The notes under the pieces: model-generated
Database searches by the model: none
What the model was told of the DNA's origin: nothing
What the model saw: the letters and a program-made list of their open reading frames with translations, nothing else
Part shown: positions 1-64,000 of the stretch, in pieces
Position numbering within the stretch: the first letter of the stretch is position 1
Layout of the letters: every line of letters begins with the position of its first letter
Program-made: the position numbers and the translations under genes
Assembly: GCA_002842465.1 (NCBI GenBank)
Contig: PHDA01000011.1
Coordinates: 1-64,000, forward strand
Origin: Bacteroidetes bacterium HGW-Bacteroidetes-7
GTDB taxonomy: Bacteria > Bacteroidota > Bacteroidia > Bacteroidales > UBA932
DNA: 64,000 nucleotides
Direction: 5' to 3'

Positions 1-50
1 GAGAAATAAGCCTTTACAATCTTTAGTCTTTCTTCATAATGATATTTCAT
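1..50 (-). CDS. Start of IS3-type transposase OrfA (partial, first 16 codons)
   Basis: The frame opens with ATG at 50-48 and reads MKYHYEERLKIVKAYF before leaving the window. The pattern of a short basic start followed by EERLKIVK resembles the first helix of the helix-turn-helix protein OrfA of IS150/IS3-type elements, which binds the terminal repeats. Only 16 residues are visible, so the family call rests mainly on the adjoining terminal repeat structure at 56-93. Confidence 0.45.
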   Translation of the reverse strand, partial: MKYHYEERLKIVKAYF

Positions 51-93
51 GATAAAACCCAAAAAGTTATTTGTCTAACTTTTTGGGTTCACA
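1..93 (-). mobile_element. End of an IS3-family insertion sequence (partial)
   Basis: On the minus strand a TGTGAACCCAAAAAGTTAG terminus begins at 93. It is followed by a perfect 14-bp inverted repeat (56-69 with 76-89, 6-base loop) and then at once by an ATG open frame at 50. A 5'-TG end, a CCAAAAAGTTnGACA-like terminal sequence and a self-complementary arm just before orfA are typical of IS3/IS150-type elements. The rest of the element, including its other end and any target duplication, lies outside the window. The element sits just downstream of the trxA-like operon. The same hairpin could also act as a terminator for that operon. Confidence 0.6.
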
Positions 94-128
94 TCACCAA
101 GAATTGGCTCGTTTATATATCACACATA

Positions 129-146
129 TTGTGGTAGTTACCACAA
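129..146. terminator. Palindrome downstream of the thioredoxin gene
   Basis: TTGTGGTA and TACCACAA form a perfect 8-bp inverted repeat with a 2-base gap, 15 bases after the thioredoxin stop codon. No T-run follows on the minus strand, so it may be an RNA-end stabilising hairpin or a protein site rather than a classical terminator. Confidence 0.35.
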
Positions 147-160
147 ACTGGCGCGGAGAT

Positions 161-526
161 TTATTTTCCACCCAGCAAAACACCGTCAATTGCCTCCTTA
201 AATGAGTTCTTAGGTAGTGCTCCCATTGCCATCTGAGGTGAACCCTCCATTGGAACAAAAAGAATTGATGGTATGCTGCGAATACCAAATGCTCCTGCAA
301 GTTCTTGCTCCTGCTCTGTATTTACTTTGTAGATATAGATTTTATCTTCATACTCCTTTGCAAGTTCTTCAAGAATTGGTGCAATCATTTTACATGGGCT
401 GCACCAGTCGGCATAAAAGTCAATTATGGCCGGTTTGTCGCCCAGATATTTCCACTCGGTTGGGCTTGCCTCGTAGTTGGCAACTTTTGTAAGGAATTCC
501 TCTTTTGTAAGATGTATTGTTTTCAT
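161..526 (-). CDS. trxA: Thioredoxin-family protein
   Basis: This 121-residue cytoplasmic protein has a thioredoxin fold. The active site is W41-C42-S43-P44-C45-K46 (WCSPC instead of the usual WCGPC), and the cis-proline lies in SIP at about residue 86. Thioredoxins reduce disulfides with electrons from thioredoxin reductase. It is the last gene of a minus-strand set (DUF6132, HMA-like, thioredoxin) with spacings of about 50 and 95 bases. The shared promoter carries two matching palindromes, so expression is probably controlled by a dedicated regulator. The short extra N-terminal stretch and the cluster suggest a specialised thioredoxin rather than the main housekeeping one, but that is inference. 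Confidence 0.9.
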   Translation of the reverse strand: MKTIHLTKEEFLTKVANYEASPTEWKYLGDKPAIIDFYADWCSPCKMIAPILEELAKEYEDKIYIYKVNTEQEQELAGAFGIRSIPSILFVPMEGSPQMAMGALPKNSFKEAIDGVLLGGK

Positions 527-620
527 TGCTTTAAATTTTTTTCTAACTAATTTGTATTTATATATATAGTTACTTATCTGCTTTTAGTTGTTTTTGGCTT
601 GCTTGCTTGTTTGTTGCTTG

Positions 621-869
621 TTAAACTTCCTGATTCATGTTGTTTGAATCATGTGTGCGCTCTCTTTCGCTAATGACCTTGTATCCGTTCTCCTCAAGCT
701 TTTTTGCAATCATCTCAAATGACACCTCGGTAGTGTGGTCAATAGTTATTTCATTTTTGTAGTTGTCCACGTTAACGCTGTAAACGCCATTTAAAGACGC
801 TATTTCGCGGTTAATCTGGTTATTGAAAACACAGCACTGAGCTTTTTCTACCTTAATTACTTGTCTCAT
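621..869 (-). CDS. Small HMA-like (heavy-metal-associated fold) protein
   Basis: This 82-residue protein has the beta-alpha-beta-beta-alpha-beta pattern of HMA domains: the strand QVIKVEKA, a helix through NNQINREIASL, then GVYSVNVDNYKNEITIDH and a second helix MIAKKLEENGYKVI. The metal-binding MxCxxC loop is altered to AQCCVFN, so two adjacent cysteines replace the CxxC pair. It may bind a metal in another way or act as a redox or protein-interaction module. The last 15 residues are polar and probably flexible. It sits between DUF6132 and thioredoxin genes. Its start region is present twice in the DNA (see the repeat at 854-927). Confidence 0.65.
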   Translation of the reverse strand: MRQVIKVEKAQCCVFNNQINREIASLNGVYSVNVDNYKNEITIDHTTEVSFEMIAKKLEENGYKVISERERTHDSNNMNQEV

Positions 870-927
870 CCTTTAGATTAATTTCATGCTCAAAACTAAT
901 TACTTGTATCATCATTTAGATTAGTTA
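854..927. repeat. Imperfect tandem duplication of a translation start region
   Basis: About 31 bases at 854-884 recur at 897-927 with a period of 43 and only a few substitutions. The copy at 854-884 contains the start of the HMA-like gene. The upstream copy contains a ghost start that reads ATG ATG ATA CAA GTA ATT and then a stop. Confidence 0.7.
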
Positions 928-1139
928 CCTGTTTCATTATTTTTCTTTTTGAAAAGACTGAAAAACAGTCCTCCAAGTACAATTCCGTATAGAGTACTGT
1001 TGAGAGGAGAGGAGGTAATTGGGCAGGTCCCGCTGTTACAACCTATGAAATACCAGTAGAGGTATCCGCCAAGAGCTCCTGCAACTCCACCGGCTATGAT
1101 CAGCCACTCCCGTTTTATTATAGTTACTATTTTTTTCAT
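921..1139 (-). CDS. DUF6132-like small membrane protein
   Basis: This 72-residue protein has two predicted membrane helices (about 13-33 and 48-63). They are separated by a loop with the motif GCNSGTCPITSSP, which carries two cysteines, and the C-terminus is KKKNNE. I recognise the GCxSGTCPITSSP loop as the signature of the DUF6132 family, whose members often lie beside thioredoxin or rhodanese genes. The function is unknown. The paired cysteines at the membrane surface fit a redox or sulfur/metal role with the downstream HMA-like and thioredoxin genes. It is the first gene after the promoter at 1233-1263. Confidence 0.7.
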   Translation of the reverse strand: MKKIVTIIKREWLIIAGGVAGALGGYLYWYFIGCNSGTCPITSSPLNSTLYGIVLGGLFFSLFKKKNNETGN

Positions 1140-1210
1140 TTCAGATTATACTGTTTCTTTGTTTTGAATTATACTATTCAATACTGAGCTTTATTATCTA
1201 TATGGAAATA

Positions 1211-1225
1211 ATTTCCATAGGAAAT
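1211..1225. promoter_or_regulatory. Operator-like palindrome, copy 1
   Basis: ATTTCC-ATA-GGAAAT is a perfect 6+3+6 palindrome. It sits at about +1 to +15 of the minus-strand promoter at 1233-1263, a position expected for a repressor. A second site of the same design lies 52 bases away at 1263-1277. An overlapping longer palindrome (TATGGAAAT/ATTTCCATA, 1201-1219) shares its left part. Confidence 0.55.
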
Positions 1226-1232
1226 AATAGTG

Positions 1233-1263
1233 CAAAGATAAATATATTATCTGAATAAACAAA
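1233..1263 (-). promoter_or_regulatory. Promoter of the DUF6132-HMA-thioredoxin operon
   Basis: On the minus strand TTTG (1263-1260), a 19-base spacer and TATCTTTG (1240-1233) match the Bacteroidetes TTTG-N19-TAnnTTTG consensus exactly. The expected transcript start is near 1226, about 90 bases before the DUF6132 start codon. Confidence 0.7.
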
Positions 1264-1277
1264 TTTCCTCAGGAAAA
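1263..1277. promoter_or_regulatory. Operator-like palindrome, copy 2
   Basis: ATTTCC-TCA-GGAAAA repeats the 6+3+6 design of copy 1 with one mismatch at the edge. It overlaps the -33 element of the minus-strand promoter and lies just upstream of the fabI -7 element, so one bound protein could influence both directions. Confidence 0.5.
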
Positions 1278-1281
1278 TAAT

Positions 1282-1289
1282 TATATTTG
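1282..1289 (+). promoter_or_regulatory. Probable fabI promoter (-7 element)
   Basis: TATATTTG matches TAnnTTTG and lies 69 bases before the fabI start. No clear TTTG is seen at the proper -33 distance. Confidence 0.5.
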
Positions 1290-1357
1290 CAGTGTAATTA
1301 TGATAAGCTGAACAATATTATTTGCGATATGTTTAGTTATATGTAAAAAACCTTATT

Positions 1358-2221
1358 ATGTCTTATAATCTACTTAAAGGAAAAAGAGGGCTTATTTTTG
1401 GAGCCTTAAATGAAAGCTCTATTGCATGGAAAACAGCTGAAAGGGTATTTGAAGAGGGAGGGAGATTTGTGTTGACCAATACTCCGGCCTCTATGAAATT
1501 GGGCACTGTTGACAAGCTTGCAGAGCAATGTGAAACAATAGTTATACCCGCTGATGCAACGGATGTTGCAGATTTGGAAAATCTCATAACCAAGGGAATG
1601 GAGTTCCTTGGGGGTAAGTTTGATTTTGTGCTCCATTCAATCGGAATGTCTCCGAATGTGAGAAAAGGTCGTACATACGACGATCTTAACTATCAATATC
1701 TTCATCAAACGCTTGATATTTCGGCTATCTCTTTCCACAAGGTTCTGCAGAGTTGCAGAAAACTTGATGCAATTAACGATTGGGGCTCAGTTGTGGCTCT
1801 CTCTTATGTTGCCGCCCAGAGGACTCTCTATGGTTACAATGATATGGCTGATGCCAAGGCGTTACTGGAGTCAATAGCTCGAAGTTTTGGATATATCTAT
1901 GGCCGTGAAAAAAACATAAGAATCAATACTGTATCGCAATCTCCAACAATGACAACCGCAGGTGGAGGTATTATGGGTTTTGATAAACTGTATGACTTTG
2001 CAGAGAGAATGTCACCTCTTGGAAATGCAACCGCTGAGGAGTGTGCCGACTATGTTATTACTCTATTTTCTGACTTGACAAGAAAGGTTACAATGCAAAA
2101 TCTTTTCAACGATGGTGGATATTCAAGTATGGGTATGAGTCTTGCTGCAATGAGCGTTTATCGTGAAGGCCTTGATTATGCTGACGTTAAAGACGATAAG
2201 AGCAAAAAGAAAAAAGTTTAA
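1358..2221 (+). CDS. fabI: Enoyl-[acyl-carrier-protein] reductase (NADH), FabI
   Basis: FabI catalyses the last reduction in each cycle of type II fatty-acid synthesis, using NADH to reduce trans-2-enoyl-ACP. The 287-residue protein is a short-chain dehydrogenase-fold enzyme with the FabI hallmarks: a cofactor loop GLIFGALNESSIAW near residues 11-24, HSIGMSP at about 93-99, and the catalytic Y160-x6-K167 pair with a second conserved tyrosine at 150 (ALSY). The substrate loop TVSQSPTMTTAGGGI follows. It is slightly longer than E. coli FabI and ends in a lysine-rich tail (KSKKKKV). It is a single-gene unit closed by the terminator at 2242-2277. Confidence 0.95.
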   Translation: MSYNLLKGKRGLIFGALNESSIAWKTAERVFEEGGRFVLTNTPASMKLGTVDKLAEQCETIVIPADATDVADLENLITKGMEFLGGKFDFVLHSIGMSPNVRKGRTYDDLNYQYLHQTLDISAISFHKVLQSCRKLDAINDWGSVVALSYVAAQRTLYGYNDMADAKALLESIARSFGYIYGREKNIRINTVSQSPTMTTAGGGIMGFDKLYDFAERMSPLGNATAEECADYVITLFSDLTRKVTMQNLFNDGGYSSMGMSLAAMSVYREGLDYADVKDDKSKKKKV

Positions 2222-2241
2222 TTAACGGATTTTATCTATTA

Positions 2242-2277
2242 AAAAAGACTAATCTCAATAAAGTGATTAGTCTTTTT
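2242..2277. terminator. Bidirectional terminator between fabI and the DUF1460 gene
   Basis: A perfect 13-bp stem (2242-2254 with 2265-2277) has a 10-base loop. The A-run on one side and T-run on the other let it serve both convergent genes. Confidence 0.85.
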
Positions 2278-2280
2278 ATT

Positions 2281-3123
2281 TTAGAGTGGTCTGGCGACCA
2301 TAATGCCGTTTCCGTTTTTTGACTTGAGCGCATAATTCATTAGGGTCTCTTTTTCAATCACAACCTTCATCTCTCCTGATGAGGCGTGTATGAAGGTTAG
2401 CTTGTCGCCCTGAAAATAGATAAAGGCTACATGTGAAATGTCAATTCCTCCCATTTTGGTTACAAAGCATACCATGTCACCATTTTTGAATGAGGCTCTG
2501 TTTTTCTCAATATCAGCTGCAGGGATCCGGAAGTTTTTTCTTTTGGTTGCCTCTTGTTCAATTTTTTTAATTTTTGCGGTGAGCTCGGGTTTTCCCTTAA
2601 GTTGCTTGTATTTCTCATGATTCGTTGACATAACGTACAAGTTTACTTTATGCTCAATACCTCCTGACTCTTGCGTTATGTTCCTGACTAGTCCCTTTTT
2701 TTCGTTTTCATATAACCAGTCTGTTGTGTAGTGCAATCTGTCTGAATAGTCAGTTATAACTCCATCACGGTATCTAATTATCTGAAGATTTTTTTTGAAA
2801 TTATCAAATGTGGGGTCTCCGCCTTTAACCGTTTTTGAAAGGGCTAAAACTGTCTCTACCAGAGTGGTACAATCGAGCTCCCTGAGATTAATTATCAGTT
2901 GCTCCGGCTCCTTTTCAAGTGTGAAACCCACATAAGGTATCTCCAGAAAAAAGAGGGCGCTTTTGGTTACCAAATCTCCCATGCTCATTTCTGATGCATC
3001 TCCTATGTGCAGAATATATTTTTCAAATATCTCCTTATCGTTACCTTTTTGTTTAGTTTGATTCTGTGCAATTACAATATGTGTAAAAAAAACAAAAAAT
3101 AGTAATATGGCTAATCGCTTCAT
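2281..3123 (-). CDS. DUF1460 NlpC/P60-like exported hydrolase
   Basis: This 280-residue protein has a cleavable signal peptide (MKRLAILLFFVFFTHIVIAQ) followed by a DUF1460 domain, a papain-like NlpC/P60 relative. The putative nucleophile is C85 in RELDCTTLVE, and ISHVAFIYF near the C-terminus probably holds the catalytic histidine. Family members whose activity is known act on peptidoglycan (N-acetylmuramoyl-L-alanine amidase type), so a periplasmic cell-wall role is likely. I chose the ATG at 3123 because it starts the signal peptide directly. A longer frame runs back to 3162 but would bury the signal. Confidence 0.8.
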   Translation of the reverse strand: MKRLAILLFFVFFTHIVIAQNQTKQKGNDKEIFEKYILHIGDASEMSMGDLVTKSALFFLEIPYVGFTLEKEPEQLIINLRELDCTTLVETVLALSKTVKGGDPTFDNFKKNLQIIRYRDGVITDYSDRLHYTTDWLYENEKKGLVRNITQESGGIEHKVNLYVMSTNHEKYKQLKGKPELTAKIKKIEQEATKRKNFRIPAADIEKNRASFKNGDMVCFVTKMGGIDISHVAFIYFQGDKLTFIHASSGEMKVVIEKETLMNYALKSKNGNGIMVARPL

Positions 3124-3254
3124 TATTTTGTCGTTTAAAAAATAACATTTATCAAAGATCATTTTTTTTTAGAAGGGAACCAAAAAAAGATTTTAAGGAA
3201 CCATTTTTGCATTGTACTTTAGCCGTTCAGATTGACAATTTATATTTCTGCCTT

Positions 3255-6200
3255 ATGAAAGTTAAAAAAGAGTCGTTGGGTTTTTTTGATAACCCGCAGC
3301 AAAACTCAAGAGAGTACATTCATCAGTACATAAAACTAAGACTAGAAGCACTTGGTCTTGTTGATGAGGAGTTTGGAAAAGATGATTCTCAAGGTTTTTT
3401 ACACCTTGCCAAATCTTTGATTATTAATTATAAAGAGAGGGAGAGACAGTTCAGAAATTATCTTTGCCCTGCAGATCAACGGATTCAGAACTTTATACGT
3501 AACTACTATAAAGGGGTTGATGTTCCTGAAATAAATATTCCTTCATTTACCTTTACTTTGGATTTCTACGGCATTGCCAGAGAGCTTTCGCTTCCTGAAA
3601 ATAAAGAGGAGTATGCCTCACAATACATAAGCTCATACAGAGTAAAGCAGGGAATCCTTCACAATCCTCGCCATGACAGAAGAACCACAAAAGGGGTATT
3701 TCACATTGCAGAGGGTGGAATGCCTATTCCCGATGATAAAAAAGCGGTGCCTATGGTGGCTGCTGCAAGGTTACTTAAGAGAGCGACAGAGATTGATGGA
3801 GATATATTTAACCTGCCGTTTACTGAGGATAACAAGAAAAAGTCTAAAATATTTGTCTCTCTTCTACTAAGACCGTTAGTAAGTCCTCAGGTAAATGGGA
3901 TTTCCCCTGAAAAGAGTTTGGAGGTAAGATTCTTTGCCCCAGGGTCATTGGTGTCAAATCTCGATTTTGTCGAGTCAATTTTTGGAAATGGTGGTTCGCC
4001 ATACCATATTTCAAATGATGCTGCACTGGACTTTGAATCATGGAGCGGCCATACCGGCTGTATTATACTGGCTCCGCAATTGAGCAAAATGACCAAGAAA
4101 GAGCTTGGTCTGCCACACATCTCAGAGGCAACTGATAGACAGAAGCGAGATGGTATGTGTTGGGAGAGCGATGCAGAGTTTTACAACGAGGGAGAAGCTT
4201 TTAAACTCACAATGAGAACCGATGAAGGTGTTATTGTAACAGTTATTGCAGACAATTACTTTGGCTATTCCAAAAAGGAGATAAAGACCTTTATCTCTTA
4301 TGCTGCAAATCTTCTTGGAAACGCAGAAGAGGAACATGCAGGTGGTGCGCTCATTTTCCCATCCTATAATCAAGGTGAAGGCCATTTGACAAAAGCCGAA
4401 AACTTTATAAACTCTCTGGATAAGGTTGCACCAATATTCCCTGATATCATCGAAATGCAGCCGGAGGGATACGGTATTGACAAAAATTATCCTAATATCT
4501 TTTATGTTCCTGAATTGAGCAGGTTTGACATTAAAACTCAAAGTGTCAGTTGGAGTAAAAAGAAACAGGATTACAGCATAAAACTGCTTCCGGGAAATAT
4601 TTATATACTTCCCAACGGAAATAAATACCGCATGGAAAAGGCAGCAGCAACGCTAAATTATCGCCTTGTTGAGACAAATGCAGAGGGTCTTCTTATTCAT
4701 AAACCAAGCACGGTATCGGGCGGAGGAAAATCAGAGATTTCAAAATCGATTTCAGATTCAATAATTTCCGGTTCATTCTTTATAAAGGATTTTGAATCAG
4801 ACTTCAATAAAGTAGATGAGATAATAAATTTCAATTATTTCAATAGATTTAAAGTTCTTCCCGAAAAAGGAAAAACTGACAGTCGTTCGTTTTTGAGCAG
4901 CAAAAGGTCAATGGGTTCGTCAATTAAATTACTAACCCCTTCACCTGAGTTTACTGAACAGTACAATTCATGGCTTGAGTCTATTCCACAGTATATAAAA
5001 GGGATATCATTTATTGTTAAAAGATTTTATCGTGAAGAGTGGGGTAGTGACTGGAAAAAATACTTTTCGGTTGATATTCTCAATGGGCAGCCAGGGAATG
5101 AACTCAAATATGCAACCCGCAAGCTTACTGCACGTTATTTAAGGGTTGGCTATGACGATAAAGGTGCCTGGAGAACTTTCAAGCTGAGGCAGGATTATGT
5201 TCACGCTGATAAAATTCAGATGGAAGATGATATTACCGTATCAACTGTTGTTCCGGCATCGACTTTGTCAAATTTAAACCCAATTGTAAATAACAAGAGT
5301 GTTAAAATTATTGAGAATTGTGAATTCAGGTTTTTCCAGCGTCCTGATGAGGCAATAAACAGAGGCTTTGATAAGAAAGCAGAGAAGGACCTCTCTTCTC
5401 CTAATACATTTATTTCTAATTTTCAGCCACTTACATTTCAGGATGCAAAGGATATGTCAGAAGATGTAATCAACTTTGATCTATTCACTCCTCCAATGAG
5501 CAATATGATTAAAGAGGTTGCCGAAACAGGTACTTCGAAATATTTTGTCTCTTCGGCAAATCCTCGTATTGTGGATGGTAAACAGACTAAGAATGTGAGA
5601 TATCTTCAAACCAGAGACGATTTGATAGATCCAAAACCAAAATATATTGCTGAGGTAGGTATGAGAATGGCCCGCTCTCTTGAGACATCAAAACCACTGT
5701 ATGTGCCCGTGAACGCAGTTCTTTCCGGAAGAAGAAACAACCCTGCAGAAAAGGGTATCCGGCCGCTTGCGGTATATAATCCTGTGCACTTTCAGGAGTT
5801 ACCAGAGTTGTTTATGGATTTTATCTGTTCTCTTACAGGCAAATCACCCTCAACTACAGGTGCAGGATCAGAAGGCGCCCTTACAAAAGCACCGTTTAAT
5901 GCTCTGTGGCCGATAATAGATCTTAATAACTCCCTTGTATCCTTTATATTGACAGGATATAACGGATTTACAACTCCGGCAGGTTTCATAGGACATAAAT
6001 ACAGAATTGACCATGATCTCAGCCTGCTTATTCCTGAATTATGGGCTAGATTAAATAATACTGAGAGAGATCCAAAGCAGATGATTCAAAATAATTACCT
6101 TGAAAAAATTGAGGATTTTGAGTACAAAGGAAAATTGATTCCGGCTTCTATTCTTGGTTACAGAATAACAGAGAAATTTGTGAATGGTTATTTTGGAAGG

Positions 6201-6707
6201 GTGTTTGAGACGCCTAACGTAATATTCCCTGATGATATGCTCAAACCAGAACTGCAATCTCTTGAGCAGTTTGCTGATGGTGTTTTAAACATTGTTGAAG
6301 CTCAGCAGAAGGTTGCTGAGGCTTACTTCAGGGATGGAAGTATTAACTCAGCCTGTCCACCGCTCAAAGCTCTTTTACACATTATGGCATATGGTAAATA
6401 TGAGAATTTGACTCTCACTTCACCGGAACTGAGAAAAATGTTTACATATGAATATCTGATTGATTCGGATTGGTATAAAGGCAGGATATTAACTAAACAA
6501 CAGTCAGATATAGCTCTCTGTGCAGGTCACATCAGATATGTGGAGAAGATTATCAGAGATGACCAGAATCTCACCCCTGAGATGTATGAGAGTCTTATTT
6601 CAAGTCTTAACACACTAAAAGGAAATTATGAGTATATATGCTCATACGATTATGTAAAATACCTTAACGGAACAATCGGTAAAGATCATATCAAGAGTAG
6701 GAGCTAA
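3255..6707 (+). CDS. Probable PPi-dependent phosphoenolpyruvate carboxykinase (1150 aa)
   Basis: A single 1150-residue soluble protein with no signal peptide or membrane segment. Its size and motifs match what I recall of the diphosphate-type PEP carboxykinases found in Entamoeba and Propionibacterium (about 130 kDa), which interconvert oxaloacetate + PPi and PEP + CO2 + Pi. Supporting motifs are a phosphate-loop-like TVSGGGKSEISKS near residue 487, SGRRNNPAEKGIRPLAVYNP near 825, and the Gly/Ser-rich GKSPSTTGAGSEGALTK near 862. The ATG at 3255 is chosen over one at 3207, whose extra 16 residues look non-coding. It stands alone, with a terminator at 6737-6764. Such an enzyme would tie CO2 fixation in fermentation to PPi. 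The family assignment is from memory and should be treated as probable. Confidence 0.6.
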   Translation: MKVKKESLGFFDNPQQNSREYIHQYIKLRLEALGLVDEEFGKDDSQGFLHLAKSLIINYKERERQFRNYLCPADQRIQNFIRNYYKGVDVPEINIPSFTFTLDFYGIARELSLPENKEEYASQYISSYRVKQGILHNPRHDRRTTKGVFHIAEGGMPIPDDKKAVPMVAAARLLKRATEIDGDIFNLPFTEDNKKKSKIFVSLLLRPLVSPQVNGISPEKSLEVRFFAPGSLVSNLDFVESIFGNGGSPYHISNDAALDFESWSGHTGCIILAPQLSKMTKKELGLPHISEATDRQKRDGMCWESDAEFYNEGEAFKLTMRTDEGVIVTVIADNYFGYSKKEIKTFISYAANLLGNAEEEHAGGALIFPSYNQGEGHLTKAENFINSLDKVAPIFPDIIEMQPEGYGIDKNYPNIFYVPELSRFDIKTQSVSWSKKKQDYSIKLLPGNIYILPNGNKYRMEKAAATLNYRLVETNAEGLLIHKPSTVSGGGKSEISKSISDSIISGSFFIKDFESDFNKVDEIINFNYFNRFKVLPEKGKTDSRSFLSSKRSMGSSIKLLTPSPEFTEQYNSWLESIPQYIKGISFIVKRFYREEWGSDWKKYFSVDILNGQPGNELKYATRKLTARYLRVGYDDKGAWRTFKLRQDYVHADKIQMEDDITVSTVVPASTLSNLNPIVNNKSVKIIENCEFRFFQRPDEAINRGFDKKAEKDLSSPNTFISNFQPLTFQDAKDMSEDVINFDLFTPPMSNMIKEVAETGTSKYFVSSANPRIVDGKQTKNVRYLQTRDDLIDPKPKYIAEVGMRMARSLETSKPLYVPVNAVLSGRRNNPAEKGIRPLAVYNPVHFQELPELFMDFICSLTGKSPSTTGAGSEGALTKAPFNALWPIIDLNNSLVSFILTGYNGFTTPAGFIGHKYRIDHDLSLLIPELWARLNNTERDPKQMIQNNYLEKIEDFEYKGKLIPASILGYRITEKFVNGYFGRVFETPNVIFPDDMLKPELQSLEQFADGVLNIVEAQQKVAEAYFRDGSINSACPPLKALLHIMAYGKYENLTLTSPELRKMFTYEYLIDSDWYKGRILTKQQSDIALCAGHIRYVEKIIRDDQNLTPEMYESLISSLNTLKGNYEYICSYDYVKYLNGTIGKDHIKSRS

Positions 6708-6736
6708 AAAAAATCAATTTCTTATTTAATCAGAGT

Positions 6737-6764
6737 AGAGGCTTCAGAAATGGAGCCTCTCTTT
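6737..6764 (+). terminator. Terminator after the PEPCK-like gene
   Basis: AGAGGCT (6737-6743) pairs with AGCCTCT (6754-6760) and is followed by CTTTT. The hairpin overlaps the stop codon region of the convergent LytTR gene. Confidence 0.6.
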
Positions 6765-7544
6765 TAATAATTTATATCCGGACGTGCTAGCCCTGAGGCA
6801 GACTCCATCATTAAGATATACGCTGTAACTCTCTTTCCCAAACAGCTCTGCTCTTTGTATTTTTTCACTGTTTACTATGCAGGAGCGGTGGATTCTAATA
6901 AATGTATCAGGCAAATTTGCTTCAAAAAATTTCATTGTCTGCTCTTTGATGTGCTTTCCATTAGCAGTAAAGAGCATAACATAGTCGCCGTATGCCTGAA
7001 TATAGTTAACCTCTTCTGTCTTAATTATGTGAATCCTTGAGCCCTCCTTAACAGTAATTTGTCTGAGCTTTTCATTTTTAATAACCCCGTTTTCATCATT
7101 TGTATCAGCTTCATCCTCTTCGTAACAGGCTTCATTATCTGATTGAATCGATTTGGAAATTGATGAATACCATTGAATTGTTACTATCCAGACAGATAGT
7201 CCGATAATATTCATTAATGGCAAAAAAAGCGAGAAGTTATACTTATGTATTGAGGGTTCAAAAAAAGCAAAAAAGGCGTATGAAACCGCACCAGACAATA
7301 TTGTTGACAAAACTGCAACAACGGTTTTGGAGGCAAGATTTTTAAAGTAGGAATTAATATACCAATAATAGTATAGTGCGCTGTAAAGTGGAAGCAAATA
7401 AGATATGCTTATAGCAAAAGCTGTAAGTGTGTCGGTTTGTCCGTAAAATGCAAGAGTAAACCACAGGAGAGCAATCATTGATAATGATGTAGCTACTCCT
7501 GTGATTTTCCTTTCGAACGACTCCTTAAAAGGGTGTTTCAGCAT
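6744..7544 (-). CDS. Membrane-bound LytTR-family transcriptional regulator
   Basis: This 266-residue protein has four predicted membrane helices in the first 130 residues (around 18-35, 42-62, 73-94 and 105-122), an acidic linker (CYEEDEADTNDEN) and a C-terminal LytTR DNA-binding domain from about 165. Visible there are ITVKEGSRIHIIKTEEVNYIQAYGDY and TFIRIHRSCIVN. LytTR domains bind DNA through beta strands. There is no receiver domain, so this looks like a one-component regulator whose membrane part senses the signal. Its start lies 6 bases after the LiaF-like gene, and the two surely share a transcript. The likely role is control of an envelope-stress or antimicrobial-peptide response, by analogy with LiaF partners. 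Confidence 0.85.
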   Translation of the reverse strand: MLKHPFKESFERKITGVATSLSMIALLWFTLAFYGQTDTLTAFAISISYLLPLYSALYYYWYINSYFKNLASKTVVAVLSTILSGAVSYAFFAFFEPSIHKYNFSLFLPLMNIIGLSVWIVTIQWYSSISKSIQSDNEACYEEDEADTNDENGVIKNEKLRQITVKEGSRIHIIKTEEVNYIQAYGDYVMLFTANGKHIKEQTMKFFEANLPDTFIRIHRSCIVNSEKIQRAELFGKESYSVYLNDGVCLRASTSGYKLLKERLHF

Positions 7545-7550
7545 CTGAGT

Positions 7551-8297
7551 TTAGTTTTTTACCTCAAGACCTCCAAATGAGATGTGTCCTCTTATGATTA
7601 GTTTTTTTGTTGAGTCTGTAAATTCTATCGATTTGTATCTTTTATCATCTGTACCACCGAAAAAGTTTTGAGTGGTAACTTTTACCAGCCAGTTGTCCGG
7701 CACATATATCTCAATGCCTCCAAAAGAGCAATCAAGGTCAATATATGTTTCTGTAGTCTCTAATGTGGTGTGTCTAAGATCAATTATTGTGCCTCCAAAG
7801 CGGTTTGATATCCTGGCTCCCTTGAAAACAGGTGCAAGTACTATCTGTCTCACAGAACCAAAAGATATATCAGAAGTTACAAAGCCTTCATCTGTACTGT
7901 ACTCGGCATCTGCCGTAAACATATCTCCTTTATGCCATCCATAATTGTCTTTTTTGCCACTAAACATTTTAACAATCATTACAAGACCAATAAAGACAAA
8001 TATTAGTGGCCAGTATGTACTAGCCCAGTTGTGTCCGAGTCCGGTTATATGCGGTATCAAAAAGAATGATCCTACACCTATCAGTACAATGCCCCCTGTA
8101 GTCTGGCGCCTAACAATAGACAGCCCTATTACTATTAATAACATTTGCCATGATAGCAGAATTCTGTAAATGGCATAATCAATCAACCCTAGATTTCTGC
8201 CAACAAGTATGGCTCCTACAGCTATGAAAATTGCAGCTATAAGAATTGAGTTACATTTGTTCTTTGGGTTACATTCCCCGTGATGTTTAACTTCCAT
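7551..8297 (-). CDS. LiaF-like membrane protein (cell-wall-active antibiotic response)
   Basis: This 248-residue protein has a Cys-containing N-terminus (HHGECNPKNKC) and four short membrane helices in residues 18-105 (LiaI/LiaF-type region). The C-terminal domain is all-beta and rich in repeated glycine-containing strands (FGSVRQI, FGGTIIDLRHT, FGGIEIYVPDNW, SFGGLEVKN), typical of LiaF-like C-terminal domains. In Firmicutes LiaF represses a two-component system until the envelope is damaged. Here the partner is the adjoining membrane LytTR protein. The ATG at 8297 is preferred because a good promoter (8336-8366) lies between it and the earlier in-frame ATG at 8384. Confidence 0.85.
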   Translation of the reverse strand: MEVKHHGECNPKNKCNSILIAAIFIAVGAILVGRNLGLIDYAIYRILLSWQMLLIVIGLSIVRRQTTGGIVLIGVGSFFLIPHITGLGHNWASTYWPLIFVFIGLVMIVKMFSGKKDNYGWHKGDMFTADAEYSTDEGFVTSDISFGSVRQIVLAPVFKGARISNRFGGTIIDLRHTTLETTETYIDLDCSFGGIEIYVPDNWLVKVTTQNFFGGTDDKRYKSIEFTDSTKKLIIRGHISFGGLEVKN

Positions 8298-8335
8298 AAT
8301 TAAATAATTTTTTAAAATTAATACTTTTTTGATTG

Positions 8336-8366
8336 CAAAAGTATTGTCGGCCAATAGAGAATTCAA
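8336..8366 (-). promoter_or_regulatory. Promoter of the liaF-like/lytTR operon
   Basis: On the minus strand TTG (8366-8364), a 20-base spacer and TACTTTTG (8343-8336) fit the Bacteroidetes consensus. The transcript should begin near 8329, about 32 bases before the ATG at 8297. Confidence 0.65.
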
Positions 8367-8384
8367 CCTTTTCCCGACGAACAC

Positions 8385-8689
8385 CGGGTCAAAATCTGTG
8401 AAATCCGGTTTCAGAAAGCCGTATGTTACCCAATCCAGGTAATTTTAACCTGTGAAAAATTAATACTGGTGGAATTCCTAGCAAATTTAGATTGTTTTAT
8501 TTGCGACTTTTAAGTCTTTGCCTTAGCGTCTATATATCAATAATATACAAAAACAGCAATTCAAAAAACGAGCAATCTGATTTTGTATAACCCATTTAAA
8601 CAGATAGTTACGCTAACACTTAAAATTTTGGAAATGGGCACTCTCCCAATAGTCTCCCAAATCACTCAACTCCGTCAACCAATTGTTTT
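8385..8689. other. Gene-poor stretch
   Basis: I see no convincing gene, RNA or hairpin terminator here. A 65-codon open frame on the plus strand (8583-8780) has no recognisable motif or start context. On the minus strand the frame that ends at 8690 can be read on past its stop to about 8610 (LSDLGDYWESAHFQNF), which suggests decayed coding DNA continuing from the relic at 8690-8941. Confidence 0.4.
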
Positions 8690-8941
8690 AGGGGACCCTC
8701 AAATTTTCCTGGTACTTTTCAGCGACTGCGGAACTCCTCCCTTCGGTCGTCAAAAAGTCCTCGTCTTTCCCGAAAAGTAGCCGCAGAAAATTATTGGAAA
8801 ACAAATGTTGCCATTGAGTTGACGATTTGTGAAGAACTGCAAAATAGGGGAGTAGTTTTCCTGAATGCTTTTAGCTGCTATCTCAGAATAATCCAACATA
8901 CCTGTTGGCAACAACAATGAACAGCCACTCTTTTCCATCAA
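8690..8941 (-). pseudogene. Decayed transposase-like remnant with a frameshift
   Basis: The minus-strand frame begins MMEKSGCSLLLPTGMLDYSEI (8941-8879). This resembles, from memory, the N-terminus of ISAon1-type transposase proteins of Bacteroidetes, which start with a GCSLLLPEGLLDYFEI-like motif. The similarity then stops. From about 8870 another frame becomes protein-like (KLLPYFAVLHKSSTQW, later FLRLLFGKDEDFLTTEGR) and ends at a stop at 8690. No intact transposase or terminal repeats are seen. The relic sits in a gap beside a tRNA gene, a common place for old insertions. Confidence 0.35.
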
Positions 8942-9041
8942 TCTTGATCCCTTTTACCTATGCAAAGTTAAAAAATTAAAACTCTTCCCCCCCCAACTTT
9001 TACTTAAAATCCAGGATTAACCCAAGAGATTTTTCTTAACA

Positions 9042-9077
9042 AAAAAAGTCTGCAAGTTTAAACTTACAGACTTTTTT
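9042..9077 (-). terminator. Terminator of tRNA-Asp
   Basis: AAAAAAGTCTG (9042-9052) and CAGACTTTTTT (9067-9077) pair perfectly, and the inner AAGTTTAAACTT is itself a palindrome. The hairpin lies 7 bases past the tRNA 3' end on the minus strand and gives a T-run. Confidence 0.8.
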
Positions 9078-9083
9078 GCTTTC

Positions 9084-9160
9084 TGGCGGTATGGACGGGA
9101 CTCGAACCCGCGACCCTCTGCGTGACAGGCAGATATTCTAACCAACTGAACTACCACACC
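9084..9160 (-). tRNA. tRNA-Asp (anticodon GTC)
   Basis: The minus strand folds as a 77-base tRNA. The acceptor arms are GGTGTGG and CCATACC (one G-U pair), the anticodon stem TCTGC/GCAGA encloses the loop CTGTCAC with anticodon GTC, the T arm contains GGTTCGAGTCC, and the discriminator is G. The 3' CCA is encoded in the DNA. Confidence 0.95.
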
Positions 9161-9237
9161 AGTTTGCCCTTTTGGGACTGCAAATATAGGCACTATTTTA
9201 ATATTTGCAAAATTTATTGAGCCAATTTCTGATATTT

Positions 9238-9783
9238 CTATTGACTTTTCTCCATTGTAAAGAAGGAGAAGTGAACATTCCCGTACTTTTTTTCTTTTAG
9301 AAAGTTTGGATGTTTTGCAAAACTATGAGCAGCAGGATGTTCAAATATAAAAAGGCCCTCCTCTTTTAAAACAGAGGAGCTAAGAACTTTATCCGGAATA
9401 GATTTTAAATTATCAATATCATAAGGTGGATCGGCAAAAACGATGTCATATTTAATACGACACAAGTTTAGGAAATCAAAGACATTGTGGCGAACTACAT
9501 GCAGTCCTGTAATTTTTAAAGAAGCTGCAGTGTTTTTAATGAAGTTTGCGTGGACAATATTCATCTCGACTGCAGTTATTGCGGGGCAACCGCGTGATGA
9601 AAATTCAAGACTTATACCGCCTGTGCCGGAAAATAGATCCAATACAGCTATCTCTTCAAAATCATATGTGTTTTGCAGTGTATTAAAGAGACCCTCTTTG
9701 GCAAAATCGGTTGTAGGTCTTGCAGCAAAATTTCTTGGTGGAACTATTTGCCTTCCTTTATGCTCTCCTCCTATTATCCTCAT
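9238..9783 (-). CDS. rsmD: 16S rRNA (guanine(966)-N(2))-methyltransferase RsmD
   Basis: RsmD methylates N2 of G966 in the 30S P-site region using S-adenosylmethionine. The 181-residue protein shows the full set of motifs: MRIIGGEHKGR at the start, RPTTDFAKEGLFN (22-34), the SAM-binding DLFSGTGGISLEF (49-61) and the catalytic ADPPY (117-121). Length is normal for the family. It follows the DUF3822 gene by 6 bases, an arrangement common in Bacteroidetes, and is the last gene before tRNA-Asp. Confidence 0.95.
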   Translation of the reverse strand: MRIIGGEHKGRQIVPPRNFAARPTTDFAKEGLFNTLQNTYDFEEIAVLDLFSGTGGISLEFSSRGCPAITAVEMNIVHANFIKNTAASLKITGLHVVRHNVFDFLNLCRIKYDIVFADPPYDIDNLKSIPDKVLSSSVLKEEGLFIFEHPAAHSFAKHPNFLKEKKYGNVHFSFFTMEKSQ

Positions 9784-9789
9784 AATGAA

Positions 9790-10602
9790 CTAAAGTTCAA
9801 ACATCATTGATGAATACTTCATCTCTGCAAACTGATCGGGCAGTGGTATTGATGGATTTCTAAAATATTTGATAGAAGAAAAATATTTTGAAATGTCAAA
9901 AATCTCAAGGTCTTTAATGTTGCCTCCAACATAGACTGTGGTCAATTCAGGGTTGAACTGTGTCTCCTTTAGAGCAAGTAACAGAAAGTAGAGGGCAGAG
10001 TTAAAATGGATGACAGGAAAGGTATTGCAAAAGATAACTCTGTTACCCTCTGAAGCAACTATGTTTACTGCACCTTTTATATAATGAAAAAGGATTTTAT
10101 TGTGTTCGCTGAAATATGGCAAAAATTTTATGAATGGGTAAACTGTAGGGAATATACTGAAATTTGGCTGATACTCCTTAATTACATTAAGAAAAGTACT
10201 ATTTACGGCAAAGAGAATTTTCATTCCCTCACTTTTAACCTCGGCTATATTAATTTCATCCAGATCGTCAAGCTTATGTAGTGCAGAGAGCTCCTTTAGT
10301 TCATTGCCTGTTTCGTGCAATGCGGCCGGGATCAGAGAGTATTTTTCCGTCCCGTAAATAATTTCAACCTTTTTGAAATGACCTCGTAAGACGGGTGTAT
10401 TTTTTAATATCTCAGAGCACCTCTTTGAAAAAAGTGCCATATCGTCTCTGTCCATTGAAAAATCGGAAGCATACACATAAAGGGGTTTGTGCTGCTTATC
10501 ATCTACAATCGAAAAAGAAAATCCATTCAAGTCAGCTTGAATGGATAGTCGATATTCCATTGTCTTTCCCAGCTGAAGCTGACTATTGACAATTACAGGC
10601 AT
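9790..10602 (-). CDS. DUF3822 family protein
   Basis: This 270-residue cytoplasmic protein belongs to the DUF3822 family. I recognise it from its composition, its length and its conserved place directly upstream of rsmD in Bacteroidetes. The fold is thought to resemble actin/hexokinase-type ATPases: early strands around YRLSIQADLNGFSFSIVDD look like a phosphate-1 region. No biochemical role is known. It lies 6 bases after the preceding membrane-anchored protein and 6 bases before rsmD, so all three are probably co-transcribed. Confidence 0.75.
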   Translation of the reverse strand: MPVIVNSQLQLGKTMEYRLSIQADLNGFSFSIVDDKQHKPLYVYASDFSMDRDDMALFSKRCSEILKNTPVLRGHFKKVEIIYGTEKYSLIPAALHETGNELKELSALHKLDDLDEINIAEVKSEGMKILFAVNSTFLNVIKEYQPNFSIFPTVYPFIKFLPYFSEHNKILFHYIKGAVNIVASEGNRVIFCNTFPVIHFNSALYFLLLALKETQFNPELTTVYVGGNIKDLEIFDISKYFSSIKYFRNPSIPLPDQFAEMKYSSMMFEL

Positions 10603-10608
10603 ATTTTA

Positions 10609-11214
10609 TTATTCCCAGTTTCCGGCATTGTTGTTAGGAGCGTCGACACCACCAACTTTCAGCCCTTGATAACGTCCTGCTATCTCACGATCGGAATTTA
10701 AATTAACTACAAGTTGTCTTTCAAGACCGGCAAGGAGATAGTCAAATGGTGCAGCTGCCTCAAAAAGAGGAACATCAACACCTGATACCTTTGCGATAAC
10801 AGCTTTCATTAACATCTTCTGACCACCACTGAAAGGTATGAATGCAATTGAATCTACGATAAAGCCGGTTCTTTTCAAGAGAGTATCCTTAACAGCAATT
10901 GGAATACTGTCACGAAATACCCTTTTCTGGGCTACTGCTAACGAGTCATCGAAAGATCCGATTTGTCTGACGATTGTGATTGTTCCATTGTTGTAGAAAT
11001 CAATCAGTGAATCCATATCGGACGTAAATTTATTGTACCTCGATTTATATGCAACCTGCAGTGTACGAATGTCTTTAAGTCTTTCAATACATACACCTTC
11101 TCTTATTTTTCTCTGCCTTTCGAATTCAACTGGCTGCTGAACGCTTTTGTAAATCAAAAAGCCTAAAACGAATATTGTTGCAGGTAGTACAGCAAAAATT
11201 AAGATTTTTTTCAT
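10609..11214 (-). CDS. Membrane-anchored protein of unknown function
   Basis: This 201-residue protein has one N-terminal membrane helix (about 3-22, KILIFAVLPATIFVLGFLIY) and the rest is extracytoplasmic. The segment KIREGVCIERLKDIRTLQVAYKSRYNKF (written here as its two ends joined by the helix at about 36-63) has the long amphipathic-helix look of pseudopilin-like proteins. No catalytic motif is visible. It heads the set with DUF3822 and rsmD, downstream of a good promoter at 11281-11311. I do not recognise a named family. The gene is real judging from its coding pattern, tight spacing and promoter. Confidence 0.7.
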   Translation of the reverse strand: MKKILIFAVLPATIFVLGFLIYKSVQQPVEFERQRKIREGVCIERLKDIRTLQVAYKSRYNKFTSDMDSLIDFYNNGTITIVRQIGSFDDSLAVAQKRVFRDSIPIAVKDTLLKRTGFIVDSIAFIPFSGGQKMLMKAVIAKVSGVDVPLFEAAAPFDYLLAGLERQLVVNLNSDREIAGRYQGLKVGGVDAPNNNAGNWE

Positions 11215-11280
11215 TTGTTATATTTGAATTTATATTAATCTTCTTTGACGAAAACGGGGTCTGGTGCTAAATAAGTTCCA

Positions 11281-11311
11281 CAAAAGTAAAATAAATATTT
11301 AGACCCCGCAA
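11281..11311 (-). promoter_or_regulatory. Promoter of the 10609-11214 / DUF3822 / rsmD operon
   Basis: On the minus strand TTG (11311-11309), a 20-base spacer and TACTTTTG (11288-11281) fit the Bacteroidetes consensus. Confidence 0.55.
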
Positions 11312-11321
11312 TATATTTTTC

Positions 11322-11329
11322 TAAATTTG
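11322..11329 (+). promoter_or_regulatory. Probable promoter (-7) of the DHH phosphoesterase gene
   Basis: TAAATTTG matches TAnnTTTG and ends 16 bases before the ATG at 11346, which implies a very short leader. Confidence 0.45.
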
Positions 11330-11345
11330 TCCCAATTATTATAAT

Positions 11346-12407
11346 ATGAGTCAATACATCTTTATAAAGGAGGCAAAGCAGTTTTTTGATAGAGTCCAAA
11401 ACTCTTCCCGTATTCTGTTAATTAGTCACTCTAACCCGGACGGTGATGCTATCGGTTCGGTAACCGGTCTTAGGAATTATCTGAGATTCAAGGGTATAAA
11501 CTCAGAAATTGCTGTGCCCAATTCATATCCTGAGTACCTCTCTTTTTTAGATGAAAATAAAGAAATTAAAATATTCTGTAATAATCCAAAAGAGTCAATT
11601 GAGTTCGCGGACAAAGCCGATTTGATAATTGCTCTTGACTTTAATCAACTATCTAGAGTCGACGAGCTTGAAAAACATGTACTTGACTCAAATGCTTTTA
11701 AAGTACTAATAGATCATCATCCAATGCCGGAGGTTGAATCTTTCAACCTTGTGATCTCGAATCCAGAAGTTTCATCTACAGCAGAGCTTATATTCTGGAT
11801 TTTAATGACCCTTGAAGCGGAAAATTGCGGTAAAGTAATTCATAATTGCAAAGGTGTATTAAGTGCAGACGTGGCCCGGTCGTTATATGTTGGAATGATG
11901 ACCGATACCAATAATTTTTCAAATTCGGTTAATTCTGCTACCTTCTTAATGGCTTCTATACTAATGGAGTCAGGAGTTGACAAAGATATGCTGCAGCATT
12001 TGGTATTCGGAGGTTTTTCTGAATTAAGAATGCGTTTGCTCGGTCATATGCTGCTTAATAAGATGGTAATAGTTGGCTCATATGGAGCAGGTTACATATG
12101 CCTTTCAGCCGAAGAGCAAATGAAGTACAATTTTTCTGAGGGAGATTCTGAGGGTTTTGTTAACCTTCCGCTGAATATAAAAGGGATAAATATTTCGGCT
12201 TTGTTTACTGAGAGAGAAGACCACATAAGAGTTTCACTTAGGTCAACAAATGATTTTTCAGTTAACCGCCTATCAAGACTTCATTTTAACGGAGGAGGTC
12301 ACGAAAGGGCTGCCGGAGGCAAGTTGTATATTCCTTTCGTTGAGGTTGCAGACTATTTTGAACAATCTCTTGCCGTTAGTTTTGATGAATGCATGAAAAA
12401 GAATTAA
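11346..12407 (+). CDS. DHH-family phosphoesterase, NrnA-like oligoribonuclease/pAp phosphatase
   Basis: This 353-residue DHH/DHHA1 protein has the motif I signature SHSNPDGDAIGS (27-38), DHH within LIDHHPMPE (about 121-129), and the DHHA1 substrate-binding GGGHERAAGG near 316-325. NrnA-type enzymes degrade 2-5 nucleotide RNAs to mononucleotides and dephosphorylate 3'-phosphoadenosine 5'-phosphate, using Mn2+ bound by the Asp and His residues. It is the first gene of a plus-strand group with two FKBP-type lipoproteins. A cyclic-di-nucleotide phosphodiesterase activity is possible for related proteins, but no GGDEF or PAS region is present. Confidence 0.85.
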   Translation: MSQYIFIKEAKQFFDRVQNSSRILLISHSNPDGDAIGSVTGLRNYLRFKGINSEIAVPNSYPEYLSFLDENKEIKIFCNNPKESIEFADKADLIIALDFNQLSRVDELEKHVLDSNAFKVLIDHHPMPEVESFNLVISNPEVSSTAELIFWILMTLEAENCGKVIHNCKGVLSADVARSLYVGMMTDTNNFSNSVNSATFLMASILMESGVDKDMLQHLVFGGFSELRMRLLGHMLLNKMVIVGSYGAGYICLSAEEQMKYNFSEGDSEGFVNLPLNIKGINISALFTEREDHIRVSLRSTNDFSVNRLSRLHFNGGGHERAAGGKLYIPFVEVADYFEQSLAVSFDECMKKN

Positions 12408-12439
12408 TTGTGGAACGGTATTTGGATATCATAAGCCGG

Positions 12440-12973
12440 ATGAAAAAACTGATTTTGACAGCTGTTTTTGTTTTCTCTGTTATCTCTCTGATGCTATCAT
12501 GCACAAAGGATGATAGGGAGAATAATATGCTTCAGCAGGAGACCTCAATAGAGAGTTATGTAAAGACGTTTAGCGAACAAAGGGTGCAAGTTTATGATAA
12601 AGTGTGGAGAGTAGTTATGGTAGAGGGTACAGAGTCTGTAGAGGCTCAAAAAGGTGATTCTGTTTTCTTTGATTATGCGGCTTATATTTTCAACTCAGGA
12701 AAAGGGTTTCTATTCTCTACCAATAAAAGATCCATTGCAGAAGACGCAAAAATGACACAGGATGTATCCCTTTTTAATAAGTGGAAAGTAAGACTTGGAA
12801 ATGGTGAACTCATCTCTGGTTTAGACGAGGGTCTGGAAGGAGTAAAACGAGGAGAAAGGTGCTATGTCGTTTTCTCTTCCAGGAAAGGTTTTGGCTCTGT
12901 TCAAATTGGATTGGTGCCAAAAATGTCACCTTTAATTTATGAGGTTTGGATCACTGATGTTAAAAAGAATTAA
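12440..12973 (+). CDS. FKBP-type peptidyl-prolyl isomerase lipoprotein
   Basis: This 177-residue protein has a lipoprotein signal with lipobox LMLSC (C21), so it is probably attached to a membrane facing the periplasm or the cell surface. The mature part is an FKBP-like domain. GDSVFFDYAAYIF, LGNGELISGLDEGLEGVKRGERCYVVF and the closing YEVWITDVKK match the order of FKBP strands. FKBPs catalyse cis-trans isomerisation of proline peptide bonds during folding. The ATG at 12440 is chosen because it starts the signal peptide. An earlier ATG at 12389 overlaps the preceding gene. A second, longer FKBP lipoprotein follows directly. Confidence 0.8.
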   Translation: MKKLILTAVFVFSVISLMLSCTKDDRENNMLQQETSIESYVKTFSEQRVQVYDKVWRVVMVEGTESVEAQKGDSVFFDYAAYIFNSGKGFLFSTNKRSIAEDAKMTQDVSLFNKWKVRLGNGELISGLDEGLEGVKRGERCYVVFSSRKGFGSVQIGLVPKMSPLIYEVWITDVKKN

Positions 12974-12980
12974 ATTTTTC

Positions 12981-12988
12981 TAACTTTG
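12981..12988 (+). promoter_or_regulatory. Probable promoter (-7) of the second FKBP gene
   Basis: TAACTTTG matches TAnnTTTG and lies 40 bases before the ATG at 13028. No good -33 element is seen, so it may be a secondary promoter within the operon. Confidence 0.4.
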
Positions 12989-13027
12989 TACGATTTTTAT
13001 AATAATCAACTGGAAATAATTTACCGA

Positions 13028-14011
13028 ATGAAAACCAAATATTTACTGTCTCCTTTTCTTTTCGCCTTTGCGGCAATGTTAATAGTGTCATCATGTGCAA
13101 AAGATGTAGCCGAAAGTTCTGACTCTATCGAAAAGAAAGTTTTGGACGCACACATGAAGGTTGTTTACAACGATACAGTCGCACCTTTGTCAACAGGCGT
13201 ATATGTTATCACAAACAAAAAAGGAACAGGAAGAGAAATTAAGGAAGGAAGCTCTTTTTTTGTAAGATATTCTACACTGGACCTAAAGGATAATTACATT
13301 ACAACAAGCAGAGACGATATTGCAAAACAGGTAGGAGGGTTCTCTTACGCAAACTACTATGGACCTGTGCTTTTTGAAATGAGCAACTATACTCTTATCA
13401 GGGGATTAGAAGAGGCCTTCAGAACACTTAGGGAGGGAAGTATGGTAAGAATTATTCTTCCATCATGGGCTTCAGATTTCGATTACAAAAATAGTGACAG
13501 GTATCACGCTACCACCACGGTTTACGATGTTGAAATTGTTAAGGTAATTGATGACTATCCGCAGTATGAACTTGACACTCTCCAAAGATTCAGCAATAAA
13601 TACTATGACGGAATTGATTCTCTTTTCAGAGGGTACTACTATTACTCACTGAAACAGGGGACGGGTGATTCAATTAAAGTTGGAACTACCGTTAAATACA
13701 ATTATGTAGGTAAACTCCTTAACGGATTTGTTTTTGATACAAATATTGAAGATACTGCGAGAAAGTATAAAATTTACAGCTCTGATAATCCAAGCAAATA
13801 CTTCCCATTATCATTGGAAGTTCATGAAGTTGGCAAAACCGGTGCTTCAGGTTCCTCTGTGGTTGATGGTTTTGCTCAAACTCTTTTACTAATGAAAAAA
13901 GGGGGAAAAGCAGCAACATTCTTCTCTTCAGGATGGGGATATGGAGATAATGCACAGAGTACAGGGAAAAAACAGCAGATGATGTTTTATATTGAGGTTC
14001 TTGCAGACTAA
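13028..14011 (+). CDS. Lipoprotein with two FKBP-like domains
   Basis: This 327-residue lipoprotein (lipobox VSSC, C23) contains two FKBP-like units. The first runs from about 45 to 170 (GVYVITNKKGTGREIKEG, later LIRGLEEAFRTLREGSMVRI). The second runs from about 205 to 327 (YYSLKQGTGDSIKVGTTVKYNYVGKL, then VVDGFAQTLLLMKKGGKAATFF and GYGD). The second domain is closer to classical FKBPs. Tandem FKBP lipoproteins like this are usual in Bacteroidetes and probably assist folding of exported proteins. The start at 13028 opens the signal peptide. The gene ends at a strong terminator (14032-14065). Confidence 0.8.
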   Translation: MKTKYLLSPFLFAFAAMLIVSSCAKDVAESSDSIEKKVLDAHMKVVYNDTVAPLSTGVYVITNKKGTGREIKEGSSFFVRYSTLDLKDNYITTSRDDIAKQVGGFSYANYYGPVLFEMSNYTLIRGLEEAFRTLREGSMVRIILPSWASDFDYKNSDRYHATTTVYDVEIVKVIDDYPQYELDTLQRFSNKYYDGIDSLFRGYYYYSLKQGTGDSIKVGTTVKYNYVGKLLNGFVFDTNIEDTARKYKIYSSDNPSKYFPLSLEVHEVGKTGASGSSVVDGFAQTLLLMKKGGKAATFFSSGWGYGDNAQSTGKKQQMMFYIEVLAD

Positions 14012-14031
14012 GATATAAAGTGAACATATGT

Positions 14032-14065
14032 AAAGAGGATGACTTAACGGTCATCCTCTTTTTTT
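14032..14065 (+). terminator. Rho-independent terminator after the FKBP genes
   Basis: A perfect 12-bp stem (14032-14043 with 14050-14061) has a 6-base loop and a run of Ts through 14065. Confidence 0.9.
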
Positions 14066-14103
14066 ATGCTTCTTCTGAAATATGTGAGCTAGCTTTTAAA
14101 TAA

Positions 14104-15408
14104 TTAGCCATTAAAGTGAAAATGAGGTCCGAATCTTTCAAATGCAGCCCTGTCAAGTGCCTCTCTGTGGTCAGGATGGGCAACGTTGATTATAAGGCGG
14201 GCTCTCTCCTGTAGTGATTTGCCATACAGATTGACTGCGCCGTGTTCTGTAACAAACCAGTGAATATGGTTCCTTGTGGTAACTACGCCTGCTCCTGAAT
14301 TAAGTACCGGTGCAATTTTACTAAGTCCTTTATTAGTAACTGATGGCATGGCAATAATTGCCTTTCCCCCTTTAGACATTGAGGCTCCGTATATAAAGTC
14401 CACCTGACCTCCCACTCCTGAATAAAAAGTTGTTCCGAGTGAGTCTGCACAAACCTGTCCCGTAATATCCACCTGAAGTGCAGAGTTGATTGCAGTAACT
14501 CTTGGGTTTTTTGCTATTATAAATGGATCGTTTGTATAGGCAACATCTTGCATTAGAACCATTGGGTTGTCATCAATAAAGTCGTAAACCTTTTGTGAAC
14601 CCATCAGAAATGTTGCAACCATCTTTCCTCTGTCGATCGCCTTATCTGCTCCGTTAATAACTCCGCTCTCAACAAGCGGAAGTACTCCGTCAGCAAACAT
14701 CTCTGTATGGATACCCAGATTTTTATGATTTCCCAACTGGGCAAGTACCGCGTTTGGAATAGCTCCGATTCCCATTTGCAGGGTTGCTCCGTTCTCAACA
14801 AGGGCTGCGCAGTTTTTGCCAATTGCAGTCTCAATTGCATCAGGTTCTGCAAAATGTGCAGGTTCGAGTGGTGTATTGTCTTCAACAAAAAAGTCAATCA
14901 TGCTTAGGGGAATCATTGCATCTCCCCAGGCTCTTGGAACATTGCTGTTTACTACTGCTATCACATGTTCTGCTGTTTCAATTGCCGCTAGTGTGGCATC
15001 TACTGATGTTCCAAGTGATACAAATCCGTGTTTATCGGGTGTTGATACCTGAATCATTGCAACATTGCATGGTAAAACTCCCGATCTGTATAGCTTCTGA
15101 GTCTCGCTCAGAAAAATGGGAATGTAGTCGGCGTATCCTGCCTGAACGCTTTTTCTCACATTGCCTCCAACAAAAAAGGCCTGGTGGAAGAAGACTCCTT
15201 CGAAACGTTGTTCTGCATATGGTGCTTCTCCTTCTGTGTGCAGGTGGTGAATTCTTACATCTTTGAATTCAGCTCTCTCTCCTCGGCGTATTAGCGCATC
15301 AATCAGGATTTTTGGAGCACTGGCTACACTGCTCAGGTGAATGTGATCACCCGACTTTACCACTTTAACTGCTTCGTCGGCACTGACGAACTTTAGACTT
15401 GTGTGCAT
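14104..15408 (-). CDS. Acetyl-CoA hydrolase/CoA-transferase family protein
   Basis: A 434-residue family I CoA-transferase, related to 4-hydroxybutyrate/butyrate CoA-transferases and acetyl-CoA hydrolases. The predicted catalytic glutamate is E236 in IHTEMFADG, which forms the glutamyl-CoA thioester. YSGVGGQVDFIYGA (about 342-355) and the late ITTRN-like segment with HWFVTEHGAVNLYGKS complete the signature. The likely role is to move CoA between acetate and another acyl group, or to release acetate, in fermentation. The exact acid cannot be told from sequence. It is a single gene with no partner enzyme of a butyrate pathway nearby. Confidence 0.85.
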   Translation of the reverse strand: MHTSLKFVSADEAVKVVKSGDHIHLSSVASAPKILIDALIRRGERAEFKDVRIHHLHTEGEAPYAEQRFEGVFFHQAFFVGGNVRKSVQAGYADYIPIFLSETQKLYRSGVLPCNVAMIQVSTPDKHGFVSLGTSVDATLAAIETAEHVIAVVNSNVPRAWGDAMIPLSMIDFFVEDNTPLEPAHFAEPDAIETAIGKNCAALVENGATLQMGIGAIPNAVLAQLGNHKNLGIHTEMFADGVLPLVESGVINGADKAIDRGKMVATFLMGSQKVYDFIDDNPMVLMQDVAYTNDPFIIAKNPRVTAINSALQVDITGQVCADSLGTTFYSGVGGQVDFIYGASMSKGGKAIIAMPSVTNKGLSKIAPVLNSGAGVVTTRNHIHWFVTEHGAVNLYGKSLQERARLIINVAHPDHREALDRAAFERFGPHFHFNG

Positions 15409-15485
15409 AATAAATACTTGAAATTAAATTATTTATAAGCGTATTAGTGTTCTGAAAACTAAGCCGCAAATGTATTAAAATTTTC

Positions 15486-15493
15486 TATCTTTG
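15486..15493 (+). promoter_or_regulatory. Probable promoter (-7) of the SAM hydrolase gene
   Basis: TATCTTTG matches TAnnTTTG and lies 22 bases before the ATG at 15515. Its position favours that start over the ATG at 15491, which would overlap the promoter. Confidence 0.55.
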
Positions 15494-15514
15494 CATAATA
15501 TTTACATCTATCAG

Positions 15515-16291
15515 ATGACCACTGTTACAATCACAAGCGACTGGAAAAATGGTGACTATTACCTGGGTGCTCTTAAGGGTGCCCTTCTCTCCTTAAGTTC
15601 CGATGTTCGTGTGGTCGATATTACAAATTCCATTCCGAGTTTTGATGTTTTACAGGAAATTTTCATATTAAAGAGCACTTTTCGCCATTTTCCAAAATCA
15701 ACCATTCACCTGATGGGTGTTATGAGTGAACCAAGGCCGGGTGTGCCCATGGTAATACTCTACGGAGAGGGTCACTATTTTGTTGGACTTAACGATGGGA
15801 GATTTTCTCTCCTCTTTAATTCTGCTCCCCCTATTTGTTTTGAGATTCTGAAGGGAAGAGAGAGCTCCGGTACATTCTCTTCGCTTGAGCTTTTCAGGGA
15901 GGCAGTGGATATAATTATTACAAATACCTTTGAAAAGAGGACAATAGCCTGTGATACTGTAAAAGAGACAGTTGCCGGTGTTGTAGGTGCTGCCGATACG
16001 ATTACCGGAAGGGTACTCTATTGTGACTCATTCGGAAATGCGGTAACAAATATCGAGAAGACACTTTTCGATTCAACCAGGAAAGGGAGGAATTTTACGA
16101 TTTTTGTTCAGGGTCCATACATGAAAATCACCAAGATTTCTAGAGGATATTACGATAGCAGGCCGGGTGAGGTTATTGCCCTGTTCAACTCCTTGGGATT
16201 ACTTGAAATTGCAGTTAATCAAGGTGATGTAACTATGCTTGAAAACCTTACTCCTTCATCTGAAATAAGGATAAAATTTTCAGACAGATAA
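15515..16291 (+). CDS. S-adenosyl-L-methionine hydrolase (SAM hydroxide adenosyltransferase, DUF62)
   Basis: A 258-residue member of the DUF62 family, the hydrolase relatives of fluorinase and chlorinase. These split SAM into adenosine and methionine with water. The N-terminal domain opens with TITSDWKNGDYYLGALKGAL, where the early aspartate binds ribose, and contains HLMGVMSEPRPG and the nearby VGLNDGRFSLL. The C-terminal domain includes ITGRVLYCDSFGNAVTNI. These are the usual motif positions. The biological use is unclear and may be control of the SAM pool. It precedes mazG by 46 bases, so a shared house-cleaning transcript is possible. Confidence 0.85.
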   Translation: MTTVTITSDWKNGDYYLGALKGALLSLSSDVRVVDITNSIPSFDVLQEIFILKSTFRHFPKSTIHLMGVMSEPRPGVPMVILYGEGHYFVGLNDGRFSLLFNSAPPICFEILKGRESSGTFSSLELFREAVDIIITNTFEKRTIACDTVKETVAGVVGAADTITGRVLYCDSFGNAVTNIEKTLFDSTRKGRNFTIFVQGPYMKITKISRGYYDSRPGEVIALFNSLGLLEIAVNQGDVTMLENLTPSSEIRIKFSDR

Positions 16292-16337
16292 ACAAATGGT
16301 TGGATATTAATACATTAAAAAATAAGAGATAAAAGAT

Positions 16338-17141
16338 ATGAGCAGAGAGAAGGCCGTTAAAAGTTTTGAAAAACTACTTGACATCATGGACAGACTCAGA
16401 ACTGAATGCCCATGGGACCGCGAACAAACCACCCAATCGCTAAGACCTCTCACAATAGAGGAGACCTATGAACTGAGTGATGCAATTCTTGCAGGAGATA
16501 ATTTCAATATAAGCAAGGAGTTGGGTGATCTTCTTTTGCACATTGTATTTTATGCAAAAATTGGCTCCGAAGAGGGAGCATTTAGCCTGGAAGATGTAAT
16601 TGAAAGGTTATGTGAAAAGCTAGTATACAGGCATCCACATGTCTTTTCTGAGAGAGAGGTTTCAGGGACAAAAGAGGTTATTCAAAACTGGGAAAGTCTT
16701 AAAAGTACAGAGAAAAACGGAAACAAAAGTCTTCTTTCAGGTGTACCTGCATCACTTCCTGCATTAATTAAAGCATATAGAATTCAGGATAAGGCAAGAG
16801 CTGTCGGTTTTGACTGGGATCAGAGGAGTCAGGTATGGCAAAAGGTGAGGGAAGAGATAAGCGAGTTTGAAGAGGAGGTTGAAAAGTCTGAGCTTTCTGG
16901 TGCCGAGGGGGGATATGGAGGGAGAGCCGAAGAGGAGTTTGGTGATCTATTGTTTTCTCTTGTTAATGCGGCAAGGTTATACAACATCAACCCTGATACT
17001 GCTCTTGAGATGACAAATAAAAAATTCATTAAAAGATTTGCCCATCTTGAGAAAATTGCAAAGGAGAAAGGCATTTCGCTTAAGGAGATGACACTTGAGG
17101 AGATGGATAATATATGGAATGAGGCTAAAAAACTTGATTAA
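16338..17141 (+). CDS. mazG: Nucleoside triphosphate pyrophosphohydrolase MazG
   Basis: MazG hydrolyses (d)NTPs to the monophosphate and PPi and helps remove non-canonical nucleotides. The 267-residue protein shows the two-lobed MazG layout. The N-terminal unit has CPWDREQTTQSLRPLTIEETYEL and KELGDLLLHIVFYA, with the metal-binding ExxE...ExxD pattern. The C-terminal unit has VREEISEFEEEV and EEFGDLLFSLVNAARL with the same pattern. Length is normal. The stop is 1 base before the likely start of the next gene, so the two are translationally linked. Confidence 0.95.
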   Translation: MSREKAVKSFEKLLDIMDRLRTECPWDREQTTQSLRPLTIEETYELSDAILAGDNFNISKELGDLLLHIVFYAKIGSEEGAFSLEDVIERLCEKLVYRHPHVFSEREVSGTKEVIQNWESLKSTEKNGNKSLLSGVPASLPALIKAYRIQDKARAVGFDWDQRSQVWQKVREEISEFEEEVEKSELSGAEGGYGGRAEEEFGDLLFSLVNAARLYNINPDTALEMTNKKFIKRFAHLEKIAKEKGISLKEMTLEEMDNIWNEAKKLD

Positions 17142-17142
17142 T

Positions 17143-17892
17143 ATGGAGGGGAAAACAGAGTTTGAGGCTGCAGCCTGGCAGGAGAGGAGTGAATTGCTTC
17201 TTGGTAAAGAGAGTTTGGAGAGGCTTAAGAAGACAAGTATTGCTGTTATTGGTCTTGGCGGTGTGGGTGCTTATGCTGCAGAGATGATCGCAAGAGCAGG
17301 AGTGGGAAGAATGGTCATACTTGATTCAGATGTAATAAATGAATCTAACATAAACCGACAACTGCTGGCCCTGAATAGTACAATGGGCAGGTCTAAGGCA
17401 ACTATCATGAGAGATAGGCTTTTGGACATAAATCCCCAACTTAAGATTTTTACAATTGATACATATCTTACCGAAGAGAATGTTGAAGAACTTTTAGGTA
17501 ATCAAAATGTTGATTTTATTATTGATGCAATAGATACATTATCTCCAAAAATTGCTCTTATCAAATTTGCAGTTAATGCAAAAATTCCCTTGGTGAGTTC
17601 AATGGGTGCGGGTGCCAAAACTGATGCAACCCAAATTAAAATTAAAGATATCTCAAAATCATTTAACTGCCCTCTTGCATATGTTTTAAGAAAAAAATTG
17701 AGAAAGGAGGGTATTTCAAAAGGTTTTAAGGTAGTCTTCTCAGAAGAGCTTCCTAATAATGAGGCAATAATACCGGTTGAGGAGCAAAACAAAAAATCCA
17801 GAGTAGGTACAATTTCGTACCTCCCTGCAGTTTTTGGCTGTATTGCAGCACAGGCTGCAATAACATCCATACTAGGAATTGACCGCCCCTGA
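17143..17892 (+). CDS. tcdA: TcdA-like E1 family protein (tRNA ct6A37 dehydratase)
   Basis: This 249-residue ThiF/E1-fold protein has the nucleotide-binding loop VIGLGGVGAYAAEMIARAGVG (about 34-54, written here in one 21-residue span only as its ends VIGLGG and RAGVG), DSDVINESNINRQ and DAIDTLSPK. TcdA (CsdL) uses ATP to cyclise t6A at position 37 of ANN-decoding tRNAs. The short length without a rhodanese or ubiquitin-like partner, and the downstream segment VSSMGAGAKTDATQIKIKDISKS, favour TcdA over ThiF or MoeB. The ATG at 17143 is preferred; in-frame ATGs at 17095 and 17119 would overlap mazG. Confidence 0.85.
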   Translation: MEGKTEFEAAAWQERSELLLGKESLERLKKTSIAVIGLGGVGAYAAEMIARAGVGRMVILDSDVINESNINRQLLALNSTMGRSKATIMRDRLLDINPQLKIFTIDTYLTEENVEELLGNQNVDFIIDAIDTLSPKIALIKFAVNAKIPLVSSMGAGAKTDATQIKIKDISKSFNCPLAYVLRKKLRKEGISKGFKVVFSEELPNNEAIIPVEEQNKKSRVGTISYLPAVFGCIAAQAAITSILGIDRP

Positions 17893-17917
17893 ACTACCCT
17901 CAGGAATGATTTTTTTG

Positions 17918-17925
17918 TATATTTG
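17918..17925 (+). promoter_or_regulatory. Probable promoter (-7) before the GNAT gene and hydrogenase locus
   Basis: TATATTTG matches TAnnTTTG, 31 bases before the ATG at 17956. Because the following genes overlap or are closely spaced, transcripts from here could run into the hydrogenase regulatory genes. Confidence 0.5.
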
Positions 17926-17955
17926 TAATGGATATCTAACCTAAACTAACTTCTG

Positions 17956-19086
17956 ATGAATTTTACCATAAAAGAGATTAGCACCTCTAAAGAGATTAAA
18001 GAGTTCGTAAAATTTCCACATAAACTTTATAAGTCTAGCAAACAGTATGTGCCGGTCCTTGATTCGGATGAAATAAGGGTACTCACAAAAAGCCCCTCTT
18101 TAGAATATTCAAAGATTAAACTTTGGCTTGCTGTTGCTTCAAATGGCGAAATTGTAGGCAGAATTGCCGGGATTTACAATCCAAGATCAAATGAATATCA
18201 TAACCAAAAACGTATTCGTTTCGGGTGGTTTGATCATATTGACAGCAAAGAGGTTGCCGGTTCTTTGCTTGCCTGCGTTGAGGAGTGGGGAAAAGAGATA
18301 GGAATGGAGCAGATTCACGGCCCTCTCGGGTTTAATACTTGGAATCGCCAGGGGACACTTACAGAAGGCTTTGAAAACACCCCTCCTGTCAACTGCCTAT
18401 ACAACTATCCATACTATTCTCATATCCTGGAGGAGTTGGGTTTTGAAAAGCAGGTTGAATGGATTCAGATAAAACTAAGAGCTGATGGTGGTGTTCCAGA
18501 TAAAATAAAGAGGATTAATCAGCTGTTATTAGAGAAACACAAACTTAGAATTCTTGATGTAGAGGAGATGAAGAGAGAGCCAAAGTATCTTAACAACTTC
18601 TTTAAAAGCTACAACCAAAGTTTTAGCAATATTGACAATTTTATCCCACTGACTGAAAGTGAAATCAATAAAATTGCGAAGGACTATTTTCCTAAATTAA
18701 GAAAAGAGCTTACTTGTATAATTGTTGATCAGCAAGACAATATTGCTGCTTTTGGCATCTGTTTTCCAAATCTCTCAAAATCATTTCAAAAGGCTAAAGG
18801 TAAGTTGTACCCTTTTGGAATATTCCATATCCTGAGGGAGTTCAAAAAATATGACACTATTGATTTGATGATTCTAGGCGCTGCCCCTGAATGGCAACAT
18901 AAAGGAATATCATCTATTTACCATACATTTATTGCAACCAATCTGGAGAGAGGGACAATAAAGTATGCAATTACAAATCCGCAGGCAGAGGATAACTCTG
19001 CTAATAAAGTGTGGGACAGATATGGTTATGAACCATATATGAGAAGAAAATGTTTTATAAAAGATATTGAATATGTTACTCAGTGA
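17956..19086 (+). CDS. GNAT-fold acyltransferase-like protein
   Basis: A 376-residue protein of the large GNAT-like type found across Bacteroidetes. An N-terminal half (FPHKLYKSSKQYVPVLDSDE, with LAVASNGEIVGRIAGIYNP as a GNAT-like beta sheet) is followed by a second GNAT-type core ending GAAPEWQHKGISSIYHTFI, where the Gln/Arg-rich acetyl-CoA loop is only loosely kept. The closing segment KVWDRYGYEPYMRRKCF is the usual C-terminal strand of GNAT enzymes. Substrate unknown. Its last 14 bases overlap the start of the DRTGG gene (ATG at 19073), so the two are coupled. Confidence 0.7.
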   Translation: MNFTIKEISTSKEIKEFVKFPHKLYKSSKQYVPVLDSDEIRVLTKSPSLEYSKIKLWLAVASNGEIVGRIAGIYNPRSNEYHNQKRIRFGWFDHIDSKEVAGSLLACVEEWGKEIGMEQIHGPLGFNTWNRQGTLTEGFENTPPVNCLYNYPYYSHILEELGFEKQVEWIQIKLRADGGVPDKIKRINQLLLEKHKLRILDVEEMKREPKYLNNFFKSYNQSFSNIDNFIPLTESEINKIAKDYFPKLRKELTCIIVDQQDNIAAFGICFPNLSKSFQKAKGKLYPFGIFHILREFKKYDTIDLMILGAAPEWQHKGISSIYHTFIATNLERGTIKYAITNPQAEDNSANKVWDRYGYEPYMRRKCFIKDIEYVTQ

Positions 19087-19417
19087 GATTTGTGGAATTG
19101 TAAGCGGAACAGTTGTTTCGGGAGAGAGCCGGCTTAATCAAAAGGCTGAGTATGCCTTTGCTTCAGATCTTATGAGTGATGTACTCACTCTCAAGGTTGA
19201 CCATTTTATACTTATTACAGGTCTGGCAAATGTACAGTCTGTTCGCACCGCCGAAATGTCGGATGCTCCATATTTACTTCTATGCAGAGGTAAAGAGGTA
19301 AGTGAAGATATGCTAAAATTAGCCATTGAGAATAATATTCTTATTATTAAAAGCCCTTTCTCTATGTTTAAATGTGCTGGGCTTCTTTATAGTGCGGGAA
19401 TAAAACCGGTTTATTAG
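19073..19417 (+). CDS. DRTGG-domain protein A
   Basis: This 114-residue protein consists almost entirely of a DRTGG domain, a small regulatory fold first named in phosphotransacetylase- and HPr-kinase-like proteins. Characteristic are the central AEYAFASDLMSDVLTL, then LANVQSVRTAEMSDAPYLLLCRGKEV and NNILIIKSPFSMFKCAGLLY. No catalytic residues are evident, and ligand binding is assumed. A second, clearly related copy is encoded at 21209-21541. The start at 19073 overlaps the end of the GNAT gene by 14 bases. It is the first of the signalling genes upstream of hydBAC. Confidence 0.8.
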   Translation: MLLSEICGIVSGTVVSGESRLNQKAEYAFASDLMSDVLTLKVDHFILITGLANVQSVRTAEMSDAPYLLLCRGKEVSEDMLKLAIENNILIIKSPFSMFKCAGLLYSAGIKPVY

Positions 19418-19418
19418 T

Positions 19419-19832
19419 ATGCATTTTGAATACAAGGTAGAGGGAGGAGATTTTACACTGGCAGGATATGCCTCGTCTCAGATAAAAAAGACACTAAAGC
19501 AGCTGGGGGTTGATCCTGCCGTAATTAAAAGGGTCGTCGTTGCTTTATATGAAGCGGAGGTTAATATTGTTGCCCATGCTTACAGAGGTGTCATCAATGC
19601 AGATATTCAGCCAGGAGGTATCACATTAATTCTGGTAGATGAAGGCCCAGGTATCCCGGATGTAGAGATGGCAATGAAAAAGGGTTTTTCAACCGCCTCG
19701 CCTCAGGTAAGAGAGATGGGTTTTGGAGCAGGAATGGGACTGCCCAATATCAGCGAAAATGCCGACTCTCTTTCGATAGAGACAGAGGTTGGCAGTGGAA
19801 CTACTTTAACAATAGTGATTAACTTTAAATAG
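19419..19832 (+). CDS. RsbW/SpoIIAB-like ATP-binding protein (HATPase A)
   Basis: This 137-residue GHKL ATPase domain has no kinase dimerisation helix. The N-box is YEAEVNI (E45, N49), the G1 box DEGPGI (74-79) and the G2 box GFGAGMG (102-108). This is the layout of anti-sigma-factor serine kinases such as SpoIIAB/RsbW or RsbT. It starts 2 bases after the DRTGG A gene. No anti-anti-sigma or sigma factor gene lies next to it, so its phospho-partner is unknown. In this context a role in hydrogenase regulation is likely. Confidence 0.85.
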   Translation: MHFEYKVEGGDFTLAGYASSQIKKTLKQLGVDPAVIKRVVVALYEAEVNIVAHAYRGVINADIQPGGITLILVDEGPGIPDVEMAMKKGFSTASPQVREMGFGAGMGLPNISENADSLSIETEVGSGTTLTIVINFK

Positions 19833-19858
19833 TTTGTTTTAATTTAAAATAAAACAAT

Positions 19859-21196
19859 TTGAATATCAAGCACTCAACATACCATAGGGCTCTGGAAATT
19901 ACAGAAAACATCTGTATAGGGTGTTCACATTGTATAAAAGTTTGCCCGACAGAAGCTTTAAGAGTTTTCGGGGGAAAAGCTGGTATACATGCAGATTGGT
20001 GCATAGATTGTGGTGAGTGTTACAGAGTATGCCCTACAAGAGCAATAAGGGTAATGGATGATGATTTTAACAAGATTTTCGACTATAAGCACCGTGTTTT
20101 GCTGGTTCCTTCAGTGTTCTTTGCGCAGTTCAGCGAATCTGTTCCCAGAGAGTCAATTTATAATATTATTGGTGAATTAGGGTTTACAGAGGTGTGTGCC
20201 GTTGAACAGAGTGTTGACTCACTTATTGATGAAATCAACGAGTATGTGAAGATTGAAGAAAAACCTGTAATATCATCCTTTTGCCCTGCTGTAATCAGAC
20301 TAATACAGGTGAGGTTTCCATCGCTGGTAGATCATATTATGAAGCTGCTTCCTCCTATTGAAATTACTGCTCAGTATTACAAGAAGAGATTTGAAAGGGA
20401 TGGGATATCAGATAATGATTACGGGATCTTCTATCTCACACCCTGCATCGGTAAGATAGCTGCAGTTAAATCACCTGTTGGGGGTTATACATCTCCCATA
20501 CATGGAGTGCTTAACATGGACTATTTTTACAATAAGGTATATCTTGCATACAAACAGAGAATCCCAATAACAAAAACTATTATCATAAACAGTGAGCTCT
20601 CATCTAAAGGAGTTCTTTTTCCCACAACAGGAGGTGAATCTTCTCATATTAAGGGCAAAACGCTTGCGATTGACGGAATGAAAAACGTGATCGATTTTTT
20701 GGAGATGCTCGAAAATGAGGAGATAAAGAATGTTGATTTCCTGGAGATCAGGGCTTGTGATGAATCGTGTGCCGGTGGAATTCTTTCTCATCGCAACCGA
20801 TTTCTGACAGCCGACAGTCTCAGGAGTATTGCCTCTAAAATTCCTGATACTCACAATCTTGTGGATAAGTACAAAAACTATTGTTCTGCAGTGGTTCATA
20901 TGGACAAAATTGAACCCCGTTCAATGGTCAAATATGACAGAGACATCGAGATTGCTATTAAAAAAATGGAGAATGCCCGCGAACTCAAGTTAATGTTTCC
21001 GGGAATTGATTGCGGTGCATGCGGTGCTCCCAGCTGTGAAGCCCTTGCAGAGGATGTGGTAAGGGGTCAGGCAGACATAAATGCTTGTATTTTCCTCAGG
21101 ACGATTTTTGAGAAAAGGGGTGAAATCACAATCAAAGAGGCTATTAAGATAATGGAAGAGATATGGGGCAAGGAGAGATTTGATAAAAATGATTAA
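19859..21196 (+). CDS. [FeFe]-hydrogenase-like iron-sulfur protein, probable sensor
   Basis: A 445-residue protein with four parts. Residues 19-29 and 48-58 hold two [4Fe-4S] ferredoxin motifs (CxxCxxCxxxC twice). Residues about 80-345 are an H-cluster-type domain. C385, C388, C393 and C410 form a further [4Fe-4S] site (DCGACGAPSCEALAEDV). The hydrogenase motifs are reduced: SFCPA at 140-144 (catalytic enzymes have SCCPA), TPCIGK at 195-200, and ACDESCAGG at 299-307. All four cysteines that bind the cubane of the H-cluster are kept (142, 196, 300, 304), but the proton-relay cysteine is Phe141. It probably senses H2 or redox state rather than making H2. The frame starts at a TTG, since no ATG is available. 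Confidence 0.8.
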   Translation: MNIKHSTYHRALEITENICIGCSHCIKVCPTEALRVFGGKAGIHADWCIDCGECYRVCPTRAIRVMDDDFNKIFDYKHRVLLVPSVFFAQFSESVPRESIYNIIGELGFTEVCAVEQSVDSLIDEINEYVKIEEKPVISSFCPAVIRLIQVRFPSLVDHIMKLLPPIEITAQYYKKRFERDGISDNDYGIFYLTPCIGKIAAVKSPVGGYTSPIHGVLNMDYFYNKVYLAYKQRIPITKTIIINSELSSKGVLFPTTGGESSHIKGKTLAIDGMKNVIDFLEMLENEEIKNVDFLEIRACDESCAGGILSHRNRFLTADSLRSIASKIPDTHNLVDKYKNYCSAVVHMDKIEPRSMVKYDRDIEIAIKKMENARELKLMFPGIDCGACGAPSCEALAEDVVRGQADINACIFLRTIFEKRGEITIKEAIKIMEEIWGKERFDKND

Positions 21197-21208
21197 ATAT
21201 TTAAAATA

Positions 21209-21541
21209 ATGAAACTTAGAGAGATTAAAGAGAGCTTAAACCTTAAAGTGTATTTGGGTGAAGAGTTATTAGATAGAGAGGTAACAGGTGGTTACGCTTC
21301 TGACCTGCTATCAGATGTAATGGGCCATGCTTCTGAAGGAGAATTGTGGATAACGCTTCAGACTCACAAAAATGTGGTTGGTGTAGCTTCTCTGAAAGAT
21401 TTGTCAGCCATAATTCTAGTAAAGGGATTTACTCCCGAAAAAGATACTCTGGAGCTAGCCGAAAATGAAAGTATTCCGGTTCTGGGGACAGATATGCAGA
21501 CATTCGAGTTTTGTGGAATTTTATATAACCTTTTGAAATAA
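21209..21541 (+). CDS. DRTGG-domain protein B
   Basis: A 110-residue DRTGG-domain protein, paralogous to the one at 19073-19417. It keeps GGYASDLLSDVMGHA, LQTHKNVVGVASLKDLSAIILVKG and a closing IPVLGTDMQTFEFCGILYNLLK that lines up with SPFSMFKCAGLLY of copy A. It starts 12 bases after the [FeFe]-hydrogenase-like gene. Two DRTGG proteins in one locus suggest a heterodimer or two steps in one signalling chain. Confidence 0.8.
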   Translation: MKLREIKESLNLKVYLGEELLDREVTGGYASDLLSDVMGHASEGELWITLQTHKNVVGVASLKDLSAIILVKGFTPEKDTLELAENESIPVLGTDMQTFEFCGILYNLLK

Positions 21542-21560
21542 GGGTCAACTTATAATTTCT

Positions 21561-22268
21561 GTGAAAGCCGATCTTCACATTCACTCCCTGTTGTCGCCCT
21601 GCGGTGACATTGAGATGACACCTTTTAACATTGTAGCAAAGGCGTTGGAAAAGGGCTTGTCTGTGATTGGAATTACAGACCATAACTCAACACTTCAATG
21701 TGAAGAGGTTGTTAGAATTGCCTCACGGGAAGGTCTTTTTGTTCTTTGCGGGGCAGAAATAACAACAAAAGAAGAAGTTCATGTGCTGGCTTTTGTTGAA
21801 GGTTCAGATAACCTTAATAAATTGCAAGAATATCTAAATAAACATTTACCTCATGTGCCAAATAATCCGGATGTATTTGGTTATCAACTTGTAGTAAATG
21901 AAAAAGAGGAGGTTCTCTATCAGGAAGAAAATCTGCTTATTAGTGCGCTGGACCAGACAATTGAAGAGGTTGAGCAGTTTATCAACTCTCTAAATGGGAT
22001 CTTTATTCCGGCACACATTGACAAAAAACAGAACTCTGTAATGAGTCAACTTGGATTCATGCCTCCCGGACTAAGAGCAGATGCCCTTGAATTGTCTCCC
22101 GGTACAGATGATCATGCATTTAGAACAAAAAATAAATACCTCAGTTCATTCAATCTGATCCACTCCTCTGATGCTCATTATCCTGAAGACATTGGAAGGG
22201 TTTTTACTGATCTTCCCATTACAGATCTCTCATTTGATACCGTAAGAAGTGCTCTAAAAAATAATTGA
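21561..22268 (+). CDS. PHP-domain metal-dependent phosphoesterase
   Basis: This 235-residue PHP-family protein has the metal-binding motifs DLHIHS (4-9), GITDHNS (37-43), an internal CGAEITTKEEVHVLAF and a late SSDAHYPEDIG. Members hydrolyse phosphoesters (nucleotides or small phosphates) with two or three metal ions. Start is GTG at 21561: the frame has no ATG before the first motif. In this operon it may hydrolyse a signalling nucleotide or reverse a phosphorylation, which is inference only. Confidence 0.85.
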   Translation: MKADLHIHSLLSPCGDIEMTPFNIVAKALEKGLSVIGITDHNSTLQCEEVVRIASREGLFVLCGAEITTKEEVHVLAFVEGSDNLNKLQEYLNKHLPHVPNNPDVFGYQLVVNEKEEVLYQEENLLISALDQTIEEVEQFINSLNGIFIPAHIDKKQNSVMSQLGFMPPGLRADALELSPGTDDHAFRTKNKYLSSFNLIHSSDAHYPEDIGRVFTDLPITDLSFDTVRSALKNN

Positions 22269-22270
22269 AA

Positions 22271-22822
22271 ATGAACGAAATATCTCTGCATATAATTGAT
22301 ATCATACAGAATTCCCTATCTGCCGGAGCTTCGATAATTCGTGTTATAATTGATGAGTGTCTTTCTGAAAATTTGCTCTCTGTTACAATAGTTGACAACG
22401 GAAAAGGGATGACACAAGAGCAGGTAGAGAGGCTTGATGATCCCTTTTTTACATCCAGAACAACCAGAAGGGTTGGAATGGGAATTCCTCTCTTCAGGCA
22501 ATCGGCAGAACAGAGTGGAGGAGATCTTCTGGTCACCTCTGAGCCGGGAGTAGGGACAACTGTCCAAGCGAGGTTTTTGAATGATCATATTGACAGACCT
22601 CCGTTGGGAGATATTGCCAACACTATGGTGCTAATGATCTCTGCAAATCCGGAAAAAGATTTTGTGTTTGAATATATTTACAATTCACAGAGTTATGTCT
22701 TTGATACAGTTGAAGTTAAAGCGGTTCTTGAAGAGCTGCCACTTAACGACCCTGCAGTTATAAGAATGCTCACTGAAATGATTGCTGAGAACATCAGAGA
22801 TTTAAAAACTCAGTCTGATTAA
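22271..22822 (+). CDS. Histidine-kinase-like ATPase domain protein (HATPase B)
   Basis: This 183-residue protein has a GHKL ATPase domain at about 1-110. HIIDIIQNSLSAGAS is the N-box (N14), VDNGKGM the G1 box, DDPFFTSRTTRRVGMGIPLF the F and G2 boxes, and SGGDLLVTSEPGVGTTVQARF the closing strands. There is no phosphorylated histidine helix. The C-terminal 70 residues are of unknown fold. The ATG at 22271 is taken as start, 2 bases after the PHP stop. Together with HATPase A the locus encodes two lone ATPase domains, each following a DRTGG gene. Confidence 0.85.
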   Translation: MNEISLHIIDIIQNSLSAGASIIRVIIDECLSENLLSVTIVDNGKGMTQEQVERLDDPFFTSRTTRRVGMGIPLFRQSAEQSGGDLLVTSEPGVGTTVQARFLNDHIDRPPLGDIANTMVLMISANPEKDFVFEYIYNSQSYVFDTVEVKAVLEELPLNDPAVIRMLTEMIAENIRDLKTQSD

Positions 22823-22824
22823 CC

Positions 22825-23517
22825 ATGAAAAAGTTTAAGAAAATTGTCTTCCTTACCGGAGCAGGCGTTAGTGCCGACAGCGGTCTGGAAACGTTCCGCG
22901 CGTCCGAAGGTCTGTGGGCAAAACATAAAATTGAAGATGTATGTACTCCTGAAGCTCTTGAGAGAAATCCTGAACAAGTTTTGGAATTTTATAACGCAAG
23001 AAGACGTCAGTTAAAGGGAGTTGAGCCAAACAGTGGCCACTTTGCTATTGCTAAGCTGGAGAGATTTTTCGATGTTGAAATCATCACTCAAAATGTGGAT
23101 AATCTTCACGAAAGGGCAGGTTCGGCAAGAATTTTGCATATGCACGGCGAATTGAACAAGTGCAGAAGTATGAAAGATAGTTCATATATTTGCACCGTAG
23201 AAGGGGATTTGAATGTGGGTGATTTGTGTCCTTTTGGCGGTCAGTTAAGACCCCATATTGTGTTCTTTGGAGAGCAGGTGCCACTGATGGAGAGGGCAAT
23301 CGAGATAATTTCGACTGCAGATATAGTAGTCGTTGCCGGAACTTCACTGGTTGTTTATCCTGCAGCTGGGCTGGTCAGATATGCCCCTAAAGGGGCAGTA
23401 ATCTATGTTATTGATCCTGATCAAGTTGATATTGGAGAGAAAAGTGTAAAATATATCAGAAAACGATTCGCAATCGGAATGCCGCAATTAGCTGACGAAC
23501 TGATAAATATATGTTGA
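22825..23517 (+). CDS. cobB: SIR2-family NAD-dependent protein deacylase (CobB type)
   Basis: A 230-residue sirtuin that removes acyl groups from lysine while consuming NAD+. It has GAGVSADSGLETFR (12-25), QNVD (89-92), the catalytic H107 in LHMHGEL, and GTSLVVYPAAG. Y56-N-A-R59 is the YxxR signature of class III (SIRT5-like) enzymes that prefer succinyl or malonyl groups. The zinc-ribbon cysteines are largely missing (C113, C123 and C135 are scattered), as in other Bacteroidetes homologues. It starts 2 bases after HATPase B and lies directly before the hydrogenase structural genes. Confidence 0.9.
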   Translation: MKKFKKIVFLTGAGVSADSGLETFRASEGLWAKHKIEDVCTPEALERNPEQVLEFYNARRRQLKGVEPNSGHFAIAKLERFFDVEIITQNVDNLHERAGSARILHMHGELNKCRSMKDSSYICTVEGDLNVGDLCPFGGQLRPHIVFFGEQVPLMERAIEIISTADIVVVAGTSLVVYPAAGLVRYAPKGAVIYVIDPDQVDIGEKSVKYIRKRFAIGMPQLADELINIC

Positions 23518-23540
23518 TAAGAAAATTGTAGTTTCAATTG

Positions 23541-23556
23541 TTAACTTTTTGGTTAA
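23541..23556. promoter_or_regulatory. Palindrome in the leader before the hydrogenase structural genes
   Basis: TTAAC-N6-GTTAA forms an imperfectly extended palindrome in the 115-base gap upstream of the [2Fe-2S] gene. The left half reads TTGTTAAC, like half of a Rex site, but the right half is not the matching inverted half. A -7 element is not clear: TATTTTTTG at 23557-23565 has one base too many. Confidence 0.25.
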
Positions 23557-23632
23557 TATTTTTTGAAATTAGCCCTTTTATTAATATTTTTACCGCCCAA
23601 ACCAGGATTTAAAACCAATTCAAAATATAATT

Positions 23633-24034
23633 ATGAATAAGATCAAATCCCTTGACGATTTGCGAAAGATGAAGCAAAGTCTGGAGAACGGAATGACAAT
23701 CCGTGAGAACAGCAATTCGCCGGAGTCTCTTGTTCAGATCCGTGTAGCGATGGCAACCTGCGGAATAGCAGCTGGTGCCAGAACGGTTATGAACACTCTC
23801 ATTGAGAAGTTGGAGAAGGAAAAGATTCCCGCTGTGGTTACACAAGGCGGGTGCATGGGTTACTGCTACGCAGAGCCGACTATTGAGGTTAAGGTACCCG
23901 GCAAAGATCCGGTTGTCTTCGGGAAAGTCGATGCAGCAGTAGCTGAGGATATCGTTGTTAAGTACATCAAAAATGGTGAACTTATTGACGGTATTATCCC
24001 TGTGAACTATCAATCATTTAATGAGCAGAAGTAG
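23633..24034 (+). CDS. Thioredoxin-like [2Fe-2S] protein of the hydrogenase operon
   Basis: This 133-residue protein has a thioredoxin-like [2Fe-2S] ferredoxin region: ATCGIAAGAR (C43) and GGCMGYCYAEP (C74, C78). Only three cysteines exist in the whole protein, whereas the related N-terminal domain of HydB (next gene) has four. The fourth cluster ligand is therefore another residue, or the cluster is not assembled. Homologous small proteins precede hydB in hydrogenase loci of other anaerobes. Its stop lies 4 bases before the preferred hydB start, so the two are translationally linked. It is probably an accessory electron carrier or assembly subunit. Confidence 0.8.
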   Translation: MNKIKSLDDLRKMKQSLENGMTIRENSNSPESLVQIRVAMATCGIAAGARTVMNTLIEKLEKEKIPAVVTQGGCMGYCYAEPTIEVKVPGKDPVVFGKVDAAVAEDIVVKYIKNGELIDGIIPVNYQSFNEQK

Positions 24035-24038
24035 GACT

Positions 24039-25832
24039 ATGGCACAATACAAGATGCATTTGCTGGTTTGTGGAGGCACCGGTTGCAGGGCCTCGCAAAG
24101 TGAAGAGGTTGTTGCAAATCTTAACACAGAAATTAAAAAACAGGGTCTTGAGAATGACGCACAGGTTGTTACAACCGGTTGCTTCGGTTTCTGCGAAAAG
24201 GGCCCAATCGTAAAAATCATCCCTGATAACACTTTCTACACTCAGGTGACACCTGAAGATTGTGCTGAGATTATCAGCGAGCATGTTCTTAAGGGACGCA
24301 GGGTACACAGGCTTCTATATGAAGATCCTGAAACCCAGAAACATATCGAAGACTCTAAGCATATGGGCTTCTATCAGAAGCAGATAAGAATTGCATTGAG
24401 AAACTGCGGTTTTATTGATCCTGAAAATGTTGATGAGTACATTGCCAGAGATGGTTATGCTGCTCTAGGAAAGGTTCTTACAGAGATGACTCCTGCTGAG
24501 GCAGTTGATCTTCTTAAGAAATCAGGTTTAAGAGGTCGTGGTGGTGGAGGATTCCCTACAGGTCTTAAGTGGGAAATTGCTGCTTCGAACAAGTCAGATG
24601 CAAAATATGTGGTTTGCAATGCCGACGAGGGAGACCCGGGAGCATTCATGGACCGTTCAATTCTTGAGGGAGACTCTCACTCGATTATTGAGGCAATGGC
24701 AATTTGTGGATATTGCATTGGAGCTTCAAACGGTCTTGTTTATATCAGGGCTGAGTATCCGCTTGCTATCAAGAGACTTCAGATTGCTATAGAGCAGGCT
24801 AAAGATTATGGTTTACTTGGCGATAACATTCTTGGAACAGGTTTCTCATTCAATATTGAGTTGAAATATGGAGCAGGTGCTTTTGTATGTGGAGAGGAGA
24901 CTGCCCTTATTCACTCAATGGAGGGACTCAGAGGAGAACCTACTGTTAAACCACCATTTCCAGCTGAGAAAGGCTACCTTGGAAAACCAACAAACGTTAA
25001 CAACGTTGAGACATTAGCGAATGTACCGGCAATTTTCCTTAAAGGTGCCGAGTGGTTCGCAAGCATTGGAACAGAGAAGTCAAAAGGGACCAAAGTATTT
25101 GCGCTTGCCGGAAAGATCAACAATGTAGGCCTCATTGAGGTTCCTATGGGTATCACCCTCAGAGAGGTAATCTTTGAGATTGGAGGTGGTATTAAAGATG
25201 GCAAAAAGTTCAAAGCAGTTCAGACTGGAGGCCCTTCGGGCGGATGTCTGACTGAAAAACACCTCGACACACCAATTGATTTTGACAATCTTGTTGCTGC
25301 AGGCTCAATGATGGGTTCAGGCGGTATGATTGTAATGGACGAAGATGACTGTATGGTCTCAATAGCGAAATTCTATCTTGAATTCACCGTTGAGGAATCG
25401 TGCGGAAAATGTGCACCATGCCGTATTGGTAATAAAAGACTTCACGAGCTTCTTGAGAAGATCTGTGATGGAAAGGGAACTGAGGACGATCTGGAACACC
25501 TTAAAAACCTAAGCAATGTTATTAAAGATACATCGCTTTGCGGTCTGGGTCAGACATCTCCAAACCCTGTACTCTCTACTCTTGAGCATTTCTACGATGA
25601 GTATCTTGCTCACGTAAGAGAAAGAGTTTGTACTGCAGGCAGATGTAAAGCACTTAAACTTTATACTATCATCGCCGATAAATGTACAGGATGTACTGCA
25701 TGTACCAGAGCATGTCCTGTTGCTGCAATTACCGGAGAGAAGCGTCAACCGCACGTCATTGATGTTGACAAATGTATCAGATGTGGTGCTTGTTACGACA
25801 AGTGTAAGTTTTCAGCAATTTATGTTCAATAA
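24039..25832 (+). CDS. hydB: Electron-bifurcating [FeFe] hydrogenase subunit HydB (NuoF-like)
   Basis: A 597-residue flavoprotein subunit that reacts with NAD(H). It has an N-terminal thioredoxin-like [2Fe-2S] domain (C11, C16, C48, C52), then a NuoF-type FMN/NADH domain (GLRGRGGGGFPTGLKWE near 166-182, NADEGDPGAF, GAGAFVCGEETALI). A [4Fe-4S] motif ESCGKCAPCRIG with a distant SLCGLGQ follows. The C-terminus carries two ferredoxin motifs (CTGCTACTRACP and CIRCGACYDKCK). HydB is the flavin subunit of trimeric hydrogenases that couple NADH and reduced ferredoxin to H2. The start at 24039 avoids overlap with the upstream gene. HydA begins 8 bases later. Confidence 0.95.
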   Translation: MAQYKMHLLVCGGTGCRASQSEEVVANLNTEIKKQGLENDAQVVTTGCFGFCEKGPIVKIIPDNTFYTQVTPEDCAEIISEHVLKGRRVHRLLYEDPETQKHIEDSKHMGFYQKQIRIALRNCGFIDPENVDEYIARDGYAALGKVLTEMTPAEAVDLLKKSGLRGRGGGGFPTGLKWEIAASNKSDAKYVVCNADEGDPGAFMDRSILEGDSHSIIEAMAICGYCIGASNGLVYIRAEYPLAIKRLQIAIEQAKDYGLLGDNILGTGFSFNIELKYGAGAFVCGEETALIHSMEGLRGEPTVKPPFPAEKGYLGKPTNVNNVETLANVPAIFLKGAEWFASIGTEKSKGTKVFALAGKINNVGLIEVPMGITLREVIFEIGGGIKDGKKFKAVQTGGPSGGCLTEKHLDTPIDFDNLVAAGSMMGSGGMIVMDEDDCMVSIAKFYLEFTVEESCGKCAPCRIGNKRLHELLEKICDGKGTEDDLEHLKNLSNVIKDTSLCGLGQTSPNPVLSTLEHFYDEYLAHVRERVCTAGRCKALKLYTIIADKCTGCTACTRACPVAAITGEKRQPHVIDVDKCIRCGACYDKCKFSAIYVQ

Positions 25833-25840
25833 TCGAGGCT

Positions 25841-27604
25841 ATGGGAAATATTAAAGTCAAAATAGATAATATTGAGGTAGAGGTTAAGAGAGGTTCTACC
25901 ATCTACCAGGCAGCCAAGCAGGTTGGAATAGATATTCCTGTGCTATGCTACATGAACCTTAACCACATGCAGATCGAAAACCGTCCGGGAGGATGCCGTA
26001 TATGTGTTGTGGAAGTTGAAGGAAGAAGAAATCTTGCTCCTTCATGCTCAACCGATTGCTTTGATGGAATGGTTGTTAAAACCAAGAGTATCAGGGTACT
26101 GAATGCAAGAAAGACCGTTCTTGAGCTGATTCTTTCTGACCACCCGCCAAAATGTCTTGTTTGTTCATCTTCAGGAAAATGTGACCTGCAGGAGCTTGCT
26201 CAGCGTTTTGGAATCAGAGAGGTTCATATGGTAGAGAATGCTGAGGTTTCTACGTATAGAAAAGATGCTTCGCCTGCTTTGAATCGTGACATGGACAAAT
26301 GTATCATGTGCCGCAGATGCGAAACTGTTTGTAACGATGTTCAGACAGTTGGTGCTTTGAGCGCAGTAAACCGTGGTTTTATGTCTGTTGTTGCTCCTGC
26401 ATTTGAGCAAGACCTTGTGGACTCTCCTTGTACATTCTGCGGACAGTGTGTAGCAGTTTGTCCTACAGGTGCTCTTACTCCATACGATGACACTCCGATG
26501 ATTATCAGAGCACTTGCTGACCCTACTAAAACTGTGATTGTGCAAACTGCTCCTGCTGTTCGTGCAGCGCTTGGTGAAGAGTTCGGAATGAATCCGGGAA
26601 CGCTTGTTACCGGTAAAATGGTGTCGGCTCTAAGATCTTTGGGTTTCGACAAGGTGTTTGACACAGACTTTGCAGCTGACCTTACCATTATGGAGGAGGG
26701 TGCAGAGCTTCTGGACAGGATCACAAGATATGTAAATGGTGACAAGGAGGTTAAACTTCCAATTCTTACATCTTGCTGCCCGGCATGGGTTAACTTCTTT
26801 GAGGTTTATTTCCCGGATATGCTTGATGTTCCTTCAACAGCCCGTTCTCCTCAGCAAATGTTTGGTTCAATTGCCAAGACATATTATGCCGATCTTATTG
26901 GAGTGAAAAGAGAAGACCTTGTAGTAGTCTCTATTATGCCTTGTCTTGCGAAGAAATTTGAGTGTCAGAGGGATGAGTTCAAGGTTAACGGAAATCCTGA
27001 TGTTGATTACTCTATCTCTACAAGAGAGCTGGCCTCACTTATTAAGGCGGCAAATATAAACTTTGACAAGCTTGAAGACGAAGAGTTTGATCTTCCAATG
27101 GGTGAGTCAACAGGTGCGGGAGTTATCTTCGGTGTTACCGGTGGTGTAATCGAAGCAGCTGTTCGTACTGCATACGAAGTATTTACCGGAAACAAACTTA
27201 ACAGAATTAATTTTGAAGAGTTACGCGGTCTGGCAGGTATTCGTACAGCTACAATCTATTTCGGAGAGACCCCAATTCACATTGGTATAGCTCACCAGCT
27301 GGGTAATGCAAGAAAATTGCTTAATGGTATAAGAGAGGGAAGATATAACTTCCACGCTATTGAAATCATGGCATGCCCTGGTGGTTGCATCGGTGGCGCA
27401 GGTCAGCCTCTACACCATGGTGATTCAAGTGTAATTAAGGCTCGTTACGAAGCAATTTACAAAGAAGATACAGGTAAAGCAATTCGGAAATCTCACGAGA
27501 ATCCTTATATAATAAAATTATATGAAGATTTCCTCGGCAAGCCGTTGAGTGAGAAATCACACCACCTGCTTCATACTCACTACTTTGACAAACATAAAAT
27601 ATAG
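25841..27604 (+). CDS. hydA: Catalytic [FeFe] hydrogenase subunit HydA
   Basis: A 587-residue H2-forming subunit. N-terminal [2Fe-2S] ligands are C36, C52, C55 and C69. The His-ligated [4Fe-4S] site is H101, C105, C108, C114. Two [4Fe-4S] motifs lie at C154-C164 and C197-C207. The H-cluster motifs are complete: TSCCPAW (310-316), MPCLAKKFE (366-374) and EIMACPGGCIGG (508-519), including the proton-relay C312. This modular layout with HydB and HydC identifies a trimeric, NADH-linked enzyme (group A type). No maturation genes hydE, hydF or hydG are in the window, so they must lie elsewhere. It may run towards H2 evolution when both NADH and ferredoxin are reduced. Confidence 0.97.
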   Translation: MGNIKVKIDNIEVEVKRGSTIYQAAKQVGIDIPVLCYMNLNHMQIENRPGGCRICVVEVEGRRNLAPSCSTDCFDGMVVKTKSIRVLNARKTVLELILSDHPPKCLVCSSSGKCDLQELAQRFGIREVHMVENAEVSTYRKDASPALNRDMDKCIMCRRCETVCNDVQTVGALSAVNRGFMSVVAPAFEQDLVDSPCTFCGQCVAVCPTGALTPYDDTPMIIRALADPTKTVIVQTAPAVRAALGEEFGMNPGTLVTGKMVSALRSLGFDKVFDTDFAADLTIMEEGAELLDRITRYVNGDKEVKLPILTSCCPAWVNFFEVYFPDMLDVPSTARSPQQMFGSIAKTYYADLIGVKREDLVVVSIMPCLAKKFECQRDEFKVNGNPDVDYSISTRELASLIKAANINFDKLEDEEFDLPMGESTGAGVIFGVTGGVIEAAVRTAYEVFTGNKLNRINFEELRGLAGIRTATIYFGETPIHIGIAHQLGNARKLLNGIREGRYNFHAIEIMACPGGCIGGAGQPLHHGDSSVIKARYEAIYKEDTGKAIRKSHENPYIIKLYEDFLGKPLSEKSHHLLHTHYFDKHKI

Positions 27605-27610
27605 ACCGTT

Positions 27611-28087
27611 ATGAGTACTTTCAAATTACAAGATTGTCACAAGCAAACATTAAAAGATATCTGCACGTCGTTTAACAACAATCCTGGCGAGCTTATAAGT
27701 GTTCTTCACAAGACACAGAGTGAGTTCGGATATCTTCCCGAAGCCATTCAGCGCGAAATTGCAAATAACCTGAAAATTTCGGTTGCCAAGGTCTATGGTG
27801 TTGTCACTTTCTATTCATTCTTTACTATGACTCCAAAGGGCAAATACCCAATATCTGTTTGTACAGGTACTGCGTGTTATGTTCGCGGAGCTGAGAAGAT
27901 TGTTGATGAATTTAAAGATCAACTTAAGATTAAAGTTGGCGGAGTTACTGAGGATGGTAAATTTTCGCTTGACTGCTTAAGGTGCGTAGGTGCCTGCGGT
28001 CTTGCTCCGGTTGTATTGATAGGAGAGAAGGTTTACGGTAGGCTAGAGGCACACCAGATTAAAGGAATCCTTGAAAGCTACGAGTAA
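27611..28087 (+). CDS. hydC: Hydrogenase subunit HydC (NuoE-like)
   Basis: This 158-residue protein is a NuoE-like thioredoxin-fold [2Fe-2S] subunit. It has an N-terminal helical bundle (VLHKTQSEFGYLPEAIQ, VYGVVTFYSFF) and the cluster motifs SVCTGTACYVRGA (two cysteines 5 apart) and CLRCVGACGLAPV. It starts 6 bases after hydA and closes the operon, with a terminator at 28195-28223. Length and motifs match the family. HydC passes electrons between the HydB flavin and HydA. Confidence 0.95.
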   Translation: MSTFKLQDCHKQTLKDICTSFNNNPGELISVLHKTQSEFGYLPEAIQREIANNLKISVAKVYGVVTFYSFFTMTPKGKYPISVCTGTACYVRGAEKIVDEFKDQLKIKVGGVTEDGKFSLDCLRCVGACGLAPVVLIGEKVYGRLEAHQIKGILESYE

Positions 28088-28194
28088 GTTCCTGCACCTG
28101 TTTGGCTAAATACTACGCAATTGCAGGTTTTAAGCTACATCGAATTATTTTGCTGTAAAACAGGAATAAAGCAACTTAACTTTTAAATTTTGAT

Positions 28195-28223
28195 AGGGGC
28201 TGTCTAAAAAGTAGGCAGCCTCT
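28195..28223 (+). terminator. Terminator-like hairpin after hydC
   Basis: An 11-bp stem (28195-28205 with 28213-28223, two G-U pairs) has a 7-base AAAAAGT loop. It is followed by GTTTATAT, a weak T-run. The 269-base gap to the next gene holds no other clear element except 6-7 bp inverted repeats. Confidence 0.55.
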
Positions 28224-28356
28224 GTTTATATATGCAGTCGTCAAGAGTTTGTTAATTTATGTGAACTATGCAAATAGTAAATAAAATTATGTAACACACG
28301 GCTCATATAAAATCTTCACATTTGTTTTTAGAATATTAAAATTAAAAACGAGTTTA

Positions 28357-29046
28357 ATGAAAACAAGAAAAATTTTAGCTGTATCAATGATTGCCGCCAT
28401 AATGTTCAGTGGTTGTGCAACAATGAATAATAAAACCAAAGGTGGTTTAATAGGTGGTGGTGCCGGAGCTGCAGTAGGAGCTGGTATTGGAGCTCTTATC
28501 GGAGACGGGAAAGGTGCTGCAATAGGAGCTGCAATTGGCGGAGTAGTGGGAGGAGGTGCCGGAATCCTTATCGGCAATAAGATGGATAAGCAGAAGGCCG
28601 AACTTGAGAGGATCGAAGGAGCGAAGGTTGAGCTTATCACTGATGCGAACAATCTGAAGGCAATAAAAGTAACTTTTGATAATGGAATACTTTTTGCGAC
28701 TGGCAGGAGTGAGTTGAATGCTACTTCAAAGTATGCACTTTTGAAATTTGCGGAATCTCTCAAAAACACAACAGAGACTGATATAACAATATATGGTCAT
28801 ACAGATAATACCGGTTCAAGAGACTTCAACGTGAAACTCTCTCTTCAGAGAGCTGTGGCTGTTGCCGGGTTTCTCAACTCAAACGGTGTCGAAATGAAGC
28901 GTTTGGACACAGAGGGGAAAGCTTGGGACGTTCCCGTGGGTGATAATACTACTGTTAGCGGTAGGGCAATGAACCGCCGGGTGGAGGTTTATATCACAGC
29001 AAATGAAACGATGATCAAAGAGGCAGAGCAGGGAAAGCCAATTTAG
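28357..29046 (+). CDS. OmpA-family lipoprotein with glycine zipper (YiaD-like)
   Basis: This 229-residue lipoprotein has lipobox FSGC (C20). Residues about 29-80 are a glycine-zipper region (GGLIGGGAGAAVGAGIGALIG and its continuation, shown here as GGGAGAAVGAGIG), thought to insert in membranes. The C-terminal OmpA-like domain (about 100-220) binds peptidoglycan and has IYGHTDNTGSRDFNVKLSLQRAVAV and GRAMNRRVEVYI. It anchors the outer membrane to the cell wall. It is a single gene closed by a strong hairpin at 29086-29114. An antisense open frame across the glycine zipper is an artefact of the repeats. Confidence 0.9.
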   Translation: MKTRKILAVSMIAAIMFSGCATMNNKTKGGLIGGGAGAAVGAGIGALIGDGKGAAIGAAIGGVVGGGAGILIGNKMDKQKAELERIEGAKVELITDANNLKAIKVTFDNGILFATGRSELNATSKYALLKFAESLKNTTETDITIYGHTDNTGSRDFNVKLSLQRAVAVAGFLNSNGVEMKRLDTEGKAWDVPVGDNTTVSGRAMNRRVEVYITANETMIKEAEQGKPI

Positions 29047-29085
29047 ATTTCCAGCTTGGTCCAACAGTGCTTGATCCGTACCCAT

Positions 29086-29114
29086 AAAAAAGCAGTCGAA
29101 AGACTGCTTTTTTT
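29086..29114 (+). terminator. Rho-independent terminator after the OmpA-type gene
   Basis: A perfect 12-bp stem (29086-29097 with 29102-29113) has a GAAA tetraloop and T-run. The A-run on the other side allows two-way use with the convergent Crp/Fnr gene. Confidence 0.9.
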
Positions 29115-29175
29115 ATCCTATATTTTAGAGGCAAGAGACTGTTTGGTAAATTTGGTTAAAATGATTAAAAAAGGC

Positions 29176-29865
29176 TTAAAGAATTAAATTGCGTAATGCC
29201 TGTATCTTAAGCACGGTTACTCTGTTGCGGTCGGCTGAAATAATCTTCTCCTGCTGTAGTTCGGAAAAGGTACGTGCGAGGGCGGGTCTGCTTACTCCAA
29301 AGTACTTGGCAAGTTCGGTCTGGTTTTTATCCATTACGAATGTGTTGACAGATGGGCTAACCGAGTGACATAAAGATAGTTGTTCAAGCAAATAGTGGGC
29401 TAGTTTGCCACGGATTGTCTTAATGGTTAAAATCTGAAGTTTATTTGAGAGGAATTGTGTCTTGTTGGAGTTGTATTTGAGGTACCTCTCCATAAATTTT
29501 GCATCTCTGCGAAAGAGCTCAATTACATCATCTCTGTTTATCATCAGTACTGTTGAGTCTTCTGTTGTCGTAACATCAACCGGGAAGGTATTATTCTCAG
29601 CGAAGAGAAAGGCCGAAGCAAGTGGTTTGGGAGCCTTAATCACCTCAACAGTAAGTAAGCCACCACTCTCTGTAACCATCTCTGTCTTGACTGTACCCTT
29701 TACCAAAATGTACAGGTGTTTGCACGTATCTCCCTGTCTGGCAATGGTATCACCTTTTGAGAATTTATTTACTTTAAGGCAGATGTCCGAAAAAAAATCG
29801 TGTATCCTATCCTGAGGGATAACACTGCACAAGGGACACTGAGAGAGATCAATATTTTCAATCAC
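29176..29865 (-). CDS. Crp/Fnr-family transcriptional regulator, probable HcpR
   Basis: A 229-residue regulator with an N-terminal cyclic-nucleotide-binding-like beta barrel (FSKGDTIARQGDTCKHLYIL, about 35-54), a long dimer helix, and a C-terminal winged helix with recognition region TELAKYFGVSRPALARTF (about 183-200). The cNMP phosphate-binding arginine pattern is absent, so it senses something else. CPLC at 10-13 offers two cysteines. It is divergent to hcp, and HcpR regulators of Bacteroidetes and Desulfovibrio control hcp under nitrosative stress. The palindrome at 30077-30096 is the likely binding site. The exact subfamily is inferred from this context. Confidence 0.85.
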   Translation of the reverse strand: MIENIDLSQCPLCSVIPQDRIHDFFSDICLKVNKFSKGDTIARQGDTCKHLYILVKGTVKTEMVTESGGLLTVEVIKAPKPLASAFLFAENNTFPVDVTTTEDSTVLMINRDDVIELFRRDAKFMERYLKYNSNKTQFLSNKLQILTIKTIRGKLAHYLLEQLSLCHSVSPSVNTFVMDKNQTELAKYFGVSRPALARTFSELQQEKIISADRNRVTVLKIQALRNLIL

Positions 29866-30076
29866 TTTATTGTACTTGATTAGGTTATTGTGTGTGAAAA
29901 AAGTTGTTTAAAAATGAACCTTCGTAATAATAACAATACGTTTATGATTTGGTTGTGATTTGTTCTGTTTGTCTAAGTTTTTGAATTGTTTTATGTGATG
30001 ATTATTTAGTTTTTGGTTTTAAGGTAAATGAAAATGAATGTCGAAATGGGGAATAAAAATACAAAAAAAAGTGTGG

Positions 30077-30096
30077 AGTGTAACAACTATTACACT
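30077..30096. promoter_or_regulatory. Crp/Fnr-type operator upstream of hcp
   Basis: AGTGTAA-N6-TTACACT is a perfect 7+6+7 palindrome, the right size for a Crp/Fnr dimer. Its centre is about 41 bases upstream of the expected transcript start of the hcp promoter at 30116-30123, which is the class II activator position. Confidence 0.65.
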
Positions 30097-30115
30097 AACT
30101 TAGTATATAACCGGG

Positions 30116-30123
30116 TACTTTTG
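30116..30123 (+). promoter_or_regulatory. hcp promoter (-7 element)
   Basis: TACTTTTG matches TAnnTTTG, and the start codon follows 43 bases later. There is no TTTG at -33, as expected for an activator-dependent promoter. Confidence 0.6.
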
Positions 30124-30166
30124 TGTCACATAAATCAAATATTAACCTATTAATAAAAAATACATT

Positions 30167-31822
30167 ATGAGTAAAATGTTTTGTTACCAGTGCCAGGAGA
30201 CTGCAAAGAATACCGGTTGCACAATAAATGGTGTGTGCGGAAAAACATCAGATGTTGCCAATCTTCAGGATTTGCTAATGTTCCTGTGCAAAGGAATTTC
30301 ACACTATTCTGTTCGCTTAAGAGAGATGGGCGTTGAGAGAGCCGAGGTCAATAAATTTGTTACCGACTCTCTCTTCATGACTATCACTAATGCAAACTTT
30401 GACAGAGATAGATTTATAACACGACTCAATCAGGCAATCGATCTGAGAGATTCAACCAGAGCCCTGTTTATCTCTAAAGGTGGCAAGATTGAAGATATAA
30501 CTTTTGAAGGAGCCTTCTGGACCTCAAGAGATGTTGCAGTGATGGAGCAAAAGGCTACTGAAGTTGGTGTTCTTGCTACAGAAAACGAAGATATCAGATC
30601 ACTGCGTGAGCTTACAATATATGGTCTAAAAGGTATGGCTGCATATGCAGAGCATGCCTTCAACCTCAAACACGAAGATGTTTCTATCTATGCATTTATG
30701 CAACAGGCTCTTGTTGATACAACAAATGACTCTCTGGGTGCAGACGAATTGACTGCATTGGTTTTAAAGACTGGTGACCATGGAGTTAAGGTTATGGCCC
30801 TTCTTGATAAAGCCAACACATCTGCTTATGGTAATCCGGAGATTACTAAGGTTAACATTGGAGTTAAGAATAATCCAGCCATCCTTATTTCGGGTCACGA
30901 CCTGAGAGATATGGAAGATCTGCTTAAGCAGACTGAAGGCACCGGAGTTGATGTTTACACCCACTCTGAGATGCTTCCTGCTAACTACTATCCTGCCTTC
31001 AAAAAGTATAGCCAATTTGTTGGAAACTACGGTAGCTCATGGTGGAAACAAACTCAGGATTTTGAATCGTTCAACGGTCCTGTTCTATTCACAACCAACT
31101 GTATTGTTCCTCCAAAAAGCAATGCAACTTACAAAGACAGAATTTACACTACCGGAGCATCAGGTTTCCCTGGATTCAAACACATTGCAGACAGACCTGA
31201 GGGAGGCTCAAAAGACTTTACTGAGATAATCGAACACGCCAAAAAATGTGCTTCACCAACCGAAATAGAAACAGGTGAAATAATTGGTGGGTTTGCTCAC
31301 GCTCAGGTATTTGCCCTTGCAGATAAGATTGTTGAGGCAGTAAAATCGGGAGCTGTCCGCAAATTTTTTGTAATGGCAGGTTGCGACGGCAGAATGAAGG
31401 ACAGAAACTACTATACAGAGTTTGCTGAAGCACTGCCAAAAGATACCATTATTCTTACAGCCGGTTGTGCAAAATACAGATACAACAAACTACCTCTTGG
31501 TGAAATAGGAGGAATTCCAAGGGTTCTTGATGCAGGTCAATGTAATGACTCGTATTCATTAGCTGTCATAGCTCTTAAACTTAAAGAGATCTTTAATGCA
31601 AATGATATTAATGATTTACCTATAGCCTACAATATTGCTTGGTATGAGCAAAAAGCGGTAATAGTTCTTCTTGCCTTGCTTGCATTGGGAGTTAAGAATA
31701 TTCACCTCGGCCCGACACTTCCGGGTTTTCTTTCACCAAACGTAGCAAATGTTCTGGTTAAAAATTTCGGACTGGCACCAATAGGTAGTGTTGATGAAGA
31801 TATGAAGTTGTTTCTGGGTTAA
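30167..31822 (+). CDS. hcp: Hybrid cluster protein (hydroxylamine reductase), Hcp
   Basis: A 551-residue class I hybrid-cluster protein. The N-terminal cysteines C6-x2-C9-x8-C18-x5-C24 bind the cubane. The hybrid Fe-S-O cluster ligands lie in the later segments [40 protein letters not shown] and [12 protein letters not shown]. Hcp reduces NO or hydroxylamine and protects anaerobes from nitrosative stress. It is a single gene between the operator region and a terminator at 31857-31895. Transcription is probably activated by the divergent Crp/Fnr protein. Confidence 0.95.
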
Positions 31823-31856
31823 TATTTGATTTGAAATTATTCCAAACAGCTTCGAA

Positions 31857-31895
31857 GAGACCGGCTAAAATTTATTTTTATGCCGGTCTCATTTT
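31857..31895 (+). terminator. Terminator after hcp
   Basis: GAGACCGGC (31857-31865) pairs with GCCGGTCTC (31882-31890), then ATTTTT follows. The loop is 16 bases. Confidence 0.8.
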
Positions 31896-31916
31896 TCATA
31901 AATTTGGAATTGCTAA

Positions 31917-32381
31917 ATGAACCTAGATATGATAAATGAACCTAAAAAGGATTATAACCGGGAGATGCACACGGCTGAGCATATCCTCAACCAGACTATG
32001 ATTATTAAGTTTGGGACAGGCCGCTCTGTGACCAACCATATAGAGAAGAAGAAATCTAAATGTGATTACAGGTTTGACAGGCCTTTGGAAGAGAACGAAG
32101 TTAAAATGCTGGAGCAGAGTGTTAATGAGGTAATTGCAAAGAGACTGGATGTTAAAGAAAGCTTTGTCTCAAGAGAAGAGGCAGCAAAGAGGTACAATGT
32201 TTCAAAATTGCCCGATGACGCAGGCGATGTAATAAGAATAATTGCAGTGGGTGACTATGATTATTGCCCCTGCATCGGACAGCATGTTGCAAATACCTCA
32301 GAAATTGGGGGCATTACAATTATTTCAACCGACTTTAACGAGCAGACCCAAATACTTAGGATTAGATATAAGGTTTCCTGA
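31917..32381 (+). CDS. alaX: AlaX-like aminoacyl-tRNA editing protein
   Basis: This 154-residue free-standing editing domain resembles the second additional domain of AlaRS/ThrRS. Zinc ligands are H18 and H22 in HTAEHIL and C119 with H123 in CPCIGQHV. Such proteins hydrolyse mischarged Ser-tRNA(Ala) or Gly-tRNA(Ala). It is short for AlaX (a type I, SAD-only form). It lies alone between hcp and prfA. A start at the second ATG (31929) would also be possible. Confidence 0.8.
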   Translation: MNLDMINEPKKDYNREMHTAEHILNQTMIIKFGTGRSVTNHIEKKKSKCDYRFDRPLEENEVKMLEQSVNEVIAKRLDVKESFVSREEAAKRYNVSKLPDDAGDVIRIIAVGDYDYCPCIGQHVANTSEIGGITIISTDFNEQTQILRIRYKVS

Positions 32382-32433
32382 GTTCTTAAGATTGCGCAAT
32401 GTGGTCTGATTTTAGTATATGGTTTGTTTTGAT

Positions 32434-32441
32434 TACTTTTG
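32434..32441 (+). promoter_or_regulatory. Probable prfA promoter (-7)
   Basis: TACTTTTG matches TAnnTTTG, 20 bases before the ATG at 32461. The -33 element is not clear. Confidence 0.45.
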
Positions 32442-32460
32442 CAGACTATTTTAACAGTAT

Positions 32461-33543
32461 ATGATCGATAACAGTTTATTATCAAAACTTTCCGGAATTA
32501 AAGAAAAATTTGAATCCCTCTCGGAGCAGCTTTCTGAACCCTCTGTAATGTCGGATATGAAAAAATATGTATCCCTGAATAAGGAGTACCGTGAATTGGA
32601 GCCACTGGTTGAGGCAGGAGAGAAGTACAAACAGATGATGGGTAACCTTGATTCTGTTAAGGAGATGCTAATGGTTGAGAAGGATGAAGAGATGCGGGAG
32701 ATGGCTAAAGAGGAGCTTGCTTTGCTTGAAGAACAGATTCCAATAATTGAGGAAGAGATTAAGTTGCTTCTGATTCCGGCAGACCCTCAGGACACCAAGA
32801 ATGCAATACTGGAAATCAGGGCAGGAGCAGGAGGAGATGAGGCCTCGATTTTTGCTGGAGACCTATTCAGAATGTACTCCAAATTTGCTGAGAGAAAGGG
32901 GTGGAAATTGGAGATTAACAGTCAAAGTGAGGGTACATCTGGCGGTTTTAAGGAGCTTATTTGTAAAGTTTCTGGTAATGGAGTATATGGTGTTCTAAAG
33001 TATGAGAGCGGAGTTCACCGTGTTCAGAGAGTTCCTCAAACCGAAACTCAGGGCAGAGTGCACACATCAGCTGCCTCAATAGCCGTTTTACCTGAAGCAG
33101 ACGAATTTGATATTGAGCTCAATATTAGTGATGTGAGAAAAGATACATTCTGTTCTTCAGGGCCTGGTGGTCAGTCTGTTAATACTACCTATTCTGCAAT
33201 TCGTTTGACTCATGCTCCAACCGGCATTGTGGTTCAGTGTCAGGATGAAAAATCACAGATTAAAAACTACGAAAAGGCTCTGGCAGAGCTTCGTACAAGG
33301 ATTTATAACCTTGAATACGAAAAATATCTTAACGAAATTTCTGCTAAGAGAAAAACAATGGTCTCTTCAGGTGACAGATCTGCCAAGATAAGAACCTATA
33401 ACTACCCACAGTCAAGGGTAACTGACCACAGGGTTAATTATACTATGTACAATCTGCCTGTCTTTCTGGATGGAGCCATTCAGGAGCTCATAGACCAGCT
33501 TCAAATTGCAGAAAATGCCGAAAGACTCAAAGAGAGCGTATAG
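32461..33543 (+). CDS. prfA: Peptide chain release factor 1
   Basis: RF1 reads UAA and UAG stop codons and triggers peptide release on the ribosome. The 360-residue protein has the N-terminal helical domain, the stop-codon-reading PxT element in RVPQTETQGRVHTSA (Q in place of the common A), and the catalytic G236-G237-Q238 in SGPGGQSVNTTYSAIRL. Length is normal and no RF2-type frameshift is present. It is followed 26 bases later by pyrF, and the two are probably co-transcribed. Confidence 0.97.
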   Translation: MIDNSLLSKLSGIKEKFESLSEQLSEPSVMSDMKKYVSLNKEYRELEPLVEAGEKYKQMMGNLDSVKEMLMVEKDEEMREMAKEELALLEEQIPIIEEEIKLLLIPADPQDTKNAILEIRAGAGGDEASIFAGDLFRMYSKFAERKGWKLEINSQSEGTSGGFKELICKVSGNGVYGVLKYESGVHRVQRVPQTETQGRVHTSAASIAVLPEADEFDIELNISDVRKDTFCSSGPGGQSVNTTYSAIRLTHAPTGIVVQCQDEKSQIKNYEKALAELRTRIYNLEYEKYLNEISAKRKTMVSSGDRSAKIRTYNYPQSRVTDHRVNYTMYNLPVFLDGAIQELIDQLQIAENAERLKESV

Positions 33544-33569
33544 TAGTCTGAGCCGATAATTTAATACTC

Positions 33570-34433
33570 ATGGATTACAACGGATTATATAACAAAATTC
33601 TTTCGAAACAGAGTTTTCTATGTGTTGGACTTGATCCCGATATGTCTCTGATTCCAACTCATCTTAAGCAGTTGGAGTTTCCTCTGTTTGAATTCAACAA
33701 GGAGATTATTGATGCAACAGCCCCTTATGCAGTTGCATTCAAACTTAACCTTGCATTTTATGAGTGTGAAGGGCTTAAAGGTTGGCAGCAATTTGAGATG
33801 ACAGCAGACTATATTCGAGCTAATTACCCTGATCAGTTTCTAATTGCAGACGCAAAAAGGGGAGATATTGGAAATACTGCAAAGAAATATGCAGCTGCAT
33901 TCTTTGAGAAAAACGATTTTGATGCGGTAACGATTGCTCCATATATGGGACGAGATTCAGTTGAACCATTTCTTGATTACGAGGGCAAATGGGCTATTGT
34001 ACTTGCACTCACATCCAATCCATCCTCTTCTGATTTTGAGACATTGAAAATTTCGGATAATAACAATCCTCTTTTCAAAGAGGTTATTTCAAGAACAATG
34101 GAGTGGGGTACCAAAGACAACATTATGTTTGTATGTGGAGCTACCAAGGCCCAAAAGTTAACAGAGATTAGAGAGATTTGCCCTGAAAATTTCCTTCTTG
34201 TTCCCGGTGTGGGCGCTCAGGGTGGGAGCGTTGAGGAGGTATCTGCCTACGGCATGAACAATAGATGCGGTCTTTTAATTAATGCTTCAAGATCTGTTAT
34301 ATTTGCATATAAAGACAAAAAAACCGGCAATAACGCCGGTATTAATTTTTCTAAAGATGCCGCAGAAGCAGCCGCTTTATTGGCCTCTGAAATGAAGTGT
34401 GCCCTTACAAAGAGAGGGGTAACTTTGCAATAA
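33570..34433 (+). CDS. pyrF: Orotidine 5'-phosphate decarboxylase (type 2)
   Basis: PyrF makes UMP in the last step of pyrimidine synthesis. The 287-residue protein is the longer type 2 form, with the catalytic ADAKRGDIGNTAKKYA near residues 93-108, FLCVGLDPDMSLIP at the start and VPGVGAQGGSVEEV near 210-223. Its 3' end overlaps the 3' end of the convergent psd gene by 29 bases, so no terminator separates them. Confidence 0.95.
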   Translation: MDYNGLYNKILSKQSFLCVGLDPDMSLIPTHLKQLEFPLFEFNKEIIDATAPYAVAFKLNLAFYECEGLKGWQQFEMTADYIRANYPDQFLIADAKRGDIGNTAKKYAAAFFEKNDFDAVTIAPYMGRDSVEPFLDYEGKWAIVLALTSNPSSSDFETLKISDNNNPLFKEVISRTMEWGTKDNIMFVCGATKAQKLTEIREICPENFLLVPGVGAQGGSVEEVSAYGMNNRCGLLINASRSVIFAYKDKKTGNNAGINFSKDAAEAAALLASEMKCALTKRGVTLQ

Positions 34434-35067
34434 TAGTTCTGTTTCCTTTCACCTTCTGCCCTTTTGTAACCTGCACTCTTGCATCAAGTGGGAGAAAAAT
34501 ATCAACTCTGGAACCAAATTTTATAAATCCAACCTGATCTCCCTGAGATACTGGTGAACCCTCTTTGGCATAACAGACAATTCTTCTGGCTATAAGTCCT
34601 GCAATCTGCCTAATCAATATCCTTGTGCCCTGATTATTTATTACAACGGTTGTTCTCTCATTCTTCTCTGAAGACTTGGGGTGCATTGCAACCAGATATT
34701 TACCCGGATGGTATTTATAGTACTCTACAAAACCCTTCACAGGAAACCAGTTAACATGTACATTGAAAACTGACATGAAAACCGAAACCTGAATGCACTC
34801 AGCTTTTAAGAACTCCCCTTCGTAAACCGGCTTCACCTCTACAATTGTTCCATCTGCCGGAGATGATACTGAATCATCTTCATTAAGAGGCTCTCTGTGA
34901 GGCTCCCTGAAAAATCTGACGATAAGAATAAAGACAAGCACTCCAATAGTGCCTGCTATTGATCTAACAGTCAATGAATTTGTGAAAATGAAAAAGAGTG
35001 CAACAATTACCGTTATTGATAAGAAACTGTTGAATATTATTCTGTAACCCTCTTTGTGTATTCGCAT
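34405..35067 (-). CDS. psd: Phosphatidylserine decarboxylase family protein
   Basis: Psd converts phosphatidylserine to phosphatidylethanolamine in the inner membrane. This 220-residue short form has two membrane helices in the first 55 residues. A conserved FNVHVNWFPVKGFVEYYKYHPG follows. The self-cleavage site is in KFGSRVDIFLP (about 182-192), where GS replaces the LGST of E. coli and the new serine becomes pyruvoyl. It is the last gene of rsfS-ftsH-cdsA-psd, 18 bases after cdsA, so two phospholipid genes lie together. Confidence 0.92.
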   Translation of the reverse strand: MRIHKEGYRIIFNSFLSITVIVALFFIFTNSLTVRSIAGTIGVLVFILIVRFFREPHREPLNEDDSVSSPADGTIVEVKPVYEGEFLKAECIQVSVFMSVFNVHVNWFPVKGFVEYYKYHPGKYLVAMHPKSSEKNERTTVVINNQGTRILIRQIAGLIARRIVCYAKEGSPVSQGDQVGFIKFGSRVDIFLPLDARVQVTKGQKVKGNRTIIAKLPLSL

Positions 35068-35085
35068 ACTTTTTAGTCAAATATA

Positions 35086-35934
35086 TTAAATAAGGCAGAA
35101 AAACTTGAGATATGCAATCGCAACCGGAAAAGCTATCAGTGCACCGTCAAATCTGTCAAGTAAGCCGCCATGACCAGGAAGAATGCTTCCTGAATCCTTA
35201 ACGGCAAAATTACGCTTAAAGAGTGACTCTGCCAAATCGCCCAACACTCCAAACACAGAAACTATACCGGCAATGGCAAGTGTATGTATCAATCCTATTG
35301 AAATGAAACCGGTATAATCTAATATGAACGCCGAAACCAATGTTACTCCTAATCCTCCCCAAAAGCCTTCCCATGACTTCTTTGGCGAGATTGCGGGATA
35401 CAGTTTATGCCCGTTTTTCTGCCCGAAAGTCATTCCAAATACATATGCTCCAACATCTGAACTCCAAAGCAAAATGAATAGCGAGAGTAGCAGATTGGGG
35501 CTGTAACTGTTGTCTTTACTAAATAGAATTGTGTTTGTTAGGGCAAACGGAAGTGCAATGTAAATTATGGCAGTTATTGTAAAGAATGCCCTCTCATAAC
35601 CCTCTCCCATAACCTCTCCCTTGTTATTCTTCTCGAATATGAATGAGCAGAATAGCAGTGTGGCAGGTAAGGCAGCAAGGTACAGGTACCTGTCTGAAAT
35701 TTCGTATGCATTGGCTATGAAAAACAGAGTAAAAACTGTCATTCCGGTAACTATTGAAAGTATTTTCCCGGGTTTAAAGTTTTCGCCTAGCGATATAGTG
35801 AGATATTCCCACATCATAATTACTACAGAAAGCAGCATTACAACAGCAAAAACGACAGGGTTCCACAGTAGGGACCCTGTCATTACTATAAGAAAGATTG
35901 CTCCGCTGAGCGATCTGACAATTGTATTGTTCAT
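35086..35934 (-). CDS. cdsA: Phosphatidate cytidylyltransferase
   Basis: CdsA makes CDP-diacylglycerol, the precursor of all phospholipids. The 282-residue protein has about eight membrane helices and the C-terminal signature LAESLFKRNFAVKDSGSILPGHGGLLDRFD (given here as its ends LAESLFKRNFAVKDSG and PGHGGLLDRFD), with the catalytic aspartates. It starts 3 bases after the ftsH stop and ends 18 bases before psd, so the two lipid genes and ftsH form one transcript. Confidence 0.95.
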   Translation of the reverse strand: MNNTIVRSLSGAIFLIVMTGSLLWNPVVFAVVMLLSVVIMMWEYLTISLGENFKPGKILSIVTGMTVFTLFFIANAYEISDRYLYLAALPATLLFCSFIFEKNNKGEVMGEGYERAFFTITAIIYIALPFALTNTILFSKDNSYSPNLLLSLFILLWSSDVGAYVFGMTFGQKNGHKLYPAISPKKSWEGFWGGLGVTLVSAFILDYTGFISIGLIHTLAIAGIVSVFGVLGDLAESLFKRNFAVKDSGSILPGHGGLLDRFDGALIAFPVAIAYLKFFCLI

Positions 35935-35937
35935 CGT

Positions 35938-37926
35938 CTAACTTAAAACGGTCTCTTCAGATGCCGGTTTTGCTTCTGCCTCCGAAACCGGTGGCTGTTT
36001 TCCGACTCTTTTACCAAATATAACTTCAAGATCCTCTGAGAAAATTACCTCTTTCTCCAAAAGTTGCTCAGCAAGTTTTGTGAACCCCTCCATATTCTCT
36101 CTTAATATCTTCTTTGCAGTTATGTATGAATCATCAACAAGTTTTTTAGCCTCGGAATCAATCAATTCTGCTGTCTTTTCACTGTATGGTTTCCCAATTG
36201 TGAAGCCTGCAGAGTCAGTAGAATCGTAGAAGGATATGTTGCCAACTTTACTGCTCATACCCAGATATGAAACCATTGCGTATGCCTGTTTGGTTATTTT
36301 CTCCAGATCACTAAGTGCTCCGGTGGATATTTTACCGTTGACTATCTCCTCTGCGGCTCTTCCTCCAAGTGTGGCTGCCATCTCATCCATCATCTGCTCT
36401 GTAGTGGTAATAGAACGCTCTTCAGGAAGATACCATGCTGCTCCCAATGCTCTGCCTCTTGGTATTATGGTAACCTTAAGCAGTGGATTGGCGTGTGGCA
36501 GAATCCAGCTAACAGTAGCGTGTCCGGCTTCGTGAAAGGCAATTGTCCTTTTCTCGTCAGGAGAGATAATTTTACTCCTCTTTTCCAAACCTCCAATTAT
36601 TCTGTCAACTGCATCAAGGAAATCCTGTCTCTCAATGACCTCTTTATTTTTTCGGGCAGCAATAAGTGCCGCTTCGTTACATACATTTGCAATATCTGCT
36701 CCGGAGAAACCTGGTGTTTGTTTGGCAAGAAATTCAATTTCAAAACCCTCTACCAGTTTTAGGTTTGCAAGGTGAACCTTGAAAATATCAACCCTCTCTC
36801 TTAGTTCAGGAAGATCTACATGAATCTGTCTGTCAAACCTTCCGGCACGCATAAGCGCTTTGTCAAGAATATCTGCCCTATTTGTTGCAGCGAGTATTAT
36901 AACACCAGAATTTGAACCGAATCCGTCCATCTCTGTAAGAAGTTGGTTGAGTGTGTTCTCCCTTTCGTCATTTGATGAAAAGCCGGCGTTTTTACCCCTT
37001 GCACGCCCTACAGCGTCAATTTCGTCAATAAATACAATACAAGGTGCTTTCTCTTTGGCTTGTCTGAACAGGTCTCTAACTCTTGATGCTCCTACTCCTA
37101 CAAACATTTCAACAAAGTCTGATCCTGATATTGAGAAGAAAGGCACATTTGCCTCGCCTGCTACTGCTTTTGCAAGCAGGGTTTTGCCAGTACCCGGAGG
37201 TCCTACAAGAAGTGCCCCTTTTGGTATTTTTCCACCCAGACTTGTGTATTTTTTTGGATTTTTGAGAAAGTCAACAATTTCCATCACCTCTACCTTGGCC
37301 TCTTCGAGTCCGGCTACATCTTTGAATGTAACCTTAACAGAATTTCCATCTTTGTCAAAAAGTTTCGCCTGAGATTTGCCAACTGAGAAAATTCCTCCTC
37401 CCTGACCACCGGACCCCATAGATTTGTTCATTCTTCTGAACATAAATATCCAGAGACCGATAAGTAGAATAGGGAACAGCAGCCACTCAAGTGCTTTACT
37501 CAGGTAATTTGTCCTCTCTTCTACTTCAAATGAAAATTTCTGCTCATCAGGAATTTGCTCTAGAACCAGTTCAAACTGCTCTTCAGGGTTAAAATTTGAA
37601 GATACAACAAAGTAATAGTGAGGGCCGAATTTTGGTTCTTTACCTCCGAATTTCTCTTTGTATTTTTCAAGGCTATCTTTTTTTATGAAGACCTCTGCGC
37701 GGTTCTGGTTGGAAACGAAAATTATCTTTTCAACATCTCCCTGAGAAATCAACTGTTCTTTGACTTTAAGCCACTCCGATTTTAGAGGCTCGCCTCCATC
37801 GTAAGAGCTCCACATATATGCTATAGCGCCCAAAAGAATAATGTATATCCATAATACATTAAACTTTGGAGGCCATATTTTTGACATTTGTTTATTCTGG
37901 TTGTTTTTATCTTTAGGTATTTCCAT
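35938..37926 (-). CDS. ftsH: ATP-dependent zinc metalloprotease FtsH
   Basis: This 662-residue membrane AAA protease degrades misfolded membrane proteins and short-lived regulators. Two membrane helices (about 24-40 and 147-164) flank a periplasmic domain. The AAA module has GPPGTGKT near 241-248, the [10 protein letters not shown] Walker B and the second region of homology [20 protein letters not shown]. The zinc site is HEAGH near 464-468. The ATG at 37926 (MEIPKDKNN) is chosen; an upstream in-frame ATG at 37971 would overlap rsfS. The C-terminus is a short acidic tail. Confidence 0.95.
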
Positions 37927-37934
37927 TTTTACTA

Positions 37935-38609
37935 TTATTCTTGATATACTGTTCTTTCTGCATCTGCCCATAGATCTTCTAATCTATAGAACTGGCGGTA
38001 CTCAGTCTGGAATATGTGAACCACAATATTTGCGTAATCCAATATAATCCAAAATGCATTCTCTTTACCCTGCTTTCTAAATACCCTTCTTTTACAGTTC
38101 TTTATCATCATCTCCTCAATATTGTCAGCAATGGCATTAACCTGGGTACTTGAATCGGCGTTGCACACAACAAAGTAGTCACATATTGCTGTCCCAATAG
38201 GTCTAAGGTCAAGTGAGCATACAAAACTACCTTTCTTATCGAGAATGGCATCTGCAATACACTTAATTTCCATTTCGTCTAAGGTATTCTTTAAGGTTGA
38301 ACTACCTTTTTTTGCAGTTTTGGATTTTGAGGGCTCTTTGAGACTTTTCTTTTTTGAGGCTGCCGGCTCTTTTTTAATCGCAGATACTTCTGCCTTCTTT
38401 TTGGCTGCAGGTACTGCTGCCTCTTTTTTCTCTGCAGGTACTACTGCTTTCTTTTTTGTTGCAGGTACTTCTGCCTTCTTTTTGGCTGCAGGTACTGCTG
38501 CCTCTTTTTTCTCTGCAGGTACTACTGCCTTTTTTTTCGCTGCAGTTATCTTCTTTTCTGTAGCAGTAACGCTGCCTTCAGATGCTGCTGTATTCTTTTT
38601 TATTGGCAC
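37935..38609 (-). CDS. rsfS: Ribosomal silencing factor RsfS with long Lys/Ala-rich N-terminal extension
   Basis: Residues about 107-224 form a complete RsfS domain (IADAILDKKGSFVCSLDL, ICDYFVVCNADSSTQV, YANIVVHIFQTEYRQFYRLEDLW). RsfS binds protein uL14 and blocks joining of ribosomal subunits when nutrients run out. The first 106 residues are unusual: a Lys/Ala/Pro-rich tract of about nine-residue units such as AVVPAEKKE and AEVPATKKK, which resembles histone H1-like tails. It probably binds RNA or another acidic partner. The canonical domain would start near the internal Met at about 111, so the extension could be a later addition. It heads the operon with ftsH, 8 bases upstream. Confidence 0.88.
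   Translation of the reverse strand: MPIKKNTAASEGSVTATEKKITAAKKKAVVPAEKKEAAVPAAKKKAEVPATKKKAVVPAEKKEAAVPAAKKKAEVSAIKKEPAASKKKSLKEPSKSKTAKKGSSTLKNTLDEMEIKCIADAILDKKGSFVCSLDLRPIGTAICDYFVVCNADSSTQVNAIADNIEEMMIKNCKRRVFRKQGKENAFWIILDYANIVVHIFQTEYRQFYRLEDLWADAERTVYQE
38391..38552. repeat. 81-bp tandem repeat within rsfS
   Basis: Two copies of an 81-base unit (27 codons) begin at 38391 and 38472. The first 60 bases of the two copies are identical, which points to a recent duplication. Each unit contains three related nine-codon subunits. Confidence 0.85.
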
Positions 38610-38681
38610 AATAATTGTCTTTTTGTTTGTAATTTTTTACAAATTTACTGCAATTTTGCGGCCAATAACAAAATTATTAAT

Positions 38682-39428
38682 ATGGCACACAACATTAAAT
38701 GGTTTGATACTATTGATTCAACTAATAGTGAGGCATTTAGGCAATTCAGTCAATCTGAAGATTTTTCAGTCTTTGCCGCTGAATTTCAGACAAACGGCAG
38801 AGGCCAGAAAGGAACAAGCTGGGAGAGTGAATCAAACCGTAATCTTACATTTTCAATTCTTCTTAAATCTAACTCAATAAAGGCTGAAAATCAATTCTTA
38901 ATTGCTCAAATAGTGACAATTGGAATAAAGAGGTACCTTAAAAACCTTGGTATAGATGCCAAGATAAAATGGCCAAATGATATTTATGTTGGAGACAAAA
39001 AAATCTGTGGTATTTTAATCGAACATTTCCTGTCAGGAGACACTTTGTCAGGTTCAATAATTGGAATCGGATTAAATCTCAATCAAAGAGTTTTTAACTC
39101 TGATGCACCAAATCCTATATCAGTTTCGCTTATTACAGGTAAAGAGTACGATACTAAAGAGCAACTTGAATCGCTTGCCGGATTCATTCATGAAATCTAC
39201 TTTTCATACAGAAATTTCTCTTCAGGATTGTCTGAGAACAGGCTTGATAGTGAGTATTATGACTCACTCTACAGGCTTGAAGAGTTTCATAAATATGAAA
39301 TAACAAAAGATGGTAGAATAATTGAGGCCAGAATTATGGGCATTGATTCAAATGCTTGCCTTGTTCTTGAAGAGGAGGATGGAACAAAGAGCAGATACCA
39401 TTTCAAGGAGGTTAAGTATATACTTTAA
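38682..39428 (+). CDS. birA: Biotin--[acetyl-CoA-carboxylase] ligase
   Basis: This 248-residue enzyme attaches biotin to carboxylase carrier proteins through biotinyl-AMP. It has the ATP/biotin loop GRGQKGTSWESESN (about 42-55) and KWPNDIYVGDKKICGILIE (about 98-116). The N-terminal DNA-binding domain of E. coli BirA is missing, so it is a pure ligase and not a repressor. It is divergent from rsfS, across a 72-base gap without an exact promoter match. Confidence 0.93.
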   Translation: MAHNIKWFDTIDSTNSEAFRQFSQSEDFSVFAAEFQTNGRGQKGTSWESESNRNLTFSILLKSNSIKAENQFLIAQIVTIGIKRYLKNLGIDAKIKWPNDIYVGDKKICGILIEHFLSGDTLSGSIIGIGLNLNQRVFNSDAPNPISVSLITGKEYDTKEQLESLAGFIHEIYFSYRNFSSGLSENRLDSEYYDSLYRLEEFHKYEITKDGRIIEARIMGIDSNACLVLEEEDGTKSRYHFKEVKYIL

Positions 39429-39449
39429 TTAATTAACCCTTATGGGGTT

Positions 39450-40100
39450 TTACAAGGATTTAAGCTCTGCAATGGCTTTTAAAGGATCGTTGGCGCCAAA
39501 GACAGAATTACCTGCAACAAGAATATCTGCCCCGCTCTGTATAAGTGCCGGGGCATTCTTTATGTTAACGCCTCCATCTACCTGAATCAGGCACTTAAGA
39601 GAACGATCGTCAATCATTTTACGAAGTTTGGAAATTTTGGTCAGTGAGTTTTCTATAAAACTTTGGCCGCCAAACCCCGGATTGACAGACATTACAAGCA
39701 CAAAGTCAACATCGGGTAGAATCTCATAAAGGTTGTGAACAGGCGTGTGTGGATTTATTGCAACCCCTGCTTTCATTCCCAAAGATTTTATTAGTTGAAT
39801 TGAGCGGTGCAGGTGAATACAGGCCTCGTAGTGAACACTTAGATATTCTGTACCTAACTCTTTAAAATGAGCTATATATCTGTCGGGATCGACAATCATG
39901 AGGTGGGCATCGAGAGGTTTTTTTGCCGATTTGGCCATTGCTTTAATTACAGGGAATCCGTAGGAAATGTTTGGAACAAACACCCCGTCCATTATATCAA
40001 GATGAATCCAGTCAGCCTGACTGTTGTTTATCATTTCAATCTCCTGTTCAAGCTTACCAAAATTGGCAGAAAGCATTGATGGGGCAATAATCGGTGCCAT
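39450..40100 (-). CDS. rpe: Ribulose-phosphate 3-epimerase
   Basis: Rpe interconverts ribulose 5-phosphate and xylulose 5-phosphate in the pentose phosphate pathway. The 216-residue TIM barrel has IAPSMLSANFGKLEQEI at the start, HLDIMDGVFVPNISYG (metal-binding His and Asp), HLMIVDP, VMSVNPGFGGQSFI and VDGGVNIKNAP. It starts 5 bases after the pepD stop and closes the dnaA-pepD-rpe set. A small AACCC/GGGTT hairpin lies between it and birA. Confidence 0.96.
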   Translation of the reverse strand: MAPIIAPSMLSANFGKLEQEIEMINNSQADWIHLDIMDGVFVPNISYGFPVIKAMAKSAKKPLDAHLMIVDPDRYIAHFKELGTEYLSVHYEACIHLHRSIQLIKSLGMKAGVAINPHTPVHNLYEILPDVDFVLVMSVNPGFGGQSFIENSLTKISKLRKMIDDRSLKCLIQVDGGVNIKNAPALIQSGADILVAGNSVFGANDPLKAIAELKSL

Positions 40101-40105
40101 TGTTT

Positions 40106-41542
40106 CTATTTTAAATTCTTTAGAACTTCCAATAAGAGTTGCATAAACTTATCAACGGAGGCTATCTCAAGTTTTTCACCTGGAGCATGTGCTCCTTTGA
40201 TGGTTGGACCGAAAGAGATCATGTCAAGATATGGATAAATATTCAGAAAGAGTCCACATTCAAGTCCTGCATGTATAGCTCTTACAATAGGTTGATTCCC
40301 AAATAGTTTTGTATATGATTCTCTTGAAACATCAAGAAGATGAGAGTCCAGCTTTGGTTTCCATCCGGGATATTCACTCTCATGAGTTACGTTTGCGCCG
40401 GCTAGTTTGAATATAGACTCTATTCTATTTGCGGCGTTGTATCTGGCTGAATTTACAGAACTTCTCTGACTTGTGGCAACACGAATAATTTGGGGTTCAT
40501 CCATTTTTACCGCAGCCAGATTGGTAGATGTTTCAACAAACCCTTCAATCTCTTGACTCATTGCCAGTACTCCGTGAGGAATTCCGTTTAAGGAAAGAAT
40601 TAACTTTTCTGCAACCTGTTTTTCAACAGCGCTTGCGTACTCTTCGCAAATTTCAATTGTACCCTCAATGTTTGGATCTGAGATGCTGAATTCATCTTTA
40701 ATTTCAGCTACTAATTTATTAAACAGAGATTTAGCCAATTCGAAATCTCCCTTATCAATAGCAATAATTGCATAGGCCTCCCTGGCTATAGCGTTGCGTT
40801 TGTTACCTCCGTCAATTTGGCAGATATCAAATTCTGCTTTATTGAGCAAATTGTAAAGAAATCTAAAAAGAAACTGGTTTGCGTTTCCTCTGTTTTTGTG
40901 AATGTCGTCACCACTGTGTCCTCCGGTTGCACCGAAGAACAACACTTTAAAAAACATTCTACCGCCAGGAACGGCAACCTCTTTGTAGGGGTATCTTGCT
41001 GTTGTATCAATTCCACCTGCACATCCGATAAAGAGTTCACCTTCATCCTCAGAATCAAGATTGATAAGCATTTTTCCGGTTACAAAGCCGGGTTTTAACT
41101 CCTTTGCTCCCTTTAATCCAGTCTCCTCTTCTGTTGTAAACAGGCACTCAATAGGGCCGTGTTCAATCTCATTTGAATCCAGAATGGCAAGTTGTGCGGC
41201 CATTCCTATACCGCAATCTGCTCCAAGTGTTGTCTCTTTTGCAATGAGCCAACCATTCTCTTTAATATAATTAATGGGGTCAGTTTCAAAGTTGAAGCTG
41301 CTATCAGAATTTTTTTCACAAACCATGTCGGAGTGGCTCTGAAGAACAACCACCGGCGCACTCTCCATTCCTTTTGTTGCAGGCTTGATAATAACTACGT
41401 TGTTTGCTGAATCACTCCTGTATTCCAGATCTCTCTCGAGGGCAAAATTTATAAGAAACGCTGTAATCTTCTCCTCCTTACCACTCTCTCTCGGAATTTT
41501 TGTAATCTGGTCAAATATTTCGAATATTTTTGAATTATCCAT
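40106..41542 (-). CDS. pepD: Aminoacyl-histidine dipeptidase (peptidase D, M20 family)
   Basis: This 478-residue zinc dipeptidase releases amino acids from Xaa-His and other dipeptides. Metal-site motifs are LQSHSDMVCEK (about 67-77), TTLGADCGIGMA, and TTEEETGLKGA with the catalytic Glu. A lid domain follows (GHSGDDIHKNRGNANQF). The C-terminus has HAGLECGLF and GAHAPGEKLEI. It starts 1 base after the dnaA stop, which implies a shared transcript. This type is common in Bacteroidetes and many other bacteria and is cytoplasmic. Confidence 0.93.
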   Translation of the reverse strand: MDNSKIFEIFDQITKIPRESGKEEKITAFLINFALERDLEYRSDSANNVVIIKPATKGMESAPVVVLQSHSDMVCEKNSDSSFNFETDPINYIKENGWLIAKETTLGADCGIGMAAQLAILDSNEIEHGPIECLFTTEEETGLKGAKELKPGFVTGKMLINLDSEDEGELFIGCAGGIDTTARYPYKEVAVPGGRMFFKVLFFGATGGHSGDDIHKNRGNANQFLFRFLYNLLNKAEFDICQIDGGNKRNAIAREAYAIIAIDKGDFELAKSLFNKLVAEIKDEFSISDPNIEGTIEICEEYASAVEKQVAEKLILSLNGIPHGVLAMSQEIEGFVETSTNLAAVKMDEPQIIRVATSQRSSVNSARYNAANRIESIFKLAGANVTHESEYPGWKPKLDSHLLDVSRESYTKLFGNQPIVRAIHAGLECGLFLNIYPYLDMISFGPTIKGAHAPGEKLEIASVDKFMQLLLEVLKNLK

Positions 41543-41543
41543 T

Positions 41544-42959
41544 TTAACTTGATTTTAGCTGTTTTTCTATGTCAACAACATATTTGCGGAAAGATCTGTC
41601 GGTGTCAAGCAGATCGCAAACAGTATTGTATGCATGAAGTACTGTAGCATGGTCTCGTCCTCCTGTTTGCGTTCCGATTGATGCAAGAGAGCTTTTTGTT
41701 AGGTTTCTGCTCAGATACATAGAAATCTGGCGTGCCTGAACAAGTTCTCTTTTTCGGGATGCACTTAAAAACAATTGCGGGTCAATTCTGAAGTATTCAC
41801 AAACTATTTTTTGTATTCTGTCAACAGAAATTTCCGGCTTATTCTTTGATACCAATTTTTCGATAAGACTCTCTGCAAGGTCCAGATTGATATTCCTATT
41901 AGTTAGAGTTGACTGTGCAAGAAGTGAAATGAGCGTTCCCTCAATCTCTCTTATATTAGATGATACTCTTGATGCAATATAATTTATAACCTCTTCGGGT
42001 AGCGTAATACCATCTTTATAACTTTTGGCCTTAAGTATTTCAACCCTAGTGCTAAAATCGGGTGGTAAAAGCTCGGCAAGTAAACCCCATTTGAATCTTG
42101 AAAGCAGCCTCATTTCAAGGTCCTGCAGATCTACGGGAGCTTTGTCAGATGTAAGAATCAACTGCTTGCCCATTGAGTGCAAGTGGCTGAAAATATGAAA
42201 AAATGCATTTTGTGTGCCAGGTTTTCCTGCAAATTCGTGCACATCATCAATTATAAGGACATCAATAAGCTGGTAGAAGTGAAGGAAATCGGTAAGTTTA
42301 TTTTTGACCGTTGTGGCATCCATATATTGTGTCTGAAAGCGGTTGGCGCTTACGTAGAGCACAATCTTTTCAGGAAACTGTTTTTTAATAGATATTCCAA
42401 TAGCCTGAGCAAGGTGTGTTTTGCCAAGTCCCGAACCTCCGTATAAAAAGAGCGGGTTGAATGTTCCTTTGCCCGGGTTTGCAGAGATATTTAATCCTGC
42501 TGATCTTGCCAGCCTGTTACATTCACCTTCGATGAAATTTTCGAAAGAGTATTGAGGGTTAAGCTGAGGATCTATTTCGAGTTGCTGTAATCCCGGGATA
42601 ACAAAAGGGTTGGTAATATTGCCCGCCTGATTGGGAAAAGGTACAGATTTGTTTTTAATCTCCTGGGTTGATTGTTGTGGAAATGTCACCACATCTTCCC
42701 CTGAGACAACTCTAACGTTGTACTCGAGCTTGGCCTCCTTGCCCAACTCTCTTTTAAGAGCCTTACTTATAAGATCTATGTAATGTTCTTCAAGATATTC
42801 TCTGAAAAAATTTGATGGTACCTCAATTGTGAGTACCGCTCCCGATATTCTGACTGCTTTTACAGGCTCGAACCATGTTCTGTAACTTTGAGGGCGGATT
42901 ATGTCACGAATGATGTTAAGACAGTTATTCCACACTAAAGTATGTTTAGGTTCGGTCAT
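41544..42959 (-). CDS. dnaA: Chromosomal replication initiator protein DnaA
   Basis: DnaA binds TTATCCACA-type boxes and opens the origin. The 471-residue protein has domain I (LVWNNCLNIIRDIIRPQSYRTWF), a linker, an AAA+ domain with GGSGLGKTHLAQAIG (about 174-188) and LIIDDVHEF, and the C-terminal helix-turn-helix signature GGRDHATVLHAYNT. dnaN and recF are not adjacent, as is usual in Bacteroidetes. The gene is followed at 1 and 5 bases by pepD and rpe. Two TTTGGGG repeats and a DnaA-box-like site lie 20-45 bases upstream. Confidence 0.97.
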   Translation of the reverse strand: MTEPKHTLVWNNCLNIIRDIIRPQSYRTWFEPVKAVRISGAVLTIEVPSNFFREYLEEHYIDLISKALKRELGKEAKLEYNVRVVSGEDVVTFPQQSTQEIKNKSVPFPNQAGNITNPFVIPGLQQLEIDPQLNPQYSFENFIEGECNRLARSAGLNISANPGKGTFNPLFLYGGSGLGKTHLAQAIGISIKKQFPEKIVLYVSANRFQTQYMDATTVKNKLTDFLHFYQLIDVLIIDDVHEFAGKPGTQNAFFHIFSHLHSMGKQLILTSDKAPVDLQDLEMRLLSRFKWGLLAELLPPDFSTRVEILKAKSYKDGITLPEEVINYIASRVSSNIREIEGTLISLLAQSTLTNRNINLDLAESLIEKLVSKNKPEISVDRIQKIVCEYFRIDPQLFLSASRKRELVQARQISMYLSRNLTKSSLASIGTQTGGRDHATVLHAYNTVCDLLDTDRSFRKYVVDIEKQLKSS

Positions 42960-42978
42960 AGTAAAAGATTAGTTTAGG

Positions 42979-43003
42979 TTTGGGGTAACAAATTTGGGGA
43001 TAA
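42979..43003. promoter_or_regulatory. DnaA-box-like sites upstream of dnaA
   Basis: TTTGGGG occurs at 42979 and 42993. The second runs into TGGGGATAA (42995-43003), the complement of TTATCCCCA, one mismatch from the consensus box TTATCCACA. The position just upstream of dnaA fits autoregulation. One good box is too few to call an origin. Confidence 0.35.
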
Positions 43004-43076
43004 ATTCTGTAAAAAAAAATAGATTTAGTGTTGGAAAATTCATTTTTTTTTCAAATCGTTGGAATTCAACCCCAAT

Positions 43077-43107
43077 AATTTTAAAATCGCATCTGGATTT
43101 TAAAATT
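43077..43107 (-). terminator. Inverted repeat after the MCE gene
   Basis: A perfect 12-bp inverted repeat (43077-43088 with 43096-43107) has a 7-base loop and is made mostly of A and T. It lies 35 bases past the mce stop. It may be a terminator or part of the dnaA upstream region. Confidence 0.4.
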
Positions 43108-43141
43108 ATTTAAAATCAGCCTAATATAAGAAATATTTTTT

Positions 43142-44059
43142 TTAAAAAACGCTAATTTTTATATATTTTTTTGGATTTTCTGTAATGTTTTTGATAAGGA
43201 TATCCAGATCCCTTATCAGTTGCTCGATTGAGTTATGAACAGAGTCAGTACTGAGAAGTTTTCCGACTGTTCCCTGAGGATTATTCATCTGTTCGAGGAG
43301 CTCTTTTAAAGATTTTACAGTACCTGCAAGATCGGCTGTTTTTAGTGAATCTGTGATTTCGCCAATATTGTCCAGTCCGTAATTTAATTTTTGTGTGCTT
43401 TGTGTCAGTTCACCTGACAATGAATTAATGTTGGAAATCAGTTGAGTTATCTCAGGCCCACTCTTCTCAAGATTCTGAACAATAGCCTTGGTACCTGCCA
43501 ATGTTTTGCTTAGATTTTCAAGAGAAGTTGCAATATTTTTTTTTGCATCGGCATCAAATATTCCATTAACATTTTCAATAGTAGAATTCAGGGTTGCAAC
43601 AAGATCTGAAATCTGATCTTTTAAAGGTAAAAACTGGCTTTTAAGCATATCTACCAATCCCTCTTCTGTTATCGATTGCATTGAACCCTTGTCTTTGAGG
43701 TATGTTTTACTGTCACCTATGTTCACCCTCAAGGCTTTGGTACCTAGTAAGTCGACGCTGTATATCTCAGCAACTGAGTTATCAGGAATATTATAGCCGC
43801 TTTTTACCTTAAGTTTTACAATGAATTCGTCTTTCTCCTGCAAATAATCTACCGATTCAACCGTCCCAACCTTTAATCCTCTGATATAAACAGGTCCGGT
43901 AGAGTTGAGTCCTTCGACATTATTATAAACAGTGTAGTAGGTATTAGTACTGCTGAAAAGATCTTTACCCTTAAGGTAGTTGACCACTACGTATATAGAT
44001 GCAAGTGTTATTATCGCGAAAAGTCCGATCTTCTGTTCTCTTGTTAGTTTGAGTTTCAT
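43142..44059 (-). CDS. MlaD/MCE-domain lipid-transport protein
   Basis: This 305-residue protein has an N-terminal membrane anchor (IGLFAIITLASIYVVVNYL, about 11-29), then one MCE domain (about 38-118: YNNVEGLNSTGPVYIRGLKVGTVESV). A long helical tail follows with coiled-coil character (about 140-290). MCE proteins form hexamers that move phospholipids between inner and outer membranes. The ABC partners (permease and ATPase) are not in the window. It starts 7 bases after the amidase gene, so the two envelope genes are co-transcribed. Confidence 0.88.
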   Translation of the reverse strand: MKLKLTREQKIGLFAIITLASIYVVVNYLKGKDLFSSTNTYYTVYNNVEGLNSTGPVYIRGLKVGTVESVDYLQEKDEFIVKLKVKSGYNIPDNSVAEIYSVDLLGTKALRVNIGDSKTYLKDKGSMQSITEEGLVDMLKSQFLPLKDQISDLVATLNSTIENVNGIFDADAKKNIATSLENLSKTLAGTKAIVQNLEKSGPEITQLISNINSLSGELTQSTQKLNYGLDNIGEITDSLKTADLAGTVKSLKELLEQMNNPQGTVGKLLSTDSVHNSIEQLIRDLDILIKNITENPKKYIKISVF

Positions 44060-44066
44060 TTTGGAG

Positions 44067-45239
44067 TTAGTTGTTTAGTGGTACGATTGTATTATTTCTG
44101 ACCTTTATTATGAATGCCTGAGGAAAGTGCTTTCTGATTTCGCTCTGTGCATCTTTTGCCTCATCAATGGTGCCATATTTTCCAATTGTGTATTTGTACA
44201 AATTCCCTGCCTTAATATAGCTGACATCTTTTCTCCCCTTCAGATCGCGTGAACCGGCTGGTAGAATTTTTCCTACTGCAAAAATCTGTACTCTGAAATG
44301 TTCAACGGTATCTGTTTTTACTGCATTTTGTGCCTCTTTTGCTGTAGTAGGAGTCTGTTTAATTTCTGTAACTGTTTGTTTATTCTCGGTTTGCGTCTGT
44401 TTTGAAGTGTCGGTCTCTTTTATGGGAACCGGGAGGTAGCTACCGCTATCATTCACTTTTTCATATTGAGTTTTGAATTCATCGAAGGCATTGAATATAC
44501 TCTCGGCAAATTTATCGTGATTCCTTTTGTCGTTTAGAACTCTTAAATCATTTTGGTTTGTAATGAAACCTAATTCTACCAGTATTCCCGGCATGCTGGT
44601 TTGCCATAATACAAGAAAGGGCGCTTGCTTGATACCTCTGTTTAGCTTTATGGGCCCTTTGGCAAAATGCTTTTGAACTAAAGAGGCCATAATGAGGCTC
44701 TGTTCAAGGTGGGCATTCTGGAGAAGCGAAAAAACTATATATGATTCAGGGTCGTTGGGGTTAAACCCCCCATATTTTGTACTGTAATCATCTCCTTCAA
44801 GCATAATAACGCTGTTTTCCAGCATAGTAACCTCAAAATTGGAATTTGTTTTATCTATACCCATTACAAATGTCTCAGATCCTGAAGGTGTCCGGGATTC
44901 GACTCCGTTAACGTGTATCGAGATAAAGAGGTCTGCCTTGTGTTTGTTCGCAATACGGCTCCTTTCGTTTAGAGGAATAAATATATCTGTTTTCCTTGTG
45001 TATATAACCTCTATATGAGGATAGTTGCTTTTTATAAGTTGTCCAAGTTTAAGAGATACCGAAAGTGCTATGTTTTTTTCGAAAACTTTTCCGTCAGGAC
45101 TGACTGTTCCTGGATCCTTACCTCCATGCCCCGGATCTATCACTACTTTTTTGAGATGGAATGATGCCCTCTCCTGTCCTTGAAATGTTGAACAGATTAA
45201 CAGAAGTGAAATTGTGGCCAAAAGTATTCTGTGAGGCAT
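44067..45239 (-). CDS. N-acetylmuramoyl-L-alanine amidase with SPOR domain
   Basis: A 390-residue exported Amidase_3 enzyme that cuts the bond between MurNAc and the stem peptide. A signal peptide (about 1-22) is followed by VVIDPGHGGKDPGT (H38), KNIALSVSLKLG (metal E54), a central SIHVNG and VELGFITN. A Gln/Thr-rich linker (about 275-310) leads to a C-terminal SPOR domain (about 312-380) that binds denuded glycan at the division site. It therefore probably splits septal peptidoglycan. It faces lptD across a 70-base region with overlapping promoters. Confidence 0.93.
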   Translation of the reverse strand: MPHRILLATISLLLICSTFQGQERASFHLKKVVIDPGHGGKDPGTVSPDGKVFEKNIALSVSLKLGQLIKSNYPHIEVIYTRKTDIFIPLNERSRIANKHKADLFISIHVNGVESRTPSGSETFVMGIDKTNSNFEVTMLENSVIMLEGDDYSTKYGGFNPNDPESYIVFSLLQNAHLEQSLIMASLVQKHFAKGPIKLNRGIKQAPFLVLWQTSMPGILVELGFITNQNDLRVLNDKRNHDKFAESIFNAFDEFKTQYEKVNDSGSYLPVPIKETDTSKQTQTENKQTVTEIKQTPTTAKEAQNAVKTDTVEHFRVQIFAVGKILPAGSRDLKGRKDVSYIKAGNLYKYTIGKYGTIDEAKDAQSEIRKHFPQAFIIKVRNNTIVPLNN

Positions 45240-45258
45240 AATTGTTGTTAAATATGAT

Positions 45259-45266
45259 TAACTTTG
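45259..45266 (+). promoter_or_regulatory. Probable lptD promoter (-7)
   Basis: TAACTTTG matches TAnnTTTG, about 44 bases before the TTG start of lptD. Confidence 0.5.
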
Positions 45267-45273
45267 CGAACTG

Positions 45274-45281
45274 CAAATGTA
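45274..45281 (-). promoter_or_regulatory. Probable amidase-mce promoter (-7)
   Basis: On the minus strand TACATTTG matches TAnnTTTG, 35 bases before the amidase ATG. It is 7 bases from the lptD -7 element, so the two promoters compete for space. Confidence 0.5.
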
Positions 45282-45309
45282 GTACATTTTTGTTAAACCT
45301 TATACCATT

Positions 45310-48114
45310 TTGGTTTTGAGAAAGCGGTTTCCATTAACGGGTCTGATTTTACTTATTCTTATGCTTGCCCAGTTTCCCGGGGCTGCTATTAATCATAATT
45401 ATAAAGCAGACAGTCTTAACGATACTATCAGGGCTAAGCGGTTAATTAGAGATTCTTTACAACCTGTAGACACATCTGCTGTAAAAGATACTGTTCTTGT
45501 CTCTTCTTTAAGAGACACAGTTCTTGCATCTGATACTGCTCTAATAAAAGACTCTTTATTTAATGCTGCAACCGACACCTCTAAGCAGAGAGGTTTTCTT
45601 ACTCAGCCGGCATTCTCAGAAGCAAGAGATTCAATGAAAGAAGATTTTAAGAATGGTAAAAAGATGATGTACTATTACGGAGATGTTAGCGTAAAGTATG
45701 GCAATCTTGAACTTACTGCTGAGTATATGGCCTATGATATGAACACAAAGACAGTATTTGCAGCAGGCGTGAAAGATACTGCGGGTGTTCTGCAGGGCAG
45801 GCCTGTTATGACAGAGGGGGTTGAAAAATATACCATGGATACCCTTCGATATAATTTTGATACAAAAAAGGCTATCATTATAAATATGGTTACCCAGGAG
45901 AACGAGGGTATAATGCGTGGCGACTTTATGAAAAAGATGCCTGACAACTCCATTAATATAAGTGGTGGAAAATATACCGCATGTGATCACGAACATCCTC
46001 ACTATTATATGCAGCTGACAAAGGCTAAGATGGTTACACAGCCAAATAAGGTGACAGTATTTGGCCCTGCGTATCTGGTTATTGAAGATGTTCCTACCCC
46101 TTTTGCTCTTCCTTTTGGTTTTGTCCCTGACAGGATGACAAGGGCAAGCGGTCTGCTTGTCCCTACTTTTAATGAGGAGGCAGCAAGAGGTTTTGCGCTG
46201 AAAGGGCTTGGCTATTATTTTGTATTTGGAGACCATTTTGATGCCTCTCTTACCGGAGACATATTCTCGCTTGGTTCATGGAATGCTGTTCTTACTTCAA
46301 GGTATAAAAAGAGATATAAATTTGATGGTACCGTTAACCTGAACTACTCAGTTAATCAGATAGGAGAGGAGGGGTCTCCGGATTTCTACAAATCCAAGGA
46401 CTTCTCGGTTAGATGGAGCCACTCACAAGATGCTAAGGCAAGACCGGGTTCATCTTTTAGGGCGTCGGTTAATTTTGCGACCCCCATGAACAACCGTTTT
46501 AACTCCTATGATATTCAGCAAAGTCTTCAAAACCAAATATCTTCATCAATATCATATTCAAAAATATTTGCCGATTCACCCTTTTCGCTATCGCTAAACA
46601 TGCTTCATAGTCAGAACTCACTTGACAGCTCTTATGCTTTCACTGTTCCCAACCTGACTCTTACCATGAATCGCATTTTCCCATTTAAGAAAAAGGAAGC
46701 AGTTGGGAAACCGAAATTTTATGAAGATGTATCAGTAAGCTACAGTACCAATCTTGACAACAAGGTGAATTTTAAGGCGAGTGAATTCGGTGAGCCCGAT
46801 TTTCTTTCCAAATTTAAAAGCGGTATGCAGCATAATTTTACAATAGGGCTCCCTTCATTTAATCTCTTCAATTATCTTCAGTTTTCTCCAGGTGTCAGGT
46901 ATGGAATGAACTGGTACTTCCAGAAGTCAGAGCGTTATTATGATACTGAAACCGGGCAGGTTGAGACCAATATTGGAAATATATTCAGCCATTTTGGTGC
47001 TACTCAGGATTTTGCCGCATCGCTGTCTATGAATACCATACTATATGGTATGTTCAATTTTGGATCAAGGGGAAAGCTCCAAGCCATAAGGCACATGGTA
47101 AAACCCTCTTTTAGTATAAGCTATACTCCGGAACTTGGAACTCCTGCAAATGGATACAGAACCCTTAATTATGTAGATAACAACGGGATACAACATCAGG
47201 TCGAATACAACCAATATGAAGGTCTCTTATTTGGGTATCCTTCAAAAGGAAGGTCTGCCTCTATGAACTTCTCGCTTGGTAATAATTTTGAGGCAAAAAT
47301 TAAGAGTGATAAAGATACCACCAATGGAGGAATCCAAAAGATTAAACTTATTGATAATCTATCATTTGGAGGGTCATATAACTTTCTCGCAGATTCAATG
47401 AAGTTGTCAAATATTTCGACATCTCTCAGTACTACAATATTTGGCTCGCTTGCCTTTAATGCCAATGCAAATCTGGACCCGTATGCTGTTGATGAAACGG
47501 GCAAAAGATTCAATCAACTCAATATTGTTAAAGAGGGATGGCTGAGTTTTGCTAGACTTACAAATGCCAGCTTATCATTATCATACCAATTATCAGGTAA
47601 AGGCTCAAGAAGAGGAGCAGGTATGGGACTGCCTGAACCTGGCTCATCCGGGGGCCGATTGCAGGAGGGCTCCGATTATATAAGGGTTTACAACCACCCT
47701 GTAACCGGGGAGTATATTCCCGGTGGCTGGGTTTATTATATAGACCCGGATAATCCCTGGTCTGTTAATTTTAATTACAACTATAGCTATAACAGATCTT
47801 ACCAGATGGTGGGAGGTGTACTGAATACAAACCACAACCATATGCAAACTCTGGGCATTTCGGCTCAGATGAAACTGGGCAGGGACCTTAGTGTAAACCT
47901 GAATACTGGTGTAGATCTTACAAAGCTGGCGTTAACAACTACTCAGTTAAGTGCAACCTATGACCTGCACTGCTTTTTGATATCTGTCTCATGGATTCCA
48001 AATGGTATGTGGGAGAGCTGGAGTTTCAGGATTAATGCAAAAGCCTCGGCCTTAGCTGATTTGTTGCAGTTTAAGAAAAGTGCAAGTTATTGGGATAGAG
48101 GTGCAGGGTTCTGA
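45310..48114 (+). CDS. lptD: LPS-assembly outer-membrane protein LptD (OstA-like)
   Basis: This 934-residue outer-membrane protein is of the Bacteroidetes LptD type. A signal peptide (about 8-26, LTGLILLILMLAQFPGAA) and an acidic repeat-rich stretch with DT and KDS units (about 35-100) come first. An OstA-like periplasmic jellyroll follows (YYGDVSVKYGNLELTAEYM, about 117-260), then a large beta barrel from about 265 to the C-terminus with many aromatic-rich strands. LptD with LptE inserts lipopolysaccharide in the outer leaflet. No ATG fits: TTG at 45310 is used, and TTG at 45316 is an alternative. Confidence 0.85.
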   Translation: MVLRKRFPLTGLILLILMLAQFPGAAINHNYKADSLNDTIRAKRLIRDSLQPVDTSAVKDTVLVSSLRDTVLASDTALIKDSLFNAATDTSKQRGFLTQPAFSEARDSMKEDFKNGKKMMYYYGDVSVKYGNLELTAEYMAYDMNTKTVFAAGVKDTAGVLQGRPVMTEGVEKYTMDTLRYNFDTKKAIIINMVTQENEGIMRGDFMKKMPDNSINISGGKYTACDHEHPHYYMQLTKAKMVTQPNKVTVFGPAYLVIEDVPTPFALPFGFVPDRMTRASGLLVPTFNEEAARGFALKGLGYYFVFGDHFDASLTGDIFSLGSWNAVLTSRYKKRYKFDGTVNLNYSVNQIGEEGSPDFYKSKDFSVRWSHSQDAKARPGSSFRASVNFATPMNNRFNSYDIQQSLQNQISSSISYSKIFADSPFSLSLNMLHSQNSLDSSYAFTVPNLTLTMNRIFPFKKKEAVGKPKFYEDVSVSYSTNLDNKVNFKASEFGEPDFLSKFKSGMQHNFTIGLPSFNLFNYLQFSPGVRYGMNWYFQKSERYYDTETGQVETNIGNIFSHFGATQDFAASLSMNTILYGMFNFGSRGKLQAIRHMVKPSFSISYTPELGTPANGYRTLNYVDNNGIQHQVEYNQYEGLLFGYPSKGRSASMNFSLGNNFEAKIKSDKDTTNGGIQKIKLIDNLSFGGSYNFLADSMKLSNISTSLSTTIFGSLAFNANANLDPYAVDETGKRFNQLNIVKEGWLSFARLTNASLSLSYQLSGKGSRRGAGMGLPEPGSSGGRLQEGSDYIRVYNHPVTGEYIPGGWVYYIDPDNPWSVNFNYNYSYNRSYQMVGGVLNTNHNHMQTLGISAQMKLGRDLSVNLNTGVDLTKLALTTTQLSATYDLHCFLISVSWIPNGMWESWSFRINAKASALADLLQFKKSASYWDRGAGF

Positions 48115-48153
48115 TTATAAGTTTATTGATTTCTAATTTCTTTAAAAAACAAA

Positions 48154-48537
48154 ATGATGAGTAAAATAATTATCTCTTCTGCTAAGGCCCCTGGCGCAGT
48201 GGGTCCATACAGTCAGGCTACAGAGGCCGGTGGATTGATTTTCGTTTCTGGCCAACTTCCAATTGATGCGCAAACAGGTGAATTTGTTCCGGGCGGCATC
48301 AAAGAGCAAACAACTCAGGTTCTGAAAAATATTGGTTATATACTTGAAGAGGCAGGCTTGGGTTTTGAAAATGTTTTAAAATCAACGGTTTATTTGTCTG
48401 ATATAAAGGATTTTGCAGCTATGAATGAGGTTTATGCCTCTTTTTATTCTGAGCCTTTTCCTGCAAGAGTGGCTTATGCAGTTGTAAGTCTTCCTAAAGG
48501 TGCTCTTGTTGAGATAGATGTAATAGCAGCCAGATAA
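48154..48537 (+). CDS. ridA: RidA family 2-iminobutanoate/2-iminopropanoate deaminase
   Basis: This 127-residue trimeric enzyme hydrolyses reactive enamines and imines released by PLP-dependent dehydratases. The family signature is clear: APGAVGPYSQATEAGGLIFVSGQ (shown as APGAVGPYSQA and LIFVSGQLP), the arginine in FPARVAYAVVSLPKGALVEIDVIAA and its glutamate. Length is typical. A start one codon later (48157) is equally possible. It lies 39 bases after lptD and may share its transcript. Confidence 0.95.
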   Translation: MMSKIIISSAKAPGAVGPYSQATEAGGLIFVSGQLPIDAQTGEFVPGGIKEQTTQVLKNIGYILEEAGLGFENVLKSTVYLSDIKDFAAMNEVYASFYSEPFPARVAYAVVSLPKGALVEIDVIAAR

Positions 48538-48564
48538 TGTTTTTTCTCAGATTGTTGTAAGGAT

Positions 48565-48595
48565 TTTGTTTATTTAACAAATTATTGTATTTTTG
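48565..48595 (+). promoter_or_regulatory. rho promoter
   Basis: TTTG (48565-48568), a 19-base spacer and TATTTTTG (48588-48595) match the Bacteroidetes consensus exactly. The leader to the ATG is about 45 bases. Confidence 0.75.
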
Positions 48596-48647
48596 CAAAA
48601 GGTTTCAATAATCTTTCAGGATAAATCACATCCACACAATTAAATCA

Positions 48648-50633
48648 ATGTACGACATTTTAGAGTTAAGCAAAAAGAGTCACGATGACTTACTTGCTAT
48701 TGCTAATAATCTTAAGATTAGCAAAGCAAAAAGTTTCACCAAGGAGGAGCTTGTATACGAAATACTGGACGAGCAGGCTAAGATAGGCAGCAAATCAACC
48801 GAGCCTATTTCTAAAAAACCTCTTGTAAGAAGAGAACCAAGAGCAAGAAAAGGCAATGAGTCCAAACAGCCACCAAAAGATTCAGCAGCAAAACCTGCGG
48901 TGAACAATGTTCCTGAAGACAAAAGGCAAAAAGATACTCAACCGCAAAGCAATCAAAAGCCTCAGTTTAATCAAAACAGGCAAAATAATCAACAGCCAAA
49001 GGCAAATGAGCCTAAGAAAGAGACTGTTCAACAACCGAAGCCTTTAATACTTGAGAAATCTGCACAGCAGGATAAACCTGTTCAACAAAATATACCTGTG
49101 CAGCAAAATAAACCATTACAACAGGAGAAACCTATACAACAGGCGAAGCCTATACAGTCTGAAAATCTTAATCAGCAAGTTAAACCTGTACAACAGCAAC
49201 CAAAATCCGAAACTCCTCAGGCAATCGTTTCTAATACACAAAATAGTAACGATAAGCTGACCAGACCCAGAAGGGGCAGAAAGAGTGCTGCATCACGAGA
49301 AAACCATCCTCCTATAGTAAGTGTAAAAGAGGAAGAGGTTGCTGCAGTTGCTGCTGTTCTTGATGAGAGAGGCGTTGCTGCTGAAGCTGCTACAGTTATT
49401 ATCAGGGCAGAAGAGAAGCCTGAACAGGAGTTAATGCGAGATAATATCAAACGTAACAACATACATCCCGAGAATCAGAATAAAGAGATCCATCAGAAGG
49501 TTAAATTTGAGTTCGAAGGTGTTGTAGATGCAACCGGTGTCCTTGAAATCATGCCTGACGGATATGGTTTTCTTCGTTCTTCAGACTACAACTATCTCAA
49601 CTCTCCGGATGATATTTATGTATCTCAATCTCAGATAAAACTTTACGGACTCAAAACTGGTGATACACTTATCGGGGAGATTAAACCTCCGAAAGAGGGT
49701 GATAAATATTTTCCGCTTGTTAAGGTTAAGCAGATAAACGGAAGAAGTCCGGAATATATCAGGGACAGGGTTCCTTTTGATTTTCTGACACCTCTTTTTC
49801 CGAACGAAAAATTTAACATCACATCAAATGGCCATAATAATCTATCAACAAGGGTTGTAGATATGTTTGCGCCTATAGGTAAAGGTCAAAGGGGTCTTAT
49901 TGTGGCTCAGCCCAAAACAGGTAAGACAGTTCTTTTGAAAGATATTGCCAATGCAATTGCCGACAACCATCCTGAGGTTTACCTTATTGTTCTGCTTATT
50001 GATGAGCGTCCTGAAGAGGTAACTGATATGGCTCGCAGCGTAAAGGGTGAGGTTATTGCCTCTACTTTTGATGAGCCCGCAGAGAGACATGTGAAGGTTG
50101 CAAATATTGTACTTGAAAAAGCTAAGAGACTAGTAGAATGTGGTCATGATGTTGTAATACTTCTAGACTCAATTACTCGTCTTGCAAGGGCTTTCAACAC
50201 AGTACAACCTGCATCCGGCAAGGTGCTCAGTGGTGGAGTTGATGCAAATGCACTACACAAACCTAAAAGGTTTTTTGGTGCTGCAAGAAATATCGAGAAT
50301 GGAGGTTCGCTTACAATACTGGCAACAGCGCTAACTGATACCGGTTCAAAAATGGACGATGTTATTTTTGAAGAGTTCAAAGGAACAGGTAACATGGAGC
50401 TTCAACTTGACAGAAAACTATCTAATAAGAGGGTATTCCCTGCAGTTGATGTTACGCTTAGTAGCACACGAAGAGAAGATCTTCTGTTTGATAAAGAGAC
50501 TCTTAACAGAATCTGGATATTACGTAACTATCTAGCCGATATGAACTCCGTTGAGGCTATGGAATTTATGAAGAGCAGGCTCCTAAGAACCGAGAATAAC
50601 CTCGAGTTCCTGTTCTCAATGAACGGAGAATAA
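48648..50633 (+). CDS. rho: Transcription termination factor Rho with long disordered insert
   Basis: A 661-residue hexameric RNA helicase that ends transcription. Residues 1-45 are the Rho N-terminal helical domain. About 46-280 are low complexity, rich in Gln, Pro, Lys and Asn ([16 protein letters not shown] and similar), and include a short Ala/Val-rich piece. The RNA-binding fold begins near 285 ([25 protein letters not shown]). The ATPase has [10 protein letters not shown] near 422 and [13 protein letters not shown]. Large inserts of this kind are known in Bacteroides Rho, where they drive condensate formation. This is the same architecture. Confidence 0.96.
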
Positions 50634-50652
50634 TCCCAAAAAAATAGTTGGA

Positions 50653-51849
50653 CTATAGACCCGCAAGGTGTAGCAATACACCTGCGGCTAGTCCTATTGC
50701 CATATTGATAAGTTTGGCCTTAAAGAAACTCCTTTTACTCTCAGCCAGTAGCGGCAAGGCGGTGTGTCCGTCCTGAACAATTGAACTTGCCAACAAAACA
50801 CTGAATGGGATAAGGCCTCCGGCAAACAGAGTTATAAACACCATATGGGGTCCCGATTCCGGAATAAGACCAATTGCAACAGCCAAAAGAATCATTACAT
50901 AAACATTTTGTGCGAGCCATTCTTCAATATGGAGAAACCTCATTCCGAAATGAATTACCAGAAGTGCACCGAATGTCCACAAGAAAATTGATTTCAGGTG
51001 TTTTTTAACCACATGATTCCATAAATGTTCTTTAATAAAGTGTTCGCTTGCCCTTGCGGTAAGAAACAATGTCAACAAACTTACACCTGCAAAAATCAGG
51101 TTAATCCACCTTTCGCTGAAAATATTAAAATGTGCGTCATGGTCATGTACTGATGCAGATGAGATGGTTGCCTCGTTATGTTCATCAAGTATGCAACTTT
51201 TGTCATGCACATGAGCATCAGGCAGCTGAATTGTTGAAGTGGCAACCGCATGTTCATGACTATGCTCTGTTGCGTGATCATGCTCAAGTATCCCGGCAAC
51301 AACTGCTACGATAAAGACAAATATTCCTGCCATTATCAAAAATCTTTGCCTTGTAATATTTTTTAGATTACCAATTATGCTTCCAGAGAAAATTCCCGGC
51401 TTTTTGGCATTTTCGCTGCAACAATCTTCATGGGTTTCGTAGTGATCAGGATTAAAAGGGGCGTCCTCCCTTTTTACAAACCTGTCTGTAATAATTCCGG
51501 CTGCTATACCCACTATGAAGAGTACTACAAAAAGAATTATTGCTGTTTTCGGAATCATTGCCAGCATTATAAAAGCTTCGTCACCTGACGAAGCAATCAT
51601 CATTGCCACAAGAGCTCCGAAAGTGAGTAACTTGTGCGTATAAAGAGACACGACAGCAAAACCTCCAATGCACCCGGGAATTAACCCAAGTGAGGCGGCT
51701 ACGATAACCTGTTTGATTGGTGAATTTTTGAGTTTTCTGAAACTCTTACCGTGGGAATGAATATTGATGTATTCTATAAGCAGCATCATTATCATTACAA
51801 GTCCCGTAATGAGTACGCTGTTTTTTAATGCTTCAATTGCTATGTTCAT
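50653..51849 (-). CDS. Putative 10-TM metal/metalloid exporter (ArsP_2-like) with His-rich loops
   Basis: A 398-residue protein with about ten membrane helices. Two loops are rich in His, Asp and Cys: DHYETHEDCCSE (about 136-147) and a stretch at about 205-250 that includes HDHATEHSHEHAV and HVHDKSCILDEHNE. The repeated GLIPGCIGGFAV and GLIPESGPHMVFITLFAGG segments mark the putative heavy-metal exporter family also called a manganese or ArsP_2-type transporter. The transported ion is not known. Its start overlaps the meaB stop by 4 bases (ATGA). Confidence 0.75.
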   Translation of the reverse strand: MNIAIEALKNSVLITGLVMIMMLLIEYINIHSHGKSFRKLKNSPIKQVIVAASLGLIPGCIGGFAVVSLYTHKLLTFGALVAMMIASSGDEAFIMLAMIPKTAIILFVVLFIVGIAAGIITDRFVKREDAPFNPDHYETHEDCCSENAKKPGIFSGSIIGNLKNITRQRFLIMAGIFVFIVAVVAGILEHDHATEHSHEHAVATSTIQLPDAHVHDKSCILDEHNEATISSASVHDHDAHFNIFSERWINLIFAGVSLLTLFLTARASEHFIKEHLWNHVVKKHLKSIFLWTFGALLVIHFGMRFLHIEEWLAQNVYVMILLAVAIGLIPESGPHMVFITLFAGGLIPFSVLLASSIVQDGHTALPLLAESKRSFFKAKLINMAIGLAAGVLLHLAGL

Positions 51850-52931
51850 TTTGTGTTATATATTCTTAATAATTCAGCTCCGGCAGCAAATGAGCTGATT
51901 TCACCGTTTAGTACCTTTTGTTCGTATTCATGAATCCTTTCTGCGATGGCCGGATTATCAAAAAATCTGTTTTTAAGCTCTTCCTGTATTGATTCATACA
52001 TCCAGAATCGTGATTGCTCTCTCCTTTTGTGAAGATAATAACCATTGCTCTCTGTCAGTTTGAAGTACTCAATAATTGTGTCAAGAACCTCTTGAAGACC
52101 CTCTTTTGTTACAGATGAGGTTGTTAGTGCCCTTGGCACCCATCCTGATTCGGATGGTGGAAACAGATGAAGAGCATTACTGTACAAAGCCTTTGCAAGT
52201 GAAGCCTTTTCTCTGTTTGAACCGTCTGCTTTTGTAATTGCTATAAGATCTGACATCTCCATAATGCCTCTTTTTATGCCCTGAAGTTCGTCTCCGGCAC
52301 CTGCCAGCATTAGAAGCAAGAAGAGGTCGCTCATTGAATGAACCGCTGTCTCAGACTGGCCAACTCCAACTGTTTCAATGAAAATTACATCGTAACCTGC
52401 AGCTTCACATAATATTATACTCTCCCTTGTTTTTCTGGCGACCCCTCCAAGAGAGCCTCCGCTGGGAGTTGGTCTGATGAAAGCCAAAGGATCTGTAGAT
52501 AGACTTTCCATCCGGGTTTTGTCACCTAAAATGCTCCCTTTACTCCTTTCACTGCTGGGGTCAATTGCAAGGACTGCCAATTTGTGTCCCATAGCGGTTA
52601 TTAATCCTCCAAAGGCCTCAATAAATGTGCTCTTTCCGGCACCGGGTACTCCGGTAATGCCTATTCTCATCGATTTTACAACGTGGGGGAGGCATTCTGA
52701 AATTAGATTTTGGGCAAGAACTCTGTGGTCGTTTCTGGAGCTTTCAACTAAAGTTATGGCTTGACTTAATATTGTTGTATTTCCGGCGAGTATGCCTTTA
52801 AGGTATTCATCTTTACTCAAAAGGCCGGTTCTTTTTTTAGAATAAAAATTTTGAATATAGGGGTTAACAACAGGTGGTTGTTCAATTCCCTGATTTACTT
52901 TTAACGCACTGTCAATACTCTTTTTTTGCAT
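51846..52931 (-). CDS. meaB: Methylmalonyl-CoA mutase-associated GTPase MeaB
   Basis: This 361-residue G3E-family GTPase is a chaperone that loads and protects adenosylcobalamin in methylmalonyl-CoA mutase. Motifs are GVPGAGKSTFIEAFG (P-loop, about 95-109), DPSSERSKGSILGDKTRM, ETVGVGQSE, and TKADGSN. The mutase itself is not in the window. Its presence implies a B12-dependent succinate/propionate pathway. It overlaps the exporter gene by 4 bases, an odd partnership. Confidence 0.93.
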   Translation of the reverse strand: MQKKSIDSALKVNQGIEQPPVVNPYIQNFYSKKRTGLLSKDEYLKGILAGNTTILSQAITLVESSRNDHRVLAQNLISECLPHVVKSMRIGITGVPGAGKSTFIEAFGGLITAMGHKLAVLAIDPSSERSKGSILGDKTRMESLSTDPLAFIRPTPSGGSLGGVARKTRESIILCEAAGYDVIFIETVGVGQSETAVHSMSDLFLLLMLAGAGDELQGIKRGIMEMSDLIAITKADGSNREKASLAKALYSNALHLFPPSESGWVPRALTTSSVTKEGLQEVLDTIIEYFKLTESNGYYLHKRREQSRFWMYESIQEELKNRFFDNPAIAERIHEYEQKVLNGEISSFAAGAELLRIYNTK

Positions 52932-52936
52932 AACAG

Positions 52937-54022
52937 CTATTTAGAAATGTTTCCTGTGATTATAAGGTTGAAAACGGGTCTGGTGGGAGAGTTGGTTATT
53001 ACCGATAAAATAAGACCCTTGTCACCTGAATCTCCTACAGTGTTAATTGTAACCTCAATAATCCCTGTTTTGCCGGGTTCAATTTTTGATGGATGCTTTG
53101 CAGAAACCCTAGTGTCGCCAGAATCTACTTTGTGTATTAATAGATCACTTCTGCCAAGATTTCTAATTGTAAAACTATGTTTAACCTCGCTACCGGCTTT
53201 TATCTTTCCAAAGTCGAATGAACTGGATACAGCCATTGGTAGGGGAGCGTTGTCCATCTGCTCTTTTGTATATGAAGAGAAGTTGTCGCGAATATTTGCC
53301 GAGACTCTCAAGGATTTGCCTTGCAAAATACTGCCATTAATAGCAATATCTGCTCTGTACTGGGTGTTTCCCCAATTTTTTGCCTCTTTAGTATTAATCA
53401 CGATCTTAACTTCTGCTTTACTGCCTGCTGCTATTTTTGAAGGTTGAGAGGTTACTGAAAGGCCCTTTGAAAGGTTTGCAAATGAAATGTCCACAGAGCG
53501 GTTTGAAGTGTTTGCAACCTCAATAGTTTCGCTTTTAGTTTCTCCCTGAGCAATGTTTCCAAGATCTATTGACGACCTTCTGAATGAAACATCTCCGAAT
53601 TGTTCAGGAAACAGCTCCTTTAGTGTTTTTGGCTTGTCGTGTACAACACCTTTGATTCTTAAAACTACCGGTCTATGTTCTCCACTTATATAGATGGTAA
53701 TGGATTTGTCAAATGGGTAGGGACCCTGATCGTTTAGGAATGTTACATCGATTTTCCCTGTTTTGCCGGGTAGTACGGGACTTTTGGTCCACACCGGATT
53801 TGTACAACCACATGATGAAATGACCGTTTGTATTATAACAGGTTGTTCGCCAATGTTTTTAAAGGTAAAAGTACAGCTGTGGTGACCCGAGTTAAGCATA
53901 ATATCTCCAAAATCATGTACAGCTTTATCGAATTCCACTTTGGGCGTTTGGGCAACAAGTTTATTTGTCCCAAAAGCTATAAAAGCGGCAAGTAAAATGT
54001 AAAAAAACAAATATCTTCTCAT
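52937..54022 (-). CDS. DUF1573-domain exported protein
   Basis: A 361-residue secreted protein with a signal peptide (MRRYLFFYILLAAFIAFGTNKLVAQ shown as its ends MRRYLFFYILL and LVAQ). Three immunoglobulin-like beta domains follow, the first a DUF1573 (KVEFDKAVHDFGDIMLNSG, SSCGCTNPVW). The second and third repeat DLGNIAQGETKSETIEV and DFGKIKAGSEVKHSFTI. Such ASPM/SPD-2/Hydin-like domains mediate binding. The ATG at 54022 opens the signal peptide. It starts upstream of meaB with a 5-base gap, so it heads the DUF1573-meaB-exporter transcript. Confidence 0.82.
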   Translation of the reverse strand: MRRYLFFYILLAAFIAFGTNKLVAQTPKVEFDKAVHDFGDIMLNSGHHSCTFTFKNIGEQPVIIQTVISSCGCTNPVWTKSPVLPGKTGKIDVTFLNDQGPYPFDKSITIYISGEHRPVVLRIKGVVHDKPKTLKELFPEQFGDVSFRRSSIDLGNIAQGETKSETIEVANTSNRSVDISFANLSKGLSVTSQPSKIAAGSKAEVKIVINTKEAKNWGNTQYRADIAINGSILQGKSLRVSANIRDNFSSYTKEQMDNAPLPMAVSSSFDFGKIKAGSEVKHSFTIRNLGRSDLLIHKVDSGDTRVSAKHPSKIEPGKTGIIEVTINTVGDSGDKGLILSVITNSPTRPVFNLIITGNISK

Positions 54023-54053
54023 TTTCAATGCTATGATTTTTAAAGTGGTTCTA

Positions 54054-54061
54054 CAAAGATA
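54054..54061 (-). promoter_or_regulatory. Probable promoter (-7) of the DUF1573-meaB-exporter operon
   Basis: On the minus strand TATCTTTG matches TAnnTTTG, with TTG 21 bases upstream (54085-54083). The start codon is 31 bases downstream. Confidence 0.5.
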
Positions 54062-54070
54062 CAATTTGTA

Positions 54071-54102
54071 TTTGTTCTATTCCAACCTATTTTTTATCTT
54101 TG
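54071..54102 (+). promoter_or_regulatory. Ferredoxin promoter
   Basis: TTTG (54071-54074), a 20-base spacer and TATCTTTG (54095-54102) fit the Bacteroidetes consensus. The ATG is 33 bases downstream. Confidence 0.7.
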
Positions 54103-54134
54103 CAACAATCAAACCAATTAAAAAAATAGTAATA

Positions 54135-54302
54135 ATGGCTTACAAAATTTCTGAAGACTGCACCGCTTGCGGAACTTGCGTTGACGAGTGCCCGGTAGAA
54201 GCTATCTCTCCCGGTGATATCTATCTAATTGATCCCAATATTTGCACAGACTGCGGTACGTGTGCAGATGTATGTCCGGTGAGTGCAATCAGCCCGATGT
54301 AA
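54135..54302 (+). CDS. 2[4Fe-4S] ferredoxin
   Basis: This 55-residue clostridial-type ferredoxin has two CxxCxxCxxxCP motifs: CTACGTCVDECP and CTDCGTCADVCP, each closed by the partner cysteine of the other half. It is a low-potential carrier expected to be the ferredoxin of the trimeric hydrogenase and of pyruvate:ferredoxin oxidoreductase. ATG at 54135 is used, since a longer frame to 54033 has no coding character. A good promoter lies before it and a strong terminator just after, so it is transcribed alone and probably at a high level. Confidence 0.95.
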   Translation: MAYKISEDCTACGTCVDECPVEAISPGDIYLIDPNICTDCGTCADVCPVSAISPM

Positions 54303-54321
54303 TTTATTATCACAAAAGGAT

Positions 54322-54352
54322 AGAGGCTGCCATTAATGGCAGCCTCTTTTTA
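54322..54352 (+). terminator. Strong terminator after the ferredoxin gene
   Basis: A near-perfect palindrome with an 11-bp stem (54322-54332 with 54337-54347) and TTAA loop is followed by a T-run. Confidence 0.92.
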
Positions 54353-54355
54353 TTT

Positions 54356-54871
54356 TTACAAAACCCTCAACTTATTTTCTGTGTTGTGTAAAATATGGGT
54401 TTTAAGAACAAGTTCATTTTCAGATTCATCCAAGGTTGAGGCCCCAAAGGTGTAATCCCCTTTTGGCAGTGTAACCGAGAGCGAAAATGTCTTTATCCCT
54501 AGGATATTATCATTGGTTGGCCCACCTTCTGCTTCAGGAATAAGGTTGAGACGTTTAAACTCCATGCCATCTTTAAATATTCTAAGGACAATAGCTTTGT
54601 TACCCCAGTTGTGCCCGGTGATTGAGTAGTATTTTCCATCAAGAATAAGAATGCCTTTCTCAAAAGTAATTTCACTCTTATTAGTTGTTCCGGGAAAGGT
54701 TAGATTGATATGTGGTTGGTTCATGTATGAAAAATATTCGCTATTATCCGATTCTGTAAAAGATAGAGCGTTCCAACCAACATCAGTTACCAAGATCTCT
54801 TTTGAACAACTGCTGAGAATTAACATAAGGGTTATAACCAACCCGATAAATTTTTTTGGAGATTTAAGCAT
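54356..54871 (-). CDS. Small lipoprotein of unknown function
   Basis: This 171-residue lipoprotein (lipobox ILSSC, C22) has a mature part that is mostly beta-structured, with no cysteine or catalytic signature that I recognise. Its place directly after the fimbrial-type gene (68 bases apart) suggests it belongs to the same surface cassette, perhaps as a minor or anchor component. The stop overlaps the region after the ferredoxin terminator by only a few bases. Confidence 0.65.
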   Translation of the reverse strand: MLKSPKKFIGLVITLMLILSSCSKEILVTDVGWNALSFTESDNSEYFSYMNQPHINLTFPGTTNKSEITFEKGILILDGKYYSITGHNWGNKAIVLRIFKDGMEFKRLNLIPEAEGGPTNDNILGIKTFSLSVTLPKGDYTFGASTLDESENELVLKTHILHNTENKLRVL

Positions 54872-54939
54872 AAGTTGAAGTTTAAATAGTTAATAATTAG
54901 TGTTAAGTGTGTGATTTTAATTATATGTATATGATTGCT

Positions 54940-56715
54940 TTAGTTCCAGTATATATAAAAGTTACCTGTGAATACCTCTCCTGGGTTTATTAATATTTCT
55001 ACTGAATTCAGATTTTGAAGAATATCCTCACCATTGTTGGAGTTGAAGTATATTACTTGGGACTCTCCCTCTGTAAAGAGCCAAGGTGTATCATTGTTGT
55101 TTGTGAAGCTCAGTGAAAGAGAGATTTGTTCTTCGTGATTAAATCCATTATTGTTGTATTTGCATTTTCCACTGACTGTAACAAATGGTAAAATTGCCCT
55201 TACAACTGACATGTCGGATGGAATTGGCAATAAAACTCTAAGATAAACCACCATAGATGCATCTGTAATTTGGCCGCTGACTTGATCATATATGTAGTTA
55301 ATATGTTTGTCTGCATAAACTTCAACTTTCCTGTAAACCCTTACTCTACATTCATCACTTAGCAATCTATCTGAAGTTGTTACCCTGATTACTGTTTCAC
55401 CACAGCCATTGGCCGTTACCAACCCGTTTTGGTTTACTGCTGCAACTAAAGAGTTGTCACTACTCCAAACAACACCTTTTTCGGTAGCATTGTACGGTTC
55501 AATTATTTCATTCAGTTTGAATTGATTGCCGAGGATGATGTTTAGGTTGTCTAAGTCCAATGATATTTTTGATGGAGGAATTATTATTGGGTATTCTTCA
55601 AATTTTGCAGTATAATGCATATTTTTAGTAACCGGACTAAAGAGAGGTTGCCACTCCACGAATCTGAACCCGTTATTGGCAACAGCCATAAGCTGCGGAT
55701 CTGAGCCATATTCATAAACACCCTCACCGGCTGTAACCCCACCATCCAGAGGATCTGACGATGCTGTTATTGTGTACCGCCTGGAAATAAGCAGGCTTTT
55801 ATCAATTCTTTGAGAATTTTCTGATATTGAACTGCCCTCAAAGTAAATTGTCTCTCTCAGATGCGCACCCCTTGGAATATTGAAATTATCTGTTGTGTTT
55901 TCTCCGGGATAGTAGATGAATTTTACCTCACCCTGCTTTGATGGACTTGAATAATCTGTGGTAATAACAGCATAAGTGTACAAATGCTCATTAGATTGCG
56001 GCTTTTTGTCACTCTGTTCATTTGAGCCGGGTAAAGTACCGTTAAGGTTTTCGAACATTAACATAGGTGTGGCGCTATCGTGAGAAAGAGGCTCTGTATT
56101 GGAGGAAATTGACTCACCTTTTCCGGCAGGATTTCCTGTATGCGCTCTGTTAGCAGAGAGGTAGCTACACCAAAGAGGAACGTTCATAAGCTCTATAGAC
56201 CTGATATTTATAGAGATATCAGAATCAAGCCTGCTTTTATCAAAGACAAAGGTTAGTTTTGCTGTAAGTGTGTTTAACTCTACTACTACCTCTCCTCCGC
56301 CTCCATTATTAAAAAATATAGCCTCTCCAGTGTAAACCGAAGAGTTACCGGAGCCTCTACTGCTTGACGTCCCGGCCTCCCTTGCCATGCTTAAAGTTGA
56401 AAATTCAGATGAGCTTATACCTTGCACGTTTGCAATTGCAACCAGTGTAAAAAGACCTTTTGGAGGTTTCATCTCAATACCTGATATCGATGTGAAAGAT
56501 TTATGAACCTCAAGATTCTCTTCACTATTGTAGAGGAAGATTTCAAGGTTATTGATATGGTCTGAAATTATACCAGACTTGCTTGCGGGTAGATCAGCCT
56601 TTCTAATCACAATGTTTACCGGTTTATTCTCCGGGATTTTATCTACCGAGCAGGAGATCTGCCAATAAGCTGTTAAAATAATGCCGGTATAATATATTAG
56701 CCTCAGAATTTTCAT
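54940..56715 (-). CDS. Mfa2/FimB-like surface lipoprotein with InlB-type and Big2 domains
   Basis: This 591-residue lipoprotein (C22 in WQISC) resembles fimbrillin-accessory proteins in its first 290 residues (VNIVIRKADLPASKSGIISDHINNLEIFLYNSEE, shown as VNIVIRKADLPA and INNLEIFLYN, then VELNTLTAKLTFVFDKS). Residues about 305-370 form an InlB B-repeat-like domain (YTITASSDPLDGGVTAGEG). About 379-460 is a Big2 domain (ISLDLDNLNIILGNQFKL ... VVWSSDNSLVAAVNQNGLVTANGCG). The last 125 residues are of unknown fold. The ATG at 56715 opens the signal peptide. It is probably an adhesin or fimbrial tip/anchor. Confidence 0.75.
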   Translation of the reverse strand: MKILRLIYYTGIILTAYWQISCSVDKIPENKPVNIVIRKADLPASKSGIISDHINNLEIFLYNSEENLEVHKSFTSISGIEMKPPKGLFTLVAIANVQGISSSEFSTLSMAREAGTSSSRGSGNSSVYTGEAIFFNNGGGGEVVVELNTLTAKLTFVFDKSRLDSDISINIRSIELMNVPLWCSYLSANRAHTGNPAGKGESISSNTEPLSHDSATPMLMFENLNGTLPGSNEQSDKKPQSNEHLYTYAVITTDYSSPSKQGEVKFIYYPGENTTDNFNIPRGAHLRETIYFEGSSISENSQRIDKSLLISRRYTITASSDPLDGGVTAGEGVYEYGSDPQLMAVANNGFRFVEWQPLFSPVTKNMHYTAKFEEYPIIIPPSKISLDLDNLNIILGNQFKLNEIIEPYNATEKGVVWSSDNSLVAAVNQNGLVTANGCGETVIRVTTSDRLLSDECRVRVYRKVEVYADKHINYIYDQVSGQITDASMVVYLRVLLPIPSDMSVVRAILPFVTVSGKCKYNNNGFNHEEQISLSLSFTNNNDTPWLFTEGESQVIYFNSNNGEDILQNLNSVEILINPGEVFTGNFYIYWN

Positions 56716-56717
56716 CT

Positions 56718-57605
56718 CTAATCTTCTGTTAGAATGATATCGCTTATTGTTTGTGTTGTCCAATCTTGAATGACAGATCCGGTAAAGCTCATAGTATTTG
56801 CATTAACACTTAGGTTAAGAGAATAAAGTATGCCACCGCTGAATGTCTGCTGAGGAACATTTGCCCTGTAAACCTTGTTGATAACAGCTACTCCCCCGAT
56901 AGTGGCATTTACGGTCACCTCTACCTCCATAGCAAAAAGCTCAGCTGGCAGAATTATCCAAAAATATTTGCCATTGTTTAATGGAATTGTGGTAAAAGGA
57001 TTTTTCTCAGATGTATACCCAATAATGCCTGTTTGCAAATTCATAATTGAAGTTGCAACAGGTTTAGGGGGAGTTATCCTCACTGATGTTAATCCCAAAT
57101 CTTCTACCCCTTCACCCGCGTTTACCTTTATCTCAATTCCGGTAGCCCTGTGGCTGAAAGAAAAACTAACTGCTGCACCTTGATTTATAGTTGTCTGCTT
57201 TGCCCAAATGTAGTCTTTGCCGTTTTCAAGTATTTGTGAGCGCCCGGAATCAAACTCAATTTCAGGACTTAGATTGTTATTAAGCGAGATAGCGTAAAAA
57301 TCGTAGAGACCTTTTGGCAAAATAATTGATCCCGAAGGCGTAAGATTGCCCGAAGAACCGGCTGTGGCAAGTTTAGGTGTTCCAGCCAAAGGAGACGACA
57401 GAGATAATTCTGAACCCGAATTATAACAGTATATTTTGACTTTGTTTCCTAAAGGGAACTCGCTCTCTCCCTTCGTAAAATGGTTTGTGTTGTATGAGGC
57501 ATAAAACTTAGTCTCCCTCACCTCTAAATCATTCCCCTCTTTTCTGCAGGATAATAATGATAACATAACAAGTGTTAACATTAACTGCACAGTTCTCTTT
57601 CTCAT
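56718..57605 (-). CDS. Fimbrillin-like lipoprotein (FimA/Mfa1 clan), paralogue 2
   Basis: This 295-residue lipoprotein (lipobox SLLSC, C20) has the features of fimbrillin-clan subunits: FYASYNTNHFTKGESEFPLGNKVKIYCY, then LPKGLYDFYAISLNN and GKDYIWAKQTTINQGAAVSFSFSHRATGIEIKV, and a closing SGGILYSLNLSVNANTMSFTGSVIQDW (long stretches shown only in part, as LPKGLYDFYAISLNN, FSHRATGIEIKV and LNLSVNANTM). It is 30-40 percent-like by eye to the next gene upstream, so they are tandem paralogues. It ends 2 bases before the Mfa2/FimB-like gene. Confidence 0.75.
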   Translation of the reverse strand: MRKRTVQLMLTLVMLSLLSCRKEGNDLEVRETKFYASYNTNHFTKGESEFPLGNKVKIYCYNSGSELSLSSPLAGTPKLATAGSSGNLTPSGSIILPKGLYDFYAISLNNNLSPEIEFDSGRSQILENGKDYIWAKQTTINQGAAVSFSFSHRATGIEIKVNAGEGVEDLGLTSVRITPPKPVATSIMNLQTGIIGYTSEKNPFTTIPLNNGKYFWIILPAELFAMEVEVTVNATIGGVAVINKVYRANVPQQTFSGGILYSLNLSVNANTMSFTGSVIQDWTTQTISDIILTED

Positions 57606-57617
57606 GGTTTTGTTTTT

Positions 57618-58514
57618 TTAGTTGTTTATTGATTTAAATATTATGTGGTTATCCACTATGTTGGTAGGGTATCCCCTCACTTCAATTTTAATTGCCAAAT
57701 CACTTTTAATTTTTATTGACAATTCATATGAGTTACCTGCAATCAATTGCTGATTAATTTCTCCAAAGAATGTTCTGATTACAGGCGAGCTCCCTTCTGT
57801 TAGTACTTGAGCATCAAATTCAAAATTGAGTTTGGCAAGGCACGGCAGAAGCAAGATCTCCCTGGTGTTTCCATATCCTTCTATGGTGGAAAGCTGCTCT
57901 GTGTATGCTGATGGTGAAATAGTTCCATCTCCCAAATTTAAAGTGTTTGCAGCAGCTTCAGGCAGTGTTATTCGAAAGGAGTTTACCAATATTGAGGAAT
58001 TGCTCTCTTCTGTTGATACAGTTACCAGTAGTCTGCTGGCTATATGTTTAAATAACAAGTTGACCTGTTCATTTTTTAGTAACAGAACCCCCTCTCTTTT
58101 AGCCCACAGGTAATCTTTCCCGTTCACCAAACCCGATGCTATACCATGATAGATGTTTAGAAAAGAGATAGCTGGAGAATTTTCAGACACACAGTATATG
58201 TCATAAACTCCTTTGGGAAGCAATATTTCCTTATCAGGAATGAGGTCACTGCCTCCGTATGATGTTGCAACTATCGGGCTGCCAGCAATATGGGGCCAGA
58301 ATGTTTGACTATTAAAAATATAAATTGCGGTTTTAAACCCATAGGGAAAGTAGGGTGCCTTACTATCAACCTCTTCAACTGTTTTATTATTGACTTTTGA
58401 ACACTTAAACTCAAGAGTCAGATATTGGGACTTGTAGTTGTCTTCAATATTTATGTTCTTACAGCTGCACAATAAATACATCAGAAGAACAATCCAGGCT
58501 GCACAAGTTTTCAT
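57618..58514 (-). CDS. Fimbrillin-like lipoprotein (FimA/Mfa1 clan), paralogue 1
   Basis: This 298-residue lipoprotein (C18 in LLCSC) has the same plan as its neighbour: LPKGVYDIYCVSENS and NGKDYLWAKREGVLLLKNEQVNLLFKH (seen as NGKDYLWAK and VNLLFKH) match LPKGLYDFYAISLNN and NGKDYIWAK of paralogue 2. It is the first gene of the minus-strand cassette, 12 bases before paralogue 2. A -7 element lies at 58541-58548. It is probably a subunit of a surface polymer or a capsule of adhesive lipoproteins. Confidence 0.72.
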   Translation of the reverse strand: MKTCAAWIVLLMYLLCSCKNINIEDNYKSQYLTLEFKCSKVNNKTVEEVDSKAPYFPYGFKTAIYIFNSQTFWPHIAGSPIVATSYGGSDLIPDKEILLPKGVYDIYCVSENSPAISFLNIYHGIASGLVNGKDYLWAKREGVLLLKNEQVNLLFKHIASRLLVTVSTEESNSSILVNSFRITLPEAAANTLNLGDGTISPSAYTEQLSTIEGYGNTREILLLPCLAKLNFEFDAQVLTEGSSPVIRTFFGEINQQLIAGNSYELSIKIKSDLAIKIEVRGYPTNIVDNHIIFKSINN

Positions 58515-58540
58515 AGATGCTTAGAATTTTTAATTCCAAA

Positions 58541-58548
58541 CAAATCTA
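58541..58548 (-). promoter_or_regulatory. Probable promoter (-7) of the fimbrillin-like cassette
   Basis: On the minus strand TAGATTTG matches TAnnTTTG, 27 bases before the first start codon. No -33 partner is seen at the right distance. Confidence 0.4.
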
Positions 58549-58660
58549 TTCTTAGTTTTTATTTAATAAAAGCCTCAAAATATGAAATATAGAATTCTGT
58601 AAAATGTTTATTCATATTAAGATTTTTTAACCACTTCTGTCCTGAGTAGATTAATTTTTT

Positions 58661-58668
58661 TAACTTTG
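58661..58668 (+). promoter_or_regulatory. Probable serS promoter (-7)
   Basis: TAACTTTG matches TAnnTTTG, 29 bases before the ATG. Confidence 0.5.
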
Positions 58669-58696
58669 ACAACTTAAAATTCACATTTATTTTACG

Positions 58697-59965
58697 ATGT
58701 TAAACATTAAACTCCTCAGGGATAATCCCGCTTTTGTGGCTGAACGCCTTGCCGTAAAAAATTTCGATGCTAAAGAGATTGTTGAAAAAGTTCTTGATCT
58801 GGATGTTAAAAGAAGAAATTCCCAGACTGAGGCAGATTCCGTGATGGCAGAGCAGAATTCTATATCCCGGGAAGTTGGAAAATTAATGAAAGAGGGTAAT
58901 AAAGCTGAGGCAGATATTGCAAAGGAGCGCGTTGCTCAGCTAAAGGAGATATCTAAAGAGTTAGAGGCTAAAATGGAGGAGTACTCAAATGAGCTCAATG
59001 AGCTTATTCTTCTTTTGCCAAACCTTCCGCATACATCTGTTCCATCAGGCAAAACACCTGAAGATAATGTGGTTGTAAGAGAAGGAGGTGTAATGCCTAA
59101 GCTTGAAAATGGAATTCCTCACTGGGATATTGCAAAAAAATACGATATAATTGACTTCGACCTTGGTGTTAAACTTACAGGAGCAGGTTTTCCGGTTTAC
59201 AAAGGAAAGGGAGCAAAAATTCAGAGGGCCCTTATTTCATATTTTCTTGACATGAATACAGAGGCAGGGTACACCGAAGTTCAGCCACCTTTGATGGTGA
59301 ATGAAGCATCGGGTTACGGTACAGGCCAGTTGCCTGACAAGGGCGAGCAGATGTACCATGTTGGGCTTGATAACTTCTACCTGATACCAACTGCCGAGGT
59401 TCCTGTTACAAATATATATAGGGATGTAATCCTTCCGGCCAATGAGATGCCTGTTAAAGTTACTGCATATACACCGTGCTTCAGAAGAGAGGCAGGGTCA
59501 TACGGGAAGGATGTGAGAGGGCTAAACCGCCTTCATCAGTTTGATAAGGTTGAAATTGTACAGGTTTGCCATCCGGACAAATCATACGAGGCACTTGAGC
59601 AGATGGTTTCACATGTTGAATCAATTGTAAGTGCATTGGGTCTTCCATACAGAATTCTTAAACTTTGTGGGGGAGATATGAGTTTTACGTCGGCACTTAC
59701 ATACGATTTTGAGGTTTACTCTGCAGCTCAGGGCAGATGGCTGGAGGTAAGTTCGGTTTCAAACTTTGAGACCTTCCAGTCTAACAGACTCAAATTAAGG
59801 TATAAAGACGAAAACGGTAAACCTCAACTGGCGCATACTTTAAACGGAAGTTCGCTTGCATTGCCCAGAATTCTTGCCGCAATTCTTGAGAATTATCAAA
59901 AAGCTGATGGAATTGAGGTTCCTGAAGTCCTGAAGCCGTATACCGGATTTTCAAAAATTGACTAA
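58697..59965 (+). CDS. serS: Seryl-tRNA synthetase
   Basis: A 422-residue class II synthetase that charges tRNA-Ser. The N-terminal coiled-coil arm (about 30-100) is followed by the catalytic core with the class II motifs: motif 2 at TPCFRREAGSYGKDVRGLNRLHQF (seen as TPCFRREAGSYGKD and RLHQFDKVE) and motif 3 at NGSSLALPRILAAILEN. Length is normal. It is followed 7 bases later by ruvC, a combination seen in many Bacteroidetes. Confidence 0.97.
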   Translation: MLNIKLLRDNPAFVAERLAVKNFDAKEIVEKVLDLDVKRRNSQTEADSVMAEQNSISREVGKLMKEGNKAEADIAKERVAQLKEISKELEAKMEEYSNELNELILLLPNLPHTSVPSGKTPEDNVVVREGGVMPKLENGIPHWDIAKKYDIIDFDLGVKLTGAGFPVYKGKGAKIQRALISYFLDMNTEAGYTEVQPPLMVNEASGYGTGQLPDKGEQMYHVGLDNFYLIPTAEVPVTNIYRDVILPANEMPVKVTAYTPCFRREAGSYGKDVRGLNRLHQFDKVEIVQVCHPDKSYEALEQMVSHVESIVSALGLPYRILKLCGGDMSFTSALTYDFEVYSAAQGRWLEVSSVSNFETFQSNRLKLRYKDENGKPQLAHTLNGSSLALPRILAAILENYQKADGIEVPEVLKPYTGFSKID

Positions 59966-59972
59966 CCATTTT

Positions 59973-60563
59973 ATGGACCCTGATAAGGTTATACTCGGCA
60001 TAGACCCCGGAACCCAGATGTTGGGGTGGGGAGTGGTGGGATTATATGGAAACAAAGCCCGGTATATTTCCATGGGTGTATTTAACTTTAAAAAGGAGAT
60101 CGACCATTTTTCAAAAATTGCCTCTGTTTACAGAGAGGTTGATGCTTTGATAGTTAAATACAAACCTGACGAACTTGCTGTTGAAGCTCCCTTTTACGGG
60201 AAAAATATTCAATCAATGCTCAAATTAGGAAGAGCACAGGGTGCAGCAATATCAGCAGCACTTAACCACAATATGCCAATAACTGAGTATGCGCCAAAGA
60301 AGGTGAAGATGTCAATTACCGGGAAAGGAGCTGCCTCAAAAGAGCAGGTTGCAACTGTTCTTTTAAGAATTCTGGGAGTTGAAGATATTCCCGGCTCATT
60401 TGATGCTACAGATGGGCTCGCGGTTGCTTTTTGCCACTGTTTAAACAGGAGATCATCCATAAATGAGGCCACCTCAAAGTCCAGCTTATCAGGGAGTGCA
60501 AAAGGTAAAGCCGGGGGTAGTTGGGATGCCTTTGTTAAGAACAATCCTTCCAGAATAAAATAA
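59973..60563 (+). CDS. ruvC: Crossover junction endodeoxyribonuclease RuvC
   Basis: RuvC resolves Holliday junctions as a dimer. The 196-residue protein has the RNase H-like acidic residues in ILGIDPGTQMLGWG (D11), VEAPFYGKN, and DATDGLAVAFCH. The Ser/Gly-rich tail (SSLSGSAKGKAGG) is longer than in E. coli. ATG at 59973 is preferred to a TTG at 59958 that overlaps serS. RuvA and RuvB are elsewhere. Confidence 0.95.
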   Translation: MDPDKVILGIDPGTQMLGWGVVGLYGNKARYISMGVFNFKKEIDHFSKIASVYREVDALIVKYKPDELAVEAPFYGKNIQSMLKLGRAQGAAISAALNHNMPITEYAPKKVKMSITGKGAASKEQVATVLLRILGVEDIPGSFDATDGLAVAFCHCLNRRSSINEATSKSSLSGSAKGKAGGSWDAFVKNNPSRIK

Positions 60564-60612
60564 TTTCAAATTTTCTGCAACCTTATTTAACTTTTGGCTG
60601 TTTTAACAGTCA

Positions 60613-60656
60613 AATAAATGTTTATTGGCAAAACAATAAATGTTTATTGGCAAAAC
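60613..60656. repeat. Two perfect 22-bp direct repeats upstream of the beta-barrel gene
   Basis: A 22-base unit starting AATAAATGTTTATTGG occurs twice head to tail (60613-60634, 60635-60656), 27 bases before the start codon. Each unit contains the near-palindrome ATAAATGTTTAT. Confidence 0.85.
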
Positions 60657-60682
60657 AACAAACTTGAAACAACAAACTAAAT

Positions 60683-63511
60683 ATGAGATATATTAAACAG
60701 ATTTTTCTTTCACTTTTTCTGATTTTTTTAATTAGCGGTATAACTACCGCACAAACAAGAGATTACAGAGTAAGAGGTACATTGATAGACAGCGTAAGAA
60801 ATGAGCCGGTTGAGTTTGCAACAGCTTCCGTTACACCAAAAGGTACCACAACCCCTACAAAATATGCACTATCCGATAGCAAGGGTAAATTTGAAATTGT
60901 TGGCGTAATAGCAGGTGATTACACACTAAAAATAGAGTTTATGGGCTATAATACTGTAGTAAAGGAGATCTCCGTTTCTGCGCAGAGAGTATTAGAGCTG
61001 GGTAACATTGGAATGATTGAGCGACTTAATATGCTTGAATCAGTAACCGTTTCTGCTCTAGCAAATCCTATTATTGTCAAAAAAGATACAATAGAATACA
61101 ATGCATCCTCATTTAAAACAACAGATAACGATATGCTTGAGGAGCTCCTGAAGAAGCTACCGGGAATTGAGATCTCAGCCGATGGTAAAATTACGGCTAA
61201 TGGCAAAGAAATCAACAAGATAATGGTTGATGGAAAGCCGTTTTTTTTAAATGATCCACAGTTGGCAACAAAAAATCTGCCTGCAAATATTATTGAGAAG
61301 GTAAGAGTTGTTGAAAGACAATCCGATCAGGCGAGGTTTACAGGAATTGATGATGGAAACGAAGAGACGGTGATAGATCTCTCTATAAGGCCAGGTATGA
61401 TGAATGGCTGGTTTGGTAATGCAACTGCAGGGTATGGTACTGAAGACAGGTTTCAGACAGCCGGTATGGTTGGAAATTTTACTCCCAAGAGCCAGATAAG
61501 TATAATTGGTAACGGAAATAACACAAATAACAGGGCCTTTTCCGATCTGGCCGGTGATATGATGAGAACAATGAGAGGTTCGATGGGTGGAAGCAGAAAC
61601 TTTGGCGGTGGAGGCGGAGGTATCAGAGTGGGAGGAACCACACTAAGTTTTGGAGGAAGCGGAATTACAACATCGTGGATGGGTGGAGTTAATGCAAACA
61701 CAGAGCTTAAAGGCGGAAAATTAAAAATTGGAGGTAACTACTTCTACGGAAGTAATGACAACATTGCCGAGGGGACAAGGGTTAGACAAAATTTCCTTCC
61801 TGACAGCAGCTTTTTCAACAGAGATACAAGCAGAACCCAGAGTGTTTCAGATAATCACAGAGTTGCACTAGAGTTAGAGTGGACAATATCAGATAAGACA
61901 TCAATAATCTTTCGTCCCAATGTTAGTATTGGAACGGGCAGGTTTGAGGAGAGAAGAGACTTCTCGACTGATGGTCTTAACAGAACCAAAATTAATGACG
62001 GATACAGTATAGCTGCAGGAGACAACGCCTCTCAAAGTACCGGAGGAGAGTTTTTGTTCAGACAAAGACTTGGTAAGCCGGGAAGAACATTCTCTGTAAA
62101 TATGAATTACAACTATTCAAACAATGATCTTGATGGAAAAAATCTTTCAGAGACTAATATTTATGGGAACAGACCATCTGTAACAAAGCTAAATCAAAGA
62201 TTTGATCTTAACAACAACTCCTATTCAATGAGTGCAAGAGCTTCATATACTGAGCCTCTGGGAAAGAATTTCTTTATGGAGCTGGCTTACAGATACCGCT
62301 ACAGTAGGAGCAGTTCTGAGAAAGAGGCCTACAACTTTAATGACATTACAAATCAGTATGATATTTATGACAGTACGTACTCTAATACCTTCAAAAACAC
62401 ATTTGTAAATCAACAGGCAGAGATAAACATAAGGAAAAATGAGGAAAAGTACAGCTACGTTATTGGATTTAATGTGCAGCCATCTTTAACAGAGAGTATT
62501 GGTGGCGTTAATGACATATCGAGAAGTGTGGTTAATTATTCTCCATCAGGTCAGTTTGACTACAGATTCTCTGATGCGAGCAACATGAGGATTAGATACA
62601 GAGGTAACACAAGACAGCCTTCAATCAACCAATTGCAGCCTGTTCCCGATAACTCAAATCCACTATATATTCCACTTGGAAATCCTGACCTTCTTCCTGA
62701 GTTTGAGCACAGTATGTCAGTTGAGTTCAGGGATACAAAAAGAGAGACTTTCAGATCATTAAACCTGAGACTTGGTGGAGATTACACGATGGATAAGATT
62801 GTTAATAAGACATGGTATGACGAGGGTGGTGTGCAGTATAGTGAACCTGTAAATGAGAATGGGGTATATTCGATGTATGCAAATCTGATGTATAGTACTC
62901 CAATCAAAAAGTCAAAATATTATGCATCAACTATCACAAGAACTTCTTTTAGAAATGGCATAAACTACTCTAACGGTTTAAGAAACCGCACACAGAGTCT
63001 GTCATTGACTGAGATGTTAAGACTCACCTACAGAGGCGACAAAATTGAGACAGGTATTGGTGCTAGAGCTTCATATTCTTATGCCTGGTATACGATTGAG
63101 CAGAATACCCAACCAGCAACATGGACAAACTCTGTGAATATGTACGCAAACTGGACATTGCCAAAAGGATTTAATCTTGTAACAGACTTTGATTATCAGT
63201 TTTACATCGGTTTTGGAGATGGTTATAATGAACCCTCTGCTGTATGGAATGCCGAAATTTCAAAGCTGATGCTTAAGAATGCAGGCACTTTAAGATTGAA
63301 AGTGTATGATATTCTTAATCAGTCCAAGAATATGTGGAGAACAACAACCGACAACTACATTGAGGATGTTCAAAATAACACTCTTCAGCAATATTTCATG
63401 CTAAGCTTCACATTCAGGTTCGGTAATTTTGGATCGGGCAGGGGAGATTCCGGAAGATCTCAGCAATTCAGAGGTAGTGGGTTTGGAAGATCTCACATGG
63501 GAATGTTTTAA
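60683..63511 (+). CDS. Outer-membrane beta-barrel protein with carboxypeptidase-like N-terminal domain (TonB-receptor relative)
   Basis: This 942-residue exported protein has a signal peptide (about 1-24, ending TTAQ). A carboxypeptidase-regulatory-like domain follows (VRGTLIDSVRNEPVEFATASV, FMGYNTVVKEISV). Next is a plug-like region (LEELLKKLPGIEISADGKITANGK, IMVDGKPFF), then a long beta-barrel with repeated aromatic strands of the OMP_b-brl_3 type. No TonB box is evident. The C-terminus is Gly/Arg/Ser-rich (NFGSGRGDSGRSQQFRGSG) and unusual for a barrel. The substrate is unknown, and no SusD partner is next to it. Confidence 0.85.
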   Translation: MRYIKQIFLSLFLIFLISGITTAQTRDYRVRGTLIDSVRNEPVEFATASVTPKGTTTPTKYALSDSKGKFEIVGVIAGDYTLKIEFMGYNTVVKEISVSAQRVLELGNIGMIERLNMLESVTVSALANPIIVKKDTIEYNASSFKTTDNDMLEELLKKLPGIEISADGKITANGKEINKIMVDGKPFFLNDPQLATKNLPANIIEKVRVVERQSDQARFTGIDDGNEETVIDLSIRPGMMNGWFGNATAGYGTEDRFQTAGMVGNFTPKSQISIIGNGNNTNNRAFSDLAGDMMRTMRGSMGGSRNFGGGGGGIRVGGTTLSFGGSGITTSWMGGVNANTELKGGKLKIGGNYFYGSNDNIAEGTRVRQNFLPDSSFFNRDTSRTQSVSDNHRVALELEWTISDKTSIIFRPNVSIGTGRFEERRDFSTDGLNRTKINDGYSIAAGDNASQSTGGEFLFRQRLGKPGRTFSVNMNYNYSNNDLDGKNLSETNIYGNRPSVTKLNQRFDLNNNSYSMSARASYTEPLGKNFFMELAYRYRYSRSSSEKEAYNFNDITNQYDIYDSTYSNTFKNTFVNQQAEINIRKNEEKYSYVIGFNVQPSLTESIGGVNDISRSVVNYSPSGQFDYRFSDASNMRIRYRGNTRQPSINQLQPVPDNSNPLYIPLGNPDLLPEFEHSMSVEFRDTKRETFRSLNLRLGGDYTMDKIVNKTWYDEGGVQYSEPVNENGVYSMYANLMYSTPIKKSKYYASTITRTSFRNGINYSNGLRNRTQSLSLTEMLRLTYRGDKIETGIGARASYSYAWYTIEQNTQPATWTNSVNMYANWTLPKGFNLVTDFDYQFYIGFGDGYNEPSAVWNAEISKLMLKNAGTLRLKVYDILNQSKNMWRTTTDNYIEDVQNNTLQQYFMLSFTFRFGNFGSGRGDSGRSQQFRGSGFGRSHMGMF

Positions 63512-64000
63512 TCGCTTTTTGAAGCTGAGAAGTTTTTCCACTTCTCTATAACATTCTTTAGATCTAATGGGATTTCATTTTCGAAAAACATCCGGTGCCC
63601 TGTCGCCGGATGTATAAATCCCAGGGTTTTGGCATGAAGCGCATGACGGGGCATTATCTCAAAACAGTTTTCTACAAACTTTTTGTATTTGGCGTAGAGG
63701 GGACCTTTTAATATTTTGTCTCCACCATATCTGTCGTCATTAAAAAGCGGATGTCCCAGATAGTCCATATGAACCCTTATCTGATGTGTTCTGCCGGTTT
63801 CAAGTATGCACTCGGTAAGAGTTGTATAACCAAATCTCTCAATTACCCTGTAGTGCGTGACAGCATGTTTGCCTGATGAACCGTCGGGAAATACTTTAAA
63901 ACGCATTCTGTCATTTGGGTCTCTTCCAATATGCCCTGTTATTGTTCCGCTGTCTTGCTTTATATTACCCCATACCAGAGCAACATATTTTCTTTCTATT
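63508..64000 (-). CDS. RluD-type pseudouridine synthase (partial, runs off the window)
   Basis: The minus-strand frame covers the C-terminal part of an RluA/RluD-family enzyme that isomerises uridines in rRNA. The reading frame continues upstream of the ATG at 63906 to the window edge with the family motifs RKYVALVWG and GTITGHIGRDPNDR, so the real start lies beyond 64000. Present are RFGYTTLTECILETGRTHQIRVHMDYLGHPLFNDDRYGG (seen as ETGRTHQIRVHM and GHPLFNDDRYGG). The catalytic Asp motif (GRLDxxTSG) is outside. Its stop shares TTAA with the stop of the convergent beta-barrel gene. Confidence 0.9.
   Translation of the reverse strand, partial: IERKYVALVWGNIKQDSGTITGHIGRDPNDRMRFKVFPDGSSGKHAVTHYRVIERFGYTTLTECILETGRTHQIRVHMDYLGHPLFNDDRYGGDKILKGPLYAKYKKFVENCFEIMPRHALHAKTLGFIHPATGHRMFFENEIPLDLKNVIEKWKNFSASKSD

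Follow-up and report, generated by a model that had tools for sequence, protein, structure and literature searches.

A divergent group D [FeFe]-hydrogenase-like protein from Bacteroidota, with an altered active-site pocket and a conserved gene cassette, as a likely sensor

Introduction

Group D [FeFe]-hydrogenase-like proteins are suspected hydrogen sensors; the family is known but has received little study. A 64,000-nucleotide stretch of the genome of Bacteroidetes bacterium HGW-Bacteroidetes-7 (positions 1 to 64,000 of contig PHDA01000011.1; hereafter the window) encodes a protein that keeps the cubane-binding cysteines of these enzymes and has a phenylalanine in place of the proton-relay cysteine. 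A first-pass annotation took this replacement as the mark of a slow sensor. This raises the question of which family the protein belongs to, whether the missing cysteine by itself speaks for slow turnover, and what the protein might sense.

Domain architecture and motifs

The gene has 445 codons in an open frame that begins with TTG. Pfam identifies Fe_hyd_lg_C (1.7e-21), FeS (PF04060, 2.1e-13) and two N-terminal Fer4 stretches in its product, and the first two scores place the domain identity far beyond chance. The protein and its motifs, all on the forward strand, are as follows.

19859..21196 (+): group D (M2e) HydS-like protein, 445 aa, TTG start; PF02906, PF04060 and Fer4 matches, group D features and tree placement
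19913..20032 (+): two N-terminal [4Fe-4S] motifs, C19/22/25/29 and C48/51/54/58 (Pfam Fer4/Fer4_7)
20279..20284 (+): F141-C142, an aromatic residue at the CpI C299 position followed by the first cubane Cys
20438..20455 (+): L2 motif T194-P-C196-I-G-K199, with Thr at CpI M353, a cubane Cys and Lys at CpI K358
20627..20674 (+): T257, E260 and D272, equivalents of TamHydS S249, E252 and D265 (group D proton path)
20744..20779 (+): L3 motif E296-I-R298-A-C300-D-E-S-C304-A-G-G, with two cubane Cys, the proton-path Glu and Arg at CpI M497
21011..21088 (+): C-terminal Cx2Cx4Cx16C, C385/C388/C393/C410 (PF04060 2.1e-13), a motif also published for TamHydS

Every residue named in the first-pass annotation is where it was said to be: the four cubane cysteines (C142 in SFCPA, C196 in TPCIGK and C300/C304 in ACDESCAGG), Phe141 in SFCPA instead of SCCPA, the third motif ACDESCAGG itself, and C385/C388/C393/C410, which coincide with the PF04060 match. 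Alignment with the neighbouring HydA further bears out that Phe141 occupies the position of the CpI relay cysteine, C299. That inventory was nevertheless incomplete, as it left unmentioned the two N-terminal [4Fe-4S] motifs, all eight cysteines of which are kept in the 25/25 non-gapped members of the clade described below as R. Nine full-length relatives from Bacteroidales/Rikenellaceae records are 77–95% identical to the window protein, and the named cysteines, along with F141, R298, D301, E302 and S303, are invariant across these ten aligned sequences.

Assignment to group D

Group D (M2e) proteins have been described as having two [4Fe-4S] clusters, an H-domain and a Cx2Cx4Cx16C motif, with no PAS domain (PMC8163306, PMC13104023); TamHydS of Thermoanaerobacter mathranii is its sole characterised member (PMC8163306, PMC13104023). 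The window protein displays the same arrangement: two [4Fe-4S] motifs at the N-terminus, four cubane cysteines in the H-domain, and the C-terminal Cx2Cx4Cx16C. No PAS model, the C-terminal mark of group C (M2f), was among its Pfam matches, and the frame stops 35 residues past C410. Two further hallmarks of group D are present: the relay cysteine is absent and CpI M353 is replaced by Ser or Thr (here F141 and T194), and the alternative proton path proposed for TamHydS (E252/E289/D265 with Ser or Thr at 249) is represented by E260/E296/D272/T257. In place of the group A motifs TSC(C/S)PxW, MPCxxKxxE and ExMACxxGCxxGG, the protein has SFCPAV, TPCIGKIAA and EIRACDESCAGG, and the group A model gives it 68.4 bits, where the cut-off is 405.95.

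Residues were mapped to TamHydS via a near match from Firmicutes (L085), which carries 21/22 of the landmark residues published for TamHydS, with their spacing unchanged; thereby TamHydS A137/C138 correspond to F141/C142, S249 to T257, E252 to E260, D265 to D272, E289 to E296, C379/C404 to C385/C410 and D403 to A409. The same protein stood in for TamHydS itself in a tree of 67 proteins, in which groups A, B, C and D occupy separate branches and the window protein falls within D (SH-aLRT 100 for the group D branch). A sequence search of the PDB recovered ferredoxin-type and catalytic hydrogenase matches, with no HydS structure among the 60 matches listed. By its sequence features and placement, the window protein is a divergent group D (M2e) HydS.

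The likeness to TamHydS (PMC8163306, PMC10407848, PMC13104023) extends across the domain order, the Cx2Cx4Cx16C motif and the lack of a PAS domain; the non-Cys residue at CpI C299, the Ser/Thr at M353 and the E252/E289/D265 path with a hydroxyl residue at 249; and the genomic setting, with an HATPase neighbour and a position upstream of a group A hydrogenase. The two differ in that TamHydS has Ala137 where the window HydS has Phe, and Leu where the latter has Arg at the CpI M497 position; moreover, the window HydS has ACDESC instead of xGGC and lacks both the Asp at the D403 position and the Arg at the R32 position. TmHydS of Thermotoga maritima (group C/M2f) also combines two N-terminal [4Fe-4S] clusters, an H-domain and a C-terminal four-Cys motif with the absence of the relay cysteine; however, it has a PAS domain and a Gly at M353, and the tree sets groups C and D apart.

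Unusual pocket residues and a retained, proposed proton path

Within group D, the window HydS belongs to a Rikenellaceae-type clade of 26 sequences, including that of genome G337, which we term clade R. Residue 141 is Phe in 22 and Tyr in 4 of these, and Arg298 (at the CpI M497 position), Asp301 and Ser303 are each found in 26/26. In contrast, the Firmicutes members of group D have Ala or Ser in place of the aromatic residue, mostly Gln or Leu at 298, and xGGC in place of DxSC, with Gly303 in 51/51. The Asp preceding the last cysteine of the C-terminal motif (TamHydS D403), proposed to hold the potential of that cluster down (PMC13104023), is likewise present in 45/51 Firmicutes proteins as against 2/26 in clade R. 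Among the new findings is this Rikenellaceae-centred clade, and what sets the window HydS apart is the bulky aromatic residue at 141 together with Arg298 and DxSC.

The absence of the relay cysteine as such is normal for group D: of 51 Firmicutes members, 33 have Ala at the position, 17 have Ser, one has Asn and none has Cys. Going by the aligned residues, the group has a substitute for the relay path and has not just lost it. A role for E252 and E289 as the TamHydS proton path is backed by published mutagenesis, with mutation crippling the enzyme and the E252V variant losing H2 oxidation (PMC10407848); in clade R, E260, D272 and E296 are kept in 26/26 members, and residue 257 is Thr (25) or Ser (1). 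Because this alternative path is conserved in the window HydS, the missing cysteine is not proof of blocked turnover. The first-pass inference of slow turnover is thus partly supported: it agrees with the known behaviour of group D, as TamHydS, a slow enzyme that reacts with H2, has been proposed to be a sensor (PMC8163306), but its reasoning was incomplete. A sensor role for the window HydS is nonetheless likely, given its group D features and signalling-type gene cassette.

The cassette and the adjoining hydrogenase operon

The neighbouring genes, again on the forward strand, are as follows.

19067..19417 (+): DRTGG-domain protein 1 (PF07085 24.7 bits, just below the cut-off of 25.2; conserved position)
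19419..19832 (+): GHKL ATPase, SpoIIAB/RsbW-like (HATPase_c_2 1.3e-12; SpoIIAB model 5.7e-13, under its cut-off)
21209..21541 (+): DRTGG-domain protein 2 (PF07085 4.8e-7)
21561..22268 (+): PHP-domain phosphoesterase-like protein (PF02811 4.9e-10)
22265..22822 (+): GHKL ATPase, histidine-kinase type (HATPase_c 2.7e-15; neither a DHp nor a sensor domain recognised)
23633..24034 (+): small [2Fe-2S] ferredoxin-like protein of the hydrogenase operon (weak NCBIfam fdxn match, 4.9e-5)
24021..25832 (+): HydB/NuoF-type flavoprotein (Complex1_51K 1.7e-45)
25841..27604 (+): catalytic HydA, group A6 (NF040763 878 bits, cut-off 765; intact TSCCPAW/MPC/ACPGGC)
27611..28087 (+): NuoE/HydC-like protein directly after HydA (from reading the translation alone)

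The HydS gene is thus the third in a DRTGG-HATPase-HydS-DRTGG-PHP-HATPase run, which is followed by a Sir2-family gene and then by the [2Fe-2S] protein, HydB, group A6 HydA and NuoE-like genes. As judged from gene order and domain content, the cassette precedes the genes of an NADH-linked group A6 hydrogenase, and it recurs next to HydB/HydA-type genes in both Firmicutes and Bacteroidota. The cassette yielded neither a transcription regulator nor a DHp or receiver domain; the TamHydS gene is flanked by an HATPase and an AraC regulator (PMC8163306). The literature covered, which was partial, yielded no description of a DRTGG/PHP cassette with hydrogenases, and the cassette may have been described elsewhere.

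Several other genes lie close by. The Sir2-family gene (22825–23517; PF02146 1.4e-41) separates the sensor cassette from the hydrogenase genes, and an unlabelled ORF of 230–256 aa sits at its position in several relatives. Just upstream of the cassette, at 17956–19086, is a gene for 376 aa that matches nothing in Pfam or NCBIfam, and an ORF of similar length occupies its position in many relatives. Beyond the hydrogenase operon, the translations read as a Crp/Fnr-like regulator (29176–29865, −) and a hydroxylamine-reductase (Hcp)-like protein (30167–31822, +).

A sister clade and the occupancy of the H-cluster

A second Bacteroidota clade of 20 sequences, clade H, brings up the alternative that the window HydS, like clade H, has lost [2Fe], with Phe141 and Arg298 filling the pocket, and would be a [4Fe-4S]-only sensor of the ferredoxin/NADH redox state rather than of H2. 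Clade H shares with clade R a Phe or Tyr at residue 141, and the two are sisters with good but not overwhelming support (SH-aLRT 95; bootstrap 93 and SH-aLRT 95 with the trait columns removed). In all 20 clade H proteins E260 is replaced by Gln, Leu or Ile, and D272 by Ala, Ser or Gly; 18/20 have another residue in place of C22 in the first N-terminal cluster. In two of them (L231 and L233, from G881 and G850), the cubane Cys300 is His and an Asn precedes C196; their loci adjoin NuoE/NuoF-type genes, with no recognised Hdr genes. The HydS gene lies among Hdr genes in 18/20 clade H loci, the full order being HdrC-HdrB-HdrA-DRTGG-HATPase-HydS-DRTGG-PHP-HATPase-NuoE-2Fe2S-NuoF-NuoG-like; single loci vary, with some genes missing, past the contig end or unrecognised.

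HydG was detected in 0/20 clade H genomes (three searched at E 0.001, the rest at 1e-100), of which 19 are listed as 93–100% complete and 11 have no other PF02906 gene. Fisher's exact test on HydG in clade H versus 60 Firmicutes genomes gives 4.9e-7, a value that overstates the evidence as related genomes are not independent; the absence across the clade may represent one evolutionary loss. We do not accept the absence of HydG alone as proof that there is no H-cluster, because 23/60 Firmicutes group D genomes also lacked a match at 1e-100 and nine clade H genomes hold further PF02906 genes, yet have no HydG match. The most economical reading of clade H is that its proteins probably work without a [2Fe] site. 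There is a parallel in Nar1/NARFL, a relative of the H-domain that keeps the cubane cysteines and does not need a di-iron site, its fold persisting where maturases are lacking (PMC12621388); however, it is a eukaryotic Fe-S assembly factor.

In contrast to such a maturase-free state, the window genome encodes HydG (on contig C15), HydF and HydE (both on C25), and it has five other hydrogenase-family genes. Across relatives, HydG was found in 47/70 Firmicutes group D genomes and 12/17 clade R genomes. The other five clade R genomes have neither a HydG nor a HydE match, though they keep the HydS gene: G793, G812 and G337 lack HydE, HydF and HydG, and G831 and G848 have HydF only. That three of the five come from a single genus speaks against a gap in the assemblies by chance.

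The same five genomes also keep HydA loci with intact motifs (L163, L164, L155, L158 and L153). Elsewhere, group-A-like proteins of ~630–650 aa with QFTSCSPGW (L167, L192–L194 and L204–L206) occur in genomes with no HydG match, one of which, G932, is a single-contig genome. TSCSPGW in L001/L002 had been considered as a broken cubane site, a reading that was dropped because this motif also occurs in HydA1 chain 7q4v, whose structure is solved.

For the window HydS, the shared aromatic residue, Arg298 and the five clade R genomes without HydG and HydE speak against an H-cluster. In its favour are the maturases of the window genome and the retention in clade R of the two residues changed in maturase-less clade H; along with these, Glu296, Lys199 and Thr194 are present in 26/26 clade R members. 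By judgement rather than computation, we hold it quite probable, at about two chances in three, that the window HydS carries a complete H-cluster, and regard a [2Fe]-free redox sensor as unlikely, at little better than one chance in four. A broader scenario is about as doubtful: the Bacteroidota branch as a whole would have altered its pocket, its HdrABC-linked half would have given up the di-iron site and turned from H2 sensor to [4Fe-4S] redox sensor for NADH-linked complexes, and the window HydS would have lost, or be losing, [2Fe] too.

A proposed regulatory role

We favour, with a probability of roughly 0.58, the interpretation that the window protein is a group D HydS that serves as the input of a regulatory cassette, binds a slow but complete H-cluster and adjusts the hydrogenase. 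Its group D features and placement, the 26/26 proton path, the maturases in the genome, the cassette and the behaviour of TamHydS are all consistent with this. Several points count against it: Phe141, Arg298 and DxSC differ from TamHydS and could crowd the [2Fe] site; five of 17 clade R genomes keep the gene with no HydG or HydE match; the C-terminal cluster of TamHydS is unresponsive to H2 (PMC13104023); and the cassette showed no regulator, DHp or receiver domain. That HydS is instead an electron-transfer or accessory subunit of HydABC is improbable: its gene does adjoin HydB/HydA, or NuoF and HdrA, in most relatives and several [4Fe-4S] clusters are predicted, but its most constant neighbours are the ATPase, DRTGG and PHP genes, and three loci (L121, L125 and L129) have a HydS gene with no HydB/HydA in the fetched flank.

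Under the favoured interpretation, HydS would be the input subunit of the conserved cassette that precedes the genes of the NADH-linked group A6 hydrogenase, and would bind three accessory [4Fe-4S] clusters besides the H-cluster. H2, or the redox state of the ferredoxin/NADH pool, would reduce the H-cluster and an N-terminal cluster via the group D proton path. The ensuing conformational change may be read by the two GHKL ATPases, which with the DRTGG proteins would carry a signal that the PHP phosphoesterase resets, and the output would be an adjustment of the synthesis or activity of the hydrogenase.

More than the Phe substitution by itself, it is the two sister clades and the conserved cassette that merit attention. 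TamHydS lacks a PAS domain, and H2 has no effect on its C-terminal cluster; the other proteins of the cassette are probable signalling partners for group D. Clades R and H form a natural comparison, the former with the proton path and usually maturases and the latter with neither, which may point to the residues that H2 sensing needs and also bears on whether the signal of this module is H2 or the general redox state.
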